A stretch of DNA of 64,000 bases from Streptomyces cynarae (GTDB taxonomy: Bacteria; Actinomycetota; Actinomycetes; Streptomycetales; Streptomycetaceae): positions 6,912,001-6,976,000 of the forward strand of contig NZ_CP106793.1 in the NCBI RefSeq assembly GCF_025642135.1, read 5' to 3'. Positions within the stretch are counted from its first letter, which is position 1, and each line of letters starts with the position of its first letter. Positions 1 to 64,000 of the stretch are shown one piece after another. The translations under genes were made by a program, and so were the position numbers. The notes beneath the pieces were generated by a model. The model worked only from the letters and a program-made list of their open reading frames with translations. It had not been told where the DNA came from and searched no databases.

Positions 1-193
1 CGAAGGTGTGGAACAGCATGCCGTGACCGCTGTCCTCGCGCACCAGGGGCCGGTACTGCTGCCAAGGCCCCTCGATGGTGCCGGACTTGGCGACGGCATA
101 GGTCTGCACATAGCCGCCGCCGATCGTGCCGTCGTCGCCGGCCACGTTCTTTTCGTACGTCGACCACAGCATGAGCAGGGATCCGTCAGCGGT
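1..193 (-). pseudogene. GH43 glycoside hydrolase, 3' part of interrupted gene
   Basis: This is the downstream part of a family-43-like glycoside hydrolase read on the minus strand. It encodes ADGSLLMLWSTYEK followed by a segment ending GHGMLFHTF and runs off the window edge. GH43 enzymes are five-bladed beta-propellers that cleave arabinan or xylan side chains; LLMLWS is a typical blade motif. The upstream half of the gene lies at 2009-2390. Deleting 194-2008 joins the halves in frame as VYRTADGSLLMLW, so the element between them split this gene. The gene cannot give an intact product. The family call is firm at the level of the fold; the substrate is not known. Confidence 0.75.
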
Positions 194-2008
194 TGGGAAC
201 TGTTACTGGTTGAGGGTGCTTGAACGCGTTCCGGGGTGCAGGAGTGAGCATCTCGGCCACGACGTGCGCGGGCCTGGGTGGGGAACGGGAGTTCTTGCGT
301 CGAATGCGTGACCTTCGCCGGGTGGTGTTCGTTGGGTGTGGTGACGGATTCTTGGAGACCAGGGGGTGGGGGATGGGTGGGCTGCGCCAGGTGGCGGCTT
401 CGTTCGTGGCGCCCGGCCCGTCCGGGGTGGCCATCCGGTGCAGCCTGAACGGGCTGACCTCGCAGGACGGGAAGGTCCTGCGCCTGGTCGGTGACCTGCT
501 CGGTTCCCTGGCCTCCCGGGATCTGAAGGCCCGCTGCACGGCCGGGCTCGGGCATGACAGCGACCAGTGGGCGCAGCGCAAGCGTGCCCTGACCGAGGAG
601 TCCTCCTCCCGGTGGGCGGGCAGCATCACCAAAGCCACCAACGACCAGTGGGCGCTGGCCAAACGTGGACAACTCGCCTGCATTCAGAGTCTCCAGGCGG
701 ACGTCGATGCGATCAGGCAGCGGCTGTCGCTGCCCATCGGGGCCAAGGGTTCCAAGGGCAAGCCGGGTGGTTACCGCTCGAAGCAGGAGTGGTTCGCCAA
801 GTCTCGGCGTCTGCACCTTCTGGAAGACCGGCTGGAGCGTGAGCGGGCCGACCGTGATGCCGGACGTGTGCGGGTGGTGCGCGGCGGCAAGAAGCTGCTG
901 CGCACCCGGCACCACCTGGAGGCCGCCCAGCTGACCGAGGCCGGGTGGCGCAGCCGGTGGCAGGCCGGGCGCTGGTTCCTCCAGGCCGATGGCGAGTCCG
1001 GGAAGCGGTTCGGAAACGAGACGATCCGCGTCACCCCTGACGGGGAGGTGAGCATCAAACTCCCCACGCCGCTGACCGGCCTGGCGAACGCCTCGCACGG
1101 CCGGTACGTGCTTGCCTGCCAGGTCGGCTTCCGGCACCGGGGCGAGCAGTGGGCCGACCGCATCACCGCGAACCGTGCCGTGGCCTACCGCATCCACTAC
1201 GACGCCGGCCGTGACCGCTGGTATCTGACCGCCTCCTGGCAGATCCCGCCCGTGAAGACGCTGCCGCTGGAGGCGGCCCGGGCCGGTGGGCTCATCGGTG
1301 TGGACATGAACGCCGACCACCTGGCCGCCTGGCGGCTGGACGAGCACGGCAACCCGGTCGGTGAGCCCCGCAGGTTCGACTACGACCTGACCGGCAGCGC
1401 ACCGCACCGCGACGCACAGGTGCGGCACGCGTTGACCCGCCTGCTGCACTGGGCCAAGCATCACGGCCTGTCCCTCGCGATCGAGGACCTGGACTTCCAC
1501 GCGGAGAAAACCCGGGAGAAGCACGGGCGGCGCAAGCGGTTCCGCAAGATGATCTCCGGGATGCCCACTGGGAAGCTGCGCGCCAGGCTGGTGTCCATGG
1601 CCGCCGAGCTCGGCCTCCCCCTCGTCGCGGTCGACCCCGCCTACACCAGCCGCTTCGGCGCCCAGCACTGGCAAAAGCCCCTGACCACGAGAACGCGCAA
1701 GACCACACGCCACCAGGCTGCCGCCGTGGCGATCGGAAGGCGCGCCCTGGGACACCCGATCCGGCGACGGACGGCACCGCCCCCACACGACCGGAGCGAT
1801 CGTGTGGGGCATCGGACCGTCCAGGCCGCACCGGCTGTCCCGGGGCGTGAGGAAACCCGCCCCCGCATTCCCGGACCACGGACACGATCCGTCGGGGCCG
1901 GATGCGGAGCGAAAGCGGGGGACCAGTGTGCCCACAACCGTTCGGGGCACACGGCTGAGCACGAATCCTGGCAGCAGGACTCACTCCCGCTCAGTCTCTA
2001 GGAACGGT
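194..2008 (+). mobile_element. TnpB-type (IS200/IS605/IS1341-like) insertion inside GH43 gene
   Basis: This 1815-bp insert is placed by reconstructing its target: removing it gives the uninterrupted GH43 reading ...GTCAGC GGT GCG GTA... with no loss of codons. The four bases CGGT occur at both junctions (190-193 and 2005-2008), so the exact edge is uncertain by up to 4 bp. The element carries only a tnpB-like gene, whose TAG stop at 1999-2001 lies 7 bp from the right edge, as in single-gene IS1341-type members. No tnpA gene for a Y1 transposase is present, so movement would need one supplied in trans. There are no long terminal inverted repeats. The guide-RNA-like right end expected for TnpB elements would overlap the 3' end of the gene. 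Confidence 0.75.
304..2001 (+). CDS. tnpB: TnpB-like RuvC-fold protein of an IS200/IS605-type element
   Basis: The protein resembles the actinobacterial TnpB-like (OrfB) family. TnpB proteins are RNA-guided RuvC nucleases that help retain the element at its donor site. Visible core motifs are GVDMNADHLA (first acidic residue) and IEDLDF (second). The third position reads RHQAAAVAIGRR with no Asp, and the usual CxxC zinc-ribbon cysteines are absent (AYTSRFGAQHW instead). The reading frame continues through a low-complexity, Arg/Pro-rich tail to DSLPLSL at the element's right edge; that stretch probably doubles as guide RNA sequence. The ATG at 304 is chosen because ACGGGAG precedes it. TTG 220 extends the frame and ATG 373 is also possible. 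Whether the protein is catalytically active is unclear. Confidence 0.7.
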   Translation: MRDLRRVVFVGCGDGFLETRGWGMGGLRQVAASFVAPGPSGVAIRCSLNGLTSQDGKVLRLVGDLLGSLASRDLKARCTAGLGHDSDQWAQRKRALTEESSSRWAGSITKATNDQWALAKRGQLACIQSLQADVDAIRQRLSLPIGAKGSKGKPGGYRSKQEWFAKSRRLHLLEDRLERERADRDAGRVRVVRGGKKLLRTRHHLEAAQLTEAGWRSRWQAGRWFLQADGESGKRFGNETIRVTPDGEVSIKLPTPLTGLANASHGRYVLACQVGFRHRGEQWADRITANRAVAYRIHYDAGRDRWYLTASWQIPPVKTLPLEAARAGGLIGVDMNADHLAAWRLDEHGNPVGEPRRFDYDLTGSAPHRDAQVRHALTRLLHWAKHHGLSLAIEDLDFHAEKTREKHGRRKRFRKMISGMPTGKLRARLVSMAAELGLPLVAVDPAYTSRFGAQHWQKPLTTRTRKTTRHQAAAVAIGRRALGHPIRRRTAPPPHDRSDRVGHRTVQAAPAVPGREETRPRIPGPRTRSVGAGCGAKAGDQCAHNRSGHTAEHESWQQDSLPLSL

Positions 2009-2390
2009 GCGGTACACCTGCGGACCGTCGGTGACGTAGGGCGGGATCTGGTGCGGTACGCCGCCTGGTATCTGCTCGCCGAGCCAGAACGCGTCCGAGG
2101 CCTTGAACAGGAAGGTCGGCTCTCCGAAACGGTTCCCGACAGGTCCGGGGTCAGCCGGATCGCCTCCATGGTGCCGTCGATGGTCTGCAGCCACTGGTGT
2201 GCGTACACCATCCAGGGCTGCCCGGACGGGTCGACGTACAGCGTTCCGTCGAGGGTCATGAGGTGCTCGGGCGGTGTGGGGCGTGACGGGTCGATGACCG
2301 TGAACGGCCCCAGCAGCGAATCGGCGACGGCGATGACCGTGCTGCGCATGTGGTTCGCGACCTGGAAGGGCGTGCCCCACTGACCGGCTG
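2009..2390 (-). pseudogene. GH43 glycoside hydrolase, truncated and frameshifted 5' part
   Basis: On the minus strand this encodes GQWGTPFQVANHM, then LLGPFTVIDP and DGTLYVDPSGQPWMVYAHQW, all typical of GH43 propellers. The reading then slips near 2125-2130: LSGTV is in one frame and GEPTFLFKASDAFWLGEQ in another. The second frame continues to VYRTV at the junction with the inserted element. Upstream of about 2390 the sequence stops resembling the family, so the N-terminal part, including the start, is missing. The gene therefore carries three separate lesions: 5' truncation, a frameshift and the TnpB insertion. It was probably dead before or soon after the insertion. Confidence 0.7.
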
Positions 2391-2447
2391 GAAAACAGGA
2401 TGGGCGACGCCCGCTGAGGGAACTCTCTCCGTGCGGAGATCGGCACC

Positions 2448-2475
2448 ACCGCGGCCCGCCCTCACGGGCCGCGGT
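2448..2475. terminator. GC-rich hairpin, possible terminator
   Basis: ACCGCGGCCCG (2448-2458) pairs perfectly with CGGGCCGCGGT (2465-2475) across a 6-nt loop. A second hairpin follows: GGCCCGCCG at 2497-2505 with CGGCGGGCC at 2515-2523. Neither has a T-tract, which is usual for Streptomyces. They lie between the GH43 remnant and the small gene at 2636. Confidence 0.5.
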
Positions 2476-2635
2476 CCCCCGGGTGACCCCCCGAGAGGCC
2501 CGCCGCCCCCGTGTCGGCGGGCCCCGTGTGCCGAGAATCCCCCCATGACCAGGGGGAGTTGAAGCCCCCTGACCGGTGTTCAGAGGTTCATTTGAGGGTT
2601 GCGTAGACGGGGGTACGCCTGCTTGCGTAGACGCC

Positions 2636-2872
2636 TCACTCGATCTCGTGCTCCGAGAGTCCCGGCCAGTCCTCGGGTCCGCCGCCCTGCCACTCGACGA
2701 TGTCGCTCTCCTCGACCTCGATCCGGTCCAGGTCGGTCATGCGCAGGATCTCGATGACGTCGTCCAGGTGGGATGCGATGCCGAGGGTCACGTCGCCCTC
2801 GGTGACCCGCCGGGACCCGTCCAGTGCCGGGGCGTGCACCACGATGTGTGGATGCTGCGGTGACTGTTCCAT
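2636..2872 (-). CDS. Small acidic conserved hypothetical protein
   Basis: This encodes a 78-residue protein with no signal peptide or membrane segment and a strongly acidic C-terminal half (DRIEVEESDIVEWQGGG). I do not recognise a functional domain. The start is the ATG at 2872, preceded by AGGAC; the frame extends further upstream without stops, but that extension has the Arg/Gly/Pro-rich look of non-coding GC-rich DNA. It is transcribed towards the GH43 remnant and has no obvious operon partner: the next gene on the same strand ends 300 bp upstream. The coding call is moderately sure. Confidence 0.55.
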   Translation of the reverse strand: MEQSPQHPHIVVHAPALDGSRRVTEGDVTLGIASHLDDVIEILRMTDLDRIEVEESDIVEWQGGGPEDWPGLSEHEIE

Positions 2873-3180
2873 GGGTTCAGCGTCCTGCGACGGCGCCGGA
2901 TCCGCACCCCGGGGGCCACAGCGGACGCGGCGGCACCGGGGCGTTCCTCTCCCGGCCCTGCCACTCCGGGTGGCAGCCGTACCGTGAGTCGCCCGATCGG
3001 CTGTCCCGGCCTTTGCCGCACCGGCACGATGGTTCGTCGTGCCGCTCTCGCGCTGATCCGGTCGGCGATGGCGCGCCCGTGCTCGCGGAACGCCCTGCTC
3101 CGCGGGACGGGTCCGGGCCGCGGCGGCGCCTGGGGCGCGAGGACAAGTGTCGGCGCCGACGCGGCCCGGAGGTCTGTGCG
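2873..3180. other. Intergenic stretch, nothing recognised
   Basis: These 308 bases lie between glxR and the small gene at 2636. The open frames across it have compositions expected of random GC-rich DNA and match no family I know. No clear hairpin or palindrome was seen. Confidence 0.4.
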
Positions 3181-4071
3181 TCAGACCTGGGCGCCGGACA
3201 GGCGCTCCACGCCTCGCAGCAGGGCCGAGTGGTCCAGGTCGCCGTCGCCCTGCGCGCGCAGACTCGCGACGAGTTGGGCGACCACCGCGCCCACCGGCAG
3301 GGCGGCGCCGACCGCGCGGGCCGCGTCCGTGACGATGCCCATGTCCTTGTGGTGCAGGTCGATACGGAAGCCCGGCTTGAAGTCGCGGCGGAGGAAGTTG
3401 TCCTTCTTGCGGGTCAGCACGGTGGAGCCGGCGAGTCCGCCGCCCAGGACGTCGAGGGCCGCCCTGAGGTCCACGCCCGACTTCTCCAGGAAGACCACGG
3501 CCTCGGCGCACGCCTGGATGTTCACGGCGACGATGAGCTGGTTGGCGGCCTTAACGGTCTGGCCCGAGCCGTGCGGGCCGCATCGCACGATGGTGCGGCC
3601 CAGCGTCTCGAAGATCGGCTGGGCGTACTCGAAGTCGGCCCGGTCGCCGCCGACCATGATCGACAGCACCGCCTCGACAGCACCGGCCTCACCGCCGGAC
3701 ACCGGCGCGTCGAGCACCCGGATGCCCTTCTCCCGCCCGGCCGCGGCCAGGTCGATCGAGGTCTGCGGAGTGATCGAGGACATGTCGATCAGCAGGGCGC
3801 CGGGCCGGGCGTTCTCCAGGACGCCGTCCGGGCCGTACGCCACCGCCTCGACCTGCGGAGACGCCGGCACCATCGTGATGATCACGTCGGCGTCCCGCAC
3901 GGCCTCGGCGACCGAGCCGGCCACGGTGCCTCCGGCGGCGGCCAGGCGGTCCAGCTTCTCCTGCTCCAGGGTGTGGCCGGTGACGTCGTAGCCCGCCTTG
4001 ATCAGGTTCTCGGACATGGGGGAGCCCATGATGCCGAGGCCTATCCAGGCGATCTTGGGGAGTGCGCTCAT
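3181..4071 (-). CDS. glxR: 2-hydroxy-3-oxopropionate (tartronate semialdehyde) reductase
   Basis: This 296-aa cytoplasmic enzyme belongs to the beta-hydroxyacid dehydrogenase family and reduces tartronate semialdehyde to glycerate with NAD(P)H. Family marks are the N-terminal dinucleotide fold IGLGIMGSPMSENL, the substrate motif DAPVSGGEAGA and the catalytic-lysine region GSGQTVKAANQL. The length fits GarR/GlxR. The start is ATG 4071 with AAAGG upstream; the GTG one codon earlier is less likely. It lies 45 bp downstream of hyi on the same strand, so the two are probably one transcript under the operators near 5001-5036. Together they move glyoxylate carbon into glycerate; glyoxylate carboligase, which makes the substrate, is not in the window. 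Confidence 0.92.
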   Translation of the reverse strand: MSALPKIAWIGLGIMGSPMSENLIKAGYDVTGHTLEQEKLDRLAAAGGTVAGSVAEAVRDADVIITMVPASPQVEAVAYGPDGVLENARPGALLIDMSSITPQTSIDLAAAGREKGIRVLDAPVSGGEAGAVEAVLSIMVGGDRADFEYAQPIFETLGRTIVRCGPHGSGQTVKAANQLIVAVNIQACAEAVVFLEKSGVDLRAALDVLGGGLAGSTVLTRKKDNFLRRDFKPGFRIDLHHKDMGIVTDAARAVGAALPVGAVVAQLVASLRAQGDGDLDHSALLRGVERLSGAQV

Positions 4072-4116
4072 CACGGGTGCCTTTCTCGCTGCTGCGGTAC
4101 GTCTGGGAGTTGCCGT

Positions 4117-4956
4117 TCAGCGGGCGGCGCGGGACTGGACCGGCAGCCAGTCGAAGGTCTCCGCGCTCGGGCGGTCGACCGGCTTGTACTCCAGGCCGAC
4201 GCGGCCCTCGTAGCCCGCCTTCCGCAACCGGTCGAGCAGGTCCTCCAGCGGCAGCGTCCCCGTGCCCGGCGCGCCGCGGCCCGGGTTGTCGGCGATCTGG
4301 ACGTGGCCCGTCCGGTCCGCGTACCGCTCGATCACCTGCGGCAGGTCCTCGCCGTTCATGGACAGGTGGTACAGGTCCATCAGGAAGCGCGCATTGCCCA
4401 GTCCCGTCGCCTGGTTGACCTTGTCGACCACCTCCACGGCGGCCGGAGCGGACACCAGCGGATACAGCGGCGACTCCGGCTTGTTCAGGGCCTCGATCAG
4501 GAGCGCCGCGCCGATCCGGTCCGCCGCCCGCGCCGCGAGCGCCAGGTTCTCCAGTGCGAGCGCGTCCTGCTCGGCCGGGTCGGCGCCGTCGACGCGGTTG
4601 CCGTACAGCGCGTTGAGCGACCCGCAGCCCAGCGACTCGGCGAACTCGGCCGCCACCTCCACGTTGGCGCGGAACTTCTCCGACTCCTCGCCGGGGACCG
4701 ACAGGGCGCCGCGGTCCGGGCCCGGCAACTGGCCGGCGTAGAAGTTCAGCCCCGTGAGTCGCACGCCGGCGTCCTCGATCGCCCTCTTCAGGGCGTCCGA
4801 CTCGGACCGCTCGGGTGCGGGAGCGTCGACCCAGGGCCACCACATCTCTACCGCGGTGAAGCCCGCCGCCGCTGCGGCCGCGGGCCGGTCCAGGAGCGGG
4901 AGTTCCGCGAAGAGGATCGACAGGTTGACGGTGTAGCGCTGGTCGGCGAATCCCAT
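4117..4956 (-). CDS. hyi: Hydroxypyruvate isomerase (TIM-barrel)
   Basis: This 279-aa protein belongs to the xylose-isomerase-like TIM-barrel superfamily, Hyi subfamily, which interconverts hydroxypyruvate and tartronate semialdehyde. Barrel-strand motifs include FTAVEMWWPW, the metal-ligand Glu in LLIEALN, the Asp/His strand FLMDLYHLS, HVQIADNPGRGAPGTG and VGLEYKP. The start is ATG 4956, preceded by GGGAG. An upstream in-frame extension to 5076 would run through the operator region and is rejected. It is the first gene of a hyi-glxR transcript. Two AllR-like palindromes lie 45-80 bp upstream, which links it to the allantoin genes at 53-56 kb. Confidence 0.92.
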   Translation of the reverse strand: MGFADQRYTVNLSILFAELPLLDRPAAAAAAGFTAVEMWWPWVDAPAPERSESDALKRAIEDAGVRLTGLNFYAGQLPGPDRGALSVPGEESEKFRANVEVAAEFAESLGCGSLNALYGNRVDGADPAEQDALALENLALAARAADRIGAALLIEALNKPESPLYPLVSAPAAVEVVDKVNQATGLGNARFLMDLYHLSMNGEDLPQVIERYADRTGHVQIADNPGRGAPGTGTLPLEDLLDRLRKAGYEGRVGLEYKPVDRPSAETFDWLPVQSRAAR

Positions 4957-5000
4957 CTGCGGCGCTCCCTGGATCGCGCTCTCATCGAACGACTCTGCAA

Positions 5001-5036
5001 TTCCGTATGGTGGAACAGGCTTTCTGCTTAATGGAA
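5001..5036. promoter_or_regulatory. Tandem AllR-type operators upstream of hyi
   Basis: Two 15-mers with TTCY...GGAA ends lie at 5001-5015 (TTCCGTATGGTGGAA) and 5022-5036 (TTCTGCTTAATGGAA), starting 21 bp apart. The second sits in a longer inverted repeat, GGCTTTC/GAAAGCC (5018-5040). Similar pairs occur upstream of aceB and between allR and allB. IclR-type repressors bind such sites as dimer pairs. Binding by AllR is inferred. Confidence 0.65.
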
Positions 5037-5081
5037 AGCCTGCCGGTGCACGGTGGACACTGTCAAGAGCACACACGGAAA

Positions 5082-5110
5082 GTGCCCCCGCGCGGACCGC
5101 GCGGGGGCAC
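5082..5110. terminator. Terminator hairpin after the mce operon
   Basis: GTGCCCCCGCGCGG at 5082-5095 is an exact inverted repeat of CCGCGCGGGGGCAC at 5097-5110. It lies 16 bp past the stop codon of the last mce-operon gene and is the likely end of that transcript. Confidence 0.8.
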
Positions 5111-5125
5111 AGGGGAGGCGTGGGG

Positions 5126-5839
5126 TCAGAGGGCGTCGACGGCGCTCACCTTCCAGCCCGTGGACGTGCGGCTGAGCGTCATGCGCACCCGGTTCAGATC
5201 CAGACGCGATCCCGACACCTGGGTGCTCTGCGTGGTCTGGTTGACGAACAGCAGGACGACCGCCTTGTCGGGCGCGGCCGACACCACCGAGGCCGCCGCC
5301 ACCGTCGCCTTCACCACACCGTGGTACTTCGCCGCCGTGGGACCGACCACCGTCTTCGTGGTCTTCAGGTACTGGTCACGGAAGCCGCCGGTCAGACGGC
5401 CGCGGGCCCGGGCGAAGTCCTGGTCCAGATGCCGGTAGTCGTACGACAGCACGACAGGCGCGGCCTCCTTGGCGGCCGTCAGCGCCTGACTCCGCGCCTG
5501 GTCCGCCCGCCGGCCCTCCCGGTACTGCCAGCCGAGGACGGCGACTGCGACCAGGCCCGCCACGAGCACGACGCACAACGCCGCGGTCAGCAGCCTTCGT
5601 CCGCGTACGGGCCCCGGTGTGAGCTGCTCCGGCTCCTCCCCGGCGCTCGGCTCGGGTGGGTCCTCCCAGCCGTCCGGGCGTTCGATCAGCAGGGTGCGCG
5701 AGGAGTGCAGCTCCTCGCGGGCCTCGGGTCCCCCGCGTTCCGACCGTGCGGATCGCTTGGCCGCCGCCCGTGCGGCAGCCGTCAGGGTGCGTCGGGCGGT
5801 GGTCCCGGCGCCGCGGACCTTGGTGGTCTGGTTCGCCAC
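5126..5839 (-). CDS. Mce-associated membrane protein (Mas)
   Basis: This 237-aa protein has a basic and acidic cytoplasmic N-terminus, one membrane helix at about residues 66-86 (LLTAALCVVLVAGLVAVAVLG) and an outer-face domain of the Mce-associated type. VLSYDYRHLDQDFARARGRLTGGF is the family hallmark, also present in its neighbour at 5870 (shown here only as the shared motif SLDYRHYDRD there). Such proteins stabilise Mce complexes in actinobacteria. The start is GTG 5839, placed by GAGGAGA just upstream; GTG 5854 would put the ribosome site inside the gene. It is the last gene of the mce operon, 30 bp after its paralogue and followed by a strong terminator hairpin. Confidence 0.85.
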   Translation of the reverse strand: MANQTTKVRGAGTTARRTLTAAARAAAKRSARSERGGPEAREELHSSRTLLIERPDGWEDPPEPSAGEEPEQLTPGPVRGRRLLTAALCVVLVAGLVAVAVLGWQYREGRRADQARSQALTAAKEAAPVVLSYDYRHLDQDFARARGRLTGGFRDQYLKTTKTVVGPTAAKYHGVVKATVAAASVVSAAPDKAVVLLFVNQTTQSTQVSGSRLDLNRVRMTLSRTSTGWKVSAVDAL

Positions 5840-5869
5840 GGTCACTCTCCTCACCTGTGGTGGCGTGGG

Positions 5870-6382
5870 TCAGCCCACGAACTCGACGTCGGACGTCAGC
5901 CACCGCCCGTGCTCGCGCACGAGGTCGAGCTGCAGCCGGTAGGTGCGCGCCTGTCCCTGGGGCGCGGCGGTGTTGGTCACCTTACTGTCGGCGACCACCA
6001 GGACCCGGGCCGAGTCGGCGTCGGAGCGGACGATGCCCGCATCGAGGACCTGCCCCTCGGACACCGACTTGTTCTGGGCGACGAGTTTCGTCAACTGCGC
6101 GGTCTGCGCGGCGAACTCCTTCTTGAACTCGCCGGTCGCGCCCTTCAGCACGTTCCCGCTGTCGCGGTCGTAGTGCCGGTAGTCGAGTGAGGTGAAGTTC
6201 AGCGCCGACTGGCGGGCCGCCGCCAGGATGTCCTGCCGGCGCTGCTCCTCGGCGCGCCGGTCGGCGACCCGGAGGCCCAGCCAGACGGACAGCACGGTCG
6301 TCACCACGGTGGCGACGACGAGCCCGGCGGAGAGCAGCCGGGAGCGTCCCCATCTCATGACATCGGTCCGACCAGCAGCCAT
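5870..6382 (-). CDS. Mce-associated membrane protein (Mas)
   Basis: This 170-aa protein has one membrane helix at about residues 17-37 (SAGLVVATVVTTVLSVWLGL), then a short coiled region and the Mas domain (LDYRHYDRDSGNVLKGATGE). It is a shorter paralogue of the protein at 5126-5839. The start is ATG 6382, with AAAGGAG at ideal distance, and it overlaps the 3' end of mceF by 28 bp, which indicates translational coupling. The role is inferred from Mce-associated proteins of mycobacteria: support of the lipid-import complex at the cell envelope. Confidence 0.85.
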   Translation of the reverse strand: MAAGRTDVMRWGRSRLLSAGLVVATVVTTVLSVWLGLRVADRRAEEQRRQDILAAARQSALNFTSLDYRHYDRDSGNVLKGATGEFKKEFAAQTAQLTKLVAQNKSVSEGQVLDAGIVRSDADSARVLVVADSKVTNTAAPQGQARTYRLQLDLVREHGRWLTSDVEFVG

Positions 6383-7629
6383 TGCCAGGACTCCTTTCCG
6401 AAGACGGTCTGTTCGCCGCCCGCCGAGCCGATCTCGAGGGGCGTCCCGTCCGGGCCGGTGGCGGTGCCGGTCTCCGGGTCGTACGGGGTGACGAATGCGC
6501 TCTGGTCCGCGCCGCCCGAACCGGCCGACGCGCCGGGCGCGTTCTGCGCGCCGCGCACCGAGGTGGCGCTGCCGCGCGGCGCCGTGCAGTGGGCGCCGGT
6601 GTTCGCTGCGCGGGTTCCGGTGTCCGAGGGGTCGCGCCGCCGGGTTCCGTAACCCTGGGTGCACGCGGGCGGGTCGTTCGCGTTCACGGTGAGCCCGAAG
6701 TGGGTGGTGCCGTCACCGGGGATGACGGTGTAGCTGCCCGCGACCACCACCGGGAGGGTGACGAGGGCCTGCTCCACCCCGGGCAGCCGGGCCACGGTGA
6801 CCTGGCCCCCGCTGATCAGGTTGGCCAGCAGGACGGGCAGGGTCCGCCGGGTGGACGTCAGCAGGGAGTCGACCTCCTGCGCGGCGGGTGCCGCGTTGCC
6901 GACGACCCGCCGAAGGTCCCCGTCGCTCGACTTCAACTGTGCGGTGAGCGCGGCCAGGTCGCGGGAGAACGACTTGATCGCCGATCCCTTGTCGGCCTGG
7001 GTCTTGAGCACCTTCCGCGAGTCCTCGATCAGCGACACCGTCTGCGGGAGCGAGTCGGACGCCGACTCCACGAGCTGGTTGCCGGAGTCCACCAGGCGGC
7101 TCAGGTTCGGTCCGGTGCCGGCGAACGCCTTGCCCAACTCGTCGACGGTGGTGCGCAGATCGTCCTTGCCGACGGAGTTCACCAGCCGGTCCAGACTGAG
7201 GACGAGGTCGGTGACGGGCAGCGGCGTCCGGGTGCGGCTGCGCGGGATGGGGCTGCCGTCCATCAGATACGGGCCGCCGGAGCGCCGCGGTTGCAGATCC
7301 ACGTACTGCTCGCCCACCGCCGACCGGTCCGCGACCACCGCGAGGGTGTCGGCCGGGATCTTCGGAGCGCCGTCCTCGATGTCCAGGGCGACCGACACCC
7401 CCGAGCCGTTCAGGCGCAGGGCGCCCACACGGCCCACCGGCACCCCGCGGTAGGTGACCTCGGCGCCGGTGAAGATGCCGCCCGACTCGGCGAAGTCGGC
7501 GGTGACGGTGTAGCCCCGGCCGAGCACGTCGTCCGCGAGGCCGGTGTACTCGGCGCCGACGTACGACACCCCGACGGCGGTGACCGCCGCGAAGGCGACC
7601 AGCTGGGCTTTGACCATACGGGTGATCAC
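6355..7629 (-). CDS. mceF: MCE family protein, MceF position
   Basis: This 424-aa substrate-binding subunit of the Mce lipid importer has an N-terminal membrane helix (about residues 8-25), an MlaD/Mce domain (about 35-115, with TADFAESGGIFTGAEVTYRG and VGEQYVDLQP) and a helical Mce-specific region with coiled-coil character. A glycine/serine-rich C-terminal tail follows. The start is GTG 7629, overlapping the stop of mceE by 4 bp (GTGA), so translation is coupled. It is the sixth mce paralogue in the operon. Confidence 0.92.
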   Translation of the reverse strand: MITRMVKAQLVAFAAVTAVGVSYVGAEYTGLADDVLGRGYTVTADFAESGGIFTGAEVTYRGVPVGRVGALRLNGSGVSVALDIEDGAPKIPADTLAVVADRSAVGEQYVDLQPRRSGGPYLMDGSPIPRSRTRTPLPVTDLVLSLDRLVNSVGKDDLRTTVDELGKAFAGTGPNLSRLVDSGNQLVESASDSLPQTVSLIEDSRKVLKTQADKGSAIKSFSRDLAALTAQLKSSDGDLRRVVGNAAPAAQEVDSLLTSTRRTLPVLLANLISGGQVTVARLPGVEQALVTLPVVVAGSYTVIPGDGTTHFGLTVNANDPPACTQGYGTRRRDPSDTGTRAANTGAHCTAPRGSATSVRGAQNAPGASAGSGGADQSAFVTPYDPETGTATGPDGTPLEIGSAGGEQTVFGKESWQWLLVGPMS

Positions 7630-8921
7630 GGCTGCATCCCCTTCAGCATCAGCTCGGCGAGCCCGAGGTCGATCCCCGGCGGCAGGCGGCGCGCCCCGTC
7701 GGACGTGCCGTAGCTCGCGGTGCACACCGGCGGGCACAGCGGGCCGCCGCCGCCCGAGGGAGCGGAGGGGGTGACCGACGGCTTCGGCACCTTCGGCAGG
7801 CCCGGGGCGCTGGGCAGCGCGGTGGGCACCGGCACGGGGACGCCGGGCAGGCCGGGAAGGGACGGCGTGGGAACCGGCTGCTTCCCGGATCCGCCGTTCT
7901 TGCCGCCCTTGCCGGGCTCGTCGGCGAGATTGCCGTACAGGTCCGCGAGGTCGAGGTCGGCGGTGATCTTGAGGTTGACGTAGTCGCCCTTCACGGCGTC
8001 GACCACGTTGCGGGGGAACGGGTACGTCGTCAGCAGCTCGAGGGAGTTCGGCAGGTCGTCGCCCGCCTTGTTCAGCTGTTGGAGGATCGGCCGGAGTTCC
8101 TTCAGGTTGGTGACCGTGTCGTCGCGCGAGGCGTTGACGACCCGGGTGCCGGTCGTGCCGAGCCTGGACAGCGCGGTGAGCATCTTCGTCAGGTCGCGCC
8201 GCTGGTCGGCCAGTACCTTCAGGGCGGGCGGGATCGTGTCGACGGCCTGGGCGATCGTCTCCTTCTCCGTCCCGAGCCGCTTGGCCAGCCGGTCGATGCC
8301 CTCGAGCGCCCGTACGATCTCCGAGCGCTGCCGGTCCAGGCCGCCCAGGAACGTGTCGAGTTGCCCCAGCAGCGACCGGACCCTCGTCTCGCGGCCGTCC
8401 AGGGCCTTGTTCAGCTCCACGGTGATGGTCTTGAGCTGGGCCACGCCGCCGCCGTTGAGGAGCGCGGACAGCGCGGACAGCACCTCCTCGATCTCCGGGT
8501 TGCGGCCGCTGCGGGACAGCGGGATCACATCGCCGTCGCGCAGCCGGCCCACGGAAGCGGTACCGGTCGGTGCGGACAGCGCCACGTACTTCTCACCCAG
8601 GATGCTGGTCTGCCTGAGGTCGGCGACCGCGTTGGCGGGCAGCTTCGCCGAGTCGGCCACCCGCAGCCGCACCCGCGCGTGCCAGCCGTCCAGCTCGACC
8701 TTCTCGACGGCGCCCACGGTGACGTCGTTGACCTTGACCGCCGACTGCGGCACCAGGTCGAGGACGTCCCGGAACTCCACCGTGACGTGGTAGGCGTGGC
8801 CGTCGGAGGCGGCGCCGCCGGGCAGCGGGATGTCGTACCAGCCGTTGAACCCGCACCCGGACAGCAGCAGCGAAGCGGCCGCCGTCCACGCGACCGTCCG
8901 GCCCGTGCGCCGCGCGCTCAT
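7626..8921 (-). CDS. mceE: MCE family lipoprotein, MceE position
   Basis: This 431-aa protein is the lipoprotein member of the set. The N-terminus ends in the lipobox LLLSGC with Cys23 as the lipidation site. The MlaD/Mce domain follows at about residues 45-120 ([20 protein letters not shown]), then a long helical region, and a Pro-rich C-terminal tail of repeated [15 protein letters not shown] type that probably spans the wall. The start ATG 8921 overlaps the mceD stop (ATGA). A lipoprotein in fifth position is the rule in actinobacterial mce operons (LprK-type in mycobacteria). Confidence 0.93.
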
Positions 8922-10045
8922 GCCGCGCCCCCGAGGATTCCGCCGAGGGTCCGGTCGACCGTGCCCGTGCCCGTGGGGGCGGCGGGAAGCTCGGGCAGCG
9001 AGTCGAAGAGTTTCCGCAGCTGTGCGCAGTCGGGGTTCTTGCCGCCCGCGTCCCCGGTGGTCTTCAGCAGGGAGCACAGCAGGGACGCCGGGTCCTGCGG
9101 AGCTTGGGCGTTGTTGCGGGTGTCGAGGGTGCCGGCGGACGGGTTGTAGGCGTTCTGCAGGTTCGACAGGCCGGTGGGGGCGACGTCCAACAGCTCCTCC
9201 AGTGCGGCCCGTTGCGTGACCAGGACCTGGGTGACCTTGCTGAGGCCATCGACGTCCGAGGTCAGTGCCGTCTTGTTGTGCTTGACGAAGTCGGAGACGT
9301 CGGCGAGGGCCGTCCCGAGGTACTTGAGCGCGGCGGCGAGGTCCGTGCGCTCCCCGGCGAGCTGCCCCGCCACCTCGGCGAGACTGTCGTTGAACGACCG
9401 CACGCTCTGGTCGTCGGCCGCCAGCGCCGCCGTGAACACCTGGAGGTTGCGCACGGTGCCGAACAGGTCGCCCCGGCCGTCGGACAGTGTGGTGACCGCC
9501 TGGGAGAGGTCCTCGACGGACTGGTTGAGGTTCGTGCCCTGGCCCTTGAGGTTGTCCGCGCTCACCCCGAGCAGCCGCGACAGGGAGCCGTCCTTGTTGG
9601 CGCCCTTCGGGCCGAGCGCGTCGGCCGTGGTGTGCAGGCTGTCGAAGATCCGGTCCAGCTCGACGGGCACGGCCGTGCGCGACTCGGGGATGACGGCGCC
9701 GTCCCGCAGCACCGGGCCCTTGCGGTACACCGGCAGCAGCTGCACATAACGGTCGCTGACCACGGACGAGTTGATGATCGCGGCCTGGGCGCCCGCGGGG
9801 ACCTTCCGTCCCGCGTCGTACTCCAGGTCCACCCGCACCCGGTCGCCCTGAGGTGTGATCTTCCGGACCTGACCGATACGGACGCCGAGGACACGGACGT
9901 CGGAGCCGGGGTAGATGCCGACGGTGCGCGGGAAGTACGCGGTGACGCGGACCGTACGCGGGTGCGGCCACAACACGACGGCGACGACGGCGACCACCGC
10001 GAGCACGGTGAGCAGGGCCAGGGCCTGCCGGAAGCGTTTGTTCAC
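8918..10045 (-). CDS. mceD: MCE family protein, MceD position
   Basis: This 375-aa protein has a single N-terminal membrane helix (about residues 8-26, very Val/Ala-rich) and an MlaD/Mce domain (about 34-110, [20 protein letters not shown] and [10 protein letters not shown]). A helical domain follows that should build the hydrophobic tunnel of the hexamer. The C-terminal part has two Cys pairs (LLCSLL, NPDCAQL). GTG 10045 overlaps the mceC stop. It is an ordinary member of the operon. Confidence 0.92.
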
Positions 10046-11283
10046 TGGGAGCCTCCCGTGCGCGGCACCACCGGGGCGGCCACCAGGTTCTGGACGTAGG
10101 AGTCGAACCAGCGGCCGTTGCCGAGGGTGTTGGTGAACAGCCGGACGTAGGGAGCGAGCAGGCTGACGCTGCGGTCCAGGCTCGCCTGGTTGCGCTCCAG
10201 CATCCGGACGAACGTGTTGAGGTTCTGAAGCGCGGGTCCGATCTGCTTCTGGTTGTCGTCGACCAGGCCCGACAGCTCGATGCCCAGCGCCGCCGAAGTC
10301 TTGAGCAGCGTGTGGATCGCCTCGCGCCGCTCGCTGATCTCCTGGAAGAGCTTGTCGCCGTCCTTCACCAGGGCGGAGAAGTCCTTCGTGTGCTCGGCCA
10401 GCACGCCGGTGACCCCGTTCGCGTGCTTGAGGAGGTCGCCCAGGGCCTGGTCGCGCGAGGCGATGGTCCGAGAGATCCGGGACAGCCCCTGGATGGAGGC
10501 CTTCACCTCGGCGGGGGAGTCCTGGAAGGTGGTGGAGATGGTGTCCATGGCCTTCGCCAGCCGCTGGGTGTCGACCTTCTCCGTCGTGGTGGTCAGATCG
10601 CTGAACGCCTGCACCACGTCGTACGCCGACACCGTCCGCCCGATCGGGATCTCGCCGCCCGGCTTCAGCCGGCCGGGCCCCTTCGGGTACAGCGCCAGGT
10701 ACTTGGCGCCCAGGATCGTCTTCACCCGGATCGCGGCGGTCGTCGCGGTGCCCATCGCCGGGTCGCCCTTGATCTTGAACGTCACCTTCACGTGGTCGCC
10801 GTCGAGGTCGACGCCCTCGACCTTGCCGACCTTGACGCCGGCGATCCGCACCTCGTCGCCCGGCTTGAGTCCGCCCGCCTCGGAGAAGGCCGCGTCGTAC
10901 GTCTCGCCGTCGCCGATCAGCGGCAGGCTGTCGGCGTTGAACGCGGCGACGGTCAGCAGGGCGAGAGTCAGGAGGCCCACGGCACCGACCACGACGGGAT
11001 TACGCTCGCGGAACGGCTTCAGCCGCGGCCGGCGCAGCCGGATCGCGGGCAGCTTCGGCGGCAGGACGTGCACCTTCACCAGGGGCTCCGGGCCCCGGGT
11101 CCGGCGCGGCAGAGGGCGGGGCGTCGGCAGCTTCGGCGGGAGGACCCGCACTTTCACGAGAGGCTCCGGGCGACTCGGCCTGCGGGGCAGCAGGCGGACC
11201 GTCGGCAGCTTCGGGGGCAGGACCCGCACCTTCACCAGCGGCTCGGGGCGCCGGGTCCTGCCGGGCGTGACGGGCGTCCTCAT
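10042..11283 (-). CDS. mceC: MCE family protein, MceC position, with basic repeat extension
   Basis: This 413-aa Mce subunit has a membrane helix at about residues 96-117 ([20 protein letters not shown]), an MlaD/Mce domain (about 128-205, [20 protein letters not shown]) and a helical C-terminal region. It is unusual in having about 90 residues before the membrane helix. These hold three near-copies of a 26-residue basic, proline-rich unit ([16 protein letters not shown]), described separately. The ATG at 11283 overlaps the mceB stop, which supports this start and therefore the extension being translated. The extension should face the cytoplasm, where it could meet the ATPase; this is a guess from topology. 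Confidence 0.9.
11023..11250 (-). repeat. Three 78-bp tandem repeats in mceC
   Basis: Residues 12-37, 38-63 and 64-87 of MceC are near-identical 26-residue units containing [16 protein letters not shown] followed by a basic PRR or RRP stretch. The DNA repeats with a 78-bp period. The third copy is the most diverged ([17 protein letters not shown]). Confidence 0.85.
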
Positions 11284-12317
11284 GCGCCGCACCTCGCCTG
11301 CGCCACATGGAAGTCCGGGGTGATGATCTGCTTCGTCTTCGGCAGCACGATCCGGCCGTCGAAGTCGCACAGGTAGAAGTTGAACCAGGAGCCGTACGAC
11401 GCCGTCCCCGTCAGCGCGTTCAGCTTGTTCGGCAGCCGCTGCAGCACACCCTCCACGGTCTTCTCGTTCCTGTTCAGCGTTCCGGTGAGCCGGTTCAGCC
11501 CGGCGATGTCGTCCTTCAGCGGCGGACGCGCGTCCCGTAGCAGCCCGGAGGTGGCCTCGGTCAGGTCGCCGATGCTCACCAGGGAGTCCCCGATGGGCTT
11601 GCGGTCGGCGGACAGCCCGGAGATCACCCGCCGCAGCTGGGTGATCAGCGCGGAGAAGCGGGCGCCGCGCCGGTCGAGCGTGTCCAGCACGGTGTTGAGG
11701 TTGTCGATCACCGAGCCGATCAACTGGTCCCGGTCGGCGAGGGTCGTGGTGAGCGACGCCGTGTGCGCGAGCAGGCTGTTCACGGTGGAGCCCTCGCCCT
11801 GCAGGGTCTGGATGATCTCGGTGGCGAGCTGGTTGACGTCGTTCGGGCTGAGTGCGGCGAACAGCGGTTTGAAGCCGTTCAGCAGCGCGTTCAGGTCCAG
11901 CGCCGGCTGGGTCCGGGACAGCGGGATGGTGCCGCCGGGCCGCAGCCGGGTGCCGTCGCCCGCGCCCTCGGTGAGCGCGATGTACCGCTGCCCGACCAGG
12001 TTCCGGTAACGGAGGACCGCGTGGGTGCTGGTGAGCAGCGGGCGGTCCGCCTCCACGCTGAAGGTGACCTCCGCCAGCGTCCGGTCCTTGATCCGGATGC
12101 CCTCGACCTGACCGACCCGCACCCCGGCCACCCGGATGTCGTCGCCGTTCTCCAGGCCCGTGACGTCGCTGAACACCGCGTGGTAGGTGTCCTTGGGGGT
12201 GAAGGAGACGTTGACGATGGTGGCCGCGAGCAGGGCCGTCGCCGCGATCGTCACCAGCGCGAACAGGCCGAACTTGATCAGCGGTGCCGCGGTCTGCCGG
12301 GCTCCTGCGCTCCTCAT
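11280..12317 (-). CDS. mceB: MCE family protein, MceB position
   Basis: This 345-aa protein has an N-terminal membrane helix (about residues 15-36), then the MlaD/Mce domain (about 43-120, HAVFSDVTGLENGDDIRVAG and VGQRYIALTEG) and a helical tunnel-forming region. The C-terminal YLCDFDGRIVLP is typical of the MceB group. The start ATG 12317 overlaps the mceA stop by 4 bp. It belongs to the coupled mceA-F chain and has the usual length for the family. Confidence 0.92.
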   Translation of the reverse strand: MRSAGARQTAAPLIKFGLFALVTIAATALLAATIVNVSFTPKDTYHAVFSDVTGLENGDDIRVAGVRVGQVEGIRIKDRTLAEVTFSVEADRPLLTSTHAVLRYRNLVGQRYIALTEGAGDGTRLRPGGTIPLSRTQPALDLNALLNGFKPLFAALSPNDVNQLATEIIQTLQGEGSTVNSLLAHTASLTTTLADRDQLIGSVIDNLNTVLDTLDRRGARFSALITQLRRVISGLSADRKPIGDSLVSIGDLTEATSGLLRDARPPLKDDIAGLNRLTGTLNRNEKTVEGVLQRLPNKLNALTGTASYGSWFNFYLCDFDGRIVLPKTKQIITPDFHVAQARCGA

Positions 12318-13564
12318 GCGACGCTCACCGCCGTTCCGCGGGCCAGCGGCCCGAACAGCAGGGTCGCGACGGGCGGCACCTGGTCGGCGGGCACGCCCAT
12401 GACGGGAGCCACGAGCGAGCCCACGGCCCGCTGTTCGGCCCGGGTGGCGGACACGTCGACACCTCCGGGGAGAGCGCCGCCGTCCGAAGCACCGGACGAC
12501 GTACCGTCGTTGAGCTTGGGTTTCGGTCCGGGCACCGGCGGATGGGGCAGTCCCCGGCAGTCGGGTCCCGACCGGTCCGCGTAGCGCGGCTCCTCGCCCG
12601 GCCGGTACGCGCCCTGCGGACGCACGACCTCGAGGGTGATCCGCATCTCGCCGCCCCGGAAGGCGTCCTCCGACACCTGCTCCTGGTGGACCAGGCCCTG
12701 CAGGAGGCAGGGGTACTCGGGGGAGTAGCGGGCGAACAGCTCGAGCGTGGGGCGGGACACCCGGCCGAGGGTGATCAGCCGGTCGCCGTTCTCGTCGAAG
12801 AAGTCCCGCCCGGTGTCCGCGACGGTCGCGGTGGTGCGGAGCGCGGCGGCCAGCTCGTTCTTCTTCTCGACGAGGGTGCGGCTGGTGGTGACGGTGTTGC
12901 GCAGGATCGCCATCAGATCGGGTGCCGCGTCCCCGTACACCTGGGCGACATCGGCGAAACGCGAGATGTCCTCCTGCAGCGACGGCAGATGCGGGTTCAG
13001 ACGGCGCAGATACGCCTCCACCCGGGTCAGGTTGTCGCCGATCCGGTCGCCGCGGCCCTCCAGCGCCGTGGCGAACGCCGAGAGCGTGGCGTTGAGTTCG
13101 CCGGGCTGGACCGTGCGCAGCAGCGGCAGCAGGTCGTTCATCAGCCGCTGCAGCTCGATGCCGGCCTTCGTGCGGTCCTGGGCGATGACGTCCCCGGCGC
13201 GGATGGGCCGGGCGGTGTCGTCGGCGGGCGGCACCAGGTCGACGTACTTCTCGCCGAACAGCGTCTTGGGCAGCAGCCGGGCGTGCACGTCCGACGGGAT
13301 GAACGTGACGTACTGCGGCTTGAGGGCGAGGTCGAGCGTCGCCTTCGTGCCGTCCGCGTGCACCGCGCGCACCTCGCCCACCAGCAGCCCGCGCAGCTTG
13401 ACGTCGGCGCGCGGCTCCAGCTGGTCGCCGAGGCTGTCGGCCTGGAGCGTCACGCGCACCACGGAGGTGAACGCCTGCTGGTAGACGGCCACCGCGAGCG
13501 ACAGCAGCAGCGCCAGCACGGCGATGAACGCGACGCCGTACAACCTCAGTCTCAGTGCTCGCAC
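12314..13564 (-). CDS. mceA: MCE family protein, MceA position
   Basis: This 416-aa protein is the first of the six Mce subunits. It has a membrane helix at about residues 8-28, an MlaD/Mce domain at about 36-115 (VTLQADSLGDQLEPRADVKLRG, here noted only as VRVTLQADSLGDQLEP) and a helical region ending in a flexible Pro/Ser-rich tail. GTG 13564 starts 4 bp after the yrbEB stop. Mce hexamers carry lipids or sterols across the envelope to the YrbE permease. The cargo of Streptomyces Mce systems cannot be read from the sequence. Confidence 0.92.
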   Translation of the reverse strand: MRALRLRLYGVAFIAVLALLLSLAVAVYQQAFTSVVRVTLQADSLGDQLEPRADVKLRGLLVGEVRAVHADGTKATLDLALKPQYVTFIPSDVHARLLPKTLFGEKYVDLVPPADDTARPIRAGDVIAQDRTKAGIELQRLMNDLLPLLRTVQPGELNATLSAFATALEGRGDRIGDNLTRVEAYLRRLNPHLPSLQEDISRFADVAQVYGDAAPDLMAILRNTVTTSRTLVEKKNELAAALRTTATVADTGRDFFDENGDRLITLGRVSRPTLELFARYSPEYPCLLQGLVHQEQVSEDAFRGGEMRITLEVVRPQGAYRPGEEPRYADRSGPDCRGLPHPPVPGPKPKLNDGTSSGASDGGALPGGVDVSATRAEQRAVGSLVAPVMGVPADQVPPVATLLFGPLARGTAVSVA

Positions 13565-13568
13565 CGGC

Positions 13569-14402
13569 TCACCCCGCGATCCGTACGGTCGTATTGGCGC
13601 CCCAGATCGCGAGGCTGAGGAAGAAGTCCAGGACGTTGATCGCCACGATGGAGGTGCGCACCGCCCGGCCGACCGCGACGCCGACCCCGGCCGGGCCGCC
13701 GCTCGCGTGGTAGCCGTAGTAGCAGTGCACCAGGATGATCAGGACCGCGAACACGATCACCTTGCCGAAGGACCACAGCACGTCGACGGGCGGCAGGTAC
13801 TGGTGGAAGTAGTGGTCGTACGTGCCCGTCGACTGCCCGTAGTAGCCGGTCGTGATGGTGCGTGCGGCCAGGTACGACGACAGCAGCCCGATCACGTACA
13901 GCGGGATCACCGCGACGAACCCCGCGATCATGCGGGTCGTCACCAGGAACGGCAGCGAGGGCACGCCCATCACCTCCAGCGCGTCGGTCTCCTCGCTGAT
14001 CCGCATCGCGCCGAGCTGCGCCGTGAAACCGGCGCCGACCGTCGCGGACAGGGCGAGCCCGGCCACCAGCGGCGCGATCTCCCGGGTGTTGAAGTACGCC
14101 GACAGGAACGCCACGAAGTTGGAGGTGCCGAGCTGGTTGAGGGCGGCGTAGCCCTGAAGGCCGACCTCGGTGCCGGTGAAGAACGACATGAAGGCGATCA
14201 CGCCGACCGTGCCGCCGACGACGGCGAGCGCGCCCCGGCCGAAGCTGACCTCGGCGAGCAGCCGCAGGATCTCCTTCTTGTAGCGGCGCAGGGTGCGGCC
14301 CGTCCACGCCAGTGAACGGCCGTAGAAGGAGAGCTGGGCGCCCAGATCCTCCAGGGAGCGCAGGGGCCGTTCGAGGAGCCGCAGGGGTCGTGGAGATCGC
14401 AT
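13569..14402 (-). CDS. yrbEB: ABC permease, MlaE/YrbE family, second copy
   Basis: This 277-aa integral membrane protein of the MlaE (YrbE) family forms the permease dimer of the Mce importer together with the protein at 14406. About five or six membrane segments are visible. Family motifs are VAGLALSATVGAGFTAQLGA and MRISEETDALEVMG, the conserved EExDAxxxMG loop. The start ATG 14402 lies 3 bp after the previous stop. It is the ordinary partner in every mce operon. Confidence 0.94.
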   Translation of the reverse strand: MRSPRPLRLLERPLRSLEDLGAQLSFYGRSLAWTGRTLRRYKKEILRLLAEVSFGRGALAVVGGTVGVIAFMSFFTGTEVGLQGYAALNQLGTSNFVAFLSAYFNTREIAPLVAGLALSATVGAGFTAQLGAMRISEETDALEVMGVPSLPFLVTTRMIAGFVAVIPLYVIGLLSSYLAARTITTGYYGQSTGTYDHYFHQYLPPVDVLWSFGKVIVFAVLIILVHCYYGYHASGGPAGVGVAVGRAVRTSIVAINVLDFFLSLAIWGANTTVRIAG

Positions 14403-14405
14403 CGC

Positions 14406-15176
14406 TCAACCCCTCTGCGGGACGATCTGGAAGTACACCGCGGTCATCACGAAGTTCGTCACGAACAGCAACATGAAGGTGATCACCACCGACTGGTTGA
14501 CGGCGTCCCCGACGCCCTTCGGGCCGCCTTTCGCGTTGAGCCCCTTGTAGGAGGCGACGATCGCGGCGATCGCCCCGAACACCAGCGCCTTGATCTCGGC
14601 CGCCCACAGGTCGGAGAGCTGCGCGAGGGTGGTGAAGGACGCCAGGTACGCGCCCGGCGTGCCGTTCTGGAGGACGACGTTGAAGAAATAGCCGCCGGCC
14701 ACACCGACGACGGACACCAGGCCGTTGAGCAGGACGGCCACCACCATGGACGCCAGCACGCGGGGGACGACGAGCCGGTGGATCGGGTCGATGCCGAGCA
14801 CCTGCATCGCGTCGATCTCCTCACGGATCTTGCGCGCCCCGAGGTCCGCGCAGATCGCGGTGCCGCCCGCGCCCGCGATCAGCAGCGCGGTGACGATCGG
14901 CGACGCCTCCCGCAGCACCGCCAGCACGGAGGCGGCACCGGAGAAGGACTGTGCGCCCAACTGCCGTGTCAGGCTGCCGATCTGCAGGGCGATGACCGCC
15001 CCGAAGGGGATGGACACGAGTGCCGTGGGCAGGATGGTGACGCTCGCGACGAACCACGCCTGCTGGATGAATTCCCTCGCCTGGAACGGCCGTCGGGGCA
15101 GGGTCCGTACGACGTCCAGTGCCAGCGCGAACAGGTTGCCCGAGTGGCGCAGTGGCGCGGTGGGGGACAGGCTCAT
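14406..15176 (-). CDS. yrbEA: ABC permease, MlaE/YrbE family, first copy
   Basis: This 256-aa MlaE-family permease has hydrophobic segments throughout and the loop motif KIREEIDAMQVLGIDP preceded by LLIAGAGGTAICADLGA. It pairs with the copy at 13569 to form the membrane core of the Mce lipid importer. The start ATG 15176 overlaps the ATPase stop by 4 bp (ATGA), which couples ATPase and permease synthesis. Length and topology are typical. Confidence 0.94.
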   Translation of the reverse strand: MSLSPTAPLRHSGNLFALALDVVRTLPRRPFQAREFIQQAWFVASVTILPTALVSIPFGAVIALQIGSLTRQLGAQSFSGAASVLAVLREASPIVTALLIAGAGGTAICADLGARKIREEIDAMQVLGIDPIHRLVVPRVLASMVVAVLLNGLVSVVGVAGGYFFNVVLQNGTPGAYLASFTTLAQLSDLWAAEIKALVFGAIAAIVASYKGLNAKGGPKGVGDAVNQSVVITFMLLFVTNFVMTAVYFQIVPQRG

Positions 15177-16099
15177 GCGTCGGCGGCCTCCTTCCGGTGC
15201 AGTGCGGCCTCACGTCTGGCGATGGCCTCCCAGCGGGGCGGGCGGGTGATGCCCGGGCCCGGCAGCAGCCGGGGAGTCATCTCCTGGGGCGCACTGTCGT
15301 CCAGACGCGCCAGCTCCTGCTCGACCTGGGCGGCGTCCTTCTCCTCCGCCATGCCGATGGGACCCTGCATCCGGCCGTTCAGGAACTGGCGCACCACGGG
15401 CTCGTCGCTGGTCAGCAGCTTTTCGCGGGGCCCGAACATCACCAGTTCGCGGCGGAACAGCAGCCCGATGTTGTCGGGGACCTGGCGGGCCGAGGCGATG
15501 TCGTGGGTGACGATCAGGAAGGTGGCGCCGGTCTGTGCGTTGAGGTCGACGATGAGCTGGTTGAGGTAGGCCACGCGCACCGGGTCGAGGCCCGAGTCCG
15601 GCTCGTCGAAGAGGACGATCTCCGGATCGAGCACCAGTGCCCGGGCGAGCCCGGCCCGCTTGCGCATACCGCCGGAGATCTCACCGGGCAGCTTTCCCTC
15701 GGCGCCGAGCAGGCCGACCATGTCCATCTTCTCCAGCACGATCCGCCGGATCTCGGACTCGGACTTGCGGGTGTGCTCACGCAGCGGGAAGGCGATGTTG
15801 TCGTACAGGTTCATCGAGCCGAACAGCGCGCCGTCCTGGAACAGCACGCCGAACAGCTTCCGCACCTCGTACAGCTCGTGCTCGCGCAGCCTGGTGATGT
15901 CCCGGCCCGCGACCTTCACCGAGCCGCGCTCGGGTCTGAGCAGCCCGACGAGTGTCTTGAGGAACACGGACTTGCCCGTGCCGGAGGGGCCGAGCATCAC
16001 GGAGACCTCCCCGGCGGGCAGCGTCAGCGAGACGTCCTGCCAGATGACCTGGTGCCCGAAGGACTTGGTCAGCCCTTCCACACAGATCTCGACACCCAT
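15173..16099 (-). CDS. mceG: Mce importer ATPase (MceG/Mkl)
   Basis: This 308-aa ABC ATPase energises the Mce importer. It shows Walker A GPSGTGKS (about residues 37-44), a Q-loop in LFQDGALFGSMNLYDN, the signature ISGGMRKRAGLARAL, Walker B IVLFDEPDSGLDP and the switch His in IVTHD. FGSMNLYDN is typical of the MlaF/Mkl class. The C-terminal extension of about 60 residues resembles that of mycobacterial Mkl. The start is ATG 16099, with GGTGGAG upstream. An in-frame ATG at 16138 lacks a ribosome site. It is the first gene of the operon, which runs unbroken to 5126. Confidence 0.93.
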   Translation of the reverse strand: MGVEICVEGLTKSFGHQVIWQDVSLTLPAGEVSVMLGPSGTGKSVFLKTLVGLLRPERGSVKVAGRDITRLREHELYEVRKLFGVLFQDGALFGSMNLYDNIAFPLREHTRKSESEIRRIVLEKMDMVGLLGAEGKLPGEISGGMRKRAGLARALVLDPEIVLFDEPDSGLDPVRVAYLNQLIVDLNAQTGATFLIVTHDIASARQVPDNIGLLFRRELVMFGPREKLLTSDEPVVRQFLNGRMQGPIGMAEEKDAAQVEQELARLDDSAPQEMTPRLLPGPGITRPPRWEAIARREAALHRKEAADA

Positions 16100-16232
16100 C
16101 CGCGCTCCACCCTTCGCCCGCGTGAGCAGCTCCGACATCTGCTCTACGGGGAGGGGCGGCGGGTCCGTCGCTAGGAAGCGGAAATTTTTCCGGACGCGCC
16201 GGCAGGGCCTGCGGCGGCGTTGCCGACGGGTC

Positions 16233-17296
16233 CTACGGCAGCTTCACGGAAGGCGTGCTCGGGGTGGACACGGGCAGCGAGGCGGAGGGCAGGGAGGGAA
16301 TGCCCGTCGGGACCGACGGGAGCGAGGGGGCGGTGGAGGGGACCGGCAGCTTCGGCACCGTGGGCACGCCGGGGACCCCGGGCGCCGACAGCGTCGGGAG
16401 CGGGGCCGACGACACCTCCGGCAGGGACGGCACGGACAGGGGCAGCGGTGAGCCGGTGCCCGGTGTGCGGGCCGTCTTCCGGCCGGCCGGGAGACTCTTC
16501 GTCTGCGAGGCCGGGCGCGTCCTCGGCGTATGAAGCCGGTCCGTGCTGTCGGTGCTGCCTGTGCGGAGCGGCTCGGCGCTCTGCGACACCGCCGGACGCG
16601 GGACCGGCGCGTCGGTGGAGCCCCCGCCTCCGCCCAGCGTCTGCGGCAGGACGAACCCGGCCACCACCAGCGTCGCCGCTGTAGAGGTGACCGCCACCGT
16701 CTGCGCCTTGCCGCCCCGCGCGGCCGTCCACGCCCGAGCAGGAAGAGCACGGCGCCGAGCGTCCCGGCCAGCGAGGCGCGCAGCGTGCGCCGGGCCCGGG
16801 CCAGCAACGACTCGACGGTGCGGTAGCTCAGGCCCATCCGCACGGCGACCTGACCCACGTCCAGGTCCTCGGACTTCAGCCGCAGGGCCTCCGCCTGGCG
16901 CGCCGGCAACTCCCCGCTGCGCACGGCGAGCCACCGGGCCTCGGCCCGGTCGCACACCGCCTCGTCCACGGGCACCGGGCCGGGCGTGAGGAGCGTGGGG
17001 CTGCTGCGCACCTCGGCCTCCCGGTTGACCTGCCGGTACCGGTCCACGCACAGCCGCATGGTCACCGTGGTCAGCCAGGCACCGAGGCGCTCGTCGTCGA
17101 GATCCGGGCGCTCGGCCGCACGCAGCATCGCCTCGTGCACCGCGTCCTCGGCGTCCTCCAGACTCATCGACCGGCGCCGGGCCACCTTGAGCAGGTGCTC
17201 CCGGTGGCTCCACATGCGCTTCCAGCGGTCGTCGTGGGCCGCCTGTGTCTCCGCGTACCCGGCCTCCCCTGTCTCAGCAGGCATGTCCGTCGCCAT
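16233..17296 (-). pseudogene. Membrane-anchored ECF-type sigma factor, frameshifted
   Basis: The N-terminal 185 codons encode a sigma-70 family ECF factor: region 2 (AVHEAMLRAAERPDLDDERLG..WLTTVTMRL is the shape, with DRYRQVNREAE after it) and region 4 (VAVRMGLSYRTVESLLARAR). Near 16733-16738 the frame slips. The continuation, AWTAARGGKAQTVAVTSTAA, runs into a membrane helix (TLVVAGFVLPQTLG) and a long Pro/Ser-rich outer tail ending at 16233. The tail frame stays open for about 165 codons, so either the slip is recent or it is a sequence error. The start is ATG 17296 with AAGGGG upstream. An intact gene would give a sigma factor tethered to the membrane by its own C-terminus. Confidence 0.7.
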
Positions 17297-17349
17297 GAGG
17301 GCCCCTTCGCGCTCACCCGCCGGTCCTGTGCACCCGGCGGGTGGCGACA

Positions 17350-18459
17350 TTACCGCCCAGTATCCGCGGTTGGGGAGGGGGTGGAGCCCATCGTGTCCGC
17401 ACTGTTGCTGGTCAGCGGGCCTCCGCTGGGCAGCACCCCGGTCCCGGGGAGCCCGATGGTGGGCACGGGCAGCGACGGCGGGGCGTCCGTCTGCTGCGGC
17501 ACCCCGGCCGTAAGGGACGGGGACGGGGTGGGGGAGGGCGCGGAGACCGTGGCCGACGGAGCCGGGGACGGTGTCGCGCCCGGGTGGTGCCCCGACGGCT
17601 TCGGCGAGGGGTGCGCCGTGCCGCCCTGCCGGGGCGGCTTCGGTCCCTGCGACGCCGCGGCGCCCCCGGGCAGGTCCGGCACCACGCGGTGCCCTGCCAG
17701 GAAGTACGCGTACCAGGCCCTGACCGTCCGCAGATACTCCTGCGAGGCGTTGTAGCCCAGGACGGCCCGGTCAAGTTGCGCGGGGTCCGACAGGTCCCGG
17801 CCGCCCGCGCACAGGTAACGGCCCGCGGCGAGCGCCGCGTCGAAGACGTTGTCGGGGTCGTCCCGTCCGTCACCGTTGCCGTCCGCGCCCCAGTGGGCCC
17901 AGGTGGAGGGGATGAACTGCATCGGCCCGACCGCGCGGTCGTACACCGGGTCCCCGTCGTACGCGCCCCCGTCGGTGTCCCGCACGACGGCGTAGGGACC
18001 GCCGGTCAGTCGCGGTCCGAGGATCGGTGTCACCGTCGTACCGTCCGCCCGCACCCGGCCGCCCCACGCCTGCCCGGACTCCACCTGACCGATCGCGGCC
18101 AGCAACTGCCAGCGCAGGTGGCATCCGGGAGCGGTGCGCGCCAGTTCCGCCTCCGCGTGCCGGTAGGCGGCGAACACCGTCGCGGGCAACGCCCCCGCGC
18201 CGCCCGTCGCCGACCGCCCGCCCTGGTCCGGCTTCCCCGCGCGCAGCGGTGGCAGTTGCGTGCGGTAGGGGGTGTCGCCGGACACGCTCGGCCCGTGCTC
18301 CGCCGGGGCGTCCGGCCGCACGGGCTCGGAGGCCCGTGCCGCCACCGCGCCCGGCGCCTGCGAAGCGGTGAGCGCCGCCATGGCCGCCGCCGCGACCGCC
18401 GTCCCCCTGACTCCCTTGAACGCACCCCCGAACGCATGCCTGAACACTCGCCCTGCCAC
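17350..18459 (-). CDS. Secreted lytic transglycosylase (SLT/MltB-like)
   Basis: This 369-aa protein has a signal peptide (about residues 1-45, with a hydrophobic Ala-rich core ending PGAVA) and a murein transglycosylase fold. The catalytic Glu lies in LLAAIGQVESGQAWGG, followed by GPMQFIPSTWAHWGADGNGD and an AGRYLCAGGRDL helix with NASQEY. The C-terminal 110 residues are a Pro/Ser/Thr-rich tail. Enzymes of this family cleave the glycan strands of peptidoglycan outside the cell. GTG 18459 is the start, with GGGGAG upstream. It stands alone between the sigma factor and the exchanger gene on the same strand. Confidence 0.85.
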   Translation of the reverse strand: MAGRVFRHAFGGAFKGVRGTAVAAAAMAALTASQAPGAVAARASEPVRPDAPAEHGPSVSGDTPYRTQLPPLRAGKPDQGGRSATGGAGALPATVFAAYRHAEAELARTAPGCHLRWQLLAAIGQVESGQAWGGRVRADGTTVTPILGPRLTGGPYAVVRDTDGGAYDGDPVYDRAVGPMQFIPSTWAHWGADGNGDGRDDPDNVFDAALAAGRYLCAGGRDLSDPAQLDRAVLGYNASQEYLRTVRAWYAYFLAGHRVVPDLPGGAAASQGPKPPRQGGTAHPSPKPSGHHPGATPSPAPSATVSAPSPTPSPSLTAGVPQQTDAPPSLPVPTIGLPGTGVLPSGGPLTSNSADTMGSTPSPTADTGR

Positions 18460-18552
18460 GGAGCACTCCCCTCCCTGTACGGATCCCTTCCTCTGCTCTA
18501 CGCGGCAGGGAGGCGCGTCCGTCGCGGGAGGCGGGGCCGGCACCCGGCACCG

Positions 18553-19629
18553 TCAGGACGTATCGGCAGGAACCATTCCGAACCCGATGAAACTCACCAC
18601 CCAGTACACGACGTACAGCGCGAGCAGCGCGAAACCGTGCCGGCGCCTGAGCCGCCCGGTGGAGATGACATACGCCGCGAACCCGTTCACCACGAGCAGC
18701 GCGGGCAGGTGCCAGGTCAGGACGCTCCGGTCGATGACCACGCTGCCTGCCAGCAGCACGATGCCGAGCTTGCCCGTGACCGAGAAGACGACGCTGCCGA
18801 TGACGTTGCCGACCCCGATCTCCGGTGCCCCCTTCCGGGCCGGTTCCACGGTCAGGAAGACGTCCTCGACCGTCAGCACCACCGTCACGATGGTCGCGCC
18901 GAAGACGGTTCCCTGAAGCCCGTACGTCTGCAGGATGCCCTTGGTGCCGATGCCGGTGATGGCGGAGCCGGCGACGAGGCCGGCCAGGGCGAGCACCGCG
19001 AGGCCGAGCCCCGTCCAGCCGGACCGTTCGCGCACCTGGGCGAGCAGCCCGTCACCCGGCGGTGCTCCCGCGCAGGTCCGTTCCGCCGTGATCGCGCGGG
19101 CGTCCGCCCCCCGGCGGACCGGTGGGGCGTCCCTGGAGCCCCGGGCGAGGGAGTACGCCTCGTACAGCTCCGCGTCCCGGAACACCGGTGTGTCGTCCCG
19201 CGACTCCCGGACCGCCACATAGGCGAGGAACAGCGCGAACAGCCCGAGGAGCGCGACGCCGTCCAGAGCGGTGAGCGGCGCGGTCAGCGCGCACACGACC
19301 ATCACGAGGGGCGCGCAGGCGAAGATCAGGACGTAGTCGCGCGGAATCCTGACGCGGGTGGGCGTGAGGATCGCCGCGAGGGCCAGCACCACTCCCGTCA
19401 TGGACAGCGCGGTCCCGATCACCACACCCAGTGCGACCCCGCCGAGGTCCTCGAAGTTGAGCGCGACGCCGAGGACGATGTCGTCGAACTCGATGCCCGT
19501 GAAGACGACGGACACCAGGAACAGGGAGATGTGGAAGCCGCTCGCGATCCCGACGAGCCGCCGGATCAGCTGCTCGGCGCTGAACACCAGCAGGGCCGCC
19601 CCGGCGACGAACAGCAGGATCGAGGCCAC
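18553..19629 (-). CDS. Sodium/calcium exchanger family (CaCA) membrane protein
   Basis: This 358-aa membrane protein has about ten helices and the two inverted alpha-repeats of the Ca2+/cation antiporter superfamily. The acidic motif of the first repeat is GIEFDDIVLGVALNFEDLGG and of the second TVEDVFLTVEPARKG, followed by VGNVIGSVVFS. A cytoplasmic loop of about 60 residues separates them. GTG 19629 is the likely start, only 7 bp after the pqqE stop and without its own strong ribosome site, so it appears translated with the pqq genes. Its place suggests it moves a cation used by the PQQ enzyme (Ca2+ or a lanthanide); that role is inferred. Confidence 0.8.
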   Translation of the reverse strand: MASILLFVAGAALLVFSAEQLIRRLVGIASGFHISLFLVSVVFTGIEFDDIVLGVALNFEDLGGVALGVVIGTALSMTGVVLALAAILTPTRVRIPRDYVLIFACAPLVMVVCALTAPLTALDGVALLGLFALFLAYVAVRESRDDTPVFRDAELYEAYSLARGSRDAPPVRRGADARAITAERTCAGAPPGDGLLAQVRERSGWTGLGLAVLALAGLVAGSAITGIGTKGILQTYGLQGTVFGATIVTVVLTVEDVFLTVEPARKGAPEIGVGNVIGSVVFSVTGKLGIVLLAGSVVIDRSVLTWHLPALLVVNGFAAYVISTGRLRRRHGFALLALYVVYWVVSFIGFGMVPADTS

Positions 19630-19636
19630 GGCGGAC

Positions 19637-20728
19637 TCACACCCGACGGCCCGGATGCGGCCGGGGCGCAAGGACGTGCTCTCGCCGCCCGGCCGCCTCG
19701 TCGGCCGCCCGCACCGCCGCGGCGACGATCCCGTGGTCGGGGGACAGGTGGCACACCGGGTCGGTGCGGGCGGCGTCGCCGGTGAGCAGGAACGCCTGGC
19801 AGCGGCACCCGCCGAAGTCGACCTCGCGGCGCGGACAGCTCCGGCAGGGCTCCGGCATCCAGTCCGTGCCGCGGAAGCGCTGGAACAGGGGTGAGCTCTC
19901 CCAGATCCATGCCAGGGAGTGCTCGCGCACACTGGCGCGGGGCAGCGGCAGCGCGTGCGCGGGCGGGCAGGGCAGCACATCCCCGTTCGGGACCACGGTG
20001 AGCTGCCGCCGGCCCCAGCCGCCCATGCAGGGCTTCGGGTACCGGCCGTGGTAGTCGGGGACGACGTAGATGATCTCCATCCGGTCCCTGAGGCGTATCC
20101 GTGCCGCACGCACCACCGGCTCGGCGCGCGCCAGCTGGGCCGTGCTGGGCAGCAGGGCTTCCTTGTTGCGCCAGGCCCATCCGTAGTACTGGGTGTTGGC
20201 CAGCTCGACGCGATCGGCTGCCAGTTCCTCGGCGAGGGCGAGGATGCGGTCGATGCGGTCGATGTTGTGCCGGTGGAGCACCACGTTGACGGTGAGGGGC
20301 CAGCCCAGGTCCTTCACCAGCCGGGCCGCCGCCGTCTTGCGGGCGAAGGACGGCGTTCCGGCGATGCGGTCGGACAGCGCCGGCTCGTCGGCCTGGATGC
20401 TGATCTGCACATGGTCCAGGCCCGCGGCGCGCAGCTGCTCGGCACGGCGGGGCGTCAGGCCGGCCGCACTGGTGATGAGGTTGGTGTACAGCCCGAGGTC
20501 ACCGGCGTGGCGCACGATCTCGACGAGGTCGCGGCGCACCAGCGGCTCACCACCGGACAGGTGCAGCTGCAGCACCCCGAGACCGGCGGCCTCGGTCACC
20601 ACCCGCCGCCACTCCTCGGTCGTCAGCTCGTCCCCGAAGTCACCGAGGTTCAGCGGGTTGGAGCAGTACGGGCAGTGCAGCGGGCACGCGTACGTGAGTT
20701 CGGCCAGCAGCCCGAGCGGTTCATCCAT
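19637..20728 (-). CDS. pqqE: PQQ biosynthesis radical SAM enzyme PqqE
   Basis: This 363-aa radical SAM/SPASM enzyme joins the Glu and Tyr side chains of the PqqA peptide in the first step of PQQ synthesis. The radical SAM cluster motif is ACPLHCPYC near residue 16. The SPASM region shows CMGGWGRR, LPCPPAH and CRSCPRREVDFGGCRCQAF. Length matches the family. ATG 20728 overlaps the pqqD stop by 8 bp. It acts in the cytoplasm with PqqD as peptide chaperone. Confidence 0.95.
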   Translation of the reverse strand: MDEPLGLLAELTYACPLHCPYCSNPLNLGDFGDELTTEEWRRVVTEAAGLGVLQLHLSGGEPLVRRDLVEIVRHAGDLGLYTNLITSAAGLTPRRAEQLRAAGLDHVQISIQADEPALSDRIAGTPSFARKTAAARLVKDLGWPLTVNVVLHRHNIDRIDRILALAEELAADRVELANTQYYGWAWRNKEALLPSTAQLARAEPVVRAARIRLRDRMEIIYVVPDYHGRYPKPCMGGWGRRQLTVVPNGDVLPCPPAHALPLPRASVREHSLAWIWESSPLFQRFRGTDWMPEPCRSCPRREVDFGGCRCQAFLLTGDAARTDPVCHLSPDHGIVAAAVRAADEAAGRREHVLAPRPHPGRRV

Positions 20729-21017
20729 CACCGACCTCCACGCATCGCCGGGCGGCGAGCCGGGCCAGGAACAGCCGGACCTCGTCGCCGGCCACATGGG
20801 CGTACCGCCCGCTCAGCTCAGCGACGATCTGGGTGACCGTCCGCTCGCCGTCGCACAGGTCCAGGATCGCCGCGCCCGTGCCGTTCAGAACGGAGACCGC
20901 CTCCGGCGCGAGCAGGACGTGCCGCCCGCGCGCCGGGTCGTAGGCCAGCCGGACGTGCGGCGCGAGGCGGGGACGGTCCGTGTCACCGACCGTCCGCACA
21001 GGACCGTTCGATGGCAT
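20721..21017 (-). CDS. pqqD: PQQ biosynthesis peptide chaperone PqqD
   Basis: This 98-aa protein is a RiPP recognition element that carries PqqA to PqqE. The PqqD fold is visible in RPRLAPHVRLAYDPARGRHV, LLAPEAVSVLNGTGAAIL and the helix DGERTVTQIVAELSGRY. The ATG at 21017 overlaps the end of pqqC by 35 bp, with GGAG at suitable distance. GTG 20999 is an alternative start that would remove the first six residues. It overlaps pqqE by 8 bp. Confidence 0.93.
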   Translation of the reverse strand: MPSNGPVRTVGDTDRPRLAPHVRLAYDPARGRHVLLAPEAVSVLNGTGAAILDLCDGERTVTQIVAELSGRYAHVAGDEVRLFLARLAARRCVEVGDG

Positions 21018-21678
21018 CGAGCATGCTCCACAGGACGTCGCACTTGAAGGACAGGGCGGCCAGGGCGCCCGCCCGCTCCGCCGGGCTGCCGCAGTACGCC
21101 GTCACCACTTCCAGGGCGTGCTCGGCGTCGCGGGGGGCCTGGGTCAGGCGGGACCGGAAGTAGGCGAGCCCCGGGCGGTCGATCCACGGATAGTGGCGTT
21201 CGAACGCGGTGAGCCGTTCGGCCATCAGGTCCGGCGCGAACAACTCGGTCAGCGAGGACGCCACCGCCTCGGTCCACGGCCGGGTACGGGCGAAGGTGAC
21301 GTAGGCGTCGACGGCGAACCGCACCCCGGGGACGACGTGCCGGTCGTCCCCCATCTCCTCCCGGGTCAGCCCCAGCGCCTCGCCCAGGCGCAGCCAGGCC
21401 TCGATACCGCCCTCGCCGTCCGCGGTGCCGTCCTGGTCGACGATGCGCAGGATCCAGCGGCGGCGCACCTCGCGGTGGGGGCAGTTGGCGAGGATCGCGG
21501 CGTCCTTGCGGGGCAGGTTCTCCTGGTAGTAGAAGCGGTTCGCCGCCCACGCCTGGAGCTGCCGACGGGTCAGCGCGCCCGCGTTCATCGCCCGGTGGAA
21601 GGGATGCCGGTCGTGGTAGCGGCGGGACTGCGCGCGCAGCGCCGCCACGAATTCGTCGGTTTCCGTCGCCGTCGCCAT
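20983..21678 (-). CDS. pqqC: Pyrroloquinoline-quinone synthase PqqC
   Basis: This 231-aa enzyme catalyses the last step of PQQ synthesis, ring closure and eight-electron oxidation with O2, without a metal. It is all-helical with family motifs YHDRHPFHRAMNAG, NRFYYQENLPRKDAAILANC, RRRWILRIVDQDG and GRPGLAYF-like IDRPGLAYFRSRL. Active-site His and Arg residues are in place. ATG 21678 starts 5 bp after the pqqB stop. Length is slightly below proteobacterial PqqC, as expected for actinobacteria. Confidence 0.95.
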   Translation of the reverse strand: MATATETDEFVAALRAQSRRYHDRHPFHRAMNAGALTRRQLQAWAANRFYYQENLPRKDAAILANCPHREVRRRWILRIVDQDGTADGEGGIEAWLRLGEALGLTREEMGDDRHVVPGVRFAVDAYVTFARTRPWTEAVASSLTELFAPDLMAERLTAFERHYPWIDRPGLAYFRSRLTQAPRDAEHALEVVTAYCGSPAERAGALAALSFKCDVLWSMLDAIERSCADGR

Positions 21679-21683
21679 GGCCC

Positions 21684-22568
21684 TCAGATCCACAGGTCCA
21701 GCCCGTCCACGGCGACCTCCATGCCGTGTCGCTCGACGGCGCGCCGCTCGGGCGAGTCCTCGAGCAGGACGGGGTTCGTGTTGTTCAGATGGGTGTAGAT
21801 CGTGCGCTCGACGGGGAGCGGGGACAGCTGCTGCAGGCTGCCGCCGGGGCCGGAGATGGGCACGTGGCCCATCTCCCGGGCGGTCCGGTGCCCCCTGCCG
21901 AGCCGGATCAGCTCCTCGTCGTCCCAGCACGTGCCGTCGACCAACAGACAGGCGCAGTCCGCGAGTCGGTCGCGCACCTCGGGGGTGAGCTCCTGGACGC
22001 AGGGCAGGTACACCAGGGCCCGGCCACTGTGCTCGTCGGTCAGGCGGTAGCCGACCACCCGCCCCTGCCCGGCCCCGTCGTCGGAGCCGAAGCGGGCCCG
22101 TTTCCTCGTGGGCACGTCGAACGCCCGGTACGACAGCCCCTCCGCGAGCGGCACGTCGGTCTCCGGCTCGACCGGGTGCCAGGTGACCGGGCAGTAGGCG
22201 AGGAGCGTCCGCAGCAGCGAGGTCCCGTCGTACAGCGTGTCGTGCACCACCTTGGTGGCGTGCAGCTCGATGCCCTCCGCCTCCCGGAGCAACAGCAGAC
22301 CGAGCGTGTGGTCGAGCTCGGCATCGGTGAGCACGACGACCAGCGCCGCGGTGGGGCGCAGGGCGGGGTACGACTCGATCTGCGCCCGGACGTCCGGAGA
22401 GGCGTTGAACAGGAACCAGACCCGTCCGTCGGTGCTCACGGCGATCGACGACTGGGTGCGCGCACGGCACGGCCGGGAGCCGTCCCGCACCGCACGGCAC
22501 GGCGGGCAGGCGCAGTTCCACTGCGGGAAACCGCCCCCGGCCGCCGAACCCAGCACGCGCACCCACAC
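21684..22568 (-). CDS. pqqB: PQQ biosynthesis hydroxylase PqqB (metallo-beta-lactamase fold)
   Basis: This 294-aa metallo-beta-lactamase-fold protein hydroxylates the Tyr-derived ring of the PQQ precursor. Marks are VLGSAAGGGFPQWNC, the zinc-type CACPPC with a second Cys pair, the LTDAELDHTLGLLLLRE strand, LLVDGTCW, MGHVPISG and the late His in THLNNTNP. GTG 22568 is the start, 43 bp after the pqqA stop. It lies in the pqqABCDE order found in most PQQ producers. Confidence 0.95.
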   Translation of the reverse strand: MWVRVLGSAAGGGFPQWNCACPPCRAVRDGSRPCRARTQSSIAVSTDGRVWFLFNASPDVRAQIESYPALRPTAALVVVLTDAELDHTLGLLLLREAEGIELHATKVVHDTLYDGTSLLRTLLAYCPVTWHPVEPETDVPLAEGLSYRAFDVPTRKRARFGSDDGAGQGRVVGYRLTDEHSGRALVYLPCVQELTPEVRDRLADCACLLVDGTCWDDEELIRLGRGHRTAREMGHVPISGPGGSLQQLSPLPVERTIYTHLNNTNPVLLEDSPERRAVERHGMEVAVDGLDLWI

Positions 22569-22611
22569 GTCGATCCGCCGTCCTCCCGGTGCCCGGCGCC
22601 TCGCACCGCCG

Positions 22612-22737
22612 TCATCCCCCGTCGGGCTCCCACACGCCCATGTAGGCGGTCACCTCGGCGGACACGCTGATCTCCTCGAACACAGGGGTCTCCCACTCGT
22701 CCAGGCACGCCTGGTCGATGACGCTCTCCCGGTCCAC
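22612..22737 (-). CDS. pqqA: PQQ precursor peptide PqqA
   Basis: This 41-codon gene starts at GTG 22737 behind a very strong ribosome site (AGGAGGAGGTGA). Its product ends VSAEVTAYMGVWEPDGG and contains the required Glu-x3-Tyr pair (E28, Y32) that PqqE cross-links and that becomes PQQ. Immediate placement ahead of pqqB confirms the call. It is longer than the 23-39 residues usual for PqqA, with nine residues after the Tyr. The strong ribosome site fits the need to make the precursor in excess. Confidence 0.92.
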   Translation of the reverse strand: MDRESVIDQACLDEWETPVFEEISVSAEVTAYMGVWEPDGG

Positions 22738-22811
22738 GGCTGTCACCTCCTCCTGTGTCTCGCGCTTCCCTGACGTCTTCGGTCGCAGGCAGCACAGCGG
22801 GGGCCGCCGCG

Positions 22812-24491
22812 CTACTGCGGGAGTGCGAAGGCGAACACCGCGTCGCCGTGGGAGGCGCCGAGCATCGCCGGAACGATCCCCTCGATCCAGCTGCCCCAGC
22901 CGACCGGCACGGCGATGAACTGCCTTCCGTCGACGCTGTAGGTCGTCGGACTGCTGTGGTGCCCGCTACCCGTCTGGAACTCCCACAGCGGCTCCCCGGT
23001 GCGCGCGTGGAACGCGGTGAACTCCCCGGACGGCCTGCCGACGAACACCAGGTCTCCGGCCGTCGCCAGCGCCGACGCGCTCATCGGCGTCTCGTTGCGC
23101 CACCTCCACACCTCCTCGCCCGTGGCGGCGGAGATGGCCTTCACGAACCCCTGCATGTCGTCGGCGTCCACCGTGACGCTCGCGCCCCAGTAGGGGATGC
23201 TCTCCTTGAACTCCCTGTGACGCAGGGTGACTTCCGAGCCGACGTCCTGCACCGGCACGTAGAACATCTCCGTGCGCGGGCTGTAGGCCGCGTGCGTCCA
23301 CTCCTTGGCCCCGGCGGGACCCGGCCAGAAGTGGACCGGCTCGCCCTCCTTATCCGGGACCACCTTGGGCGTCACCCGGCCGTCACCGTCGATCTCACCC
23401 CAGGTGATGCGTTCGCCGAAGGGCGTGATCCGCACCCGCTCACCGTTCCTGCGGTCCAGCGTGAAGAGGTATCCGTTCTTGTCGAAGTGGGCCAGCAGCT
23501 TCTGCCCGTCCAGGTCGTAGAGGATGCACTCCATGTTGCTGTCGTAGTCCCACACGTCGTGCGGGGTGCACTGGTAGTGCCAGCGGATCTCGCCGTTGTC
23601 GGGATTCAGGGCGATGATGCTGTCGGTGTAGAGGTTGTCGCCCTCACGCACGGCCCCGTCGAAGTCGGGTGCCGGATTGCCGGTCCCCCAGTAGACGAGG
23701 TTCAGCTCCGGGTCGTAGGTGCCGGTGACCCAGGCGTTGCCGCCGCCGCGCGCCCAGGCCGGGCCGTCCGGCCAGGTGTCCGATCCCGGCTCGCCGGGCT
23801 TGGGCACCGTGTAGGTGCGCCAGGCGCGCTCCCCCGTCTCGATGTAGTAGGCGTCGAGGTGACCCCGCACTCCGAACTCCCCGCCCGAGCTGCCCACGAT
23901 GATCTTGTCCTTCACGACGAGGGGTGCGACCGTGGCGCTCTCGGCCGCCCGTACGTCACCGTTCGTCGTATCCCAGACGAGCTCGCCCGAGACGGCGTCG
24001 AGGGCGATCACATGGGCGTTCAGCGTGGTGGCGAGGACCTTCCCGTGTGCGACCGCGACCCCGCGGTTGACGTTGCCGCAGCAGAGGGAGACGTCGAAGG
24101 GGATCGCGTGCTTGTACTGCCACAGTTGCCGCCCCGTCCGGGCGTCGACGGCCCAGACCCAGCCGTCCCAGCCGGAGAGGTACATGACCCCGTCCACGAC
24201 GATCGGCGCGGCCTCGAAGGCGTAGGTCGACTGGCCCGCGTGGAAGCCGGACGAGCCGAACTGGAACACCCAGGCGGGAGTGAGGCGCTGGACGTTCTCG
24301 GTGTTGATCTGGTCCAGCGGACTGTACCGCTGCCCGTCGTAGGCACCGTAGTAGGTCAGCCAGTTCTGCGGCTCGGAGCGCGCCCGGAGAATGCGTTCGT
24401 AGGTCACGTCCTGTGCCACCGGCGGCGCAGTGCCGACCATGGTGCTCAATGCGGCGAAATTGACGGCAGGCGGCGCGTCAATGTACTCCAT
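22812..24491 (-). CDS. PQQ-dependent alcohol dehydrogenase (lanthanide-type Asp)
   Basis: This 559-aa quinoprotein of the eight-bladed beta-propeller family oxidises alcohols with PQQ. Seen directly: the vicinal Cys pair SLCCGNVNRGVA that packs on PQQ, the metal-ligand Glu in GGEFGVRGHL, the ligand Asn in GTGNPAP, and the catalytic Asp in HDVWDYDSN. In that motif the residue two after the catalytic Asp is also Asp, the feature that marks lanthanide-dependent XoxF-type enzymes, where MxaF-type calcium enzymes have Ala. No signal peptide or membrane helix is visible at the N-terminus (MEYIDAPPAVNFAALS), unusual for this family. It lies 74 bp upstream of pqqA and 54 bp downstream of its partner gene. 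Confidence 0.9.
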   Translation of the reverse strand: MEYIDAPPAVNFAALSTMVGTAPPVAQDVTYERILRARSEPQNWLTYYGAYDGQRYSPLDQINTENVQRLTPAWVFQFGSSGFHAGQSTYAFEAAPIVVDGVMYLSGWDGWVWAVDARTGRQLWQYKHAIPFDVSLCCGNVNRGVAVAHGKVLATTLNAHVIALDAVSGELVWDTTNGDVRAAESATVAPLVVKDKIIVGSSGGEFGVRGHLDAYYIETGERAWRTYTVPKPGEPGSDTWPDGPAWARGGGNAWVTGTYDPELNLVYWGTGNPAPDFDGAVREGDNLYTDSIIALNPDNGEIRWHYQCTPHDVWDYDSNMECILYDLDGQKLLAHFDKNGYLFTLDRRNGERVRITPFGERITWGEIDGDGRVTPKVVPDKEGEPVHFWPGPAGAKEWTHAAYSPRTEMFYVPVQDVGSEVTLRHREFKESIPYWGASVTVDADDMQGFVKAISAATGEEVWRWRNETPMSASALATAGDLVFVGRPSGEFTAFHARTGEPLWEFQTGSGHHSSPTTYSVDGRQFIAVPVGWGSWIEGIVPAMLGASHGDAVFAFALPQ

Positions 24492-24545
24492 GGGATCCTC
24501 CTTGCCGACCCGGCGGCCACCGGGTGGCCTTTTCCCGGGCGGCCT

Positions 24546-24995
24546 CTACGGCCGTGGCTGTTCCGGGCGGTCGAGGCGGGCCTCCTGTGGAACGTCCCCC
24601 ATCACCGCGATCACGCCGACGAGGCCGCGCCCCTCGTCGTTGCCGACGTTGGAGCCGAACCAGTAATAGCCGGGGCCGTCCAGGTTGAGCACGGTCTTTC
24701 CCCGTGAGTACACCGGAAGCCACATCCATTTGCTGTCGCCGTTGCTCGGCAGGAGCGCGCAGTGTGTGTTCGTGTCGTCGTTGAGGAGTTCGATCTCCAG
24801 ATCGCCCCCATGGGGCATGACGACGATGGAGGGCTCCCACATCAGCTCGTCGGGCGGAATCCGCACATGGGCGTGCAGACGGCCGTCGGAACCTTCCTCG
24901 GCCCGGCCGAGGCCTCCGTGGGCGAGGAGCCGACCCAGCGTCGCCTTGTTCTGCCCGTACAGCTCGGGCAGTTCCTGCTCGGCTCTGGTCGTCAT
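24546..24995 (-). CDS. MSMEG_3727-family PQQ-associated protein, cupredoxin-like
   Basis: This 149-aa protein resembles the actinobacterial family found beside PQQ alcohol dehydrogenases. The likely fold is a cupredoxin-type beta-sandwich (VVMPHGGDLEIELLNDDTN, then VLNLDGPGYYWFGSNVGND). The usual Cys-His-Met copper set at the end is not present, so copper binding is doubtful. There is no signal peptide. It is the first gene of the PQQ transcript (ATG 24995). A role as electron acceptor or structural partner of the dehydrogenase is inferred from position alone. Confidence 0.7.
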   Translation of the reverse strand: MTTRAEQELPELYGQNKATLGRLLAHGGLGRAEEGSDGRLHAHVRIPPDELMWEPSIVVMPHGGDLEIELLNDDTNTHCALLPSNGDSKWMWLPVYSRGKTVLNLDGPGYYWFGSNVGNDEGRGLVGVIAVMGDVPQEARLDRPEQPRP

Positions 24996-25323
24996 CGGCC
25001 CGACCTCCTGTTTGCGTCGGATTCGAGCTCACTGTTGTGGTAACCGTCGGCGCATGGCACAAAACACCCCCAGCGTAATTCGCGGAATTTCGGAGAATTC
25101 TTGCAGATTCCCGCCGGGAGGCGCATCATATGCAACGGCGATTTCGAGTCCGGGTGGCACTGCTGGGGTTGGTTCATGGCAGGCCCGGAGAGGTGATCAA
25201 TGCCTCCCGGGAGGGTCCCCGCCCGTGCTGCAGCCGATATCCCCTGCGTGTGCCCCCTTTCCTTCCCGCGTTTTCGATGTTGTGATTCGCGGCATAATAG
25301 GGCTACGGTAAAGGGCTGGGAGC
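24996..25323. other. Divergent promoter region between PQQ genes and 998-aa regulator
   Basis: These 328 bases are less GC-rich than the flanks and separate the leftward PQQ transcript from the rightward regulator gene. A promoter-like GCATAATAGGG lies about 30 bp before the regulator start. No gene or strong palindrome was seen. Confidence 0.45.
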
Positions 25324-28320
25324 ATGCCCTCCGTGAGGGAAGTGAGCGCGGTGTCCGTCGCCTGGGACGACATCGGCGGTCTCGTCGATGCCCATGAGCG
25401 TTTTCTTGCCGGCGCGCGAGTCGACACGGACGTACGGGGTTCGGTGCTCGAATCCTGGCAGCGTTGCAGGTTCCAGGGGGTGCAGCCGCATCGCCTCCTG
25501 GTGCCCTACGCCGCGGACCTGGCGCTGGACGACCGTCTCCTGCGCGCGGCCGACCCCGTCCTGAAGGACCTCACCACGTCGCTCGCCAACGTGAGCATGG
25601 CGATCGCGTTCAGCGACGCGCGGGCCCGCATGATCCAGCGGCACGGCGGTGACCGGCAGTTGCGCGAGCGCCTCGACGCGGTGAACTTCGCCCCGGGATT
25701 CGACGCCTCGGAGCGGGCCGCCGGCACCAACGGCGTCGGCACCGCGCTGGCCGGGCGGGGCCCGATCTACGTGGTCGGCCGCGAACACTTCGCCGACTGC
25801 CTGCAGCCCTTCGCCTGTGCGGGCGCACCGATCCGCGACCCGCTCAGCGGGCGCATCGAGGCCGTGCTCGACCTCACCTGCCTGCGGGAGGACGGCGACC
25901 CCGCGATGCTGCGGCTGGTGCGTCAGGCCGCCCGCGACATCGAGGGACGGCTGCTGGAGCAGGCCACGGAACGCGAACAGGCCCTGCTCGCCGCCTACCG
26001 GCGTGCCTGCCGCGACATGGGCGGCACCGTCGGCTGGCCACGGCAACCGCAGGGCGTGGGGAACGGGTTTCCCGACGGCGGCACCCTCAGCCGGATCGAC
26101 ATGGCGGTGCTGCGGGAGAAGGCCGAGGAGCTCATCGCTTCGCCTCAGCGCACCCTCGACGAGGTGGCCCTCTCCGGCGGACGCGTAGCCACGCTGCTGC
26201 GCCGCCAGGTCATGGGAGCGGCCGGTGAGAGCGGAGTGGTCGTCGAGGCCAGGGTCCACGGCGGCCCGCACCTGCGCCACGTCGAACTCGCCGCACCTTC
26301 GGAGCCGGCACCGCTCACCGCCCCGTCCGCGTTCACCCCGCCCGCGACCACGTTCACCCCGCCCGCCCCCGCCGCGTTCACCCCGCCCGCGCCGACCGCG
26401 TTCACCCCGTCCGTCGCCGGGGACACGAGCGCGGCACCTCCGGTCCTCCTGCGCGCCGTCGCCCCGGCGCCCGCGGCCACGGCGACCGTCCCGTCGCCGA
26501 CGGAAACCGCTCCACCGCCGCCCGCCCCCACCGAGGCGGGCCCGCAGCCCCGTGCGGACGAGGGCGAGAGCGGTACCGGTGCCGAGGGCTGGCTGCTGCT
26601 CGTCGGTGAGCCCGGCGTCGGCCGCCTGGCGGTCCTGGCCCGCAAGCGCCTGGAGCTGCTGCACGACGCCAGCGTGCGCATCGGCACGACTCTGGACGTC
26701 ACCCGCACCGCGGAGGAACTGGCGGAGGTGACCGTCCCCCGGTTCGCCGACCTGGCGGTCGTCGACCTTCCCGACTCCGTTCTGCTCGGAGAGGAGCCGG
26801 GGCCGCTCGGCGGTCACAGCCCGCTGCGCCGGGTCGCGCTCGGCAGCGTGCGCGAGGAACTGCCCGTGTACGGCATCGGCGACCTCGTCCAGTACGTGCC
26901 GTCCACCCCGCAGGTCCGCTGCCTGGAGACCGGGCAGTCCGCACTCGAACCCGTCCTGTCCGAGGCCGAGGGCTGGATCGCCCAGGATCCGGCGCGGTTC
27001 GGACGGGCACTGACCGAGGGCATCCACTCCCTGATCACCGTGCCCCTGCGGGCCCGCGGCACGATCCTCGGCGTGGTGAGCTTCTACCGTTCCGAGAAGC
27101 CCACCCCCTTCGAGGACGACGACCTGTCCCTCGCCCAGGAACTGGCCGGCCGCGCGGCGATCTCCATCGACAACGCCCGCCGCTACACGCGCGAGCACAA
27201 CACCGCACTCGCACTGCAACGCAGTCTGCTGCCCCGGGGCCGGCCCGAGCAGAACGCCGTCGAGGTCGCCTACCGCTACCTGCCCGCGCAGGCAGGAGTC
27301 GGCGGCGACTGGTTCGACGTCATCCCGCTGTCCGGCGCCCGGGTGGCCCTGGTGGTCGGCGACGTCGTCGGGCACGGACTGCACGCCGCGGCCACCATGG
27401 GCCGGCTGCGCACCGCCGTGCACAACTTCTGCTCCCTGGACCTGCCGCCCGACGACCTCCTCACCCACCTCGACGACCTGGTCGGACGCCTGGACCGGGG
27501 CGAGGGCTGGGCTGTGGAGCCCACCTACCCGGACGCCGGGATCGTCGGCGCCACCTGTCTGTACGCCGTCTACGACCCGGTGTCCCGGCGGTGCACCCTC
27601 ACCCGGGCCGGCCACCCGGTCCCCGCGGTCGTCGGCCCCGACGGCGGCGTGGACTTCGTCGACCTGCCGTCGGGCCCGCCGCTCGGGCTCGGCGGGACGC
27701 CGTTCGAGACGGTCGAGCTGGAGCTGGCCGAGGGCAGCCAACTGGTGCTCTACACCGACGGTCTGATCGAGGACCGGGTACGGGACATCGACACCGGCCT
27801 GGACAAGCTCCGCAGCGTCCTGGCCTGCCCCGGCCGGGCGCCGGAGGACACCTGCGAGGCCGTCCTCGACGCCCTGCTCCCGACCCGGCCGAGCGACGAC
27901 GTGGCCCTGCTCGTGGCCCGGACGCATGCGCTCGGCCCGAAGCGGGTCGCCGAGTGGGAGTTCCCGAGCGATCCGGCCGTCGTCTCCCGCGCGCGGGAGG
28001 CGGTCCTCGGCCAGATGTCCGCCTGGGGCCTGGACGAACTCGGCTACACCACCGAGCTGGTCGCCAGCGAGCTGGTCACCAACGCCATCCGGCACGCCAC
28101 CGGCCCCGTCCAGCTGCGCCTCCTTCGGGACCGCGCGCTGATCTGCGAGGTCTCCGACGGCAGCAGCACCTCGCCCCGGCTGCGGCGCGCCCGGAACGAG
28201 GACGAGGGCGGGCGCGGACTGTTCCTCGTCGCGCAGCTCACCGAGCGCTGGGGAACCCGCTACACCACCGACGGCAAGATCATCTGGACCGAACAGTCCC
28301 TGGAACAGCCCCTGTCCTGA
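25324..28320 (+). CDS. AcoR-type GAF / PP2C phosphatase / ATPase regulator
   Basis: This 998-aa soluble protein joins several modules. Residues about 30-220 match the N-terminal sensor of AcoR-type activators of acetoin and alcohol genes (VLESWQRCRFQGV, DASERAAGTNGVGTALAG), without their sigma-54 ATPase. A Pro-rich linker at about 330-400 has repeats of AFTPPAP. Then come a GAF domain (about 440-610), a SpoIIE-type PP2C phosphatase (about 640-850, GGDWFDVIPL, VVGDVVGHGLHAAATMG, TLTRAGHPVPAVV, YTDGLIEDR) and an anti-sigma-type histidine-kinase-like ATPase (about 870-990, ASELVTNAIRHA, GRGLFLV). Such proteins act in partner-switching control of sigma factors. It is divergent from the PQQ alcohol dehydrogenase operon and may sense the same substrate; that link is inferred. 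Confidence 0.88.
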   Translation: MPSVREVSAVSVAWDDIGGLVDAHERFLAGARVDTDVRGSVLESWQRCRFQGVQPHRLLVPYAADLALDDRLLRAADPVLKDLTTSLANVSMAIAFSDARARMIQRHGGDRQLRERLDAVNFAPGFDASERAAGTNGVGTALAGRGPIYVVGREHFADCLQPFACAGAPIRDPLSGRIEAVLDLTCLREDGDPAMLRLVRQAARDIEGRLLEQATEREQALLAAYRRACRDMGGTVGWPRQPQGVGNGFPDGGTLSRIDMAVLREKAEELIASPQRTLDEVALSGGRVATLLRRQVMGAAGESGVVVEARVHGGPHLRHVELAAPSEPAPLTAPSAFTPPATTFTPPAPAAFTPPAPTAFTPSVAGDTSAAPPVLLRAVAPAPAATATVPSPTETAPPPPAPTEAGPQPRADEGESGTGAEGWLLLVGEPGVGRLAVLARKRLELLHDASVRIGTTLDVTRTAEELAEVTVPRFADLAVVDLPDSVLLGEEPGPLGGHSPLRRVALGSVREELPVYGIGDLVQYVPSTPQVRCLETGQSALEPVLSEAEGWIAQDPARFGRALTEGIHSLITVPLRARGTILGVVSFYRSEKPTPFEDDDLSLAQELAGRAAISIDNARRYTREHNTALALQRSLLPRGRPEQNAVEVAYRYLPAQAGVGGDWFDVIPLSGARVALVVGDVVGHGLHAAATMGRLRTAVHNFCSLDLPPDDLLTHLDDLVGRLDRGEGWAVEPTYPDAGIVGATCLYAVYDPVSRRCTLTRAGHPVPAVVGPDGGVDFVDLPSGPPLGLGGTPFETVELELAEGSQLVLYTDGLIEDRVRDIDTGLDKLRSVLACPGRAPEDTCEAVLDALLPTRPSDDVALLVARTHALGPKRVAEWEFPSDPAVVSRAREAVLGQMSAWGLDELGYTTELVASELVTNAIRHATGPVQLRLLRDRALICEVSDGSSTSPRLRRARNEDEGGRGLFLVAQLTERWGTRYTTDGKIIWTEQSLEQPLS

Positions 28321-28447
28321 CCGCCCTCCCCGACCGCCGTTCACGGGGGCGCCGCTTCCGTTAGAGTCGCTGCCGGGCGTGCCCCGCAACGGGCGGTCCT
28401 GTGAAGGCGCAGGTCAGGGCGCAGGTCAGTCGGTGGTTGGGGGCAGT

Positions 28448-28696
28448 ATGCGTTTGAGGGTGGAGTTCACGACCGAGCCCTTCGACCTCGATGAGGCGCC
28501 CGCGCACGCGCTGGTGGCCCGCGATGTCATCGGCTCCGCCGATCTGGACGCCGTGGACGTCGGCCCGTTCGGCAACACCGCGGAGGGCCGCGCCGACGCC
28601 GTGCTCACCGCCGTCGACGCACTGCTGCGCAAGGCCCTCCAGGCCGGTGCCACCCGGATCTCGCTGCAGGTCAACGTGATCGGGGAGGACAAGTGA
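28448..28696 (+). CDS. Conserved hypothetical protein paired with HTH protein
   Basis: This 82-aa protein alternates beta-strand and helix patterns (RLRVEFTTEPFDLD, then AVLTAVDALLRKALQAGATR). I do not recognise a named domain. Its stop overlaps the GTG start of the HTH gene downstream (GTGA), so the two are made together. The ATG at 28448 is chosen because residues upstream of it look non-coding. It probably works with the HTH protein as a ligand-sensing partner ahead of the urate genes; this is a guess from context. Confidence 0.7.
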   Translation: MRLRVEFTTEPFDLDEAPAHALVARDVIGSADLDAVDVGPFGNTAEGRADAVLTAVDALLRKALQAGATRISLQVNVIGEDK

Positions 28697-29061
28697 CCGG
28701 CACCGGGGACGAGCCGTTCATCACGGCCGTGAAACCACTGGTCGACGCCATGGGGGGCGAGATGCTGCCCCCCGACCAGGCCGGTCCCGACGACGTGGTG
28801 CTCGTCTGGGAGGGCGCCGACGTCGTCGCCGTACGCCTGCCGCAGCTCGCCGACTCGCTGGATCACATCCTGGCCGCGATGGAGCGCAAGCGCGGCAAGC
28901 CCCTCTCCGAACTGGACCGCAAGGCCAAGCAGGAGGTCGTACGGACCCTTGAGGCGCGCGGCGCGTTCTCCGTGCGCCACGGAGTGGAGACCGTCGCGAG
29001 CGCGCTCGGCGTCAGCAGATTCACCGTCTACAACTACCTCAATCGTGAGAAGGAGTCCTGA
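28693..29061 (+). CDS. Helix-turn-helix regulator, YheO/DauR-like C-terminus
   Basis: This 122-aa protein ends in a helix-turn-helix, VETVASALGVSRFTVYNYLN, of the type found at the C-terminus of YheO/DauR regulators. Its N-terminal half has a small alpha/beta shape (DDVVLVWEGADVVAVRLPQ) without the full PAS domain of that family. It starts at GTG 28693, overlapping the previous gene. It lies 155 bp upstream of the urate operon on the same strand, and a palindrome sits between them, so it may regulate purine breakdown. Confidence 0.75.
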   Translation: MTGTGDEPFITAVKPLVDAMGGEMLPPDQAGPDDVVLVWEGADVVAVRLPQLADSLDHILAAMERKRGKPLSELDRKAKQEVVRTLEARGAFSVRHGVETVASALGVSRFTVYNYLNREKES

Positions 29062-29063
29062 CG

Positions 29064-29107
29064 GGCCCTCGCGCAGGTGAGCGGCTCGGCCCTCGCGCAG
29101 GTGAGCG
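29064..29107. repeat. 20-bp direct repeat after the HTH gene
   Basis: GGCCCTCGCGCAGGTGAGCG occurs at 29064-29083 and again at 29088-29107, a 24-bp period. The function is unknown. Confidence 0.7.
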
Positions 29108-29135
29108 ACTCACCCCGGCTTGTTACCCCGAATTT

Positions 29136-29150
29136 TCAACAAACTGTTGA
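29136..29150. promoter_or_regulatory. Palindromic operator candidate upstream of uraD
   Basis: TCAACAAACTGTTGA is a 6-3-6 perfect palindrome located 67 bp before uraD. Close relatives of the same length lie upstream of allB (53974-53988) and aceB (51791-51805), which suggests a common regulator separate from AllR. Confidence 0.6.
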
Positions 29151-29216
29151 CCGCGTGTGGGCGGAGGGCGTTAGCTGTTCGCAGCCCGCTCAAGGACCAA
29201 GGCCACGGAGGCACCC

Positions 29217-29735
29217 GTGACGTCCACTCCCACGCCGCCGGGTCTCGCCCGCTTCAACGCCGCGGAAGAACCCGCGGCCCGCGCCGCCCTCCACGAGGTG
29301 TGCGCGTCCACGGCCTGGGCCGGACGGCTGCTCGCCGGGCGCCCCTACGCCACCGCCGAAGACCTCTACGCCGCGAACGACGCCGCCATGGCGGGGATGA
29401 CCACCGCGGATCTCGAGGAGGCCATGGCCGGGCACCCGCCGATCGGACGGCCCAAGCCGGGCGATCCCGCCTCGGCACGTGAGCAGCGGGGCATGGCCGG
29501 CGCCTCCGACGAGCTCAAGGCGGAGATGCTCGAGCTGAACCTGGCGTACCAGGAGAGGTTCGGCCATGTCTTCCTGATCTGCGCGACCGGGAAGACCGGC
29601 GAGCAGATGAGGGACGCGGTCAAGGAGCGGATCGGCAACGCGCCGGAGCAGGAACGGGAGATCGTCCGCACCGAGCTGGGCAAGATCAACCGCATCCGGC
29701 TGGCACGCATCGTCGAAGAGGGCGACCACGCATGA
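29217..29735 (+). CDS. uraD: OHCU decarboxylase
   Basis: This 172-aa enzyme decarboxylates 2-oxo-4-hydroxy-4-carboxy-5-ureidoimidazoline to S-allantoin, the third step from urate. Family residues are visible in GHPPIGRPK (catalytic His), ASAREQRGM and ERFGHVFLICATGKTG. All-helical composition and length fit. GTG 29217 is the start, with CGGAGG upstream. Its stop overlaps the uraH start (ATGA). It is the first gene of the urate operon uraD-uraH-uox-deaminase. Confidence 0.94.
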   Translation: MTSTPTPPGLARFNAAEEPAARAALHEVCASTAWAGRLLAGRPYATAEDLYAANDAAMAGMTTADLEEAMAGHPPIGRPKPGDPASAREQRGMAGASDELKAEMLELNLAYQERFGHVFLICATGKTGEQMRDAVKERIGNAPEQEREIVRTELGKINRIRLARIVEEGDHA

Positions 29736-30139
29736 GCAATCGCACCACCGCCTCCGTGTCCACGCACATCCTGGACACCAGCATCGGCCGCCCCGCCACG
29801 GGCGTCGCCGTCCGCCTCGCCGCCCGTCCCGGCCGGGACGCGGACTGGCAGGCGCTCGGCGGCTCCACGACCGATGCGGACGGCCGGTGCAAGGACCTTC
29901 CGGCCCTGCCGGAGGGGACGACCCACGTACGGCTCGACTTCGCGGTCGAGGCGTACTTCGAGAGGTCCGACAAGAAGCAAGCCGATGCGCAGCAGGACGC
30001 CCCCGCGAATCGGGACAGCGGTGCGCGAGGAGTGTTCTTCCCGGAGGTGACGGTCACGTTCGCCGTCGTGCCCGGGGAGCACTACCACGTACCGCTGCTG
30101 CTCACCCCGTTCGGCTACTCCGTTTACCGAGGGAGCTAG
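29732..30139 (+). CDS. uraH: 5-hydroxyisourate hydrolase
   Basis: This 135-aa transthyretin-like enzyme hydrolyses 5-hydroxyisourate, the urate oxidase product, to OHCU. It has the N-terminal signature VSTHILDTSIGRPATGVAVRL, the central FFPEVTVTF strand and the C-terminal tetrapeptide YRGS that defines the family. A slightly extended loop (SDKKQADAQQDAPANRDSGA) distinguishes it from short homologues. ATG 29732 overlaps the uraD stop. It sits 5 bp ahead of the urate oxidase gene. Confidence 0.95.
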   Translation: MSNRTTASVSTHILDTSIGRPATGVAVRLAARPGRDADWQALGGSTTDADGRCKDLPALPEGTTHVRLDFAVEAYFERSDKKQADAQQDAPANRDSGARGVFFPEVTVTFAVVPGEHYHVPLLLTPFGYSVYRGS

Positions 30140-30144
30140 CACAC

Positions 30145-31065
30145 ATGGCAGCAGTCAATTCCCGCCCGGCCCGCCCCGTACTGGGACAGAACCAGTACGG
30201 CAAGGCCGAGAACCGGGTCGTCAGGATCACGCGGGACGGCGCCACCCACCACATCAAGGACCTCAACGTCTCGGTGTCGCTGAGCGGAGACATGGACGAG
30301 GTCCACTACTCGGGTTCCAACGCCAACGTGCTGCCGACCGACACCACCAAGAACACGGTGTACGCGTTCGCCAAGGAGCACGGCATCGACTCCGCCGAGC
30401 AGTTCGGCATCCATCTCGCCCGCCACTTCGTGACCTCGCAGGAGCCGATCCACCGGGCCCGCATCCGCATCGAGGAGTACGCCTGGGACCGGATCGAGCA
30501 CTCCGGGGAGGGCGCGCACTCCTTCCTCCGCACAGGCCAGGAGACCCGCCTGACGCAGATCACCTACGACGGCTCGTCCTGGGAGGTGGTCTCCGGACTG
30601 AAGGACCTGACGGTGATGAACTCCACCGACTCCGAGTTCTGGGGCTACGTCAAGGACAAGTACACGACGCTGCCCGAGGCCCACGACCGCATCCTGGCCA
30701 CCTCCGTCACCGGCCGCTGGCGCTTCAACTGGACCGACGACGCCCAGGAGGCGCCGGACTGGGAGACGTCCTACGAGGATGCGAAGAAGCACCTGCTCCG
30801 GGCCTTCGCCGAGACCTACTCCCTCTCCCTGCAGCAGACGCTGTACCAGATGGGCGCCCGCATCATCGAGCATCGCTCCGAGATCGACGAGGTCCGCTTC
30901 TCGCTCCCGAACAAGCACCACTTCCTGGTGGATCTGGAGCCGTTCGGGCTGAAGAACGACAACGAGGTGTACTTCGCCGCCGACCGCCCCTACGGCCTGA
31001 TCGAGGCCACCGTCCTGCGGGAAGGGTGCGAGGCACGGATCCCGGTGGACCTCACCAACCTGTGA
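30145..31065 (+). CDS. uox: Urate oxidase
   Basis: This 306-aa cofactor-free uricase converts urate and O2 to 5-hydroxyisourate and H2O2. It carries the two tandem T-fold halves with the signature KAENRVVRI (catalytic Lys), TDTTKNTVYAFAKEHG (Thr and His), SVTGRWRF and LPNKHHFLVDLEPFGLKND. Length is normal for the family. The ATG at 30145 follows GGGAGC. The frame is open further upstream but overlaps uraH there. It is third in the urate operon. Confidence 0.96.
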   Translation: MAAVNSRPARPVLGQNQYGKAENRVVRITRDGATHHIKDLNVSVSLSGDMDEVHYSGSNANVLPTDTTKNTVYAFAKEHGIDSAEQFGIHLARHFVTSQEPIHRARIRIEEYAWDRIEHSGEGAHSFLRTGQETRLTQITYDGSSWEVVSGLKDLTVMNSTDSEFWGYVKDKYTTLPEAHDRILATSVTGRWRFNWTDDAQEAPDWETSYEDAKKHLLRAFAETYSLSLQQTLYQMGARIIEHRSEIDEVRFSLPNKHHFLVDLEPFGLKNDNEVYFAADRPYGLIEATVLREGCEARIPVDLTNL

Positions 31066-31086
31066 CGGAAGCGAGAACCACGAACC

Positions 31087-32463
31087 ATGACAGCCCAGCG
31101 CATCGTCATCGAGAACTGCGCCCTCGCGACCGTAGACGCGCACGACACCGAGTACGCGAGCGGACACCTCGTCGTCGCCGGCAACCGCATCGAGGCGGTC
31201 GGCCCGGGTGCGGCCCCCGAGGGGCTGGAGAACGTCGTGCGCCGCATCGACGCGACCGGCCACCTCGTCACCCCGGGCCTGGTCAACACCCATCACCACT
31301 TCTACCAGTGGATCACCCGGGGCCTGGCCACCGACCACAACCTGTTCGACTGGCTCGTCGCGCTGTACCCGACGTGGGCGCGCATCGACGAGCCGATGGT
31401 GTACGCGGCGGCCCGGGGATCGCTCGCGATGATGGCCCGCGGCGGCGTCACCACCGCCATGGACCACCACTACGTCTTCCCGAGGGGCTCCGGCGACCTG
31501 TCCGGCGCGATCATCCGCGCCGCCCGCGAGATGGGAGTCCGCTTCACCCTCGCCCGAGGCTCGATGGACCGGGGCGAGTCCGACGGCGGTCTGCCGCCGG
31601 ACTTCGCCGTCGAGACCCTGGAAGGCGCCCTGGCCGCCACCGAGGCGACCGTCGACGAGCACCACGACGCCTCCTTCGACGCCATGACGCAGGTGGCCGT
31701 GGCCCCCTGCTCGCCCTTCTCGGTGTCGACCGAACTCCTGCGGCAGGGAGCGGAGCTGGCGCGCAGGAAGGGCGTACGGCTGCACACCCACGGCTCGGAG
31801 ACGGTGGAGGAGGAGAAGTTCTGCCACGAGCTGTTCGGCATGGGCCCGACCGACTACTTCGAGTCCACCGGCTGGCTCGGCGAGGACGTGTGGATGGCGC
31901 ACTGCGTCCACATGAACGACTCCGACATCGCCGCCTTCGCCCGTACCAGGACGGGGGTCGCCCACTGCCCGTCCTCCAACGCCCGTCTGGCCGCCGGTAT
32001 CGCCCGCGTGCCCGACATGCTCTCCGCCGGCGTCCCGGTGGGCCTCGGCGTGGACGGCACCGCGTCCAACGAGTCCGGCGAACTCCACACCGAACTGCGC
32101 AACGCGCTCCTCATCAACCGTCTGGGCTCCCACCGGGAGGCCGCCCTGAACGCCCGCCAGGCGCTGCGCCTCGGCACCTACGGCGGCGCCCAAGTGCTGG
32201 GCCGCGCACGGGAGATCGGCTCCCTGGAGCCGGGCAAGCTGGCCGACCTGGTGCTGTGGCGGATGGACACGCTCGCCCACTCCTCGATCGCCGACCCGGT
32301 GACGGCGCTGGTCCTCGGGGCGGCGGCACCGGTCACCGCGTCCTTCGTGAACGGCCGCCAGATCGTGGAACACGGCAGGCTGCTGACCGCCGACGAGGAC
32401 GCCATCGCCCGCTCCACGCGGGACGAGGCCCGGCGCCTCGCGCGGATCGCCGAGCAGGACTGA
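31087..32463 (+). CDS. 8-oxoguanine deaminase (amidohydrolase)
   Basis: This 458-aa metal-dependent amidohydrolase of the TRZ/ATZ/guanine deaminase group most resembles 8-oxoguanine deaminases, which make urate and ammonia. Metal-site motifs are PGLVNTHHHFYQW, RLHTHGSET, WMAHCVHMND and GLGVDGTASNESG. It follows urate oxidase by 21 bp, and feeding urate into that operon fits the assignment. Guanine deaminase or a related triazine-type hydrolase is the alternative. A terminator hairpin lies about 80 bp after the stop. Confidence 0.88.
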   Translation: MTAQRIVIENCALATVDAHDTEYASGHLVVAGNRIEAVGPGAAPEGLENVVRRIDATGHLVTPGLVNTHHHFYQWITRGLATDHNLFDWLVALYPTWARIDEPMVYAAARGSLAMMARGGVTTAMDHHYVFPRGSGDLSGAIIRAAREMGVRFTLARGSMDRGESDGGLPPDFAVETLEGALAATEATVDEHHDASFDAMTQVAVAPCSPFSVSTELLRQGAELARRKGVRLHTHGSETVEEEKFCHELFGMGPTDYFESTGWLGEDVWMAHCVHMNDSDIAAFARTRTGVAHCPSSNARLAAGIARVPDMLSAGVPVGLGVDGTASNESGELHTELRNALLINRLGSHREAALNARQALRLGTYGGAQVLGRAREIGSLEPGKLADLVLWRMDTLAHSSIADPVTALVLGAAAPVTASFVNGRQIVEHGRLLTADEDAIARSTRDEARRLARIAEQD

Positions 32464-32543
32464 CCGTCCGTCGAAGACTCCGGCCGGGAGGGACGGCTCC
32501 CGTCCGGTGGCCGTGACCCCGAACGGGGCCCACGGCGACCGTC

Positions 32544-32575
32544 CCCGGGGCGCGCAGGGACGTGCGCGCCCCGGG
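32544..32575. terminator. Bidirectional terminator hairpin
   Basis: CCCGGGGCGCGCA at 32544-32556 pairs exactly with TGCGCGCCCCGGG at 32563-32575 across a 6-nt loop. It lies between the convergent ends of the urate operon and the MFS gene. Confidence 0.8.
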
Positions 32576-32733
32576 CGGTCCCCGTCCGAGCAGCATGCGC
32601 GCCCTGCCAGGTGCCGGCCGCAACGGCACACAGGTGGCCGGCCTTCGCCCGTGTGGAATGCGCGACGAGGTTCGATGACGCATTCGTCGAGGGCCGCGCA
32701 GAAGCAGGATGACCCGTCGCGGATGCCGGCCAC

Positions 32734-34188
32734 TCACTTCCCGCGCGGCCGCAGCACTCCCGCCGCCAGCGCGAGCGCCCCCACCGCGAACACCACCGCC
32801 ACCCGGAAGGCCAGCCGGTAGCCGTCGGCGGTGGCCACGACGGGGTCCACGCCCCGTCCGAGCAGCCCCTCGGTCCGACTCGCCGCCAGCGTGGACAGCA
32901 CCGCGAGCGCCAGCGAACCACCCACCACCTGTGTGGTGTTGAACAGACCGGAGGCCAGGCCCGCGTCCTCCTCCCGCGCCCCGGACATCGCGAGCCCGGT
33001 CAGCGCGGGCATCGCCGCAGCGAACCCGGCGGAGAGCAGCAGCAGCGGCGGCAGCACGTCGGTGACGTAGGACCCGTCGACCGGCGCGCGGCTCAGCAGC
33101 GCCATCCCGGCGACGATCAGCACGAGCCCCGCCGTCAGGACCCGGTACGGGCCGAACCGGCCGATGGTCCGCGCCGACAGTCCCAGCATCAGCACGCCGA
33201 TCGCGATCGGAGCCGGCAGGAACGCCGTACCGGTGAGCAACGCGTCGTAGCCGAGGACACGTTGCAGGTACAGCGCGCCGATGAACTGGAAGCCGTACAT
33301 GGTTCCGATCATCAGCACCTGCACGGCGTTCGCACCGGTCAGCAGCCGCGAGCGGAACAGGCGCAGCCGCAGCAGCGGACGTGCGACCCGCGCCTGCCGG
33401 ACGGTGAACGCCACGAAGAGGGCCAGGGCGAGTGCGGCGAGCAGCAGCGTGGCGGTGAGGCCGCGGTCACCCGAGCCGACGATCACATACACCGTGAGCA
33501 TCAGCGCGCCGGTGACGAGAGCCGTCCCGGGATAGTCCGCGCCCCTCCCGAGGCCGGCACCGCCGTCCGGTGCCAGGACGCGGACCGCGGCGAACCACGC
33601 GGCCAGCCCGATCGGCAGATTGATCAGGAAGATCCAGTGCCAGCCCAGGGCCTGCGTCAACGCCCCGCCGAGGAAGGTGCCGAGGGCACCGCCCGCCGCC
33701 CCGACCGCGCTGAACACCGCGATGGCGCGGGCCTGTTCACGCGGATCGGGAAACAGTGCCACCAGCATGCCGAGCACCACGGCCGACACCATCGCCCCAC
33801 CCGCCCCCTGAACGGCCCGCGCAGCGATCAGCACGCCCTGACCGGTGGCCAGTCCGCACAGCACGGACGCCGCGGTGAACACCGCCAGCCCCGCCGCGAA
33901 CATCCGTCTGCGACCCATCAGGTCCCCGAGGCGGCCGACCAGCAGGAGCAGGCCGCCGAACGGGATCAGGTAGGCGTTGACGACCCAGGCGAGCCCCGGA
34001 CCGCTGAAGCCCAGGTCGCTCTGGATCGCGGGCATCGCCACGGTGACGACGTTCCCGTCCAGGATCGTCATCAGCGTCCCCGCGCACAGCACGGCCAGGG
34101 ACGTCCAACGGGAGTACGTCCGCCGCAGTGGCGGGTGGGTCGGGGACGCGACTTGCGTCGACATGGCCGTGGCCTCCGCATTCTCCAT
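32734..34188 (-). CDS. MFS drug-efflux transporter (DHA2, 14 helices)
   Basis: This 484-aa transporter has about 14 membrane helices, as in the DHA2 family of proton-driven drug exporters. Motifs seen are LDGNVVTVAMPAIQSDLG in helix 1 (the DHA2 motif D1), the loop motif GRLGDLMGRRRMF and GAGGAMVSAVVLGM. It is divergent from an HxlR regulator with a 75-bp shared promoter region, the usual arrangement for an inducible pump. ATG 34188 follows GAGG; ATG 34164 is possible. The substrate is unknown. Confidence 0.88.
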   Translation of the reverse strand: MENAEATAMSTQVASPTHPPLRRTYSRWTSLAVLCAGTLMTILDGNVVTVAMPAIQSDLGFSGPGLAWVVNAYLIPFGGLLLLVGRLGDLMGRRRMFAAGLAVFTAASVLCGLATGQGVLIAARAVQGAGGAMVSAVVLGMLVALFPDPREQARAIAVFSAVGAAGGALGTFLGGALTQALGWHWIFLINLPIGLAAWFAAVRVLAPDGGAGLGRGADYPGTALVTGALMLTVYVIVGSGDRGLTATLLLAALALALFVAFTVRQARVARPLLRLRLFRSRLLTGANAVQVLMIGTMYGFQFIGALYLQRVLGYDALLTGTAFLPAPIAIGVLMLGLSARTIGRFGPYRVLTAGLVLIVAGMALLSRAPVDGSYVTDVLPPLLLLSAGFAAAMPALTGLAMSGAREEDAGLASGLFNTTQVVGGSLALAVLSTLAASRTEGLLGRGVDPVVATADGYRLAFRVAVVFAVGALALAAGVLRPRGK

Positions 34189-34263
34189 GGCAACCTCAAG
34201 TGCACGACTTGTAACGGGGTACATCGTCAGTGACCATGGAGGGCGGCGTAAGGAGGCAGTTCG

Positions 34264-34665
34264 ATGTCCCAGAGGAACACCGGTGTTACCTCACAGGTCG
34301 TGAACGCGCACGCGTGTCCGGTCCGCGAAGTTCTTGACAGGGTGGCCGGCAAATGGAGCGTGCAGATCCTCGTGGCCGCCGCGCACGGACCGATCCGCTT
34401 CACCGAGTTGGAGCGCAGCATCGACGGCATCAGCCGCCGCATGCTCACCCTGACCCTGCGCAATCTGGAACGCGACGGGCTCGTCACGCGTACCGTGCAC
34501 CCGACCGTGCCGCCGAGGGTGGAGTACGAACTGACGTCCATGGCACGGGAGTTATACGCGACGCTGCTGTCCCTCACCGAATGGGCGGAGCGGCACCGCG
34601 TGACGATCGCCGAGGCGCGCGCGGCCTACGACGCCGAGCACGCACCGGAGTTGCTCGACGTGTAG
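34264..34665 (+). CDS. HxlR-family winged-helix regulator
   Basis: This 133-aa regulator of the HxlR family starts with CPVREVLDRVAGKWSVQIL and has the winged helix in FTELERSIDGISRRMLTLTL and LERDGLVTRTVHPTVPPRVE. The N-terminal Cys (HACPV) is often a redox sensor in this family. It is divergent from the DHA2 efflux pump and most likely controls it. In the shared promoter, TTGTAACGGGGTACA is a weak palindrome that may be the operator. Confidence 0.9.
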   Translation: MSQRNTGVTSQVVNAHACPVREVLDRVAGKWSVQILVAAAHGPIRFTELERSIDGISRRMLTLTLRNLERDGLVTRTVHPTVPPRVEYELTSMARELYATLLSLTEWAERHRVTIAEARAAYDAEHAPELLDV

Positions 34666-34674
34666 TCCCGGTAC

Positions 34675-35109
34675 TCACAGACCGAAGAGCTCCGGCCTGC
34701 CCGCCAGTGCCCGGAAGTAACCCTGCGGGTCGGCCACCAGCCTGCGCTCCCTGAGGTCCAGCAGGCCGCCGACCGAGGCGATGTCGGCGGAGACCGTGCC
34801 GTCCGCCTTCCGTATCGTCTGTACCACCCGGAACGTCTTGCCCGCGCCCCACTCGAAGGCGCACGTCACGTCCACCTCCTCGCCCGCGCGCAGTTCCCGC
34901 TGATAGCGGATGGTCGTCTCCAGGACGACGGGACCGACCCCCTTGGACAGCAACTCGGACTGGCCCACCCCGGCCTCCTGGAGCACGCACCACCGGGCGT
35001 GCTCCGCGTACTGCAGGTAGACGCTCTGGTTCAGGTGTCCCAGGGCGTCCGTCTCATAGCCCCGGACGGTGACGCGGACGGAGAACGGTTCGGTGACGTG
35101 CTCGGCCAC
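34675..35109 (-). CDS. Acyl-CoA thioesterase, hot-dog fold (4HBT)
   Basis: This 144-aa protein of the 4-hydroxybenzoyl-CoA thioesterase family shows the motif YETDALGHLNQSVYLQYAEHAR, with the catalytic Asp-Gly/Ala-x-His-x-Asn pattern, and the hot-dog beta-sheet. It probably hydrolyses an acyl-CoA. GTG 35109 is the start. It converges with the HxlR gene (9-bp gap) and has no operon partner. The substrate is not evident. Confidence 0.85.
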   Translation of the reverse strand: MAEHVTEPFSVRVTVRGYETDALGHLNQSVYLQYAEHARWCVLQEAGVGQSELLSKGVGPVVLETTIRYQRELRAGEEVDVTCAFEWGAGKTFRVVQTIRKADGTVSADIASVGGLLDLRERRLVADPQGYFRALAGRPELFGL

Positions 35110-35275
35110 GGTGTTTCCTCCACAGCGACGCAGGTGACGGCATCGGATGACATACAGATGTACGAATGTACGGCAGTGGCCGGCTCACGATCGTCGTCAA
35201 CTCGCGCCGGGGCGCGGGACCTTATGAGTAGAACAACTCATGACGCCTGCCGTGACGTCGGGTGACGATCGGGGC

Positions 35276-35845
35276 ATGACGATGATCAGGAAGTCGGGGG
35301 GCGGACTCGGGATGCTGTCCATGGCGCTCCTCGCCATGCTGGCGGCGGGATGCGGAACCGAGCGGCCCGGGGACGACGCCGCGGCGGGCGGTCCCTCCCG
35401 ATCCGCAGCGGCGACGCCGAGCGCGCCGGTGGACTTACCGTGCCCCGGTGAGAGTCCCACGGCGCCACCGACGACCTCGCACACGTCGAGCCCGACGGCG
35501 CCGCCGACCGACCACTACGCCGAGAACCACGGTTTCAGGGTTCCCATCCCGCTGCACGGCCGCAGCCGCTGCCAAGGGCTCGCGGCCGTCGCGCGCGTCG
35601 AGCACGCGCTCGAACCGCTGCGCGAGCGCGGCGACTTCCACCCGGAGGACACCCGCACAGCGCTCATCGGGCTCGGCTACCGGAACGTGCAGTCATACGG
35701 CGACGGGGCAACGGGGGTCGGCTTTCTCATCGACGCCGACCCGCTGTGTGTGGAGGGCACGATGAGCCGCGAGGCCACCCGGGCAGACGCCTTCGCCGGC
35801 TATCCCGACGGCACCGACTGCCAACCCCCGAGCGGCGGCCACTGA
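35276..35845 (+). CDS. Putative lipoprotein of unknown function
   Basis: This 189-aa protein begins with a lipoprotein signal ending LLAMLAAGC (lipidated Cys at about residue 26). A low-complexity Ala/Pro/Ser/Thr linker follows, then a folded domain of about 110 residues with three Cys (RCQGL, PLCVEG, DCQPP). I do not recognise the domain. It is predicted to be anchored outside the membrane. The ATG at 35276 is favoured because the hydrophobic signal follows directly. The MITE described next lies 17 bp after the stop. Confidence 0.75.
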   Translation: MTMIRKSGGGLGMLSMALLAMLAAGCGTERPGDDAAAGGPSRSAAATPSAPVDLPCPGESPTAPPTTSHTSSPTAPPTDHYAENHGFRVPIPLHGRSRCQGLAAVARVEHALEPLRERGDFHPEDTRTALIGLGYRNVQSYGDGATGVGFLIDADPLCVEGTMSREATRADAFAGYPDGTDCQPPSGGH

Positions 35846-35862
35846 CGGAAGATCCGGCCTAA

Positions 35863-36055
35863 GAGCCCCGAACAAAATGGGCGCCCGGCTCGCGACGCCT
35901 GGCACGCACTCCCCCAAGCTCTTCGAGCAGGGGCCCCCATCGAGGACCTTCCGGCGCCTTGCGATCGCACGCTCCCCCAAGCTCTCGACTTCGCTCGAGC
36001 AGGGGGACCCCCATGACGCCGCGAGCTGATCGGACTCCCATTTTGTTCGGGGCTC
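35863..36055. mobile_element. MITE-like element with 19-bp terminal inverted repeats
   Basis: GAGCCCCGAACAAAATGGG at 35863-35881 is exactly inverted at 36037-36055, and similarity continues inward to GCTCGCG. The 3-bp sequence TAA flanks both ends (35860-35862, 36056-36058), as a target duplication. The 193-bp interior has no gene but holds two copies of a CTCCCCCAAGCTCT...GAGCAGGGGG palindromic segment. The right end lies 1 bp from the stop codon of the gene at 36060. Confidence 0.8.
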
Positions 36056-36059
36056 TAAG

Positions 36060-36689
36060 TCACACGCGTCTCGGTGACGCCAGCACGTACCGCTCCCGCG
36101 TCCGCGGCTCGGTGTGCTCGCTCACCTGCCAGCCGGCCTGCTCCAGCGTGGCCGCGCAGGCGCGCAGCGCCGTGAGGTCCGGCTCGTGCACCGCGATCGC
36201 CTCCGGCTGCGGGGTCGCGCGCACCCGGTAGCCGCTTCCCTGGTCGCCGGTGGCGGGCCGGTGCCCTGCCGCCTCCAGGGCGAGCGCGGCGGCCCGCACC
36301 AGATGCGTCCGCTCCCAGCCGCACGGGCGGTCCGTGGCGCCGCCCGGATTGGTCATCCGTCGCAGCTCCAGAAGCCCCTGCCAGGCGCTGTGCACCTCGC
36401 GCATCCGGGCGGACCCGGCATCCTCGGCCTCCTCGCCGCCGACCCGCGCCGCGAACACGCCCGACTCGGCCGCGGCCGGGGCGCCCGGCGCCGGTTCCCC
36501 GGCGGGCGTCTCCCGTATGCGGTGCCCCGCCGGGGTCAGGAAGTGGTCGTGCGGCGGACGCGGATGCCGGAAGGCCAGCCCCCGCTTCACCAGCGCCGCG
36601 AGCTGGGCCTGTGTGCCCGTCAGCCGCCCGGTCACGGGATCGGCGGCCTCGATCAGGCGCCGCTGCGCGGCGGTCGGCGGTCGGATCAC
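36060..36689 (-). CDS. Hypothetical protein with winged-helix-like N-terminus
   Basis: This 209-aa protein has no membrane segment. The first 60 residues (AAQRRLIEAADPVTGRLTGT, then LAALVKRGLAFRHPRPPHDHF) look like a small winged-helix with a wing ending in LTPAGHRIRE, as in MarR-like folds. The rest is helical and not recognised. GTG 36689 is the start. It lies 18 bp downstream of the histidine-phosphatase gene and is probably cotranscribed with it. A MITE abuts its 3' end. Confidence 0.7.
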   Translation of the reverse strand: MIRPPTAAQRRLIEAADPVTGRLTGTQAQLAALVKRGLAFRHPRPPHDHFLTPAGHRIRETPAGEPAPGAPAAAESGVFAARVGGEEAEDAGSARMREVHSAWQGLLELRRMTNPGGATDRPCGWERTHLVRAAALALEAAGHRPATGDQGSGYRVRATPQPEAIAVHEPDLTALRACAATLEQAGWQVSEHTEPRTRERYVLASPRRV

Positions 36690-36707
36690 GGCCCCTCCCT
36701 CGGCGTC

Positions 36708-37361
36708 TCAGTGCTGCTCGGACGGCCCCGCCTCCCCTGCGGAGAGGGATCCGTGGGAACAGTACGCGTCGGGTCTGACATTCCACCCGGCAACGACATG
36801 GCGGCGGTGCTCCGTGCTCAACCGGCTCACCGTCCCCGTCGAGAGCTGGAACAGCGCCCCCGCCGAGGCCGGCAGCCCGAGCCGCCGCGCCGTCAGCACC
36901 CGCAGGAAGTGCCCGTGCGAGACGACGGCCACGCTGCCCTCCGACTCCGCGAGCGCCGCGTCGATCTTGGCGAGCATCCGCTCCGCCCGCGCCCCGACCT
37001 CCTCCGGGCTCTCTCCGGGGCGCTCGGGCGGCCCGGGCGCGACACCGTCCGTGAACAGGAACCACTCCGGCCGCGTCCGGTGGATCTCGACGGTCGTGAC
37101 CCCCTCGTACCCGCCGTAGTCCCACTCCGACAGGTCCGTGTCGACCCGCGCCCCGCTGATCCCGGCCAGCCGTGCCGTCTCGCGGGCGCGCTGCATCGGG
37201 CTGACGAACGCGGCGGCCACATGATGCCGCGCGATCAGCGGAGCCAGCCGGCGCGCCTGCTCCCGGCCGCGCTCCGTCAGCGGGACATCGGTCCGCCCGG
37301 TGTGCCGGCCGGACAGGGACCACTCGGTCTCGCCGTGCCGCACCAGAAGGAGGTCACCCAT
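36708..37361 (-). CDS. Histidine phosphatase (phosphoglycerate mutase-like)
   Basis: This 217-aa enzyme of the histidine phosphatase superfamily carries the catalytic LLVRHGETEWSLSGRHTGRTD motif, shown here only as VRHGETEWS, with the second His in SVAVVSHGHFLRVL. SEWDYGGYEGVTTVEIHRTR is characteristic of the SixA/PhoE-like actinobacterial group. The start is ATG 37361, with AAAGGGG upstream. The physiological substrate is not known; broad phosphatase activity is usual. Confidence 0.9.
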   Translation of the reverse strand: MGDLLLVRHGETEWSLSGRHTGRTDVPLTERGREQARRLAPLIARHHVAAAFVSPMQRARETARLAGISGARVDTDLSEWDYGGYEGVTTVEIHRTRPEWFLFTDGVAPGPPERPGESPEEVGARAERMLAKIDAALAESEGSVAVVSHGHFLRVLTARRLGLPASAGALFQLSTGTVSRLSTEHRRHVVAGWNVRPDAYCSHGSLSAGEAGPSEQH

Positions 37362-37599
37362 CGCCGTCCCCTTTCCCTCCCTCTTTCGTCCCCTCGTACG
37401 GTGACACCTGCGGGCGGCGCCCGCACAACCGACTGCGCCGGCAGCCCTCGTCCGACAACGGCCGGCCCGCAAACCGCACCGGTCCGCCGGTCACCCGGGC
37501 GGCCGCACGACGCCACCCCATCGGCCCACCCCGGCGGGCCGAACGGCGGGGGGCGCAGGAAGGCTCGCTGACGAAGTGACCCTCGGAAGGAGGACGCCC

Positions 37600-38694
37600 A
37601 TGAGCGCCATCCGACGCTCCCGGTCCCCGCTGAAGCCCCTGTCCGGTCTCACGGCGCTGCTCACCACCGCAGCTCTCGCGGTCGTCCCGGCCCTGGCCGC
37701 CCCGGCAGCCGCCGCCACACCCAAAACGCCCTGCGGCGACCCCCAGGTGACCCTCGAACCCGGCGCCCAGGCCTTTCTCGACAAGCTCGCCGCGGCGGAC
37801 GGCCCGCCGATCCAGAACCAGACGCCCGCCGCCGCCCGCCAGTCGCTCCTGAACCTCCAGGCCGCCTACCCGGTGTCCAAGCTGCCCGCCGACATCACCA
37901 CGATGACCATCCCCGGCGGCCCCACCGGTTCCGTCTCCCTGCACATCGTGCGGCCGCACGGGATGACCGGCAGGCTGCCGGCCGTCATGTACTTCCACGG
38001 CGGTGGCTGGGTCCTCGGTGACTTCTCCACCCACGACCGGCTGGTACGGCAGATCGCCGACGGTGCCAAGGCCGCGGTGGTCTTCGTCGACTACACCCGG
38101 TCGCCGGAGGCCAAGTACTCCGTCGCGAACGAGCAGGCCTACGCCGCCACCCAGTGGGTCGCCCAGCACGGCAACGACATCAACGTCGACGGCTCCCGGC
38201 TCGCCGTGGCCGGCGACAGCGTCGGGGGCAACATGACCGCCGCCGTCACCCTGATGGCCAAGCAGCGCGGCGGCCCCAAGCTGGCCCAGCAGGTGCTGTT
38301 CTACCCGGTCACCAACGCCGACTTCAGCACCGAGTCCTACCGGCGCTACGCCACCGGGTGCTGGCTGACCGCCGCGGGCATGAAGTGGTTCTGGGACCAG
38401 TACGCCCCCGACACCTCGGTCCGCAGCCAACCCACCGCCTCCCCGCTGCGCGCCACCGCCACCGAGCTGAGCGGCCTGCCCAAGGCGCTGGTCATCACCG
38501 ACAGCGACGTGCTGTCCGACGAGGGCCGCCAGTACGCCGCCAAGCTGAGCGCCGCCGGCGTCCCCGTCACCGCCACCCACTACCCGCGGATGATCCACGA
38601 CTTCGTGATGCTCAACGGCCTCGCGAACACGGAGGCCGCCAAGTCCGCCGTCGCGCAGGCCACCATGGCCCTGCGCCAGGCCCTCGGCAGCTGA
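37600..38694 (+). CDS. Secreted alpha/beta hydrolase (HSL-type esterase)
   Basis: This 364-aa protein has a signal peptide (about residues 1-40, ending APAAAA) and an alpha/beta-hydrolase domain of the hormone-sensitive lipase family. Visible are the oxyanion motif YFHGGGWVLGD, the nucleophile elbow GDSVGGN, the catalytic Asp near ITDSDVLSDEG and His in MIHDFVM. It probably cleaves small esters outside the cell. The ATG at 37600 follows GGAAGGAGG. It stands alone. Confidence 0.92.
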   Translation: MSAIRRSRSPLKPLSGLTALLTTAALAVVPALAAPAAAATPKTPCGDPQVTLEPGAQAFLDKLAAADGPPIQNQTPAAARQSLLNLQAAYPVSKLPADITTMTIPGGPTGSVSLHIVRPHGMTGRLPAVMYFHGGGWVLGDFSTHDRLVRQIADGAKAAVVFVDYTRSPEAKYSVANEQAYAATQWVAQHGNDINVDGSRLAVAGDSVGGNMTAAVTLMAKQRGGPKLAQQVLFYPVTNADFSTESYRRYATGCWLTAAGMKWFWDQYAPDTSVRSQPTASPLRATATELSGLPKALVITDSDVLSDEGRQYAAKLSAAGVPVTATHYPRMIHDFVMLNGLANTEAAKSAVAQATMALRQALGS

Positions 38695-38802
38695 GACGCC
38701 GACGGAGTGACCGATGCCCCGCGTCCGGTGAGGAACTGGACGCGGGGCGCGACCGTTCCGACCCATGGACATTCGCCGGCGAATTTTGGGACGGTAGCGC
38801 GC

Positions 38803-39723
38803 ATGCCCAACCTCAGCCTCCCCCCGGACGCCGCCGCCTTCTACACCTCCCACAGCCCGTTCTCCGACCCCGGAGACCTCGCACCGCTCTACGCTGCCCT
38901 GCCCGCCGATCCGCGCGAGCTGGCCCGGGTCGCCCGGGACCTGATGGTCCACCGCCTGGAGGGCGACCTCTTCGAGTACGCCATCCCTCGAGACCGTCTG
39001 CACAACGACGCCGAGACGCGCTATGTCGACGACATCCTGCGCATCGTCATCGCGCGCAACGACGCCCCGCTGTCCCAGCGCCGCGAGCCCGGCGAGCGCT
39101 TCGTCGGCATCTGCCGCGACTTCGCGCTGCTGCACTGCTCGTTCCTGCGGCACGTCGGCATTCCCGCCCGGATACGGTCTGGCTTCGCCGACTACTTCGG
39201 TGAGGACGGCTTTCACTTCGACCATGTGGTCACCGAGTACTGGGACCCCGCGCGGGGCTGGCTGCTCGCCGATCCGGAGTTGGCGGACCCGCTCGTCCTC
39301 AAGGCTCATCCGGTGAGCTTCGACCACATGGACGTCCCGCGTGACCGCTTCCAGGTCGCCGGCGACGCCTGGCGGCGGATCCGCGCGGGCGGTGCCGACC
39401 CCGAGTCGTACGGGCTTCCGCTGCCGGAGGGTCCGCTGGTCGGAGAGTGGTTCGTGGCGGGCAACATCCGACTCGACCTGGCGGCGCTCAACAAGGTCGA
39501 GATGCTCCTCTGGGACGTCTGGGGTGTCGGGGCCGGCAGCGACGGGGAGATGACGGACGCCATCCGCGAGCTGTACGACGGAGCCGCACAGGTGACAGCC
39601 GAGGACGGGTCCTTCACCGCGGTGCGGGAGCTGTTCGCGGAGAACGACGGGCTGCGGACGCCGCAGACGGTGACCTCCCTCGCCCCGTTCAACGGCCCGA
39701 GCGAGGTCACCCTCCGCGGCTGA
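38803..39723 (+). CDS. Transglutaminase-like domain protein
   Basis: This 306-aa cytoplasmic protein has a transglutaminase-like fold with the Cys-His-Asp triad in GICRDFALLHCSFL, FHFDHVVTEYWDPARGW (His, then Asp). The segment GIPARIRSGFADYF is typical. Such proteins may act as peptidases or amidases; the actual role is unknown. The ATG at 38803 lacks a strong ribosome site. It converges with the aminotransferase gene 50 bp downstream. Confidence 0.85.
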   Translation: MPNLSLPPDAAAFYTSHSPFSDPGDLAPLYAALPADPRELARVARDLMVHRLEGDLFEYAIPRDRLHNDAETRYVDDILRIVIARNDAPLSQRREPGERFVGICRDFALLHCSFLRHVGIPARIRSGFADYFGEDGFHFDHVVTEYWDPARGWLLADPELADPLVLKAHPVSFDHMDVPRDRFQVAGDAWRRIRAGGADPESYGLPLPEGPLVGEWFVAGNIRLDLAALNKVEMLLWDVWGVGAGSDGEMTDAIRELYDGAAQVTAEDGSFTAVRELFAENDGLRTPQTVTSLAPFNGPSEVTLRG

Positions 39724-39773
39724 CGATCGTCCGGCACGAGAGCCGGAGCCCTTTGCCCGGAGGACCGGCCGCG

Positions 39774-40982
39774 CTACTGCCGATAGCCGCTGAGGAACCG
39801 CCCGATCCTGCTGATCGCCGTGTCCAGGACATCGGCGTGCGGCAGGGTCAGGATGCGGAAGTGGTCCGGGGCCGGCCAGTTGAAGCCCGTGCCCTGGACC
39901 ACCTGGATCTTCTCGCGCAACAGCAGGTCCAGGACGAACTTCTCGTCGTCGTGGATCTTGTGCACCTTGGGGTCGATGCGCGGGAACGCGTACAGCGCGC
40001 CCTTCGGCTTGACGCATGTGACGCCGGGGATCTCGTTCAGCTTCTCCCAGGCGCGGTCCCGCTGTTCGCGCAGGCGGCCGCCCGGGGCGGTCAGCTCGTC
40101 GATGGACTGGCGGCCGCCGAGCGCGGCCTGGATGGCGTACTGCGCGGGCGCGTTGGCGCACAGGCGCATGGAGGCCAGCATCGTCAGGCCCTCCAGGTAG
40201 TCCTTCGCGTGCTGCTTGGGCCCCGTCACGACCAGCCAGCCGGAGCGGAAGCCCGCCACACGGTAGGTCTTCGACAGGCCGCAGAAGGTGAGGACCACCA
40301 GGTCGGGGGCGAGCGCGGCGGTCGAGTGGTGGACCGCGTCGTCGTACAGGATCTGGTCGTAGATCTCGTCCGCGAAGACCATCAGGCCGTGGCGGCGGGC
40401 CAGGTCGAGGATGCCCCGCAGGACCTCCTCCGGGTAGACCGCGCCCGTCGGGTTGTTGGGGTTGATGACGACCACGGCCTTGGTGCGGTCCGTGATCTTC
40501 GACGCCATGTCGTCCAGGTCCGGGTACCAGTCGGACTGTTCGTCGCACAGGTAGTGGACCGCCTTGCCGCCCGCCAGGGTGGTGACGGCCGTCCAGAGCG
40601 GGAAGTCGGGGGCGGGGATGAGGATTTCGTCGCCGTCCTCCACCAGCGCCTGTACGGCCATCGAGACCAGCTCGGACACGCCGTTGCCGAGGAAGACGTC
40701 GTCGACACCGACCTCCAGGCCCCGCTCCTGGTAGCGCTGCGCCACCGCACGGCGCGCGGAGAGGACGCCGCGCGAGTCCGTGTAGCCGTGCGCCTGCGGC
40801 AGCATCCGGATCATGTCCTGGAGGATCTCCTCCGGCGCCTCGAATCCGAACAGCGCGGGGTTGCCGGTGTTCAGGCGCAGCACGCTGTGTCCCGCCGCCT
40901 CCAGCGCGTCGGCGTGCTCGATCACCGGGCCGCGGATCTCGTAACAGACCTCGCTGAGCTTGCTCGACTGCCGGAACTCCAT
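39774..40982 (-). CDS. Alanine-type aminotransferase (AlaA-like, class I PLP)
   Basis: This 402-aa fold-type-I PLP enzyme has the PLP-lysine motif CGLSKTYRVAGFRSGW, the NPNNPTGAVY loop and the N-terminal VCYEIRGPV characteristic of AlaA, the main glutamate-pyruvate aminotransferase. Full length matches. It is divergent from an HxlR regulator with two palindromes in the 86-bp gap, so it is probably regulated by that protein. Assignment to AlaA rather than another aspartate-family aminotransferase is likely but not certain. Confidence 0.88.
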   Translation of the reverse strand: MEFRQSSKLSEVCYEIRGPVIEHADALEAAGHSVLRLNTGNPALFGFEAPEEILQDMIRMLPQAHGYTDSRGVLSARRAVAQRYQERGLEVGVDDVFLGNGVSELVSMAVQALVEDGDEILIPAPDFPLWTAVTTLAGGKAVHYLCDEQSDWYPDLDDMASKITDRTKAVVVINPNNPTGAVYPEEVLRGILDLARRHGLMVFADEIYDQILYDDAVHHSTAALAPDLVVLTFCGLSKTYRVAGFRSGWLVVTGPKQHAKDYLEGLTMLASMRLCANAPAQYAIQAALGGRQSIDELTAPGGRLREQRDRAWEKLNEIPGVTCVKPKGALYAFPRIDPKVHKIHDDEKFVLDLLLREKIQVVQGTGFNWPAPDHFRILTLPHADVLDTAISRIGRFLSGYRQ

Positions 40983-41011
40983 GGCCGCTTCCCCTCCGGT
41001 GACTTGTGTTG

Positions 41012-41046
41012 CTTGGTTTTACCAAGTGGCAGCTTGGAAAGTCCAA
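41012..41046. promoter_or_regulatory. Two palindromes between aminotransferase and HxlR gene
   Basis: CTTGGTTTTACCAAG (41012-41026) and TTGGAAAGTCCAA (41034-41046) are perfect inverted repeats, with centres 21 bp apart. They lie in the divergent promoter and are the likely operators of the HxlR protein starting at 41069. Confidence 0.65.
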
Positions 41047-41068
41047 CAACACGTCTAGACTGCGTCGC

Positions 41069-41707
41069 ATGTCACCTCGCCGAAGCTACGACCAGTACTG
41101 CTCCACGGCCCGCGCGCTCGACGTCGTCGGCGACCGCTGGACCCTCCTGATCGTCCGCGAGCTGCTCGCCGGTCCCCGCCGCTACACCGATCTGCACGCG
41201 GACCTGCCGGGCGTGAGCACGGACGTGCTGGCCTCCCGGCTGAGGGACATGGAGCGCGACGGGCTGACAACACGGCGCCGGCTGCCACCGCCCGGTGCCG
41301 CCTACGTGTACGAACTGACGTCTCGCGGACGCGAGTTGCTGCCCGTGCTCCAGGCGCTCGGCGCCTGGGGCGGGCCCGCGCTGGGGGAGCGCCGGCCGAC
41401 GGACGCGGTGCGCGCCCACTGGTTCGCGCTGCCGCTGCTGCGCACGCTGGAGAACGAGAGTGCGGGGGAGGGGCTGGTGGAAGTCCGGTTGGAGGAGGGG
41501 GAGTTCCATCTGTGGCTCGGGGCCGAGGACGGCCCCGTATACGGGGAAGGGGCCGCCCCGGAGGAACCCGATGCCCGGCTGGTCCTCGACGCGGAGACGT
41601 GCACTCTGCTCGGTGAGGGGTACTTGACGATCCATCAAGCGGTCACTGAAGGGCGCGCGGAGGTGTGGGGGGACGGCACCCTCGCCAAGCTCCTGCGTGG
41701 GGACTGA
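41069..41707 (+). CDS. HxlR-family regulator with C-terminal SCP2-like domain
   Basis: This 212-aa protein has an HxlR winged helix in the first 100 residues (YDQYCSTARALDVVGDRWTL, LASRLRDMERDGL). A second domain of about 100 residues follows (EFHLWLGAEDGPVYGEG, LGEGYLTIHQAVTEGRAEVW), similar to the sterol-carrier-like domain seen fused to some HxlR proteins and likely to bind a hydrophobic ligand. It is divergent from the AlaA-like gene. A terminator hairpin lies 30 bp after its stop. Confidence 0.85.
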   Translation: MSPRRSYDQYCSTARALDVVGDRWTLLIVRELLAGPRRYTDLHADLPGVSTDVLASRLRDMERDGLTTRRRLPPPGAAYVYELTSRGRELLPVLQALGAWGGPALGERRPTDAVRAHWFALPLLRTLENESAGEGLVEVRLEEGEFHLWLGAEDGPVYGEGAAPEEPDARLVLDAETCTLLGEGYLTIHQAVTEGRAEVWGDGTLAKLLRGD

Positions 41708-41736
41708 CGCCGGAGCGGCCGGGGGTGACAAGACAA

Positions 41737-41767
41737 GGGCCCGCCGCGCCAGGGGACGCGGCGGGCC
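41737..41767. terminator. Bidirectional terminator hairpin
   Basis: GGCCCGCCGCG (41738-41748) pairs with CGCGGCGGGCC (41757-41767) across 8 nt, followed by TTC. It lies between the convergent HxlR gene and the gene at 41816. Confidence 0.75.
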
Positions 41768-41815
41768 TTCGCCTTGACGGGGACCGGTGACGGACCCGGT
41801 GACCGGACCCGGTTC

Positions 41816-42616
41816 TCAGGCGCCCGGCGGGACCCGGGACGGGCGGCCCGAGCCGCGGGTCAGCGCATAGCCGCCGATGCCCGCGAGTGCGGCGAGGATG
41901 CCGCCGACGCCGGTCCACACCCAGCGGTCGGACCACCAGCCGGAGGCGTCGGGCCTCAGCTTCGAGAGTGCGGCCGTGTCCGTGTCCGAGTCCGAGGGCT
42001 TCTCGGACCGCGTCGCTATCCCCGGCACCAGCGGCTCCGCCAGCGAACCGTCCACCGCCGCCGAGCCGCCGATGTCCTTGGAATCCACCCGGACCTCGGC
42101 GTTCACCGGCTGCCCGAGGTCGGCGGTGCCGACCCCCACGACGGTGAGCCGTATGTAGTACGTGCCCGGCAGCGGGTCGTCGGCCCACGGCTCCGCCCAG
42201 GCGCGGACCGTGCGCAGCGTGCAGGACAGGTTCACCGACGACGCGTCCTGGGCGGCGGTCCGGGTCTGCGCCCCGTACTGGCACGCCTGGCGGCGCCGCA
42301 GCCCGTCGTACACATCGAGCTGCCACGTCTGCGCCGAACTCCGCGGCGACGAAGGCAGCTTGACGGTCGCCCGCACGGTGGGCCGCTGCTGCTCCTCCGC
42401 CGGGAACTGCCAGTACAGGTAGTCACCCGTGGAGGCGTTCGCCGTGGCCTGCTGCCCCTGCTGGATCTCCGTGGCCGTACGGAACGACGTGCCGGCCGAG
42501 GTGGGCGCGGCGCCGTCGCCGGACGGGCTCGCGGAGGGCGAGGAGTCGGCCACGGCCGGGGAGGCGGCGGCGCCCAGCAGCAGGGCCGCCGAGGTCAGCA
42601 CTCGTGCGATACGCAT
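41816..42616 (-). CDS. Secreted, membrane-anchored partner of VWA protein
   Basis: This 266-aa protein has a signal peptide (about residues 1-23, cut near AVADS) and a Ser-rich linker. A beta-rich domain follows (GDYLYWQFPAEEQQRPTVRA region, three Cys), then a C-terminal membrane helix (GVGGILAALAGIGGYAL) and a basic tail. It is a wall-side protein held by its C-terminus. ATG 42616 overlaps the stop of the VWA gene upstream (ATGA), so the pair works together. The function is unknown; the domain resembles pre-peptidase C-terminal-like folds. Confidence 0.75.
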   Translation of the reverse strand: MRIARVLTSAALLLGAAASPAVADSSPSASPSGDGAAPTSAGTSFRTATEIQQGQQATANASTGDYLYWQFPAEEQQRPTVRATVKLPSSPRSSAQTWQLDVYDGLRRRQACQYGAQTRTAAQDASSVNLSCTLRTVRAWAEPWADDPLPGTYYIRLTVVGVGTADLGQPVNAEVRVDSKDIGGSAAVDGSLAEPLVPGIATRSEKPSDSDTDTAALSKLRPDASGWWSDRWVWTGVGGILAALAGIGGYALTRGSGRPSRVPPGA

Positions 42617-43881
42617 CAGTTGGTCCTCCAGACGGCGATCCGCCAGCGCGACAGCCAGCCCCACAGCAGACCAGCCAGGAAGCCGGTCAGGACGAGGGCG
42701 CCGAGCAGCCACCAGCCGCGCCCCAGGCCGAAGGCGGCCACGTCGCTCGCCGTGCCGGGGCCGTCGACCACGTCGACCGTCAGCTCCAGCGGCAGCCCGG
42801 GCGTGGTCTTCACACCGGCCGCCGGGGAGAAGGAGTTGGCCACCTGGAGGCACACCGTCTCGGCGGGCGCGTCCTCGTCGTCGCTCTCGGCTTTCGGATA
42901 GCGCAGACCGGTCGACAGCACGTCCGTGCGTCCCGACCCGGTGGCCTCGCCGCGCACGATCTCCCGCCCGTGCACCGTGAGGGCCCGCAGCGTCACGCCG
43001 TAGTCGGGGTCGACCTGCCGGTCGTCGGACACGCTGACGGAGGCGCGCAGCTCCTGGCCCGGCTTCACGTCCACACGGTAGAAGCGGTGCTGCCCGAACT
43101 CCTCACGGTCGGTGTAGAGGCCGGACTTCAGCGAGGGCGCCGTCGCGCACTGGCCGGTGCCGTCGACGGCTACCGGGGTGACCGTACGGTCCGCCGTGCG
43201 GTCCACCAACTGGTTGACCTTGTCGGACAGCTGCTCCTTGTGCTGCACCGACGTGTACGTCCCGCCGGTCGCCTCCGCGATACAGCTGAGCTGCTGGTTC
43301 AGCTTGGCGTTCGGCACCAGCCCCAGGGTGTCGATGGTGAGCCCGATGCCCTTGGCGGCGATCTCCCGGGCCACCTCGCACGGGTCCAGCGGCGCGCAGG
43401 TGTCCTCGCCGTCGCTGATGAGGACGATGCGCTTGGAGCCGTTGCCGCCGTCCAGGTCGTCCGCCGCCTTCAGCAGGGCGGGGCCGATCGGCGTCCAGCC
43501 GGTGGGCTGCAGCGTCGCCACGGCGGTCTTGGCCTCGGTCCGGTTCAGCGGGCCGACCGGGTAGAGCTGCGCGGTGTCCTTGCAGCCCGTCTTGCGGTCG
43601 TCGCCCGGGTAGTTGGCGCCCAGCGTCCGGATGCCGAGCTGCACCTCCTCTGGCGTCGCCTCCAGGACCTCGTTGAAGGCCTGCTTCGCCGCGGCCATCC
43701 GCGAACCGCCGTCGATGTCCCGCGCCCGCATCGAACCGCTGACGTCGAGGACGAGATCGACCTTGGGCGCGTCCTGGGCTGTCGTCTCGTCGGCGACGGC
43801 ATCGGCCGGGACCGTGATCCCGGCCGCCAGGGCGGCGAGCAGGGCGCAGACTCCCGCCGCCAGCCGTTGTCTTGTGATCAT
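42616..43881 (-). CDS. Secreted von Willebrand factor A domain protein
   Basis: This 421-aa protein has a signal peptide (about residues 1-30) and a VWA domain at about 38-230, with the metal-ion adhesion motif DLVLDVSGSM and RIVLISDGEDTCAPLDPCEVA. A beta-rich region and a C-terminal membrane helix (GRGWWLLGALVLTGFLAGLL) with a short basic tail follow. VWA domains mediate metal-dependent protein contacts. Topology puts the domain outside the membrane. It is translationally coupled to the gene at 41816. Confidence 0.88.
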   Translation of the reverse strand: MITRQRLAAGVCALLAALAAGITVPADAVADETTAQDAPKVDLVLDVSGSMRARDIDGGSRMAAAKQAFNEVLEATPEEVQLGIRTLGANYPGDDRKTGCKDTAQLYPVGPLNRTEAKTAVATLQPTGWTPIGPALLKAADDLDGGNGSKRIVLISDGEDTCAPLDPCEVAREIAAKGIGLTIDTLGLVPNAKLNQQLSCIAEATGGTYTSVQHKEQLSDKVNQLVDRTADRTVTPVAVDGTGQCATAPSLKSGLYTDREEFGQHRFYRVDVKPGQELRASVSVSDDRQVDPDYGVTLRALTVHGREIVRGEATGSGRTDVLSTGLRYPKAESDDEDAPAETVCLQVANSFSPAAGVKTTPGLPLELTVDVVDGPGTASDVAAFGLGRGWWLLGALVLTGFLAGLLWGWLSRWRIAVWRTN

Positions 43882-43922
43882 CGGCGGATCTTATTGATCA
43901 ATGGGGCCGCGCTTCAAAACGA

Positions 43923-45470
43923 TCAAGGACCGAGCGGATCGGGCTGTGTGGAGAGCGGGTTCGGGAGCCGTGTCCACAGGTCCCCGGGCCGTTCGGGGGA
44001 CAGCCGCATCAGCGTCAACGCCTTGGTGGGCAGCGGCTCTTCGCGCAGAACCGCCAGATCGGCGGTGTCCGGTAGATCGGCGGTGTCCGGCAGATCCCGT
44101 ACGACGGCCTCCAGCGCGGCCCCCAGTGCGGGCGCCGAACCCGCCGTGGAGGCCAGCGCCCCCGCCACGAGCGAGCCGAAGAGCTTGCGGCGCAGCGTCG
44201 TCTCGTCGTCCGTGACGATCCGGTCGGCCACCTCGGGGGCCTTGACGCCGTGCCGGGCCAGCCGGGCCGGGCTCACCCGGATGTCGGCCAGGTCCCGGTA
44301 GACGAGCCGCACCGGCTCACCCGTGGGCGAGAGCACCACCAGGAGGTTCTGTCCGTGCGCCTCGAGGGCCACCCCCAGGTCGAGCATCCGCAGGCCGACG
44401 GTGAGGGCGAGCCGCGTGAACCCGGCGAGCCAGGCGGGGGAGGAGGGCAGCCCGGTGAGCGGCAGGGCGGCCACCGGGACGACCCGCTCACCGGCGGCCG
44501 TGTCCGCGTACGTCTCCGGCGGCTCCCGCAGCACGGCGGCGAGATCGGGGGAGTGGGCGCCGGCCGCGCCCAGGGTGCGGGTGACGTGCAGCAGACCGTC
44601 CGTGCGCACGGCCGTCGACTCCAGGAAGCCGGACACCGCGAGCGCCGTCTCGATCGAGGAGACCGAGATGTCCCGCACGGAGGACGTCAGCCGCGTGCTG
44701 ACCGCGGTCTTCACGTGCGGACCGCCGTCGGACAGCGCGAGGGTCCGCAGGGACATCAACGGACGAGCGACCGGACCGTCCTCGGCCGCCACACCGAGCA
44801 CGTGCGCCGTCTGCCAGGGATGGACCGGGATCAGCGCACGCTCGCCGTCCCGCAGCCACGCGGGCCACTCGCCCCGTACGAGGGCGTCACCCACGGGGGC
44901 GAGCCCGAGCCGTACCAGCGGCCGGTGCTCGGGCCCGTACGCCAGCTGCTCGACCACCGAAAAGCCGGGGCGTGAACGGCAGTTCGGGTGATAGGGGTGC
45001 CCGTCGACCACCCGCTGCTCCCACGCCCAGCTCGTCACCGGTACGGGCGCCTCATGCGGCTGGCCGGCCCGCGACAGTGCCAGCGAGGCGGTGCTGTGGC
45101 CGAGTTCGGCGGCGAAGGCGTCCCCGTGCGGCACGCCGAGTGCCGTGACCAGCGCCGCCGCGCTGTCGTGGGGCCGCCCGTCGAGCCGTACCTCGGTGAC
45201 GTACGCGGCGGTCGCGTACGGGTCCGCGGCCGGGCCGTGCAGCCGCCGCCCGTCGCCCAGGCACAGGGTGAGCCCGTCGGCCGTCCGCTCCCGGCGCGTG
45301 ATCCACGGCAGCGGCTCATGGGCCAGCGCCCGCCACAGACGCGTGAGGACGGAGGCCCGGGCGCCGGGCAGCGCCGCCGCGTAGGAGGCCGACAGATCGG
45401 GCCGCACGTCGTCCAGCTCGGCGGCGAGCGCGGCCTCTGCGGAAACCTCGGCGGGAGGGATAGGGGGCAC
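43923..45470 (-). CDS. IucA/IucC-family siderophore synthetase
   Basis: This 515-aa NRPS-independent siderophore synthetase of the IucA/IucC family joins a carboxylate to an amine or hydroxamate using ATP. Visible are GHPYHPNCRSRPGF (nucleotide-binding His), ALIPVHPWQTAHVL, KTAVSTRLTSSVRDIS and the C-terminal LEAHGQNLLVVLSPTGEPVRL with YRDLADIRVS. GTG 45470 follows GAGGAG; ATG 45527 would add 19 residues. It is divergent from a second synthetase gene that carries a frameshift. No amine decarboxylase or monooxygenase gene is nearby, so the siderophore cannot be named. Confidence 0.9.
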   Translation of the reverse strand: MPPIPPAEVSAEAALAAELDDVRPDLSASYAAALPGARASVLTRLWRALAHEPLPWITRRERTADGLTLCLGDGRRLHGPAADPYATAAYVTEVRLDGRPHDSAAALVTALGVPHGDAFAAELGHSTASLALSRAGQPHEAPVPVTSWAWEQRVVDGHPYHPNCRSRPGFSVVEQLAYGPEHRPLVRLGLAPVGDALVRGEWPAWLRDGERALIPVHPWQTAHVLGVAAEDGPVARPLMSLRTLALSDGGPHVKTAVSTRLTSSVRDISVSSIETALAVSGFLESTAVRTDGLLHVTRTLGAAGAHSPDLAAVLREPPETYADTAAGERVVPVAALPLTGLPSSPAWLAGFTRLALTVGLRMLDLGVALEAHGQNLLVVLSPTGEPVRLVYRDLADIRVSPARLARHGVKAPEVADRIVTDDETTLRRKLFGSLVAGALASTAGSAPALGAALEAVVRDLPDTADLPDTADLAVLREEPLPTKALTLMRLSPERPGDLWTRLPNPLSTQPDPLGP

Positions 45471-45500
45471 GGTCGGAGCTCCTCGGGGACGGGGCGATGC

Positions 45501-45521
45501 GTCGTGGCACGGGTCCACGAC
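45501..45521. promoter_or_regulatory. Inverted repeat between the siderophore synthetase genes
   Basis: GTCGTGG (45501-45507) and CCACGAC (45515-45521) form a perfect 7-bp inverted repeat with a 7-nt spacer, in the divergent promoter region. It does not match the TTAGGTTAGGCTAACCTAA-type iron box, so the binding protein is unknown. Confidence 0.5.
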
Positions 45522-45556
45522 AGACATACTGATCGCCAGTGCACCGTACGGAACGA

Positions 45557-47055
45557 ATGGATCGCGTGGACCCCATGCACCCCAGGGACGACGTCCCCGC
45601 GCGCGCCGACGCCCACGCGGCGGCGCCGCTGCTGAACTGCCTGCTCCGGGAGGCGGCCGAGCCCGCCGGCGAGCTGGGCGTCCACCGCCTGCGGGCCGGC
45701 GGCGGCTGCTGCGCGTGCGCGGCACACGCCGCCCGCGCGACCCCGAGGTGTACACGGGCGGCTCCTGGCATCCGCTCACCCACGCCGAGCTGGTCAAACT
45801 CACCGCCGACGAGCTGCGCCGCGCCACCGGCCTGTCCAACCCGGAACTGCCCGGCGAGATGCTCGACAGCCGGGACGCGGTGGCCGCGATCCTGGCCGCA
45901 CGCGGCCGTCTGACGGCCCCGGACGACCCGTACGTACGCTCCGAACAGTCCCTGGTCACCGGGCACCCCCACCACCCGGCCCCGAAGGCGCGAGGCGGCG
46001 GACCCGTCGCAAGCTGGCTGCCGTACGCCCCCGAGGCGTACGCCCGCTTCCCGCTCACCCTTCTGGGTGTACGCGAGGACGCGGTCGTCGAGGAGGGCGA
46101 CACGACGGCACTGGACGCGCTCGGCACCGCCCCGCCCGGCTACCGGCTGCTGCCCGCCCATCCCTGGCAGCTCGCCCTGATCGGCGCCCGCCCGGACATC
46201 GCAGAGGCGTTCGAGGACGGGCGTCTGATCCGGCTCGGCGAGACCACTCGGCCCGTGTGGCCCACGGCCGCCATCCGCACGGTGTACGCCCCCGAGAACG
46301 ACCTTTTCGTCAAGTTCAGCCTGGATGTGCGGATCACCAACGACATCCGCCGGCTGTGGCGCCACGACCTGCTCAAGCTGCGCCGCACCGACACGGCGGC
46401 GGCCGCCGCGTTCGCGGCGCACCGGGGTCCGGCGGCCTGGCTGAGCGACCGCGGCTGGCGCACGGCCGCCTTCGCCTTCGAGGAACTGGCGGTACTGGTC
46501 CGCGACGGGCTGCGCGCGCACCTGCTGCCCGGCGCCACCCCGCTGCTCGCCGCCGCCCTGGTGGAGGGGTTCGACGGCAGCCCGCTCGACGCGCTCACCG
46601 ATCCCACCGCCTGGTGGACGGCGTACCTGCGCCAGGTCGTCCCCCCGGCCCTCGAGGCGTTCGAACGGCACGGCGTCGTCCTCGAAGCGCACCTGCAGAA
46701 CACGCTGGTCGCGGTGGACGCCACGCGACTGCCCGTGCAGGCCCTGTTCCGGGACGCGGAGGGCGTGAAGCTCCTGGCGGACGTGTCCCGCGAGAAGGGC
46801 TGGGAGCGGCTGGTGTACTGCCTGGTCGTCAACAACCTCGTCGAGGTGGCCGCCCTGCTGTCCGAACGCCACCCCGGCTGGAACCCCTGGCCCGCCGCCC
46901 GGGCCGAGCTGTCCCGCCACCCCGTCCCCGAGATTCCCGCCCTGCTCGCCTCGCCCACCCTGCCCGGCAAGACCAACCTCCTGCTGCGCTGGACGGGCGC
47001 GGACGGCGCGGACGCGCGCTATCTGCCGCTGCCGAACCCGCTGGCCTCCCGCTGA
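45557..47055 (+). pseudogene. IucA/IucC-family siderophore synthetase, frameshifted
   Basis: The first 50 codons (MHPRDDVPARADAHAAAPLL, LNCLLREAAEPAGELGVHRL) are in one frame; from about 45700 the product continues in another as RLLRVRGTRRPRDPEVYTGG. The slip falls in a GGCGGCGGC run and equals one missing base. The rest is intact: TGHPHHPAPKARGG, YRLLPAHPWQLALIG, FVKFSLDVRITNDIRR and LEAHLQNTLVAVD. It is either a real inactivation or a sequence error in a GC run. An internal GTG at 45715 could restart translation without the N-terminal 60 residues. Confidence 0.8.
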
Positions 47056-47070
47056 GCGGCTCGGCCAGGC

Positions 47071-47274
47071 TCAGGAGCCTTCAGAGAGGGAGGTGCGATC
47101 CTCTGCCGCCTGGATGGCGGGGATCAGGTCTGCGGCCCGTTCGAGTTGGTCACGCTGGGAGTGCAGGTCCAAGGCGCCGAGGCGTACGACCATTCGGACG
47201 CCGGCGGCGACGTACTGCCCCAGGCGCTCGCACACCTGGTCGGCGGAGCCGGTGACGACTGGGTGACGATCGCT
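47071..47274 (-). pseudogene. C-terminal remnant of luciferase-like (F420-type) monooxygenase
   Basis: The last 67 codons resemble the C-terminus of LLM-class flavin or F420 oxidoreductases (VVTGSADQVCERLGQYVAAG, then RMVVRLGALDLHSQRDQLE). Upstream of 47274 the similarity stops and no start or barrel core is present. It is a truncated leftover at the edge of a remnant-rich stretch. Confidence 0.55.
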
Positions 47275-47383
47275 CTTGTGGCAGGGGTCCGACGATCCGA
47301 GAGGACCGGATCCGAGGAGAACCGGCTCGGCGGTGGTGCCTCCGATGTGGCGGAGCCACTTCGAACTGACCGCAGCGCGTCTC

Positions 47384-47884
47384 CTACGGCAGGGAGCGGG
47401 TGAGCCACACCAGTTCGCCGCTGTCGTCGGTCGAGACGTGGTCGCGCTGGAACCCGAGCTTTTCGAGGACGCGTAGCGATGGCGCATTCCAGGGACGCAC
47501 TGTCGACCAGAGCCGTTTCCGTCCAGTCGCGATCGCCGCGTCGAGCACCGCGGACGCCGCCTCGGTGGCATAGCCCTGTCCGTGCACGCGCCGAAACAGC
47601 TCGTAGGCGATCTCTGGCTCGTCAACGGAACCCCGACCGACCGTGAGGCCGCAATACCCGATGAAGTCACCCACATCGCGGCGTATGACGGGCAGCAGAG
47701 CAATCCCGGTCAGTGCCGACGCAGCGCGCTGATCCTCGATCATCCGCCGGTTGTCCTCGATCGACGGCATATCACCACCCCGTTCGGCGACGAGCACGCG
47801 ATGGGCGTCGATGTCGGCCTCGGTCCACGGACGCAAGCTCAGTCGAGCGGTCGCCAGTTGGAGGGGCATCGGTGAATACCGCAT
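47384..47884 (-). CDS. GNAT N-acetyltransferase (RimJ/RimL type)
   Basis: This 166-aa acetyltransferase of the RimJ/RimL group starts LATARLSLRPWTEADIDAH and has the acetyl-CoA loop FRRVHGQGYATEAASAVLDA and the NAPSLRVLEKLGFQRDHV motif. It would transfer acetyl from acetyl-CoA to an amine or protein N-terminus. ATG 47884 is the start. It appears to be the only intact gene between 47056 and 48843. Confidence 0.88.
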   Translation of the reverse strand: MRYSPMPLQLATARLSLRPWTEADIDAHRVLVAERGGDMPSIEDNRRMIEDQRAASALTGIALLPVIRRDVGDFIGYCGLTVGRGSVDEPEIAYELFRRVHGQGYATEAASAVLDAAIATGRKRLWSTVRPWNAPSLRVLEKLGFQRDHVSTDDSGELVWLTRSLP

Positions 47885-48132
47885 GGCGGCACCCTATCGA
47901 CGCCGCTCCCTGATCCGGGGCAACTGATGCCGGTCCGTCCCGGCGGCACGGTGGCGCTGATCGACAATGTCTCGGACCTCTGTCCGACACCGCCCGGAGC
48001 GGCGTGCACCTGGCCCGCGGCCCGGGGACCCGGCGCGACGTGCGGCAACTCGGCCTGGTCTGCCCGAATGCCGGGCATCGAGTCGGCACTTCCCCTGCCT
48101 TCCCGCCGACGCCCTCTTGCTGAACCCGATGA
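47885..48132. other. Non-coding or degenerate stretch
   Basis: No recognisable gene is seen between the acetyltransferase and the DUF1349 remnant. The open frames here have no family similarity I can recognise. Confidence 0.4.
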
Positions 48133-48465
48133 CGGGCAGGGGAGGATGACCTCGGCGGCACCGAAGAGCCGCACCTGGGGGCCGTGGTCACCCGCGGTGA
48201 GTCGGACTGGTCCCTGTCCCCCGTCCCCGGCTGGAACGGGCGCCAGATCACCGTACGGGCCAGCCGTGACGGAGATGCGGTGACCATCCGGGCGCGCCGC
48301 GAGGAGGAAGCCTGGCGGATGGTCCGACTGGCTCCTCTCGCACCTGACGCGGCGGCATCGGCCGGACTGTTTTGCTGTTCTCCGGAGCGAGAGGGACCGC
48401 GGGTGCGATTCACTCGATTCACCTTGGGCCCTGCCGATATTTCGCTTCACCACGTTCCAGCCTGA
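48133..48465 (+). pseudogene. DUF1349 protein, C-terminal remnant
   Basis: The frame encodes PHLGAVVTRGESDWS, then ITVRASRDGDAVTIRARREE and PDAAASAGLFCCSPEREG ending GPADISLH, which matches the C-terminal half of DUF1349 (concanavalin-A-like) proteins. An in-frame stop at 48130-48132 and the lack of the N-terminal half show it is a fragment. Confidence 0.65.
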
Positions 48466-48579
48466 GAGGGTCGTTCTCTCCGAGTGGGCGATTCGGGAGC
48501 GGATGTCCGTTTCGAAGTGAGGCTTGCGCCAGAGGGCGCTCGCCACGGTGTCGAACTTCCCGAGCCGGGAGTCATACCG

Positions 48580-48784
48580 GAAGCTGGGAGTCTGTGGTCA
48601 CGCCGGCACGATGGCTGGGGCATTCCTCCCCGGCTGTCACGCTTGGTTACTATGCTCACTTCATGCCGGAGGCCGGAAGCAACGGCGCACCGTCATTGAC
48701 GGACTGCTGGAGAGAACGGGAGACGAACGTGCCGGCCGAAACTCCCAGATTCTCCCCAGGGCTGAGCGGGGAGGTTTTCCCGGG
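48580..48784 (+). pseudogene. Tyrosine-recombinase (integrase) C-terminal remnant
   Basis: ARWLGHSSPAVTLGYYAHFM followed by PEAGS is the C-terminal end of actinobacterial phage or integrative-element integrases, with the LGHSS His box and the active-site Tyr in the YYAHF region. The frame then slips, and the usual ending continues in another frame (RRTVIDGLLERTGDERAGRN). The catalytic Arg and all upstream parts are missing. It is the scar of a lost mobile element. Confidence 0.7.
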
Positions 48785-48843
48785 TGCACCGCGTTGGAGC
48801 GTGCCATGAAATACAAGACAATCGAGCTGTGGGGCCTTTGAAG

Positions 48844-49758
48844 ATGCTGAGAGAGGTGGCCGCCACCCGCTACATCCAACCCCTGCGCTCCGGTGGCTCC
48901 GTCCCCGGAGTCGTCGAGGCCGACGACCTGGGGACGTACGTCGTGAAGTTCACCGGCTCCGCACAGGGCACCAAGGCCCTGGTCGCCGAGGTCATCGTGG
49001 GGGAGCTGGCGCGTCGGCTCGGGCTGCGCGTCCCCGAGCTGGTCCTCGCCCACTTCGATCCCGCGATCGGCGCGCACGAACCGCACCAGGAGGTGCGCGA
49101 CCTGCTGAACGCCAGCCCCGGCCTCAACCTCGGCATGGACTACCTGCCGGGCGCCCGGGACTTCACGCCCGAGGTCGCCCAGGTCTTCCCCGTCGACCCG
49201 GTGGAGGCCGGAAGGATCATCTGGCTCGACGCGCTGACCGTGAACGTGGACCGCACGGTGCACAGCTCCAACCTCATGGTCTGGCCCACCTTCGGCATCG
49301 CACCCCCGCGGCTGTGGCTGATCGACCACGGTGCCGCGCTCGTCTTCCACCACCGCTGGGACGCCTCCGCACCCGAGAAGGCCTACGACTTCCGCCACCA
49401 CGCCCTCGGCCACTTCGCCCCGGACATGCGGGCCGCGGAGGACACCCTGGCGCCGCTCGTGACCGAGGAGCTGCTGCGCGAGGTCACCGAGGAGGTACCG
49501 GACGCCTGGCTGACGGACGAGCCGGGCTTCGCGACGCCCGGCGACGTCCGTGAAGCCTACGTGGACTACCTCACGGCCCGGGTCAAGGCGTCCGAGGCAT
49601 GGCTGCCCACCGACTTCCCCACCCAGGAGGAGCGCGCCGCCGAGGAGGCCCAGCGTGCGGCGCGGACACAGCGAGGCCGGCCCGACTGGCTCAAGTGGGT
49701 CCCGGACCTGCACGGCGAACCGGCCGCGGAACAGGATTGGTCGGTGCACCTGGGATGA
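48844..49758 (+). CDS. HipA-like kinase family protein
   Basis: This 304-aa protein belongs to the HipA-family kinase-like proteins of actinobacteria. Visible are SGGSVPGVVEADDLGTYVVK (glycine loop and Lys), LDALTVNVDRTVHSSNLMVW (catalytic loop) and LWLIDHGAALVFH (metal-binding Asp). It lacks the HipB antitoxin partner and the HipA N-terminal domain, so a toxin role is doubtful. ATG 48844 is the start. It overlaps the next gene by 4 bp (ATGA). Confidence 0.8.
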   Translation: MLREVAATRYIQPLRSGGSVPGVVEADDLGTYVVKFTGSAQGTKALVAEVIVGELARRLGLRVPELVLAHFDPAIGAHEPHQEVRDLLNASPGLNLGMDYLPGARDFTPEVAQVFPVDPVEAGRIIWLDALTVNVDRTVHSSNLMVWPTFGIAPPRLWLIDHGAALVFHHRWDASAPEKAYDFRHHALGHFAPDMRAAEDTLAPLVTEELLREVTEEVPDAWLTDEPGFATPGDVREAYVDYLTARVKASEAWLPTDFPTQEERAAEEAQRAARTQRGRPDWLKWVPDLHGEPAAEQDWSVHLG

Positions 49759-50024
49759 CCCACCGTGTCCAGATCGAGTACTGCACCCGGTGCCGCTGGC
49801 TGCCCCGGGCGGCCTGGCTGGCGCAGGAACTGCTGACCACTTTCGAGGCGGAACTGACCGAGCTGTCGCTCAAGCCCGGTACCGGCGGTGTGTTCGTCGT
49901 CCGGGTGAACGACGAGGTGGTGTGGGACCGGCGGGAGCAGGGGTTCCCGGAGCCCACGGCCGTGAAGCAGCTCGTACGCGACCGAGTGGCCCCGGGCAAG
50001 CCCCTGGGCCACTCGGAGAAGTGA
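49755..50024 (+). CDS. SelT/SelW/SelH-family (Rdx) protein
   Basis: This 89-aa protein has a thioredoxin-like Rdx fold. The N-terminal redox motif is YCTRCRW (CxxC), where eukaryotic homologues have selenocysteine. TGGVFVVRVNDEVVWDRRE and FPEPTAVKQLVRD are typical of the family. It is coupled to the HipA-like gene (ATG 49755 overlaps its stop). A redox role is inferred from the fold. It converges with aceB with a 4-bp gap. Confidence 0.9.
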   Translation: MTHRVQIEYCTRCRWLPRAAWLAQELLTTFEAELTELSLKPGTGGVFVVRVNDEVVWDRREQGFPEPTAVKQLVRDRVAPGKPLGHSEK

Positions 50025-50028
50025 GACC

Positions 50029-51651
50029 TCAGCCTTCGAGCTGCTCGTAGGCCGGAAGCGTCAGGAAGTCCGCGTAGTCCTCGTCCAGCGCGACCTTCAG
50101 CAGCAGGTCGTGGGCCTGCTGCCACTTGCCGGCCGTGAAGGCCTCCTCGCCGAGCTCCGCCTCGATGTTCCGGAGTTCCTGCGCGGCGACCTCGCGGGCG
50201 AGCTCGGCGGTGACCCGCTCGCCGTTGTCGAGGACGACCCCGGCGTTGATCCACTGCCAGATCTGGGAGCGGGAGATCTCCGCGGTGGCCGCGTCCTCCA
50301 TCAGGTTGAAGATGGCGACCGCGCCGAGGCCGCGCAGCCACGCCTCGATGTAACGGATGCCGACCTGGACGGCGTTGACCAGGCCCGCGTACGTCGGCTT
50401 GGCGTCGAGGGAGTCGACGGCGATCAGATCGGCCGCCTTGACGTCGACGTCCTCGCGCAGCCGGTCCTTCTGGTTCGGCCTGTCGCCGAGGACCTTGTCG
50501 AAGGACTCCATCGCGATCGGGACCAGGTCGGGGTGGGCCACCCAGGAGCCGTCGAAGCCGTCGTTCGCCTCGCGGTCCTTGTCGGCGCGGACCTTCTCGA
50601 AGGCCACCTTGTTCACCTCGGGGTCCCTGCGGGAGGGGATGAACGCGGCCATGCCGCCGATGGCGTGCGCGCCGCGCCTGTGGCAGGTGCGGACGAGGAG
50701 TTCGGTGTACGCGCGCATGAACGGGGCCGTCATCGTGACGGCGTTGCGGTCCGGCAGGACGAACTTCGCTCCGCCGTCACGGAAGTTCTTCACGATGGAG
50801 AACAGGTAGTCCCAGCGGCCCGCGTTCAACCCGGAGGCGTGGTCGCGGAGTTCGTAGAGGATCTCCTCCATCTCGTACGCCGCCGTGATCGTCTCGATCA
50901 GGACCGTGGCGCGGATGGTGCCCTGCGGGATGCCGACGTGGTCCTGGGCGAAGACGAAGACGTCGTTCCAGAGGCGGGCCTCCAGGTGCGACTCGGTCTT
51001 CGGGAGGTAGAAGTACGGGCCCTTGCCGAGGTCGAGCAGCCGCTGGGCGTTGTGGAAGAAGTACAGGCCGAAGTCGACGAAGGCGCCCGGGACCGGCTGT
51101 CCGTCGACCTGGAGGTGACGCTCGTTCAGGTGCCAGCCGCGCGGGCGCATGACGACCGTCGCCAGCTCCTCGTTCGGGCGCAGGGCGTACGACTTGCCGG
51201 TCGCCGGGTCGGTGAAGTCGATGCTGCGGGTGTAGGCGTCGATCAGGTTGAGCTGGCCGAGGACCACGTTCTCCCAGGTGGGCGCGGAAGCGTCCTCGAA
51301 GTCCGCGAGCCACACCCTGGCGCCCGAGTTGAGGGCGTTGATGGTCATCTTGCGGTCGGTGGGGCCGGTGATCTCGACCCGGCGGTCGTCGAGGGCTTCG
51401 GGCGCGGGCGCCACCCTCCAGCTGTCGTCCGCGCGGATCGCGGCGGTCTCGGGCAGGAAGTCCAGCGTGGAGGTGCGGGCGATCTCGGCGCGGCGCTCCG
51501 CGCGACGGGCCAGCAGCTCGTCGCGGCGCGGCGTGAACCGCCGGTGCAGCTCGGCCACGAAGGCGAGCGCCGCGTCGGTGAGGACCTCCTCCTGCCGGGG
51601 CAGGGGCTCGGCGTCGACGATGGCCGCCGGGGACGGCGCTGGTGCGGACAT
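50029..51651 (-). CDS. aceB: Malate synthase A
   Basis: This 540-aa enzyme condenses glyoxylate and acetyl-CoA to malate. Active-site segments of the A-form are [14 protein letters not shown] (Arg), [20 protein letters not shown] (Glu), [11 protein letters not shown] (Asp) and the C-terminal catalytic loop near [22 protein letters not shown] (shown only as [15 protein letters not shown]). Length fits. ATG 51651 is the start. No isocitrate lyase is nearby; instead, AllR-type operators upstream and the allantoin genes 2 kb away show it serves glyoxylate made from purines. Confidence 0.96.
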
Positions 51652-51752
51652 GAGGCTGTCACTTCCTTCGGCGAGCTGGCATGAAGGCGTTGCGGCACCG
51701 CGTGCCAGGGGCCCCGTACGCGGTCGGCGGCGCCTGGGGAGCGGTCGAGCGC

Positions 51753-51805
51753 TTCTGATCAGTGGATACTAGTTTCCTCATGGTGGAAGTTCAATGGTTT
51801 GTTGA
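51753..51805. promoter_or_regulatory. AllR-type operator pair and second palindrome upstream of aceB
   Basis: TTCTGATCAGTGGAT (51753-51767) and TTCCTCATGGTGGAA (51774-51788) start 21 bp apart, as at hyi and allR. TCAATGGTTTGTTGA follows at 51791-51805; its reverse complement, TCAACAAACCATTGA, matches the palindromes at uraD and allB. Confidence 0.65.
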
Positions 51806-51854
51806 TGTCGAGATTCTCCGGGTCGAGGCAAGGTGGCGCTCGGTGCCACTCCGC

Positions 51855-52454
51855 TCACTCGAGGTGGGTCAGGTCCGTCACCGTGTCGATGTCGTACGCC
51901 TGCGCGACGTCCCCGCACTCGACGAACGTGATGGCGTCGTCGTGCGCCTTCAGATAGGCGCGTGCCCCACGGTCTCCGGTCGCCGTCCGGGCGACACCGG
52001 TCCAGTGGGCCGAGCCGAGCAGGACCGGATGCCCGCGCACCCCCTCGTACGCGGCCGAGGCCAGCGACTCCTCGTCCCGGAACGCGCAGAGCACCCGAGC
52101 CACCGCCTCCGGCCCGATGCCGGGCTGGTCGACGAGCAGCACCAGGGCCGCCCGCGCGCCCGTCCCGGCGAGCGAGGCGAGCCCGGCCCGCAGTGAGGAG
52201 CCCATGCCCTCCTCCCAGTCCGGGTTGTCCACCAGCACGCAGCCGGTGAGGTCGGCACGCTCCCGTACGGCGGCGGCCCCCGCTCCCAGCACCACGTGGA
52301 CACGGCTGCATCCGGCCGCGCGCAGTACTCCCGCCGCATGCTCCACCAGCGGGCGCCCCCGGTGTTCGAGCAGGGCCTTGGGTTGTCCGCCGAGCCGCCG
52401 CCCCCCGCCTGCCGCGAGCAGCAGCCCGGCGATCCGCACTTCGTTGCCTGTCAT
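51855..52454 (-). CDS. MobA-like nucleotidyltransferase (MocA type)
   Basis: This 199-aa NTP-transferase-fold protein has the loop LLLAAGGGRRLGGQPKALLE, VDNPDWEEGMGSSLRAGLAS and VLLVDQPGIGPEAV, the pattern of MocA-type molybdenum cofactor cytidylyl- or guanylyltransferases. These mature the cofactor of xanthine-dehydrogenase-type enzymes, which would fit the purine genes nearby, although no such dehydrogenase is in the window. It lies downstream of no obvious partner. Confidence 0.85.
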   Translation of the reverse strand: MTGNEVRIAGLLLAAGGGRRLGGQPKALLEHRGRPLVEHAAGVLRAAGCSRVHVVLGAGAAAVRERADLTGCVLVDNPDWEEGMGSSLRAGLASLAGTGARAALVLLVDQPGIGPEAVARVLCAFRDEESLASAAYEGVRGHPVLLGSAHWTGVARTATGDRGARAYLKAHDDAITFVECGDVAQAYDIDTVTDLTHLE

Positions 52455-52630
52455 ACGTCCTGCTTACCTGACCCGGTGCCGACCGCACGGTTTCCAGGGG
52501 CTGAATTTCCGTCCACGCGGTGGCGCCCGGCGCGCCCGATGGCGTTTACTGGCCCGCATCCCCGGCGCCCGACCACGCCCGGGGGCACCGGGGGTGTACG
52601 AGCACAACGGCGTTTCGAGGGGGATCGGCT

Positions 52631-52969
52631 GTGGTGCGGAGCTTGGGACAGAGGCCAGTGACCGGCAGCGAAGAGGATCCGAGAGTGGCGGAACTGCGCA
52701 TCGCCGTGTCCCGGCTGCGCCGTGAACTCGCCGCACATCCGGCCGAGTTCCCCGACCGGGCGATAGCCGAGGACGAACTGGCCGCACTCGCCGCGATGGC
52801 CGCGGGAGGCGTTCCCGAGATCCCCCGCCTGCGCCGCTCCCTGCTGCTGATCGCGGGAGCGATCGGCTCGGTCAGCGCACTGACCAGGGGTTTGACGGAG
52901 GTCCGCAAGGCGGTCGAACTCTTCGGGGAGCCGCCGCGCGGCAGGCGGGTATCAGACGACAGGGCCTAG
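52631..52969 (+). CDS. DUF5955-family small protein
   Basis: This 112-aa helical protein (ELRIAVSRLRRELAAHPAEF, LRRSLLLIAGAIGSVSALTR) resembles the Streptomyces DUF5955 family of unknown function. Part of the C-terminal half is hydrophobic but short for a membrane helix. GTG 52631 follows GAGGGGGAT; GTG 52658 is an alternative. It converges with the IclR gene. There is no pathway link from sequence. Confidence 0.7.
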   Translation: MVRSLGQRPVTGSEEDPRVAELRIAVSRLRRELAAHPAEFPDRAIAEDELAALAAMAAGGVPEIPRLRRSLLLIAGAIGSVSALTRGLTEVRKAVELFGEPPRGRRVSDDRA

Positions 52970-53022
52970 GGAGTCGCCCTTCGGGGCGGGCCGGTCGAGG
53001 GCTGTGGCTGGTGCGGGTCGCC

Positions 53023-53829
53023 TCACGCGGCCGGGCCGCCCGAGGCCGCCAGAGTCCGGGACAGTTCCGCCGCCACCTGCTGGAGCACCGGCACGATCCG
53101 TTCCGTCGCCGCCTCGGTGACGCGCCCCGCCGGGCCCGAGATGGAGATCGCGGCGGCCGTGGGGGAGTCGGGCACGGACACCGCGAGGCACCGGACCCCT
53201 ATCTCCTGCTCGTTGTCGTCGACCGCGTACCCGAGCCGGCGCACCTCCTCCAGTGCGGCGAGGAAGGCGTCCGGCGTGGTGATCGTCTTCTCCGTCGCGG
53301 CCGGCATGCCGGTTCGGGCGAGCAGGGCGCGCACCTCGTCGTCCGGTGTGCTCGCCAGCAGGGCCTTGCCCACGCCGGTGGAGTGCGGCAGCACCCTCCG
53401 GCCCACCTCGGTGAACATCCGCATCGAGTGCTTGGAGGGCACCTGCGCCACGTACACGATCTCGTCCCCGTCGAGCAGCGCCATGTTCGCCGTCTCGCCG
53501 GTCTCCTCCACCAGGCGGGCCAGATGCGGCCGGGCCCAGGTGCCCAGCAGCCGGGACGCCGACTCGCCGAGCCGGATCAGCCGGGGGCCGAGCGCATAGC
53601 GGCGGTTGGGCTGCTGGCGTACGTACCCGCAGGCCACCAGGGTGCGCATCAGGCGGTGGATCGTGGGCAGCGGCAGGCCGCTGCTCGCGGACAGCTCGCT
53701 CAGGCCGACCTCGCCGCCCGCGTCCGCCATCCGCTCCAGCAGGTCGAAGGCGCGCTCGAGGGACTGGACACCACCGCTCGCGGCGGACTTGGCGGGGGTG
53801 TCGCTGGCGCTGGACGTCGACGGCGGCAC
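53023..53829 (-). CDS. allR: IclR-family repressor of allantoin genes (AllR-like)
   Basis: This 268-aa regulator has an IclR N-terminal winged helix ([40 protein letters not shown]) and a C-terminal effector domain ([25 protein letters not shown], then the ligand pocket [22 protein letters not shown], quoted in part). It is divergent from allantoinase with operators between. AllR of Streptomyces and enteric bacteria represses allantoin and glyoxylate genes and responds to pathway compounds. Here the same type of site occurs at hyi and aceB, which suggests one regulon. GTG 53829 is the start. Confidence 0.88.
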
Positions 53830-53850
53830 GGCGCGTTCCTTTCGACTGTG

Positions 53851-54024
53851 TTCTGCTACTCGGAATGCTAATTCCGCTACACGGAAACGTCCAGGGTTCG
53901 CCGGAGCCTGTACAGCCGGGGTGTCAGGAGGAATTGTGCCCTTGACGGCGCGGGTGCGGGAGGGAAGACTCCTTCAACAGAACGTTGAATTCCGTTACGC
54001 GGATGTAAATCCCGTCATCCGGAA
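53851..54024. promoter_or_regulatory. AllR-type operators and second palindrome between allR and allB
   Basis: Two pairs are seen. TTCTGCTACTCGGAA (53851-53865) and TTCCGCTACACGGAA (53872-53886) start 21 bp apart and lie next to allR. TTCCGTTACGCGGAT (53990-54004) and TCCCGTCATCCGGAA (54010-54024) start 20 bp apart and lie next to allB. Just before the second pair is TCAACAGAACGTTGA (53974-53988), related to the palindrome at uraD. Confidence 0.7.
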
Positions 54025-54061
54025 GTCGACCGGAACGGGACGGCGGCAGAGAGGGGCCCGG

Positions 54062-55402
54062 GTGTCCGACGCTGAACTGGTGCTGCGCTCCACGCGCGTG
54101 ATCACCCCCGAAGGCACGCGCGCCGCGTCGGTCGCGGTCGCCGGGGGCACGATCACGGCCGTCCTGCCGTACGACGCCGCCGTACCGGCCGGGGCCCACC
54201 TGGAGGACCTGGGCGACGACGTCCTGCTGCCCGGCCTCGTCGACACGCACGTGCACGTCAACGACCCGGGCCGCACCGAGTGGGAGGGCTTCTGGACCGC
54301 CACCCGCGCGGCGGCGGCAGGCGGCATCACCACGTTGATCGACATGCCGCTCAACTCGGTGCCCCCGACCACGACGGTCGCCCACCTCCGCACCAAGCAG
54401 GAGGTCGCGGCCGGCAAGGCCCACGTCGACGTCGGGTTCTGGGGCGGCGCGCTGCCCGACAACGTCAAGGACCTCAGGCCGCTGCACGACGCGGGCGTCT
54501 TCGGCTTCAAGGCGTTCCTGTCACCCTCGGGCGTGGACGAGTTCCCGCACCTCGACAAGGAGCAACTGGCCCGCTCCCTGGCCGAGATCGCCGGTTTCGA
54601 CGGGCTGCTGATCGTGCACGCGGAAGACCCGCGCCACCTCGCCGCCGCCCCGCAGCAGGGCGGTCCCCGATACGCGGACTTCCTCGCCTCCCGGCCCCGG
54701 CACGCGGAGGACACGGCCATCGCGCACCTCATCGACCAGGCGAAACGGTTCAACGCGCGTGTGCACGTGCTGCACCTCTCCTCCAGCGACGCGCTGCCGC
54801 TGATCGCCGCCGCCAAGGCGGAGGGCGTACGGATCACGGTGGAGACCTGTCCGCACTACCTCACCCTGACCGCCGAGGAAGTGCCCGACGGGGCCAGCGA
54901 GTTCAAGTGCTGCCCGCCCATCCGCGAGGCCGCCAACCAGGATCTGCTGTGGCAGGCGCTGGCGGACGGCACGATCGACTGCGTAGTCACCGACCACTCC
55001 CCGTCGACCGCCGATCTGAAGACCGGCGACTTCGGCACCGCCTGGGGCGGCATCTCGGGCCTGCAGCTGAGCCTGGCCGCGGTGTGGACCGAGGCGCGCA
55101 GGCGGGGGCACGGCCTGCAGGACGTGGTCCGCTGGATGTCCGAGCGCACGGCCCGGCTCGTGGGACTCCAGGACCGCAAGGGCGCCATCGCGGCGGGCCA
55201 CGACGCGGACTTCGCCGTGCTCGCGCCCGAGGAGACCTTCACCGTGGACCCGGCGGCCCTCCAGCACCGCAACCCGGTCACCGCGTACGCGGGCAGGACC
55301 CTGCACGGCGTCGTCAGGTCCACCTGGCTGCGCGGCGAACGGATCGTGGCGAACGGCGAGTTCACCGGACCGAAGGGACGCCTGCTCGGCAGGACCGACT
55401 GA
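54062..55402 (+). CDS. allB: Allantoinase
   Basis: This 446-aa cyclic amidohydrolase opens allantoin to allantoate. Metal-site residues are visible: [20 protein letters not shown] (His-x-His), [13 protein letters not shown] (carbamylated Lys), IVHAED (His), [10 protein letters not shown] (His) and CVVTDHSPS (Asp). Length and motifs match AllB rather than dihydropyrimidinase. GTG 54062 follows GAGAGGGG. The frame is open upstream through the operator region, which is not coding. It is followed 60 bp later by allantoicase. Confidence 0.95.
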
Positions 55403-55462
55403 TCCGCCCGCATCGACTCCCGCGCCCGCAGCGGGCGATACCGAAAGGAAGAACTGATCACC

Positions 55463-56578
55463 GTGACGGCGATTCCGAGTTTCACGGGCGACGCGAACCC
55501 CTACCGGGGCGGCGACCCCTACGCGGACTACCGCACCGCCGACTTCCCCTTCACCCGGTACGCCGACCTCGCCGACCGCCGGCTCGGCGCCGGCGTCATC
55601 GCCGCCAACGACGAGTTCTTCGCCGAGCGCGAGAACCTTCTGGTGCCCGGGCGCGCCGAGTTCGACCCAGAGCACTTCGGGCACAAGGGCAAGGTCATGG
55701 ACGGCTGGGAGACGCGCCGCCGCCGGGGCGCCTCGGCCGGGCACCCGTGGCCCGCTCAGGACGACCACGACTGGGCGCTGGTACGCCTCGGCGCGCCCGG
55801 CGTCGTACGGGGCGTCGTCGTCGACACGGCCCACTTCCGGGGCAACTACCCGCAGGCGGTCTCCGTCGAGGGCACGTCGGTCGCCGGTTCCCCGTCACCG
55901 GAGGAACTGCTCGGGGACGACGTGAAGTGGACGACGCTGGTGCCGCGCACCCCGGTCGGCGGCCACGCCGCCAACGGCTTCGAGGTGGACGTGGAGCAGC
56001 GCTTCACCCACCTCAGGCTGAACCAGCACCCCGACGGGGGCATCGCACGCCTGCGCGTCCACGGCGAGGTCGTGCCGGACCCGGCGTGGCTGGAGGTGCT
56101 CGGCACCTTCGACGTGGTGGCCCTGGAGAACGGGGGCCGGGTGGAGGACGCCTCCGACCTCTTCTACTCGCCCGCCACCAACACCATCCAGCCGGGCCGC
56201 TCCCGGAAGATGGACGACGGCTGGGAGACACGGCGCCGTCGCGACCGGGGTCACGACTGGATCCGCTACCGCCTGGCGGCGCAGGCACAGATCCGGGCGA
56301 TCGAGATCGACACCGCCTACCTGAAGGGCAATGCGGCGGGCTGGGCGTCGGTCTCGGTCAAGGACGGTGAGGACGGCGACTGGCGCGAGATCCTCCCGCG
56401 CACCCGCCTCCAGCCCGACACCGACCACCGCTTCGCCCTCCCGGCCCCGGCGATCGGCACCCACGCGCGCGTGGACATCTACCCGGACGGCGGCATCTCC
56501 CGCCTGCGCCTGCACGGCTCCCTGACGCAGGACGGGGCGAACCGGCTGGCGGCACGCCACCAGGAACTGGGCGGCTGA
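55463..56578 (+). CDS. alc: Allantoicase
   Basis: This 371-aa enzyme hydrolyses allantoate to ureidoglycolate and urea. It is built of two similar jelly-roll halves. Each has the motif MDGWETRRRR / MDDGWETRRRRDRGHDWIRY, a VDTAHFRGNYPQ / IDTAYLKGNAAGW strand and an HPDGGIARLRVHG / YPDGGISRLRLHG strand. GTG 55463 follows AAAGGAAG. It is coregulated with allB. Use of allantoicase rather than allantoate amidohydrolase means urea and ureidoglycolate are the products here. Confidence 0.95.
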   Translation: MTAIPSFTGDANPYRGGDPYADYRTADFPFTRYADLADRRLGAGVIAANDEFFAERENLLVPGRAEFDPEHFGHKGKVMDGWETRRRRGASAGHPWPAQDDHDWALVRLGAPGVVRGVVVDTAHFRGNYPQAVSVEGTSVAGSPSPEELLGDDVKWTTLVPRTPVGGHAANGFEVDVEQRFTHLRLNQHPDGGIARLRVHGEVVPDPAWLEVLGTFDVVALENGGRVEDASDLFYSPATNTIQPGRSRKMDDGWETRRRRDRGHDWIRYRLAAQAQIRAIEIDTAYLKGNAAGWASVSVKDGEDGDWREILPRTRLQPDTDHRFALPAPAIGTHARVDIYPDGGISRLRLHGSLTQDGANRLAARHQELGG

Positions 56579-56616
56579 CACACGCCACGCGCGCGTGGGG
56601 CGCATCGGTCCGACGG

Positions 56617-56651
56617 GGGCCCGGCGGGGCGACAGGGCCCGGCGGGGCGAC
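56617..56651. repeat. 17-bp tandem repeat downstream of alc
   Basis: GGGCCCGGCGGGGCGAC occurs at 56617-56633 and again at 56635-56651. It is GC-rich and of unknown role. Confidence 0.6.
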
Positions 56652-56806
56652 GGGGGCGCGGCCGGGCCGACCGGGCCGGTGCGCGCCCGCGTCCTACGCC
56701 GCGTGCACCTGTGCGATCCCGGCCGGGGCGTCGGCAGGACGGCGGCGAACGGGAACCGTCCTCGGACGGCTGGAACTCTTCACCCCGTCCGTCGCGTTCT
56801 CCTCGC

Positions 56807-57625
56807 GTGACTCTTCAGCAAGAAATCGTCGGCAACGCCATGCAGATGGCGGTCGTCAACCTGCACCCGGGCCAGACCGTGTACTGCGAGGCGGGCAAGT
56901 TCCTCTTCAAGACCACGAACGTCACCATGGAGACCCGGCTGTCCGGCCCGTCGAACGGCGGCGGCCAGCCCCAGGGCGGAGCCGGTGGCGGCGGCATGGG
57001 CGGCCTCCTCCGCCAGGCCATGGGCACTGCCATGCAGGTCGGCCAGCGTGCGCTGGCGGGCGAGTCGCTGGCGTTCCAGTACTTCACCGCGCAGGGCGGC
57101 GAGGGCACCGTCGGCTTCGCGGGCGTGCTGCCCGGCGAGATGCGGGCGCTGGAACTCGACGGCACGCGTGCGTGGTTCGCGGAGAAGGACGCCTTCGTGG
57201 CCGCCGAGTCGACCGTCGACTTCGGCATCGCCTTCGCCGGCGGCCGCACCGGCATGAGCGGCGGCGAGGGCTTCATCCTGGAGAAGTTCACCGGACACGG
57301 CACCGTGATCATCGCCGGCGCGGGCAACTTCATCGACCTCAACCCCGCCGACTTCGGCGGTCGCATCGAGGTGGACACCGGGTGCGTCGTCGCCTTCGAG
57401 GAGGGCATCCAGTACGGCGTCCAGCGCGTCGGCGGCCTCAACCGCCAGGGAATCATGAACATGGTCTTCGGCGGCGAGGGCCTCTCCCTGGCCACCCTGG
57501 AGGGCAACGGCCGCGTGATCCTTCAGTCCCTGACCATCGAGAGCCTCGCCAACGCGTTGAAGAAGGCGCAAGGGGGCGACAAGCAGGGGCCGACCGGCGG
57601 ACTGTTCTCGACCCACGCGGGGTGA
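56807..57625 (+). CDS. AIM24 family protein
   Basis: This 272-aa protein belongs to the AIM24/TRAP-like beta-helix family (IVGNAMQMAVVNLHPGQTVY, FILEKFTGHGTVIIAGAGNF, GGLNRQGIMNMVFGGEGLSL). A glycine-rich insertion (GGAGGGGMGG) follows residue 55. The bacterial function is unknown. GTG 56807 is chosen because homologues begin near this point; it has no clear ribosome site. It is separated from alc by 228 bp and is probably independent. Confidence 0.85.
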   Translation: MTLQQEIVGNAMQMAVVNLHPGQTVYCEAGKFLFKTTNVTMETRLSGPSNGGGQPQGGAGGGGMGGLLRQAMGTAMQVGQRALAGESLAFQYFTAQGGEGTVGFAGVLPGEMRALELDGTRAWFAEKDAFVAAESTVDFGIAFAGGRTGMSGGEGFILEKFTGHGTVIIAGAGNFIDLNPADFGGRIEVDTGCVVAFEEGIQYGVQRVGGLNRQGIMNMVFGGEGLSLATLEGNGRVILQSLTIESLANALKKAQGGDKQGPTGGLFSTHAG

Positions 57626-57763
57626 GCCCGGCCACCGAGCTCCCGGCGGGCGGCCGACCGCCGCGTCCGCAACCGCCCGCCCGGCCGCCCGGGGCCCGCG
57701 GCGGGCGGCAGGTTAACTCGCTGAAAACACATGGCACTTGCCGTGAAAATCTCGCAGATTGTC

Positions 57764-57795
57764 ATTGACATGCCACCGTCTACGCGCGTCATCAT
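57764..57795 (+). promoter_or_regulatory. Promoter-like motif before the ribonuclease gene
   Basis: ATTGACATGCCACCGTCTAC with CGCGTCATCAT after it lies 6 bp before the start codon. It contains a TTGACA box, and I recall similar blocks before secreted hydrolase genes of Streptomyces. The role is inferred. Confidence 0.4.
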
Positions 57796-57801
57796 GCCGC
57801 C

Positions 57802-58197
57802 ATGAGAACCCCCACACGCGCCACCCGGATCGGCGCCGCAGCCGCGCTCCTGTCCGCCCTCCTCATGGGCGGCACCGTCTCCGCCACCACGGCGGACGCC
57901 GCCGCCACCTCGGTCGGCAGCATCTGCTACAGCGACCTGCCGTCCCAGGCACACGACACCCTCGACCTGATCGACCAGGGCGGCCCCTTCCCGTACTCGC
58001 AGGACGGCACCGTCTTCTCCAACCGCGAAGGCGTACTCCCCGGCCAGTCCTACGGCTACTACCACGAGTACACCGTCATCACCCCCGGCTCCTCCACGCG
58101 TGGCGCCCGCCGCATCGTCACGGGCGAGGAGTACCAGGAGGACTACTACACCTCGGACCACTACGCGACGTTCGACCTGATCGACTTCGGCTGCTGA
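57802..58197 (+). CDS. Secreted guanyl-specific ribonuclease (RNase Sa/T1 family)
   Basis: This 131-aa protein has a signal peptide (about residues 1-34, ending ADAAA) and a mature domain very similar to RNase Sa. Visible are ICYSDLPSQAHDTLDLI, GGPFPYSQDGTVFSNREGVL (catalytic Glu region), YGYYHEYTVITPG (Glu and Arg follow) and DHYATFDLIDFGC. The paired Cys (ICYS and FGC) form the single disulfide. It cleaves RNA after G. No barstar-like inhibitor gene is adjacent, which fits a secreted enzyme. Confidence 0.94.
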   Translation: MRTPTRATRIGAAAALLSALLMGGTVSATTADAAATSVGSICYSDLPSQAHDTLDLIDQGGPFPYSQDGTVFSNREGVLPGQSYGYYHEYTVITPGSSTRGARRIVTGEEYQEDYYTSDHYATFDLIDFGC

Positions 58198-58212
58198 CCG
58201 AGCGGTCGCCAT

Positions 58213-58252
58213 GAGCCGGGGGTCCCGTCCGCACTCGGCCGGACCCCGGCTC
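58213..58252. terminator. Terminator-like hairpin after the ribonuclease gene
   Basis: GAGCCGGGGGTCC (58213-58225) pairs with GGACCCCGGCTC (58241-58252), with one bulged base, 15 bp after the stop codon. Confidence 0.65.
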
Positions 58253-58436
58253 TCGGGGGCGCCGGAGAAGACGTCCGGGACGAGCGGGGCCGTCAGGGCT
58301 CACGCACCTCCTGGGACGTCCGGACGGCGTCCAGGGCCTCGATGGCGATCGCGTGCCGGCGAGGTGTCCGGCGGTCAGGCTCCAGGAGGAGGTCGCCGGG
58401 TGACGGCGTTAACGCGGCCCGGTCACTGTGTCATCG

Positions 58437-59321
58437 CTACGTCATCGCGTCGGACCGTGGAGGCGCGATGCTCGAAGCCGCCTCGGCGAACTCGCGGATG
58501 AGCGGGGAACGCCGGGTGGCCATCCACGCCAGGCACACGTGGTTGGGGCCGATGTCCTCGACCGGTACGGGAACGACGTCCGGGCGCGTGTAGAAGCCTG
58601 CCGTGGACAGCGGGATCACACAGACTCCGGCTCCGGAGGCCACGAGCTCCAGCTTCTCCTCGACCTGATGGATCCGGGGCACCTCGGGCCGGTCGCGCTC
58701 GCGCATCTCGAGGGCCACGTCGCGCCACTCCGGCACGGCGTCCGGGTCCTGCAACAGGTGATCGGCGGCCAGGTCCGCGATGGCCACCGACTGCTTGCCG
58801 GCCAGGGGGTGGTCCAGGGGCAGGACGACGACCCTGGGCTCCTGGAACAACGGCACCACCTGGAGACCTTGTCGGTCGATCGGCAGACGGACGATGCTGA
58901 CGTCCGCCCGGCCGTCGTGGAGCACTTCCACCTGGTCGACCCAGCTCGTGCGCAGCAGCCGCACTTCGAGCCCCGGGCGGCGCGAGGTCAGGGCGCGCAC
59001 CGCGGACGTCACGGTGATGCCGGGCATGAAGCCGATCGTGAAGGTGGGCGTGCCCCTGGCCGCGGAGGTGACCCGCCGGAGCAGTGCCTCGGACGCGGCG
59101 AGGAGCGGGGGTGCGTCCTCCCGCAACTGCTCGCCCGCCGGGGTGAGCATCGTGCCGCGGCGGTCACGGACGAACAGCTCTGCCCGCAGCTCCTCCTCGA
59201 GCGCCCGGATCTGCCGGGACAGAACCGGCTGGGCGATGTGCAGGCGTTCGGCGGCGCGGCCGAAGTGGAGTTCCTCGGCCACCGCCACGAAGTACCTGAG
59301 CTTCCGCAGGTCGACGTCCAC
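58437..59321 (-). CDS. LysR-family transcriptional regulator
   Basis: This 294-aa LysR regulator has the N-terminal winged helix (LRKLRYFVAVAEELHFGRAA, LHIAQPVLSRQIRALEEEL) and the periplasmic-binding-like effector domain (FTIGFMPGITVTSAVRALTS, PLDHPLAGKQSV). GTG 59321 is the start. No divergent target lies next to it: the neighbouring epimerase gene is on the same strand, 108 bp upstream. Its target and effector are unknown. Confidence 0.9.
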   Translation of the reverse strand: MDVDLRKLRYFVAVAEELHFGRAAERLHIAQPVLSRQIRALEEELRAELFVRDRRGTMLTPAGEQLREDAPPLLAASEALLRRVTSAARGTPTFTIGFMPGITVTSAVRALTSRRPGLEVRLLRTSWVDQVEVLHDGRADVSIVRLPIDRQGLQVVPLFQEPRVVVLPLDHPLAGKQSVAIADLAADHLLQDPDAVPEWRDVALEMRERDRPEVPRIHQVEEKLELVASGAGVCVIPLSTAGFYTRPDVVPVPVEDIGPNHVCLAWMATRRSPLIREFAEAASSIAPPRSDAMT

Positions 59322-59429
59322 AGCTCCGCACCGCCCGTCTGCTTTCAGATGAATCTACCTCCGACCGTGCCGGCCGCGCCGCCGAGAGCGAGGCCCGCCG
59401 ACCCGGCGCTGAGGATCGACCGCGGGTTG

Positions 59430-60287
59430 TCAGCCGCGGGCAAGGACCGCCAGCGGGTCGGTGTGGCCGGGCGTCCACTCCAGCTCCGCGCGAGCGCGGG
59501 ACGGGGTGAACTGCTGGTCGAGGGCGAAGGCGTCCGCGATGGGGCCCATCTGCTCCCGTGCCTGCTTCAGAGAGATCGACTCCGTCTTCCCGTCGATGCC
59601 GGCCGACCGGCTGATGGCCAGCGCCACGTCCTTGGCCGTGGGGTTCACTCCGCCCACGCCGACGTAGACGGAACCGGCCTTCGCCTTCAGGGCGGCGACG
59701 TAGAGCTCCGCGATGTCGTCGACGTGGACCAGCGCCCAGTGGTTGGCGCCGTCGCCGATGTAGGGGATGGCGCCCGCCTGCTTGCCGGGTGCGGTGAAGA
59801 ACATGTCGATCAGCCGGTTCTCTCCGCCGTAGAGCAGCCCGGGCCGGACGACCACGGGCCGTCCGCCGCGCGCCGCCCGCTGGAGGACGGCCTCCTCCAC
59901 GGGGCGCCGCCACGCGACCAGGGCGGGCGGGTTCCAGGGCGCGGTCTCGTCGGCCACCCCGTCGGTGTCGCCGTAGACCCACGTGCCGCCCGTGTGCACG
60001 TACGTCCCCGTGCCGATGCCGTCCTGCATGGCGTCGGCGGCGGCCAGATCGGCCTCCCCGCTGTCCGCCTGGGCCAGGTGCACGACGGCCTCGGCCCGAG
60101 ACGCGGCGGCGTTGAGCACCTCCAGGTCGTCCAGCCCGCCGATCACCGGGAGGGCACCCAGTGCGCGGACCGCGTCCGCGGAGCGTTCGCTGCGGGCCAG
60201 TGCCTCGACGGCGTGTCCGCGCCGGATCAGCGCGGTGATCGTCGCCTTGCCGAGGTAACCGGAACCACCGGTGAGGAAAACCTTCAT
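59430..60287 (-). CDS. NAD-dependent epimerase/dehydratase family protein
   Basis: This 285-aa extended SDR-type protein has the nucleotide-binding motif FLTGGSGYLGKATI, a TGGTWVYGD strand and ALVHVDDIAELYVAAL. The canonical YxxxK is not clear, and the active-site position may read WRRPVEE, so activity may differ from true epimerases. It probably acts on a small ketone or sugar substrate. ATG 60287 is the start. It may be cotranscribed with the LysR gene. Confidence 0.82.
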   Translation of the reverse strand: MKVFLTGGSGYLGKATITALIRRGHAVEALARSERSADAVRALGALPVIGGLDDLEVLNAAASRAEAVVHLAQADSGEADLAAADAMQDGIGTGTYVHTGGTWVYGDTDGVADETAPWNPPALVAWRRPVEEAVLQRAARGGRPVVVRPGLLYGGENRLIDMFFTAPGKQAGAIPYIGDGANHWALVHVDDIAELYVAALKAKAGSVYVGVGGVNPTAKDVALAISRSAGIDGKTESISLKQAREQMGPIADAFALDQQFTPSRARAELEWTPGHTDPLAVLARG

Positions 60288-60572
60288 CGCCTTGCCCTTC
60301 GTACGGTCCAGAACGTCGCATTCAGCGTGCGGCGGACCCGAGGAAGGCGTCCAAGACCTGTTCGGCCGACTGTGATGCCCTACGGGTATCAGTGCAGCAG
60401 GGGGCCGGGAGCAGGCCCTGATGCCCGGCCGCGGTCGACACGGTGCGGCGCGTCGCGGCCCGCGCCCTGGTCTCTTCGTCCGCCGTCAGCCGCCGGTCGA
60501 AGGCGCACGCCGCCCGCCCGGCCCGACACCCGGCGCGAACCGCACGCGGACGGGACCCGATCCGGCCGCCGG
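60288..60572. other. Intergenic stretch, nothing recognised
   Basis: These 285 bases separate two minus-strand genes. A minus-strand frame ending at 60322 (AEQVLDAFLGSAAR at its end) is open but has no family match or good start, so it is not called. Confidence 0.4.
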
Positions 60573-61583
60573 TCAGTCGCGGGCGCCCGGGATCTCCCCG
60601 AGATTCACCGGGCGGCGCTCCCGGCGGGAGAGCTCGCAGGCCTCCGCGATGCGCAGGGCCTGGAGTGCCTCGCCGCCGTCGCAGGGGTTGGCTCGCTCGC
60701 CGCGCACCACCTCGACGAACGCCGCGATCTCGGCCTCGTACGCGGGCGCGAACCGCTCCAGGAACCCCGTCCACGGCTTGTCCGCGGCCGGCGGACCGGC
60801 GGGCTCCGTGGACGCGATCGGCGTACGGTCGTCCAGGCCCACCGCGATCGTGTCCAGCTCGCCCGCCAGCTCCATGCGCACGTCGTAGCCCGCACCGTTC
60901 GTACGCGTCGCCGTGGCCGTGGCGAGTGTGCCGTCCGCCAGTGTGAGCACGACCGCCGCCGTGTCGACGTCGTTCGCCTCCCGGTACATCGCCCCGCCCG
61001 CGTCGGACCCGGTCGCGTACACCTCGGCCACCTCCCGGCCGGTCACCCAGCGCAGGATGTCGAAGTCGTGGATGAGGCAGTCCCGGAAGATGCCGCCGGA
61101 GACCGGCAGATACGGGGCCGGCGGCGGTGCCTGGTCGGCCGTCAGCGCGCGGACCGTGTGCAGCCGTCCGAGCCGCCCCGTGCGCACGGCCTCCCGCGCC
61201 GCCGTGTGGCCCGCGTCGAACCGCCGCTGGAAGCCCATCTGCAACACCGTCCCGGCGGCGTCGACCTCGGCGAGCGCGGCCAGCGTGCCCGCCAGGTCCA
61301 CCGCGATGGGCTTCTCGCAGAACACTGGGAGCCCGGAGCGCGCCGCCCGGCCGATCAGTTCGGCGTGCGCCGCGGTCGCCGCGGTGATGACCACCGCGTC
61401 CACGCCCCAGGTGAAGATCTCGTCCACGCCGGGCGCCGCCGTCGAGCCCAGCCGGTCCGCCAGGTGGCGGGCCCGCGCGGTGTCGACGTCCGTGATGATG
61501 AGCGAGCCCACCTCATGGTGACGGCTGAGGGAAGCCGCATGGTATGTCCCGATACGCCCCGCTCCGATCAGTCCGATGCGCAT
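60573..61583 (-). CDS. Gfo/Idh/MocA-family dehydrogenase (inositol dehydrogenase-like)
   Basis: This 336-aa NAD-dependent oxidoreductase starts with IGLIGAGRIGTYHAASL and has the family lysine in VFCEKPIAVDL, with GGIFRDCLIHDFDILRWVTG as the active-site helix (Asp/His). It most resembles myo-inositol 2-dehydrogenases, but sugar specificity cannot be read. It is divergent from a GntR regulator with palindromes between, so the two probably form a sugar-utilisation unit with the ROK kinase further on. Confidence 0.88.
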   Translation of the reverse strand: MRIGLIGAGRIGTYHAASLSRHHEVGSLIITDVDTARARHLADRLGSTAAPGVDEIFTWGVDAVVITAATAAHAELIGRAARSGLPVFCEKPIAVDLAGTLAALAEVDAAGTVLQMGFQRRFDAGHTAAREAVRTGRLGRLHTVRALTADQAPPPAPYLPVSGGIFRDCLIHDFDILRWVTGREVAEVYATGSDAGGAMYREANDVDTAAVVLTLADGTLATATATRTNGAGYDVRMELAGELDTIAVGLDDRTPIASTEPAGPPAADKPWTGFLERFAPAYEAEIAAFVEVVRGERANPCDGGEALQALRIAEACELSRRERRPVNLGEIPGARD

Positions 61584-61594
61584 GTGACCAACGT

Positions 61595-61635
61595 GGGGGT
61601 GTACCCCCCACTATGTCAATGCTTTGTCCGGACAA
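61595..61635. promoter_or_regulatory. Palindromic operators between the Gfo/Idh gene and GntR gene
   Basis: GGGGGTGTACCCCC (61595-61608) and TTGTCCGGACAA (61624-61635) are perfect inverted repeats in the divergent promoter. The second has the length and TTGT/ACAA ends common for GntR/HutC operators. Confidence 0.6.
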
Positions 61636-61684
61636 CCGGACTACACAACTTCCCGTCAACAAGCGCCGGAGCTACGCTCGCCCC

Positions 61685-62449
61685 GTGCCGAAACCAGATG
61701 TGGACCCCACCGTCCCGCTCCAGCTCAGCGTCGACCGGAGCAGTCCGGTGCCGCTCTACTTCCAGCTGGCCCAGCAGCTGGAGGCCGCGATCGAGCACGG
61801 CGAGCTGACGCCGGGCAGCCTGCTGGGGAACGAGATCGAACTGGCCGGGCGGCTCGGCCTGTCCCGCCCCACGGTCCGGCAGGCCATCCAGTCCCTGGTC
61901 GACAAGGGCCTGCTCGTGCGCCGCCGTGGCGTCGGCACCCAGGTCGTGCACAGCCAGGTCAAGCGCGGCCTGGAGCTGAGCAGCCTCTACGACGACCTGG
62001 AGGCGGCCGGGCAGCGCCCCGCGACCCGGGTCCTCCTCAACACCTTCGCGCCCGCCTCCGCCGAGGTCGCCGCCGCGCTCGGCCTCCCCGAGGGCATGGA
62101 GGTGCACCAGGTCGAACGGCTGCGCCTCGCGCACGGCGAACCGATGGCGTATCTGTGCAACTACCTGCCGACCGGCCTGCTCGACCTCGACAGCGACCAG
62201 CTGGAGGCCACCGGCCTCTACCGGCTGATGCGCGCCGCCGGCATCACCCTGCACAGCGCCCGGCAGTCCATCGGAGCCCGAATCGCCGACCGAATCGAGG
62301 GCGAACGACTCGGCGAGCCGGAGGGCGCCCCGCTGCTCACCATGCAGCGCACCACGTTCGACGACACGGGCCGCGCCGTGGAGTTCGGCACCCACACCTA
62401 CCGCGCCTCGCGCTACTCGTTCGAGTTCCAGCTGCTCGTACGCTCCTGA
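61685..62449 (+). CDS. GntR/HutC-family transcriptional regulator
   Basis: This 254-aa regulator has a GntR winged helix (PLYFQLAQQLEAAIEHGELT, LAGRLGLSRPTVRQAIQSLV) and a UTRA effector domain (LERLRLAHGEPMAYLCNYLP type, here VERLRLAHGEPMAYLCNYLP). UTRA domains bind sugars or amino acids. GTG 61685 is the start. It most likely controls the divergent Gfo/Idh gene and, at one time, the sugar transporter whose remnant lies downstream. Confidence 0.9.
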   Translation: MPKPDVDPTVPLQLSVDRSSPVPLYFQLAQQLEAAIEHGELTPGSLLGNEIELAGRLGLSRPTVRQAIQSLVDKGLLVRRRGVGTQVVHSQVKRGLELSSLYDDLEAAGQRPATRVLLNTFAPASAEVAAALGLPEGMEVHQVERLRLAHGEPMAYLCNYLPTGLLDLDSDQLEATGLYRLMRAAGITLHSARQSIGARIADRIEGERLGEPEGAPLLTMQRTTFDDTGRAVEFGTHTYRASRYSFEFQLLVRS

Positions 62450-62796
62450 GCCGCCGGGGGCGCACGGTGGCCCGCCATGCCACCCGTCCCCATCCCTCCC
62501 CGTCCGTCCCCATGCCCGCCCCCGGTCCCTACCGAGCCCTGACCTGCGACGTCGATCAGCGGTCGGCTGGTTCCTCCTCCTCAAGCGCGGCACGATGATC
62601 GCGCATCACGTCCGCGAGGAGATCACCCTGGAGGAGCTGACACGCCAGATGGCGGGCGGTGAGGAGCTGGACGATCTGCGCCACGAACTGGAACGCGCCC
62701 GGTAGGGGGCGCCCCCGCAGAACACCGTCCAAGGCCCCAGCGCGGCGAAGGGGCCCACGGTGCAGGCCAACGCGTGCGTGCGGCAGAATCGGGCCG
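62450..62796. other. Intergenic stretch with an ABC-ATPase remnant
   Basis: The 347 bases between GntR and the ROK kinase hold no complete gene. The middle third contains the remnant at 62562-62705; the rest shows nothing recognisable. Confidence 0.5.
62562..62705 (+). pseudogene. Sugar ABC transporter ATPase, C-terminal remnant (tentative)
   Basis: The frame reading WFLLLKRGTMIAHHVREE, then ITLEELTRQMAGGEELDDL and ending LERAR, resembles the last 45 residues of sugar ABC ATPases, where xxVMRRG and TLEELTxQMAGG close the protein. Upstream of about 62562 the likeness ends. GntR and ROK genes usually flank such transporters, so a deletion of the transporter is plausible. A free 36-aa peptide from ATG 62595 is the alternative. 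Confidence 0.45.
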
Positions 62797-63942
62797 GTGA
62801 GCACCTACCGCGACTTCACCCACCGCGGCTCCGCCCGGGCCACCGTCCTGCGGACCGTCGGCACGCGCGAGCGCCGTTCCCATCTGTCGGCGCCGCGCGT
62901 CCCCACGGTCGGCATCGACATCGGCGGCACGAAGGTGATGGCCGGCGTCGTCGACGCCGACGGCAACATCCTGGAGAAGCTCCGCACCGAGACGCCCGAC
63001 AAGTCCAAGAGTCCCAAGGTCGTCGAGGACACCATCGTCGAGCTCGTCCTGGACCTCTCCGACCGGCACGACGTGCACGCCGTCGGCATCGGCGCGGCCG
63101 GCTGGGTGGACGCGGACCGCAACCGCGTCCTGTTCGCCCCGCACCTGTCCTGGCGCAACGAGCCCCTGCGCGACCGTCTCGCCGAGCGGCTCGCCGTCCC
63201 GGTCCTGGTCGACAACGACGCGAACGCCGCCGCCTGGGCCGAGTGGCGCTTCGGCGCAGGCCGCGGCGAGGACCACCTCGTCATGATCACCCTCGGCACC
63301 GGCATCGGCGGCGCCATCCTGGAGGACGGCCAGGTCAAGCGCGGCAAGTACGGGGTCGCGGGCGAATTCGGCCATATGCAGGTCGTGCCCGGCGGTCACC
63401 GCTGCCCGTGCGGCAACCGCGGCTGCTGGGAGCAGTACAGCTCCGGCAACGCCCTGGTCCGCGAGGCCCGGGAGCTGGCCGCCGCCGACTCCCCGGTGGC
63501 GTACGGGATCATCGAGCACGTCAAGGGCAACATCTCCGACATCACCGGCCCGATGATCACCGAGCTGGCCCGCGAGGGCGACGCCATGTGCGTCGAGCTG
63601 CTCCAGGACATCGGCCAGTGGCTCGGCGTCGGCATCGCGAACCTGGCGGCCGCCCTGGACCCGTCCTGCTTCGTGATCGGCGGCGGCGTCAGCGCAGCCG
63701 ACGACCTGCTGATCGGCCCGGCCCGGGACGCCTTCAAGCGCCACCTCACCGGCCGCGGCTACCGCCCCGAGGCGCGTATCGCCCGCGCGCAACTGGGCCC
63801 CGAGGCCGGCATGGTCGGCGCCGCGGACCTCGCCCGGCTGGTGGCCCGCCGCTTCCGGCGCGCCAACCGGCGCCGGGTGGAGCGGTACGAGCGCTACGAG
63901 CGGTACGCGGAGTCCCGCCGCACCACCAAGGGACTGCTGTGA
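62797..63942 (+). CDS. ROK-family sugar kinase (glucokinase-like)
   Basis: This 381-aa cytoplasmic kinase has the ATP loop TVGIDIGGTKVMAGVVD, the substrate loop LVDNDANAAAWAEWRFGAGR (catalytic Asp), ITLGTGIGGAIL, the GEFGHMQV motif and the zinc site CPCGNRGCWEQY. An N-terminal extension of about 45 residues (THRGSARATVLRTVGTRERR) and a basic C-terminal tail distinguish it from the shorter GlkA. GTG 62797 is the start. It probably phosphorylates the sugar handled by the neighbouring GntR/Gfo unit. Confidence 0.9.
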   Translation: MSTYRDFTHRGSARATVLRTVGTRERRSHLSAPRVPTVGIDIGGTKVMAGVVDADGNILEKLRTETPDKSKSPKVVEDTIVELVLDLSDRHDVHAVGIGAAGWVDADRNRVLFAPHLSWRNEPLRDRLAERLAVPVLVDNDANAAAWAEWRFGAGRGEDHLVMITLGTGIGGAILEDGQVKRGKYGVAGEFGHMQVVPGGHRCPCGNRGCWEQYSSGNALVREARELAAADSPVAYGIIEHVKGNISDITGPMITELAREGDAMCVELLQDIGQWLGVGIANLAAALDPSCFVIGGGVSAADDLLIGPARDAFKRHLTGRGYRPEARIARAQLGPEAGMVGAADLARLVARRFRRANRRRVERYERYERYAESRRTTKGLL

Positions 63943-64000
63943 CGGCCGCCGCCTCACTGCCGCGCCAGTCGTCACCCCCGGGTGAGCCGCCGCGCCCGCC
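63939..64000 (+). CDS. Possible start of next gene, cut by window end
   Basis: A GTG at 63939 overlaps the ROK stop (GTGA), and the frame (MTAAASLPRQSSPPGE) stays open to the end. Only 20 codons are visible, so no function can be given. Confidence 0.35.
   Translation, partial: MTAAASLPRQSSPPGEPPRP

What the first reader, a model, noticed from the sequence alone, without database searches (positions are those of the whole stretch)
22812..24995. PQQ alcohol dehydrogenase with a lanthanide-type active site and no export signal
The active-site motif HDVWDYDSN has the extra Asp two residues after the catalytic Asp that marks lanthanide-dependent XoxF and PedH enzymes. Metal-ligand Glu and Asn and the Cys-Cys pair are all in place. 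The enzyme and its cupredoxin-like partner both lack visible signal peptides, whereas known PQQ dehydrogenases work outside the cytoplasmic membrane. A rare-earth, possibly cytoplasmic, alcohol oxidase in Streptomyces would be notable.
Basis: partly seen in the sequence, partly recalled or inferred. Interest (0 to 1): 0.8.

Follow-up and report, generated by a model that had tools for sequence, protein, structure and literature searches.

The report
Cytoplasm-type PQQ alcohol dehydrogenase, lanthanide-like site
A Streptomyces gene pair that belongs to a widespread but unstudied actinobacterial group of PQQ alcohol-oxidising enzymes, which carry a rare-earth-type metal site and, unlike the well-known PQQ dehydrogenases, appear to stay inside the cell.

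Summary
Window 22812-24491 (-) encodes a 559-aa PQQ dehydrogenase (TIGR03075) with Glu205, Asn272, catalytic Asp315, extra Asp317 and Cys137-Cys138. A 149-aa partner (TIGR04339, named after MSMEG_3727) precedes it; pqqABCDE and a Na/Ca-exchanger gene follow. The pair is thus a known but untested kind: 80 named loci encode relatives (70-99% identical), 79 with the partner. The missing export signal is a clade feature: none of 80 selected N-termini reached the hydrophobicity of 11 of 14 controls, and the N-terminus is conserved. One subgroup (L097, P0029, P0079) may carry an anchor. Neighbours fit a cytoplasmic enzyme: katG nearby in 40 of 80 loci, an MntP- or CaCA-type transporter in 60, no recognised cytochrome c. 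Corrections: Asp+2 is suggestive, not diagnostic (E. coli Gcd has it, and the clade groups with neither XoxF nor PedH); the partner has a cupredoxin fold but lacks the copper-ligand loop, so it is unlikely to be a copper electron acceptor. Best reading: a cytoplasmic, probably lanthanide-capable alcohol dehydrogenase, possibly reoxidised by O2. Metal, location and acceptor remain untested.

The parts
22812..24491 (-). PQQ-dependent alcohol dehydrogenase, methanol/ethanol family, 559 aa, no signal peptide seen
   Evidence: TIGR03075 620 bits, cut-off 480; closest solved relative by sequence PedH 6zcv/6zcw; fold match PedH E 1.3e-46 (model pLDDT 76.6); start and SD
23541..23549 (-). codons of D315 (catalytic) to D317 (the lanthanide-type +2 Asp) in HDVWDYDSN
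   Evidence: both Asp invariant in 201 of 201 aligned rows
24078..24083 (-). vicinal Cys pair C137-C138
   Evidence: 200 of 201 and 201 of 201 rows
23877..23879 (-). metal ligand E205
   Evidence: 201 of 201 rows; aligned with PedH/XoxF/MxaF Glu
23676..23678 (-). metal ligand N272
   Evidence: 201 of 201 rows
23478..23480 (-). K338, where XoxF/PedH/MxaF/ExaA have Arg and quinohaemoprotein ADH has Lys
24546..24995 (-). MSMEG_3727-family partner, 149 aa, predicted cupredoxin fold with the copper-ligand loop replaced, no signal peptide seen
   Evidence: TIGR04339 250 bits, cut-off 75; PF23509; model pLDDT 82.9; fold matches; ligand columns
22612..22746 (-). PqqA precursor peptide, 44 aa, with ExxxY (EVTAY; motif recalled)
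   Evidence: ORF; SD; tblastn relatives at this place in many named loci, at a relaxed threshold of E up to 10
21684..22568 (-). pqqB
   Evidence: TIGR02108 374 bits
20983..21678 (-). pqqC (ATG start, 231 aa)
   Evidence: TIGR02111 316 bits; start
20721..21017 (-). pqqD
   Evidence: TIGR03859 77 bits
19637..20728 (-). pqqE (radical SAM)
   Evidence: TIGR02109 523 bits; start with SD
18553..19629 (-). CaCA-type sodium/calcium exchanger directly after pqqE (GTG start likely)
   Evidence: PF01699 E 6.9e-26; recurrent beside the cluster elsewhere
25324..28320 (+). divergent GAF-SpoIIE-ATPase protein; its N-terminal part (about residues 15-228) resembles the N-terminus of LytTR-domain regulators found at many related loci
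   Evidence: Pfam; tblastn of this protein against named loci

Best explanation
This is the MSMEG_3726/3727-type PQQ alcohol dehydrogenase operon. The enzyme and its small partner fold and stay in the cytoplasm, where PqqA-E make PQQ. The enzyme binds PQQ with a metal held by E205, N272, D315 and D317, probably a lanthanide or at least able to take one, and oxidises a primary alcohol to the aldehyde. The partner is a cupredoxin-fold protein without a copper-ligand loop that most likely binds or assembles the enzyme rather than carrying electrons. With no recognised cytochrome c encoded nearby and no export, reduced PQQ is probably reoxidised by a cytoplasmic acceptor; O2 giving H2O2, removed by catalase-peroxidase, is the leading guess. 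A cation transporter of CaCA or MntP type tunes the metal supply or removes excess. Shown here: sequence features, gene order, clade-wide lack of signal, lost copper ligands, katG and transporter linkage. Inferred: location, metal, acceptor, partner role.
For: Active-site residues invariant in 201 of 201 rows, C137 in 200. None of 80 selected N-termini above 1.61 in peak hydrophobicity, against 1.85 or more in 11 of 14 controls; no RR in the first 35 residues in 80 of 80. The N-terminal extension is conserved (Y3 in 194, A6 in 193, P23 in 201, V25 in 197 of 201 rows), unlike a signal peptide. The clade has a mean of 7.6 Cys against 2-4 in the mature part of 13 of 14 controls (but see against). 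Partner adjacent in 79 of 80 loci. katG in 40 of 80, 37 of them upstream and co-directional. MntP or CaCA in 60 of 80; MntP with a CaCA hit of 50% identity or more in 0 of 80, Fisher p 9e-8 without correction for kinship. CxxCH ORFs in 3 of 80 loci, none resembling cytochrome c by eye. The only TIGR03075 enzyme over the cut-off in this genome.
Against: No experiment. The window's own locus lacks katG; its two katG genes lie over 1 Mb away. The window enzyme has only 4 Cys, and four of the seven PDB yardsticks, all exported enzymes, have 4 to 7 (XoxF1 6, XoxF2 7, MxaF 4 and 6), so the Cys argument is weak. katG linkage is concentrated in Streptomyces and Pseudonocardiaceae and could answer H2O2 from PqqC or PQQ redox cycling. 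One subgroup has a possible N-terminal membrane anchor (L097; P0029, P0079), and the L097 partner starts with a mildly hydrophobic extension too. The vicinal disulfide would be unusual in a reducing cytoplasm. D+2 also occurs in E. coli Gcd. Cytochromes under 90 aa were not looked for.
Confidence: 0.5

Rival explanations
1. The enzyme and partner are exported by an unrecognised route (non-classical secretion, hitch-hiking on another protein or anchoring) and work at the outer face of the membrane like other PQQ dehydrogenases.
For: The well-characterised PQQ dehydrogenases are extracytoplasmic (recalled; stated for XoxF in a passage of PMC10875860). A subgroup has an N-terminal hydrophobic segment. 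The vicinal Cys pair, a disulfide in known members (recalled), is kept. Exported XoxF and MxaF chains can hold 4-7 Cys.
Against: No signal, no RR motif and a conserved soluble N-terminus across 80 loci; the partner is also signal-less in the window and, by the same measure, at most 1.55 in 79 loci; no cytochrome c recognised nearby.
Confidence: 0.2
2. A cytoplasmic PQQ dehydrogenase that uses Ca2+ or Mg2+; the +2 Asp is an ancestral residue without lanthanide selectivity.
For: E. coli Gcd has HDLWDMD and is known as a Ca/Mg enzyme (recalled; PMC11996626 passages predict facultative Ln use for it). The +2 Asp is scattered over several clades. K338 resembles quinohaemoprotein ADH, not XoxF or PedH.
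Against: In the seven PDB chains used, D at +2 goes with lanthanide enzymes and A, S or T with Ca enzymes (metal labels partly recalled). Cytoplasmic Ca2+ is scarce (recalled), and a Ca exchanger or Mn efflux gene is a neighbour in 60 of 80 loci.
Confidence: 0.25
3. katG and the transporters respond to PQQ synthesis or another locus function, and the enzyme's electrons go to a membrane quinone or an unlinked carrier.
For: PqqC itself makes H2O2 (recalled). katG was not seen in half the loci, including this one (flanks are short in some).
Against: 37 of 40 katG genes lie upstream in the direction of partner-adh, on the enzyme's side of the row rather than next to pqqC.
Confidence: 0.35

Closest known systems
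MSMEG_3726 / MSMEG_3727 pair of Mycobacterium smegmatis (TIGR03075 with TIGR04339)
   Same: PQQ-ADH within a pqq cassette (Haft 2011, PMC3023750 passages); MSMEG_3721-3727 given as PQQ synthesis and PQQ-ADH genes (PMC6529628 passages); the partner family bears the name MSMEG_3727
   Different: The passages seen report no function, and PMC6529628 argues against overlap with ethanol growth there; they do not mention signal peptides, katG or cation transporters. I did not fetch or compare the M. smegmatis sequences themselves.
PedH (lanthanide ethanol dehydrogenase, PDB 6zcv, 6zcw)
   Same: Best solved match by sequence and fold, about 43% identity over 521 positions; same metal ligands including Asp at +2
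   Different: PedH is periplasmic (PMC6839425 abstract start); Arg where this clade has Lys338; separate clade in the tree
XoxF methanol dehydrogenases
   Same: Asp at +2, Glu and Asn ligands, Cys pair
   Different: 36-38% identical in the XoxF5-annotated row and the XoxF1 and XoxF2 chains; separate clade; signal-like N-terminus; c-type cytochrome gene beside it in L145
Cupredoxins and CuA domains (for the partner)
   Different: The C-terminal ligand loop has no Cys, His or Met as window or majority residue (GNDEGRGL instead)

Membership tests
[quoted passage not shown]
   619.9 bits, cut-off 480.05
[quoted passage not shown]
   E205, N272, D315, C137-C138
MSMEG_3727 PQQ-associated family (TIGR04339) | score above the curated cut-off and PQQ-ADH neighbour | tested here: met
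   250.4 bits, cut-off 75; gene order
Lanthanide-dependent XoxF/PedH enzymes | Asp two residues after the catalytic Asp | tested here: met
   D317, 201 of 201 rows
Lanthanide-dependent XoxF/PedH enzymes | placement inside the XoxF or PedH clade | tested here: not met
   family branch separate from both (support 94/92, just under the starred level; several long branches in the set)
Lanthanide-dependent XoxF/PedH enzymes | export signal | tested here: not met
   no signal-like segment by a hydrophobicity measure; no signal-peptide predictor was available
Lanthanide-dependent XoxF/PedH enzymes | activity with Ln3+ | not testable with these tools
   needs purified enzyme
Ca-dependent MxaF/ExaA/quinohaemoprotein ADH | Ala, Ser or Thr at +2 | tested here: not met
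   Asp317
Copper cupredoxin (partner) | cupredoxin fold | tested here: met
Copper cupredoxin (partner) | Cys-His-Met ligand loop near the C-terminus | tested here: not met
   no loop column has H, C or M as window or majority residue in 80 rows

The most novel reading that the evidence does not exclude
A clade of cytoplasmic, lanthanide-using PQQ alcohol oxidases in Actinomycetota that pass electrons to O2 and are paired with catalase-peroxidase and a cation exporter, with a small cupredoxin-fold partner that lost copper and may serve in loading the lanthanide or PQQ. It would be the first cytoplasmic PQQ dehydrogenase and the first cytoplasmic lanthanide enzyme that I know of.
Probability: 0.22. 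Interest if true: 0.88.

Novelty: new variant of a known kind. Interest (0 to 1): 0.62.

Why it matters
PQQ dehydrogenases and lanthanide enzymes are taught as extracytoplasmic systems tied to cytochrome c (recalled). A conserved clade that lacks export signals in enzyme and partner, keeps the lanthanide-type site, and sits beside catalase-peroxidase and cation transporters would put PQQ and perhaps rare-earth catalysis inside the cell. It would also give soil Actinobacteria, where lanthanides are known to affect secondary metabolism (recalled), a concrete enzyme target. The question is directly testable with one purified protein and one fractionation.

Tried and rejected
Missed upstream start with a signal: rejected for the window. 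In the 80 loci, 15 have an in-frame start 12 or more codons upstream; only the L097 extension is hydrophobic (1.93), the other 14 reach at most 1.01. Starts were chosen by a simple rule (nearest start, SD favoured), not by a gene finder.

Copper electron carrier for the partner: set aside, since the ligand loop is empty. Some rows have a Cys just before the loop (GPGCYW), four or five residues ahead of the place of the copper Cys as I align it by eye. A profile of the partner reached pseudoazurin only at E 0.29 and a copper oxidase at 0.18, a single sequence found nothing in the PDB up to E 10, and 12 of 40 members touch Pfam Cupredoxin_1 weakly (best E 0.017).

Cytochrome c partner: CxxCH ORFs in 3 of 80 loci, by eye a thioredoxin-reductase-like protein (two loci) and a zinc ADH, from a heuristic ORF set of 90 aa or more. 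Four of 14 control regions with 600-base flanks have an annotated c-type cytochrome.

Cys content as a mark of location: kept only as weak support, because the PDB yardsticks of exported XoxF and MxaF hold 4-7 Cys.

Controls without a signal-like segment: L154, L159 and L156. The first two start at about the mature N-terminus and may be mis-started; L156 is archaeal. They were kept in the count of 14.

MSMEG_3726 and MSMEG_3727 gave one paper each. MSMEG_3721 gave PMC6529628 again and a phage paper about another gene under a different numbering. Searches for PQQ with Streptomyces, Mycobacterium/Actinobacteria, rare earths, cytoplasm/Gram-positive, and katG with Pseudonocardia showed no title on a cytoplasmic PQQ dehydrogenase or on this operon among the papers listed; some searches listed only 25 of 38, 12 of 97 and 15 of 2,661. 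Only open-licence papers are held. Passages were seen of PMC3023750, PMC6529628, PMC10875860, PMC11996626, PMC10409515 and PMC1796659; the rest were seen as listings.

Not searched: lanthanide uptake or lanmodulin genes in the genome; spread of the family outside Actinomycetota, apart from L087 (labelled Bacillota) and L138 (Bacterium HR26) met.

Tree caveats: L039 and L042 (other actinobacterial PQQ proteins) are very long branches with possibly wrong starts. 21 of the 80 loci were chosen by hand as family rows.

Full report
WHAT IS THERE. On the minus strand the window carries one gene row: partner 24546-24995, PQQ dehydrogenase 22812-24491, pqqA 22612-22746, pqqB 21684-22568, pqqC 20983-21678, pqqD 20721-21017, pqqE 19637-20728 and a CaCA-type exchanger 18553-19629. 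A GAF-SpoIIE protein diverges at 25324-28320. The dehydrogenase scores 620 bits on TIGR03075 (cut-off 480) and the partner 250 bits on TIGR04339 (cut-off 75). This is the only TIGR03075 protein over the cut-off in the 9.36-Mb genome. The closest named locus is Streptomyces sp. Y2F8-2 at 99% (records very near the window's genome may be left out there).

ACTIVE SITE. Residues are C137-C138, E205, W254, N272, D315, D317 and K338. All but C137 (200) are invariant in 201 of 201 rows: the window, 80 named loci, and the 120 listed of 7,984 homologues, with overlap. Among seven PDB chains used as yardsticks, Asp at +2 goes with lanthanide enzymes (PedH, XoxF1, XoxF2) and Ala, Ser or Thr with Ca enzymes (metal labels for MxaF, ExaA and quinohaemoprotein ADH recalled). 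But Asp at +2 also stands in E. coli Gcd (HDLWDMD), an enzyme I recall as Ca/Mg-dependent, and in control rows of unknown metal in other clades. Voutsinos et al. (PMC11996626, passages) treat D-x-D as an assumed indicator of at least facultative Ln use, Gcd included. K338 matches quinohaemoprotein ADH, while XoxF, PedH, MxaF and ExaA have Arg.

KINSHIP. By sequence and by fold the closest solved enzyme is PedH (model pLDDT 76.6, its first 17 residues under 50), about 43% identical over 521 positions. In a 46-row tree the family forms its own branch (length 0.58, support 94/92), outside the XoxF/MxaF, PedH/ExaA and quinohaemoprotein groups; some long branches in the set make the deep order unsure. 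So the metal cannot be read from clade membership.

A KNOWN KIND. Haft 2011 (PMC3023750, passages) named MSMEG_3726 as the lone PQQ-ADH of M. smegmatis, in the cassette of the PQQ genes. PMC6529628 (passages) gives MSMEG_3721 to 3727 as genes for PQQ and its alcohol dehydrogenases, with evidence against overlap with ethanol growth in its conditions. In my sampling TIGR04339 is in 9 of 199 Streptomyces genomes, own genome included, and over the cut-off in 11 of 396 genomes of the phylum. TIGR03075 is over the cut-off in 9 of 396, and all nine have the partner family over its cut-off.

NO EXPORT SIGNAL, CLADE-WIDE. In 80 named loci the peak 12-residue hydrophobicity in the first 40 residues has median 0.92 and maximum 1.61; 14 controls (13 proteobacterial, one archaeal, all from plasmids) give 1.85 or more in 11. 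No RR in the first 35 residues in 80 of 80. The first 30 residues are conserved in sequence, which signal peptides are not (recalled). Exceptions: L097 has an upstream ATG with an SD that adds MPLKGKQLSALGIGSMCAAGVIAAVRKSRENHGQQKH, and P0029 and P0079 of the 120 listed homologues are alike; this may be an anchor. Cys content is 7.6 on average in the clade against 2-4 in 13 of 14 controls, but the window protein has only 4, and exported XoxF and MxaF chains of the PDB have 4-7, so this is weak support. The haloarchaeal control L156 also lacks a signal-like segment and has 9 Cys. The partners look alike: the highest value among 79 is 1.55, shared by L138 and by L097 with an N-terminal extension.

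PARTNER. It is found in 79 of 80 loci, all but L118. AlphaFold2 gives pLDDT 82.9 and a cupredoxin fold. A His at the place of the first copper ligand is kept in 80 of 80 rows, the next Cys in 76, and H62 in 76; but the C-terminal loop, which in copper proteins holds Cys, His and Met, reads S-x-x-GNDEGRGL with none of them as window or majority residue. The tail ARLDRPxQPRP is nearly invariant. I infer a binding or assembly role, not electron transfer.

NEIGHBOURS. Of 80 loci, 40 have katG (family checked on one representative), 37 of them upstream and co-directional. MntP-like genes are in 42 and CaCA genes in 20, one or the other in 60. Two loci have both, L087 and L093, where the CaCA hit is only 31% and 26% identical; with CaCA hits of 50% or more (18 loci) the overlap is 0 of 80 (Fisher p 9e-8, kinship not corrected). 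This genome has CaCA in the operon and no MntP over the cut-off, and two katG genes over 1 Mb away. Flanks differ in length (69 of 80 loci have 3.5 kb or more upstream of the ADH), so katG may be undercounted. No locus showed a recognisable cytochrome c among ORFs of 90 aa or more.

MECHANISM. Shown: the parts, their conservation and their order. Inferred: PQQ is made and loaded in the cytoplasm; the metal is probably Ln3+ or promiscuous; the alcohol is oxidised; the reduced cofactor is reoxidised by a cytoplasmic acceptor, O2 being the leading guess because of katG. PqqC-derived H2O2 or PQQ redox cycling would also explain katG. The transporter may keep competing Ca2+ or Mn2+ low or expel excess metal. 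I give about 0.65 to cytoplasmic location (0.7 before I weighed the Cys counts of the PDB chains), 0.6 to Ln use, and 0.3 to O2 as acceptor.

VERDICT. Observation confirmed; interpretation partly supported. It is a new variant of a known kind: the family was named before, but I saw no description of the clade-wide lack of export with a lanthanide-type site, an emptied cupredoxin partner, katG and alternating cation transporters in what the searches showed me.

Noticed in passing
L156 (Halomarina sp. plasmid), 466-2178: A haloarchaeal PQQ-type dehydrogenase with the motif HDVWDYDSA, no signal-like segment and 9 Cys, about 38% identical to the window enzyme; possibly another cytoplasmic PQQ-like protein.
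   Followed up: partly
window 29217-31065, + strand: A urate-degradation row: OHCU decarboxylase, HIUase and uricase (also an H2O2 producer), close to the PQQ operon.
   Followed up: partly
L160 (E. coli gcd): E. coli membrane glucose dehydrogenase carries the D-x-D motif taken as a lanthanide mark.
   Followed up: partly
L097 upstream of 9001; P0029, P0079: A subgroup of the family with an N-terminal hydrophobic stretch between basic residues, possibly a membrane anchor; the L097 partner also has an N-terminal extension.
   Followed up: partly
L074, L076, L083, L090, L102, L113, L117, L119, L123, L134: tblastn found no pqqB at these loci although pqqC follows the dehydrogenase (and pqqD and pqqE too in 7 of the 10).
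   Followed up: no
L157, Streptomyces sp. NBC_01483 1.56-Mb linear plasmid: A relative of the dehydrogenase gene (72% identical) is carried on a giant linear plasmid typed as mobilizable, so the system may move.
   Followed up: no
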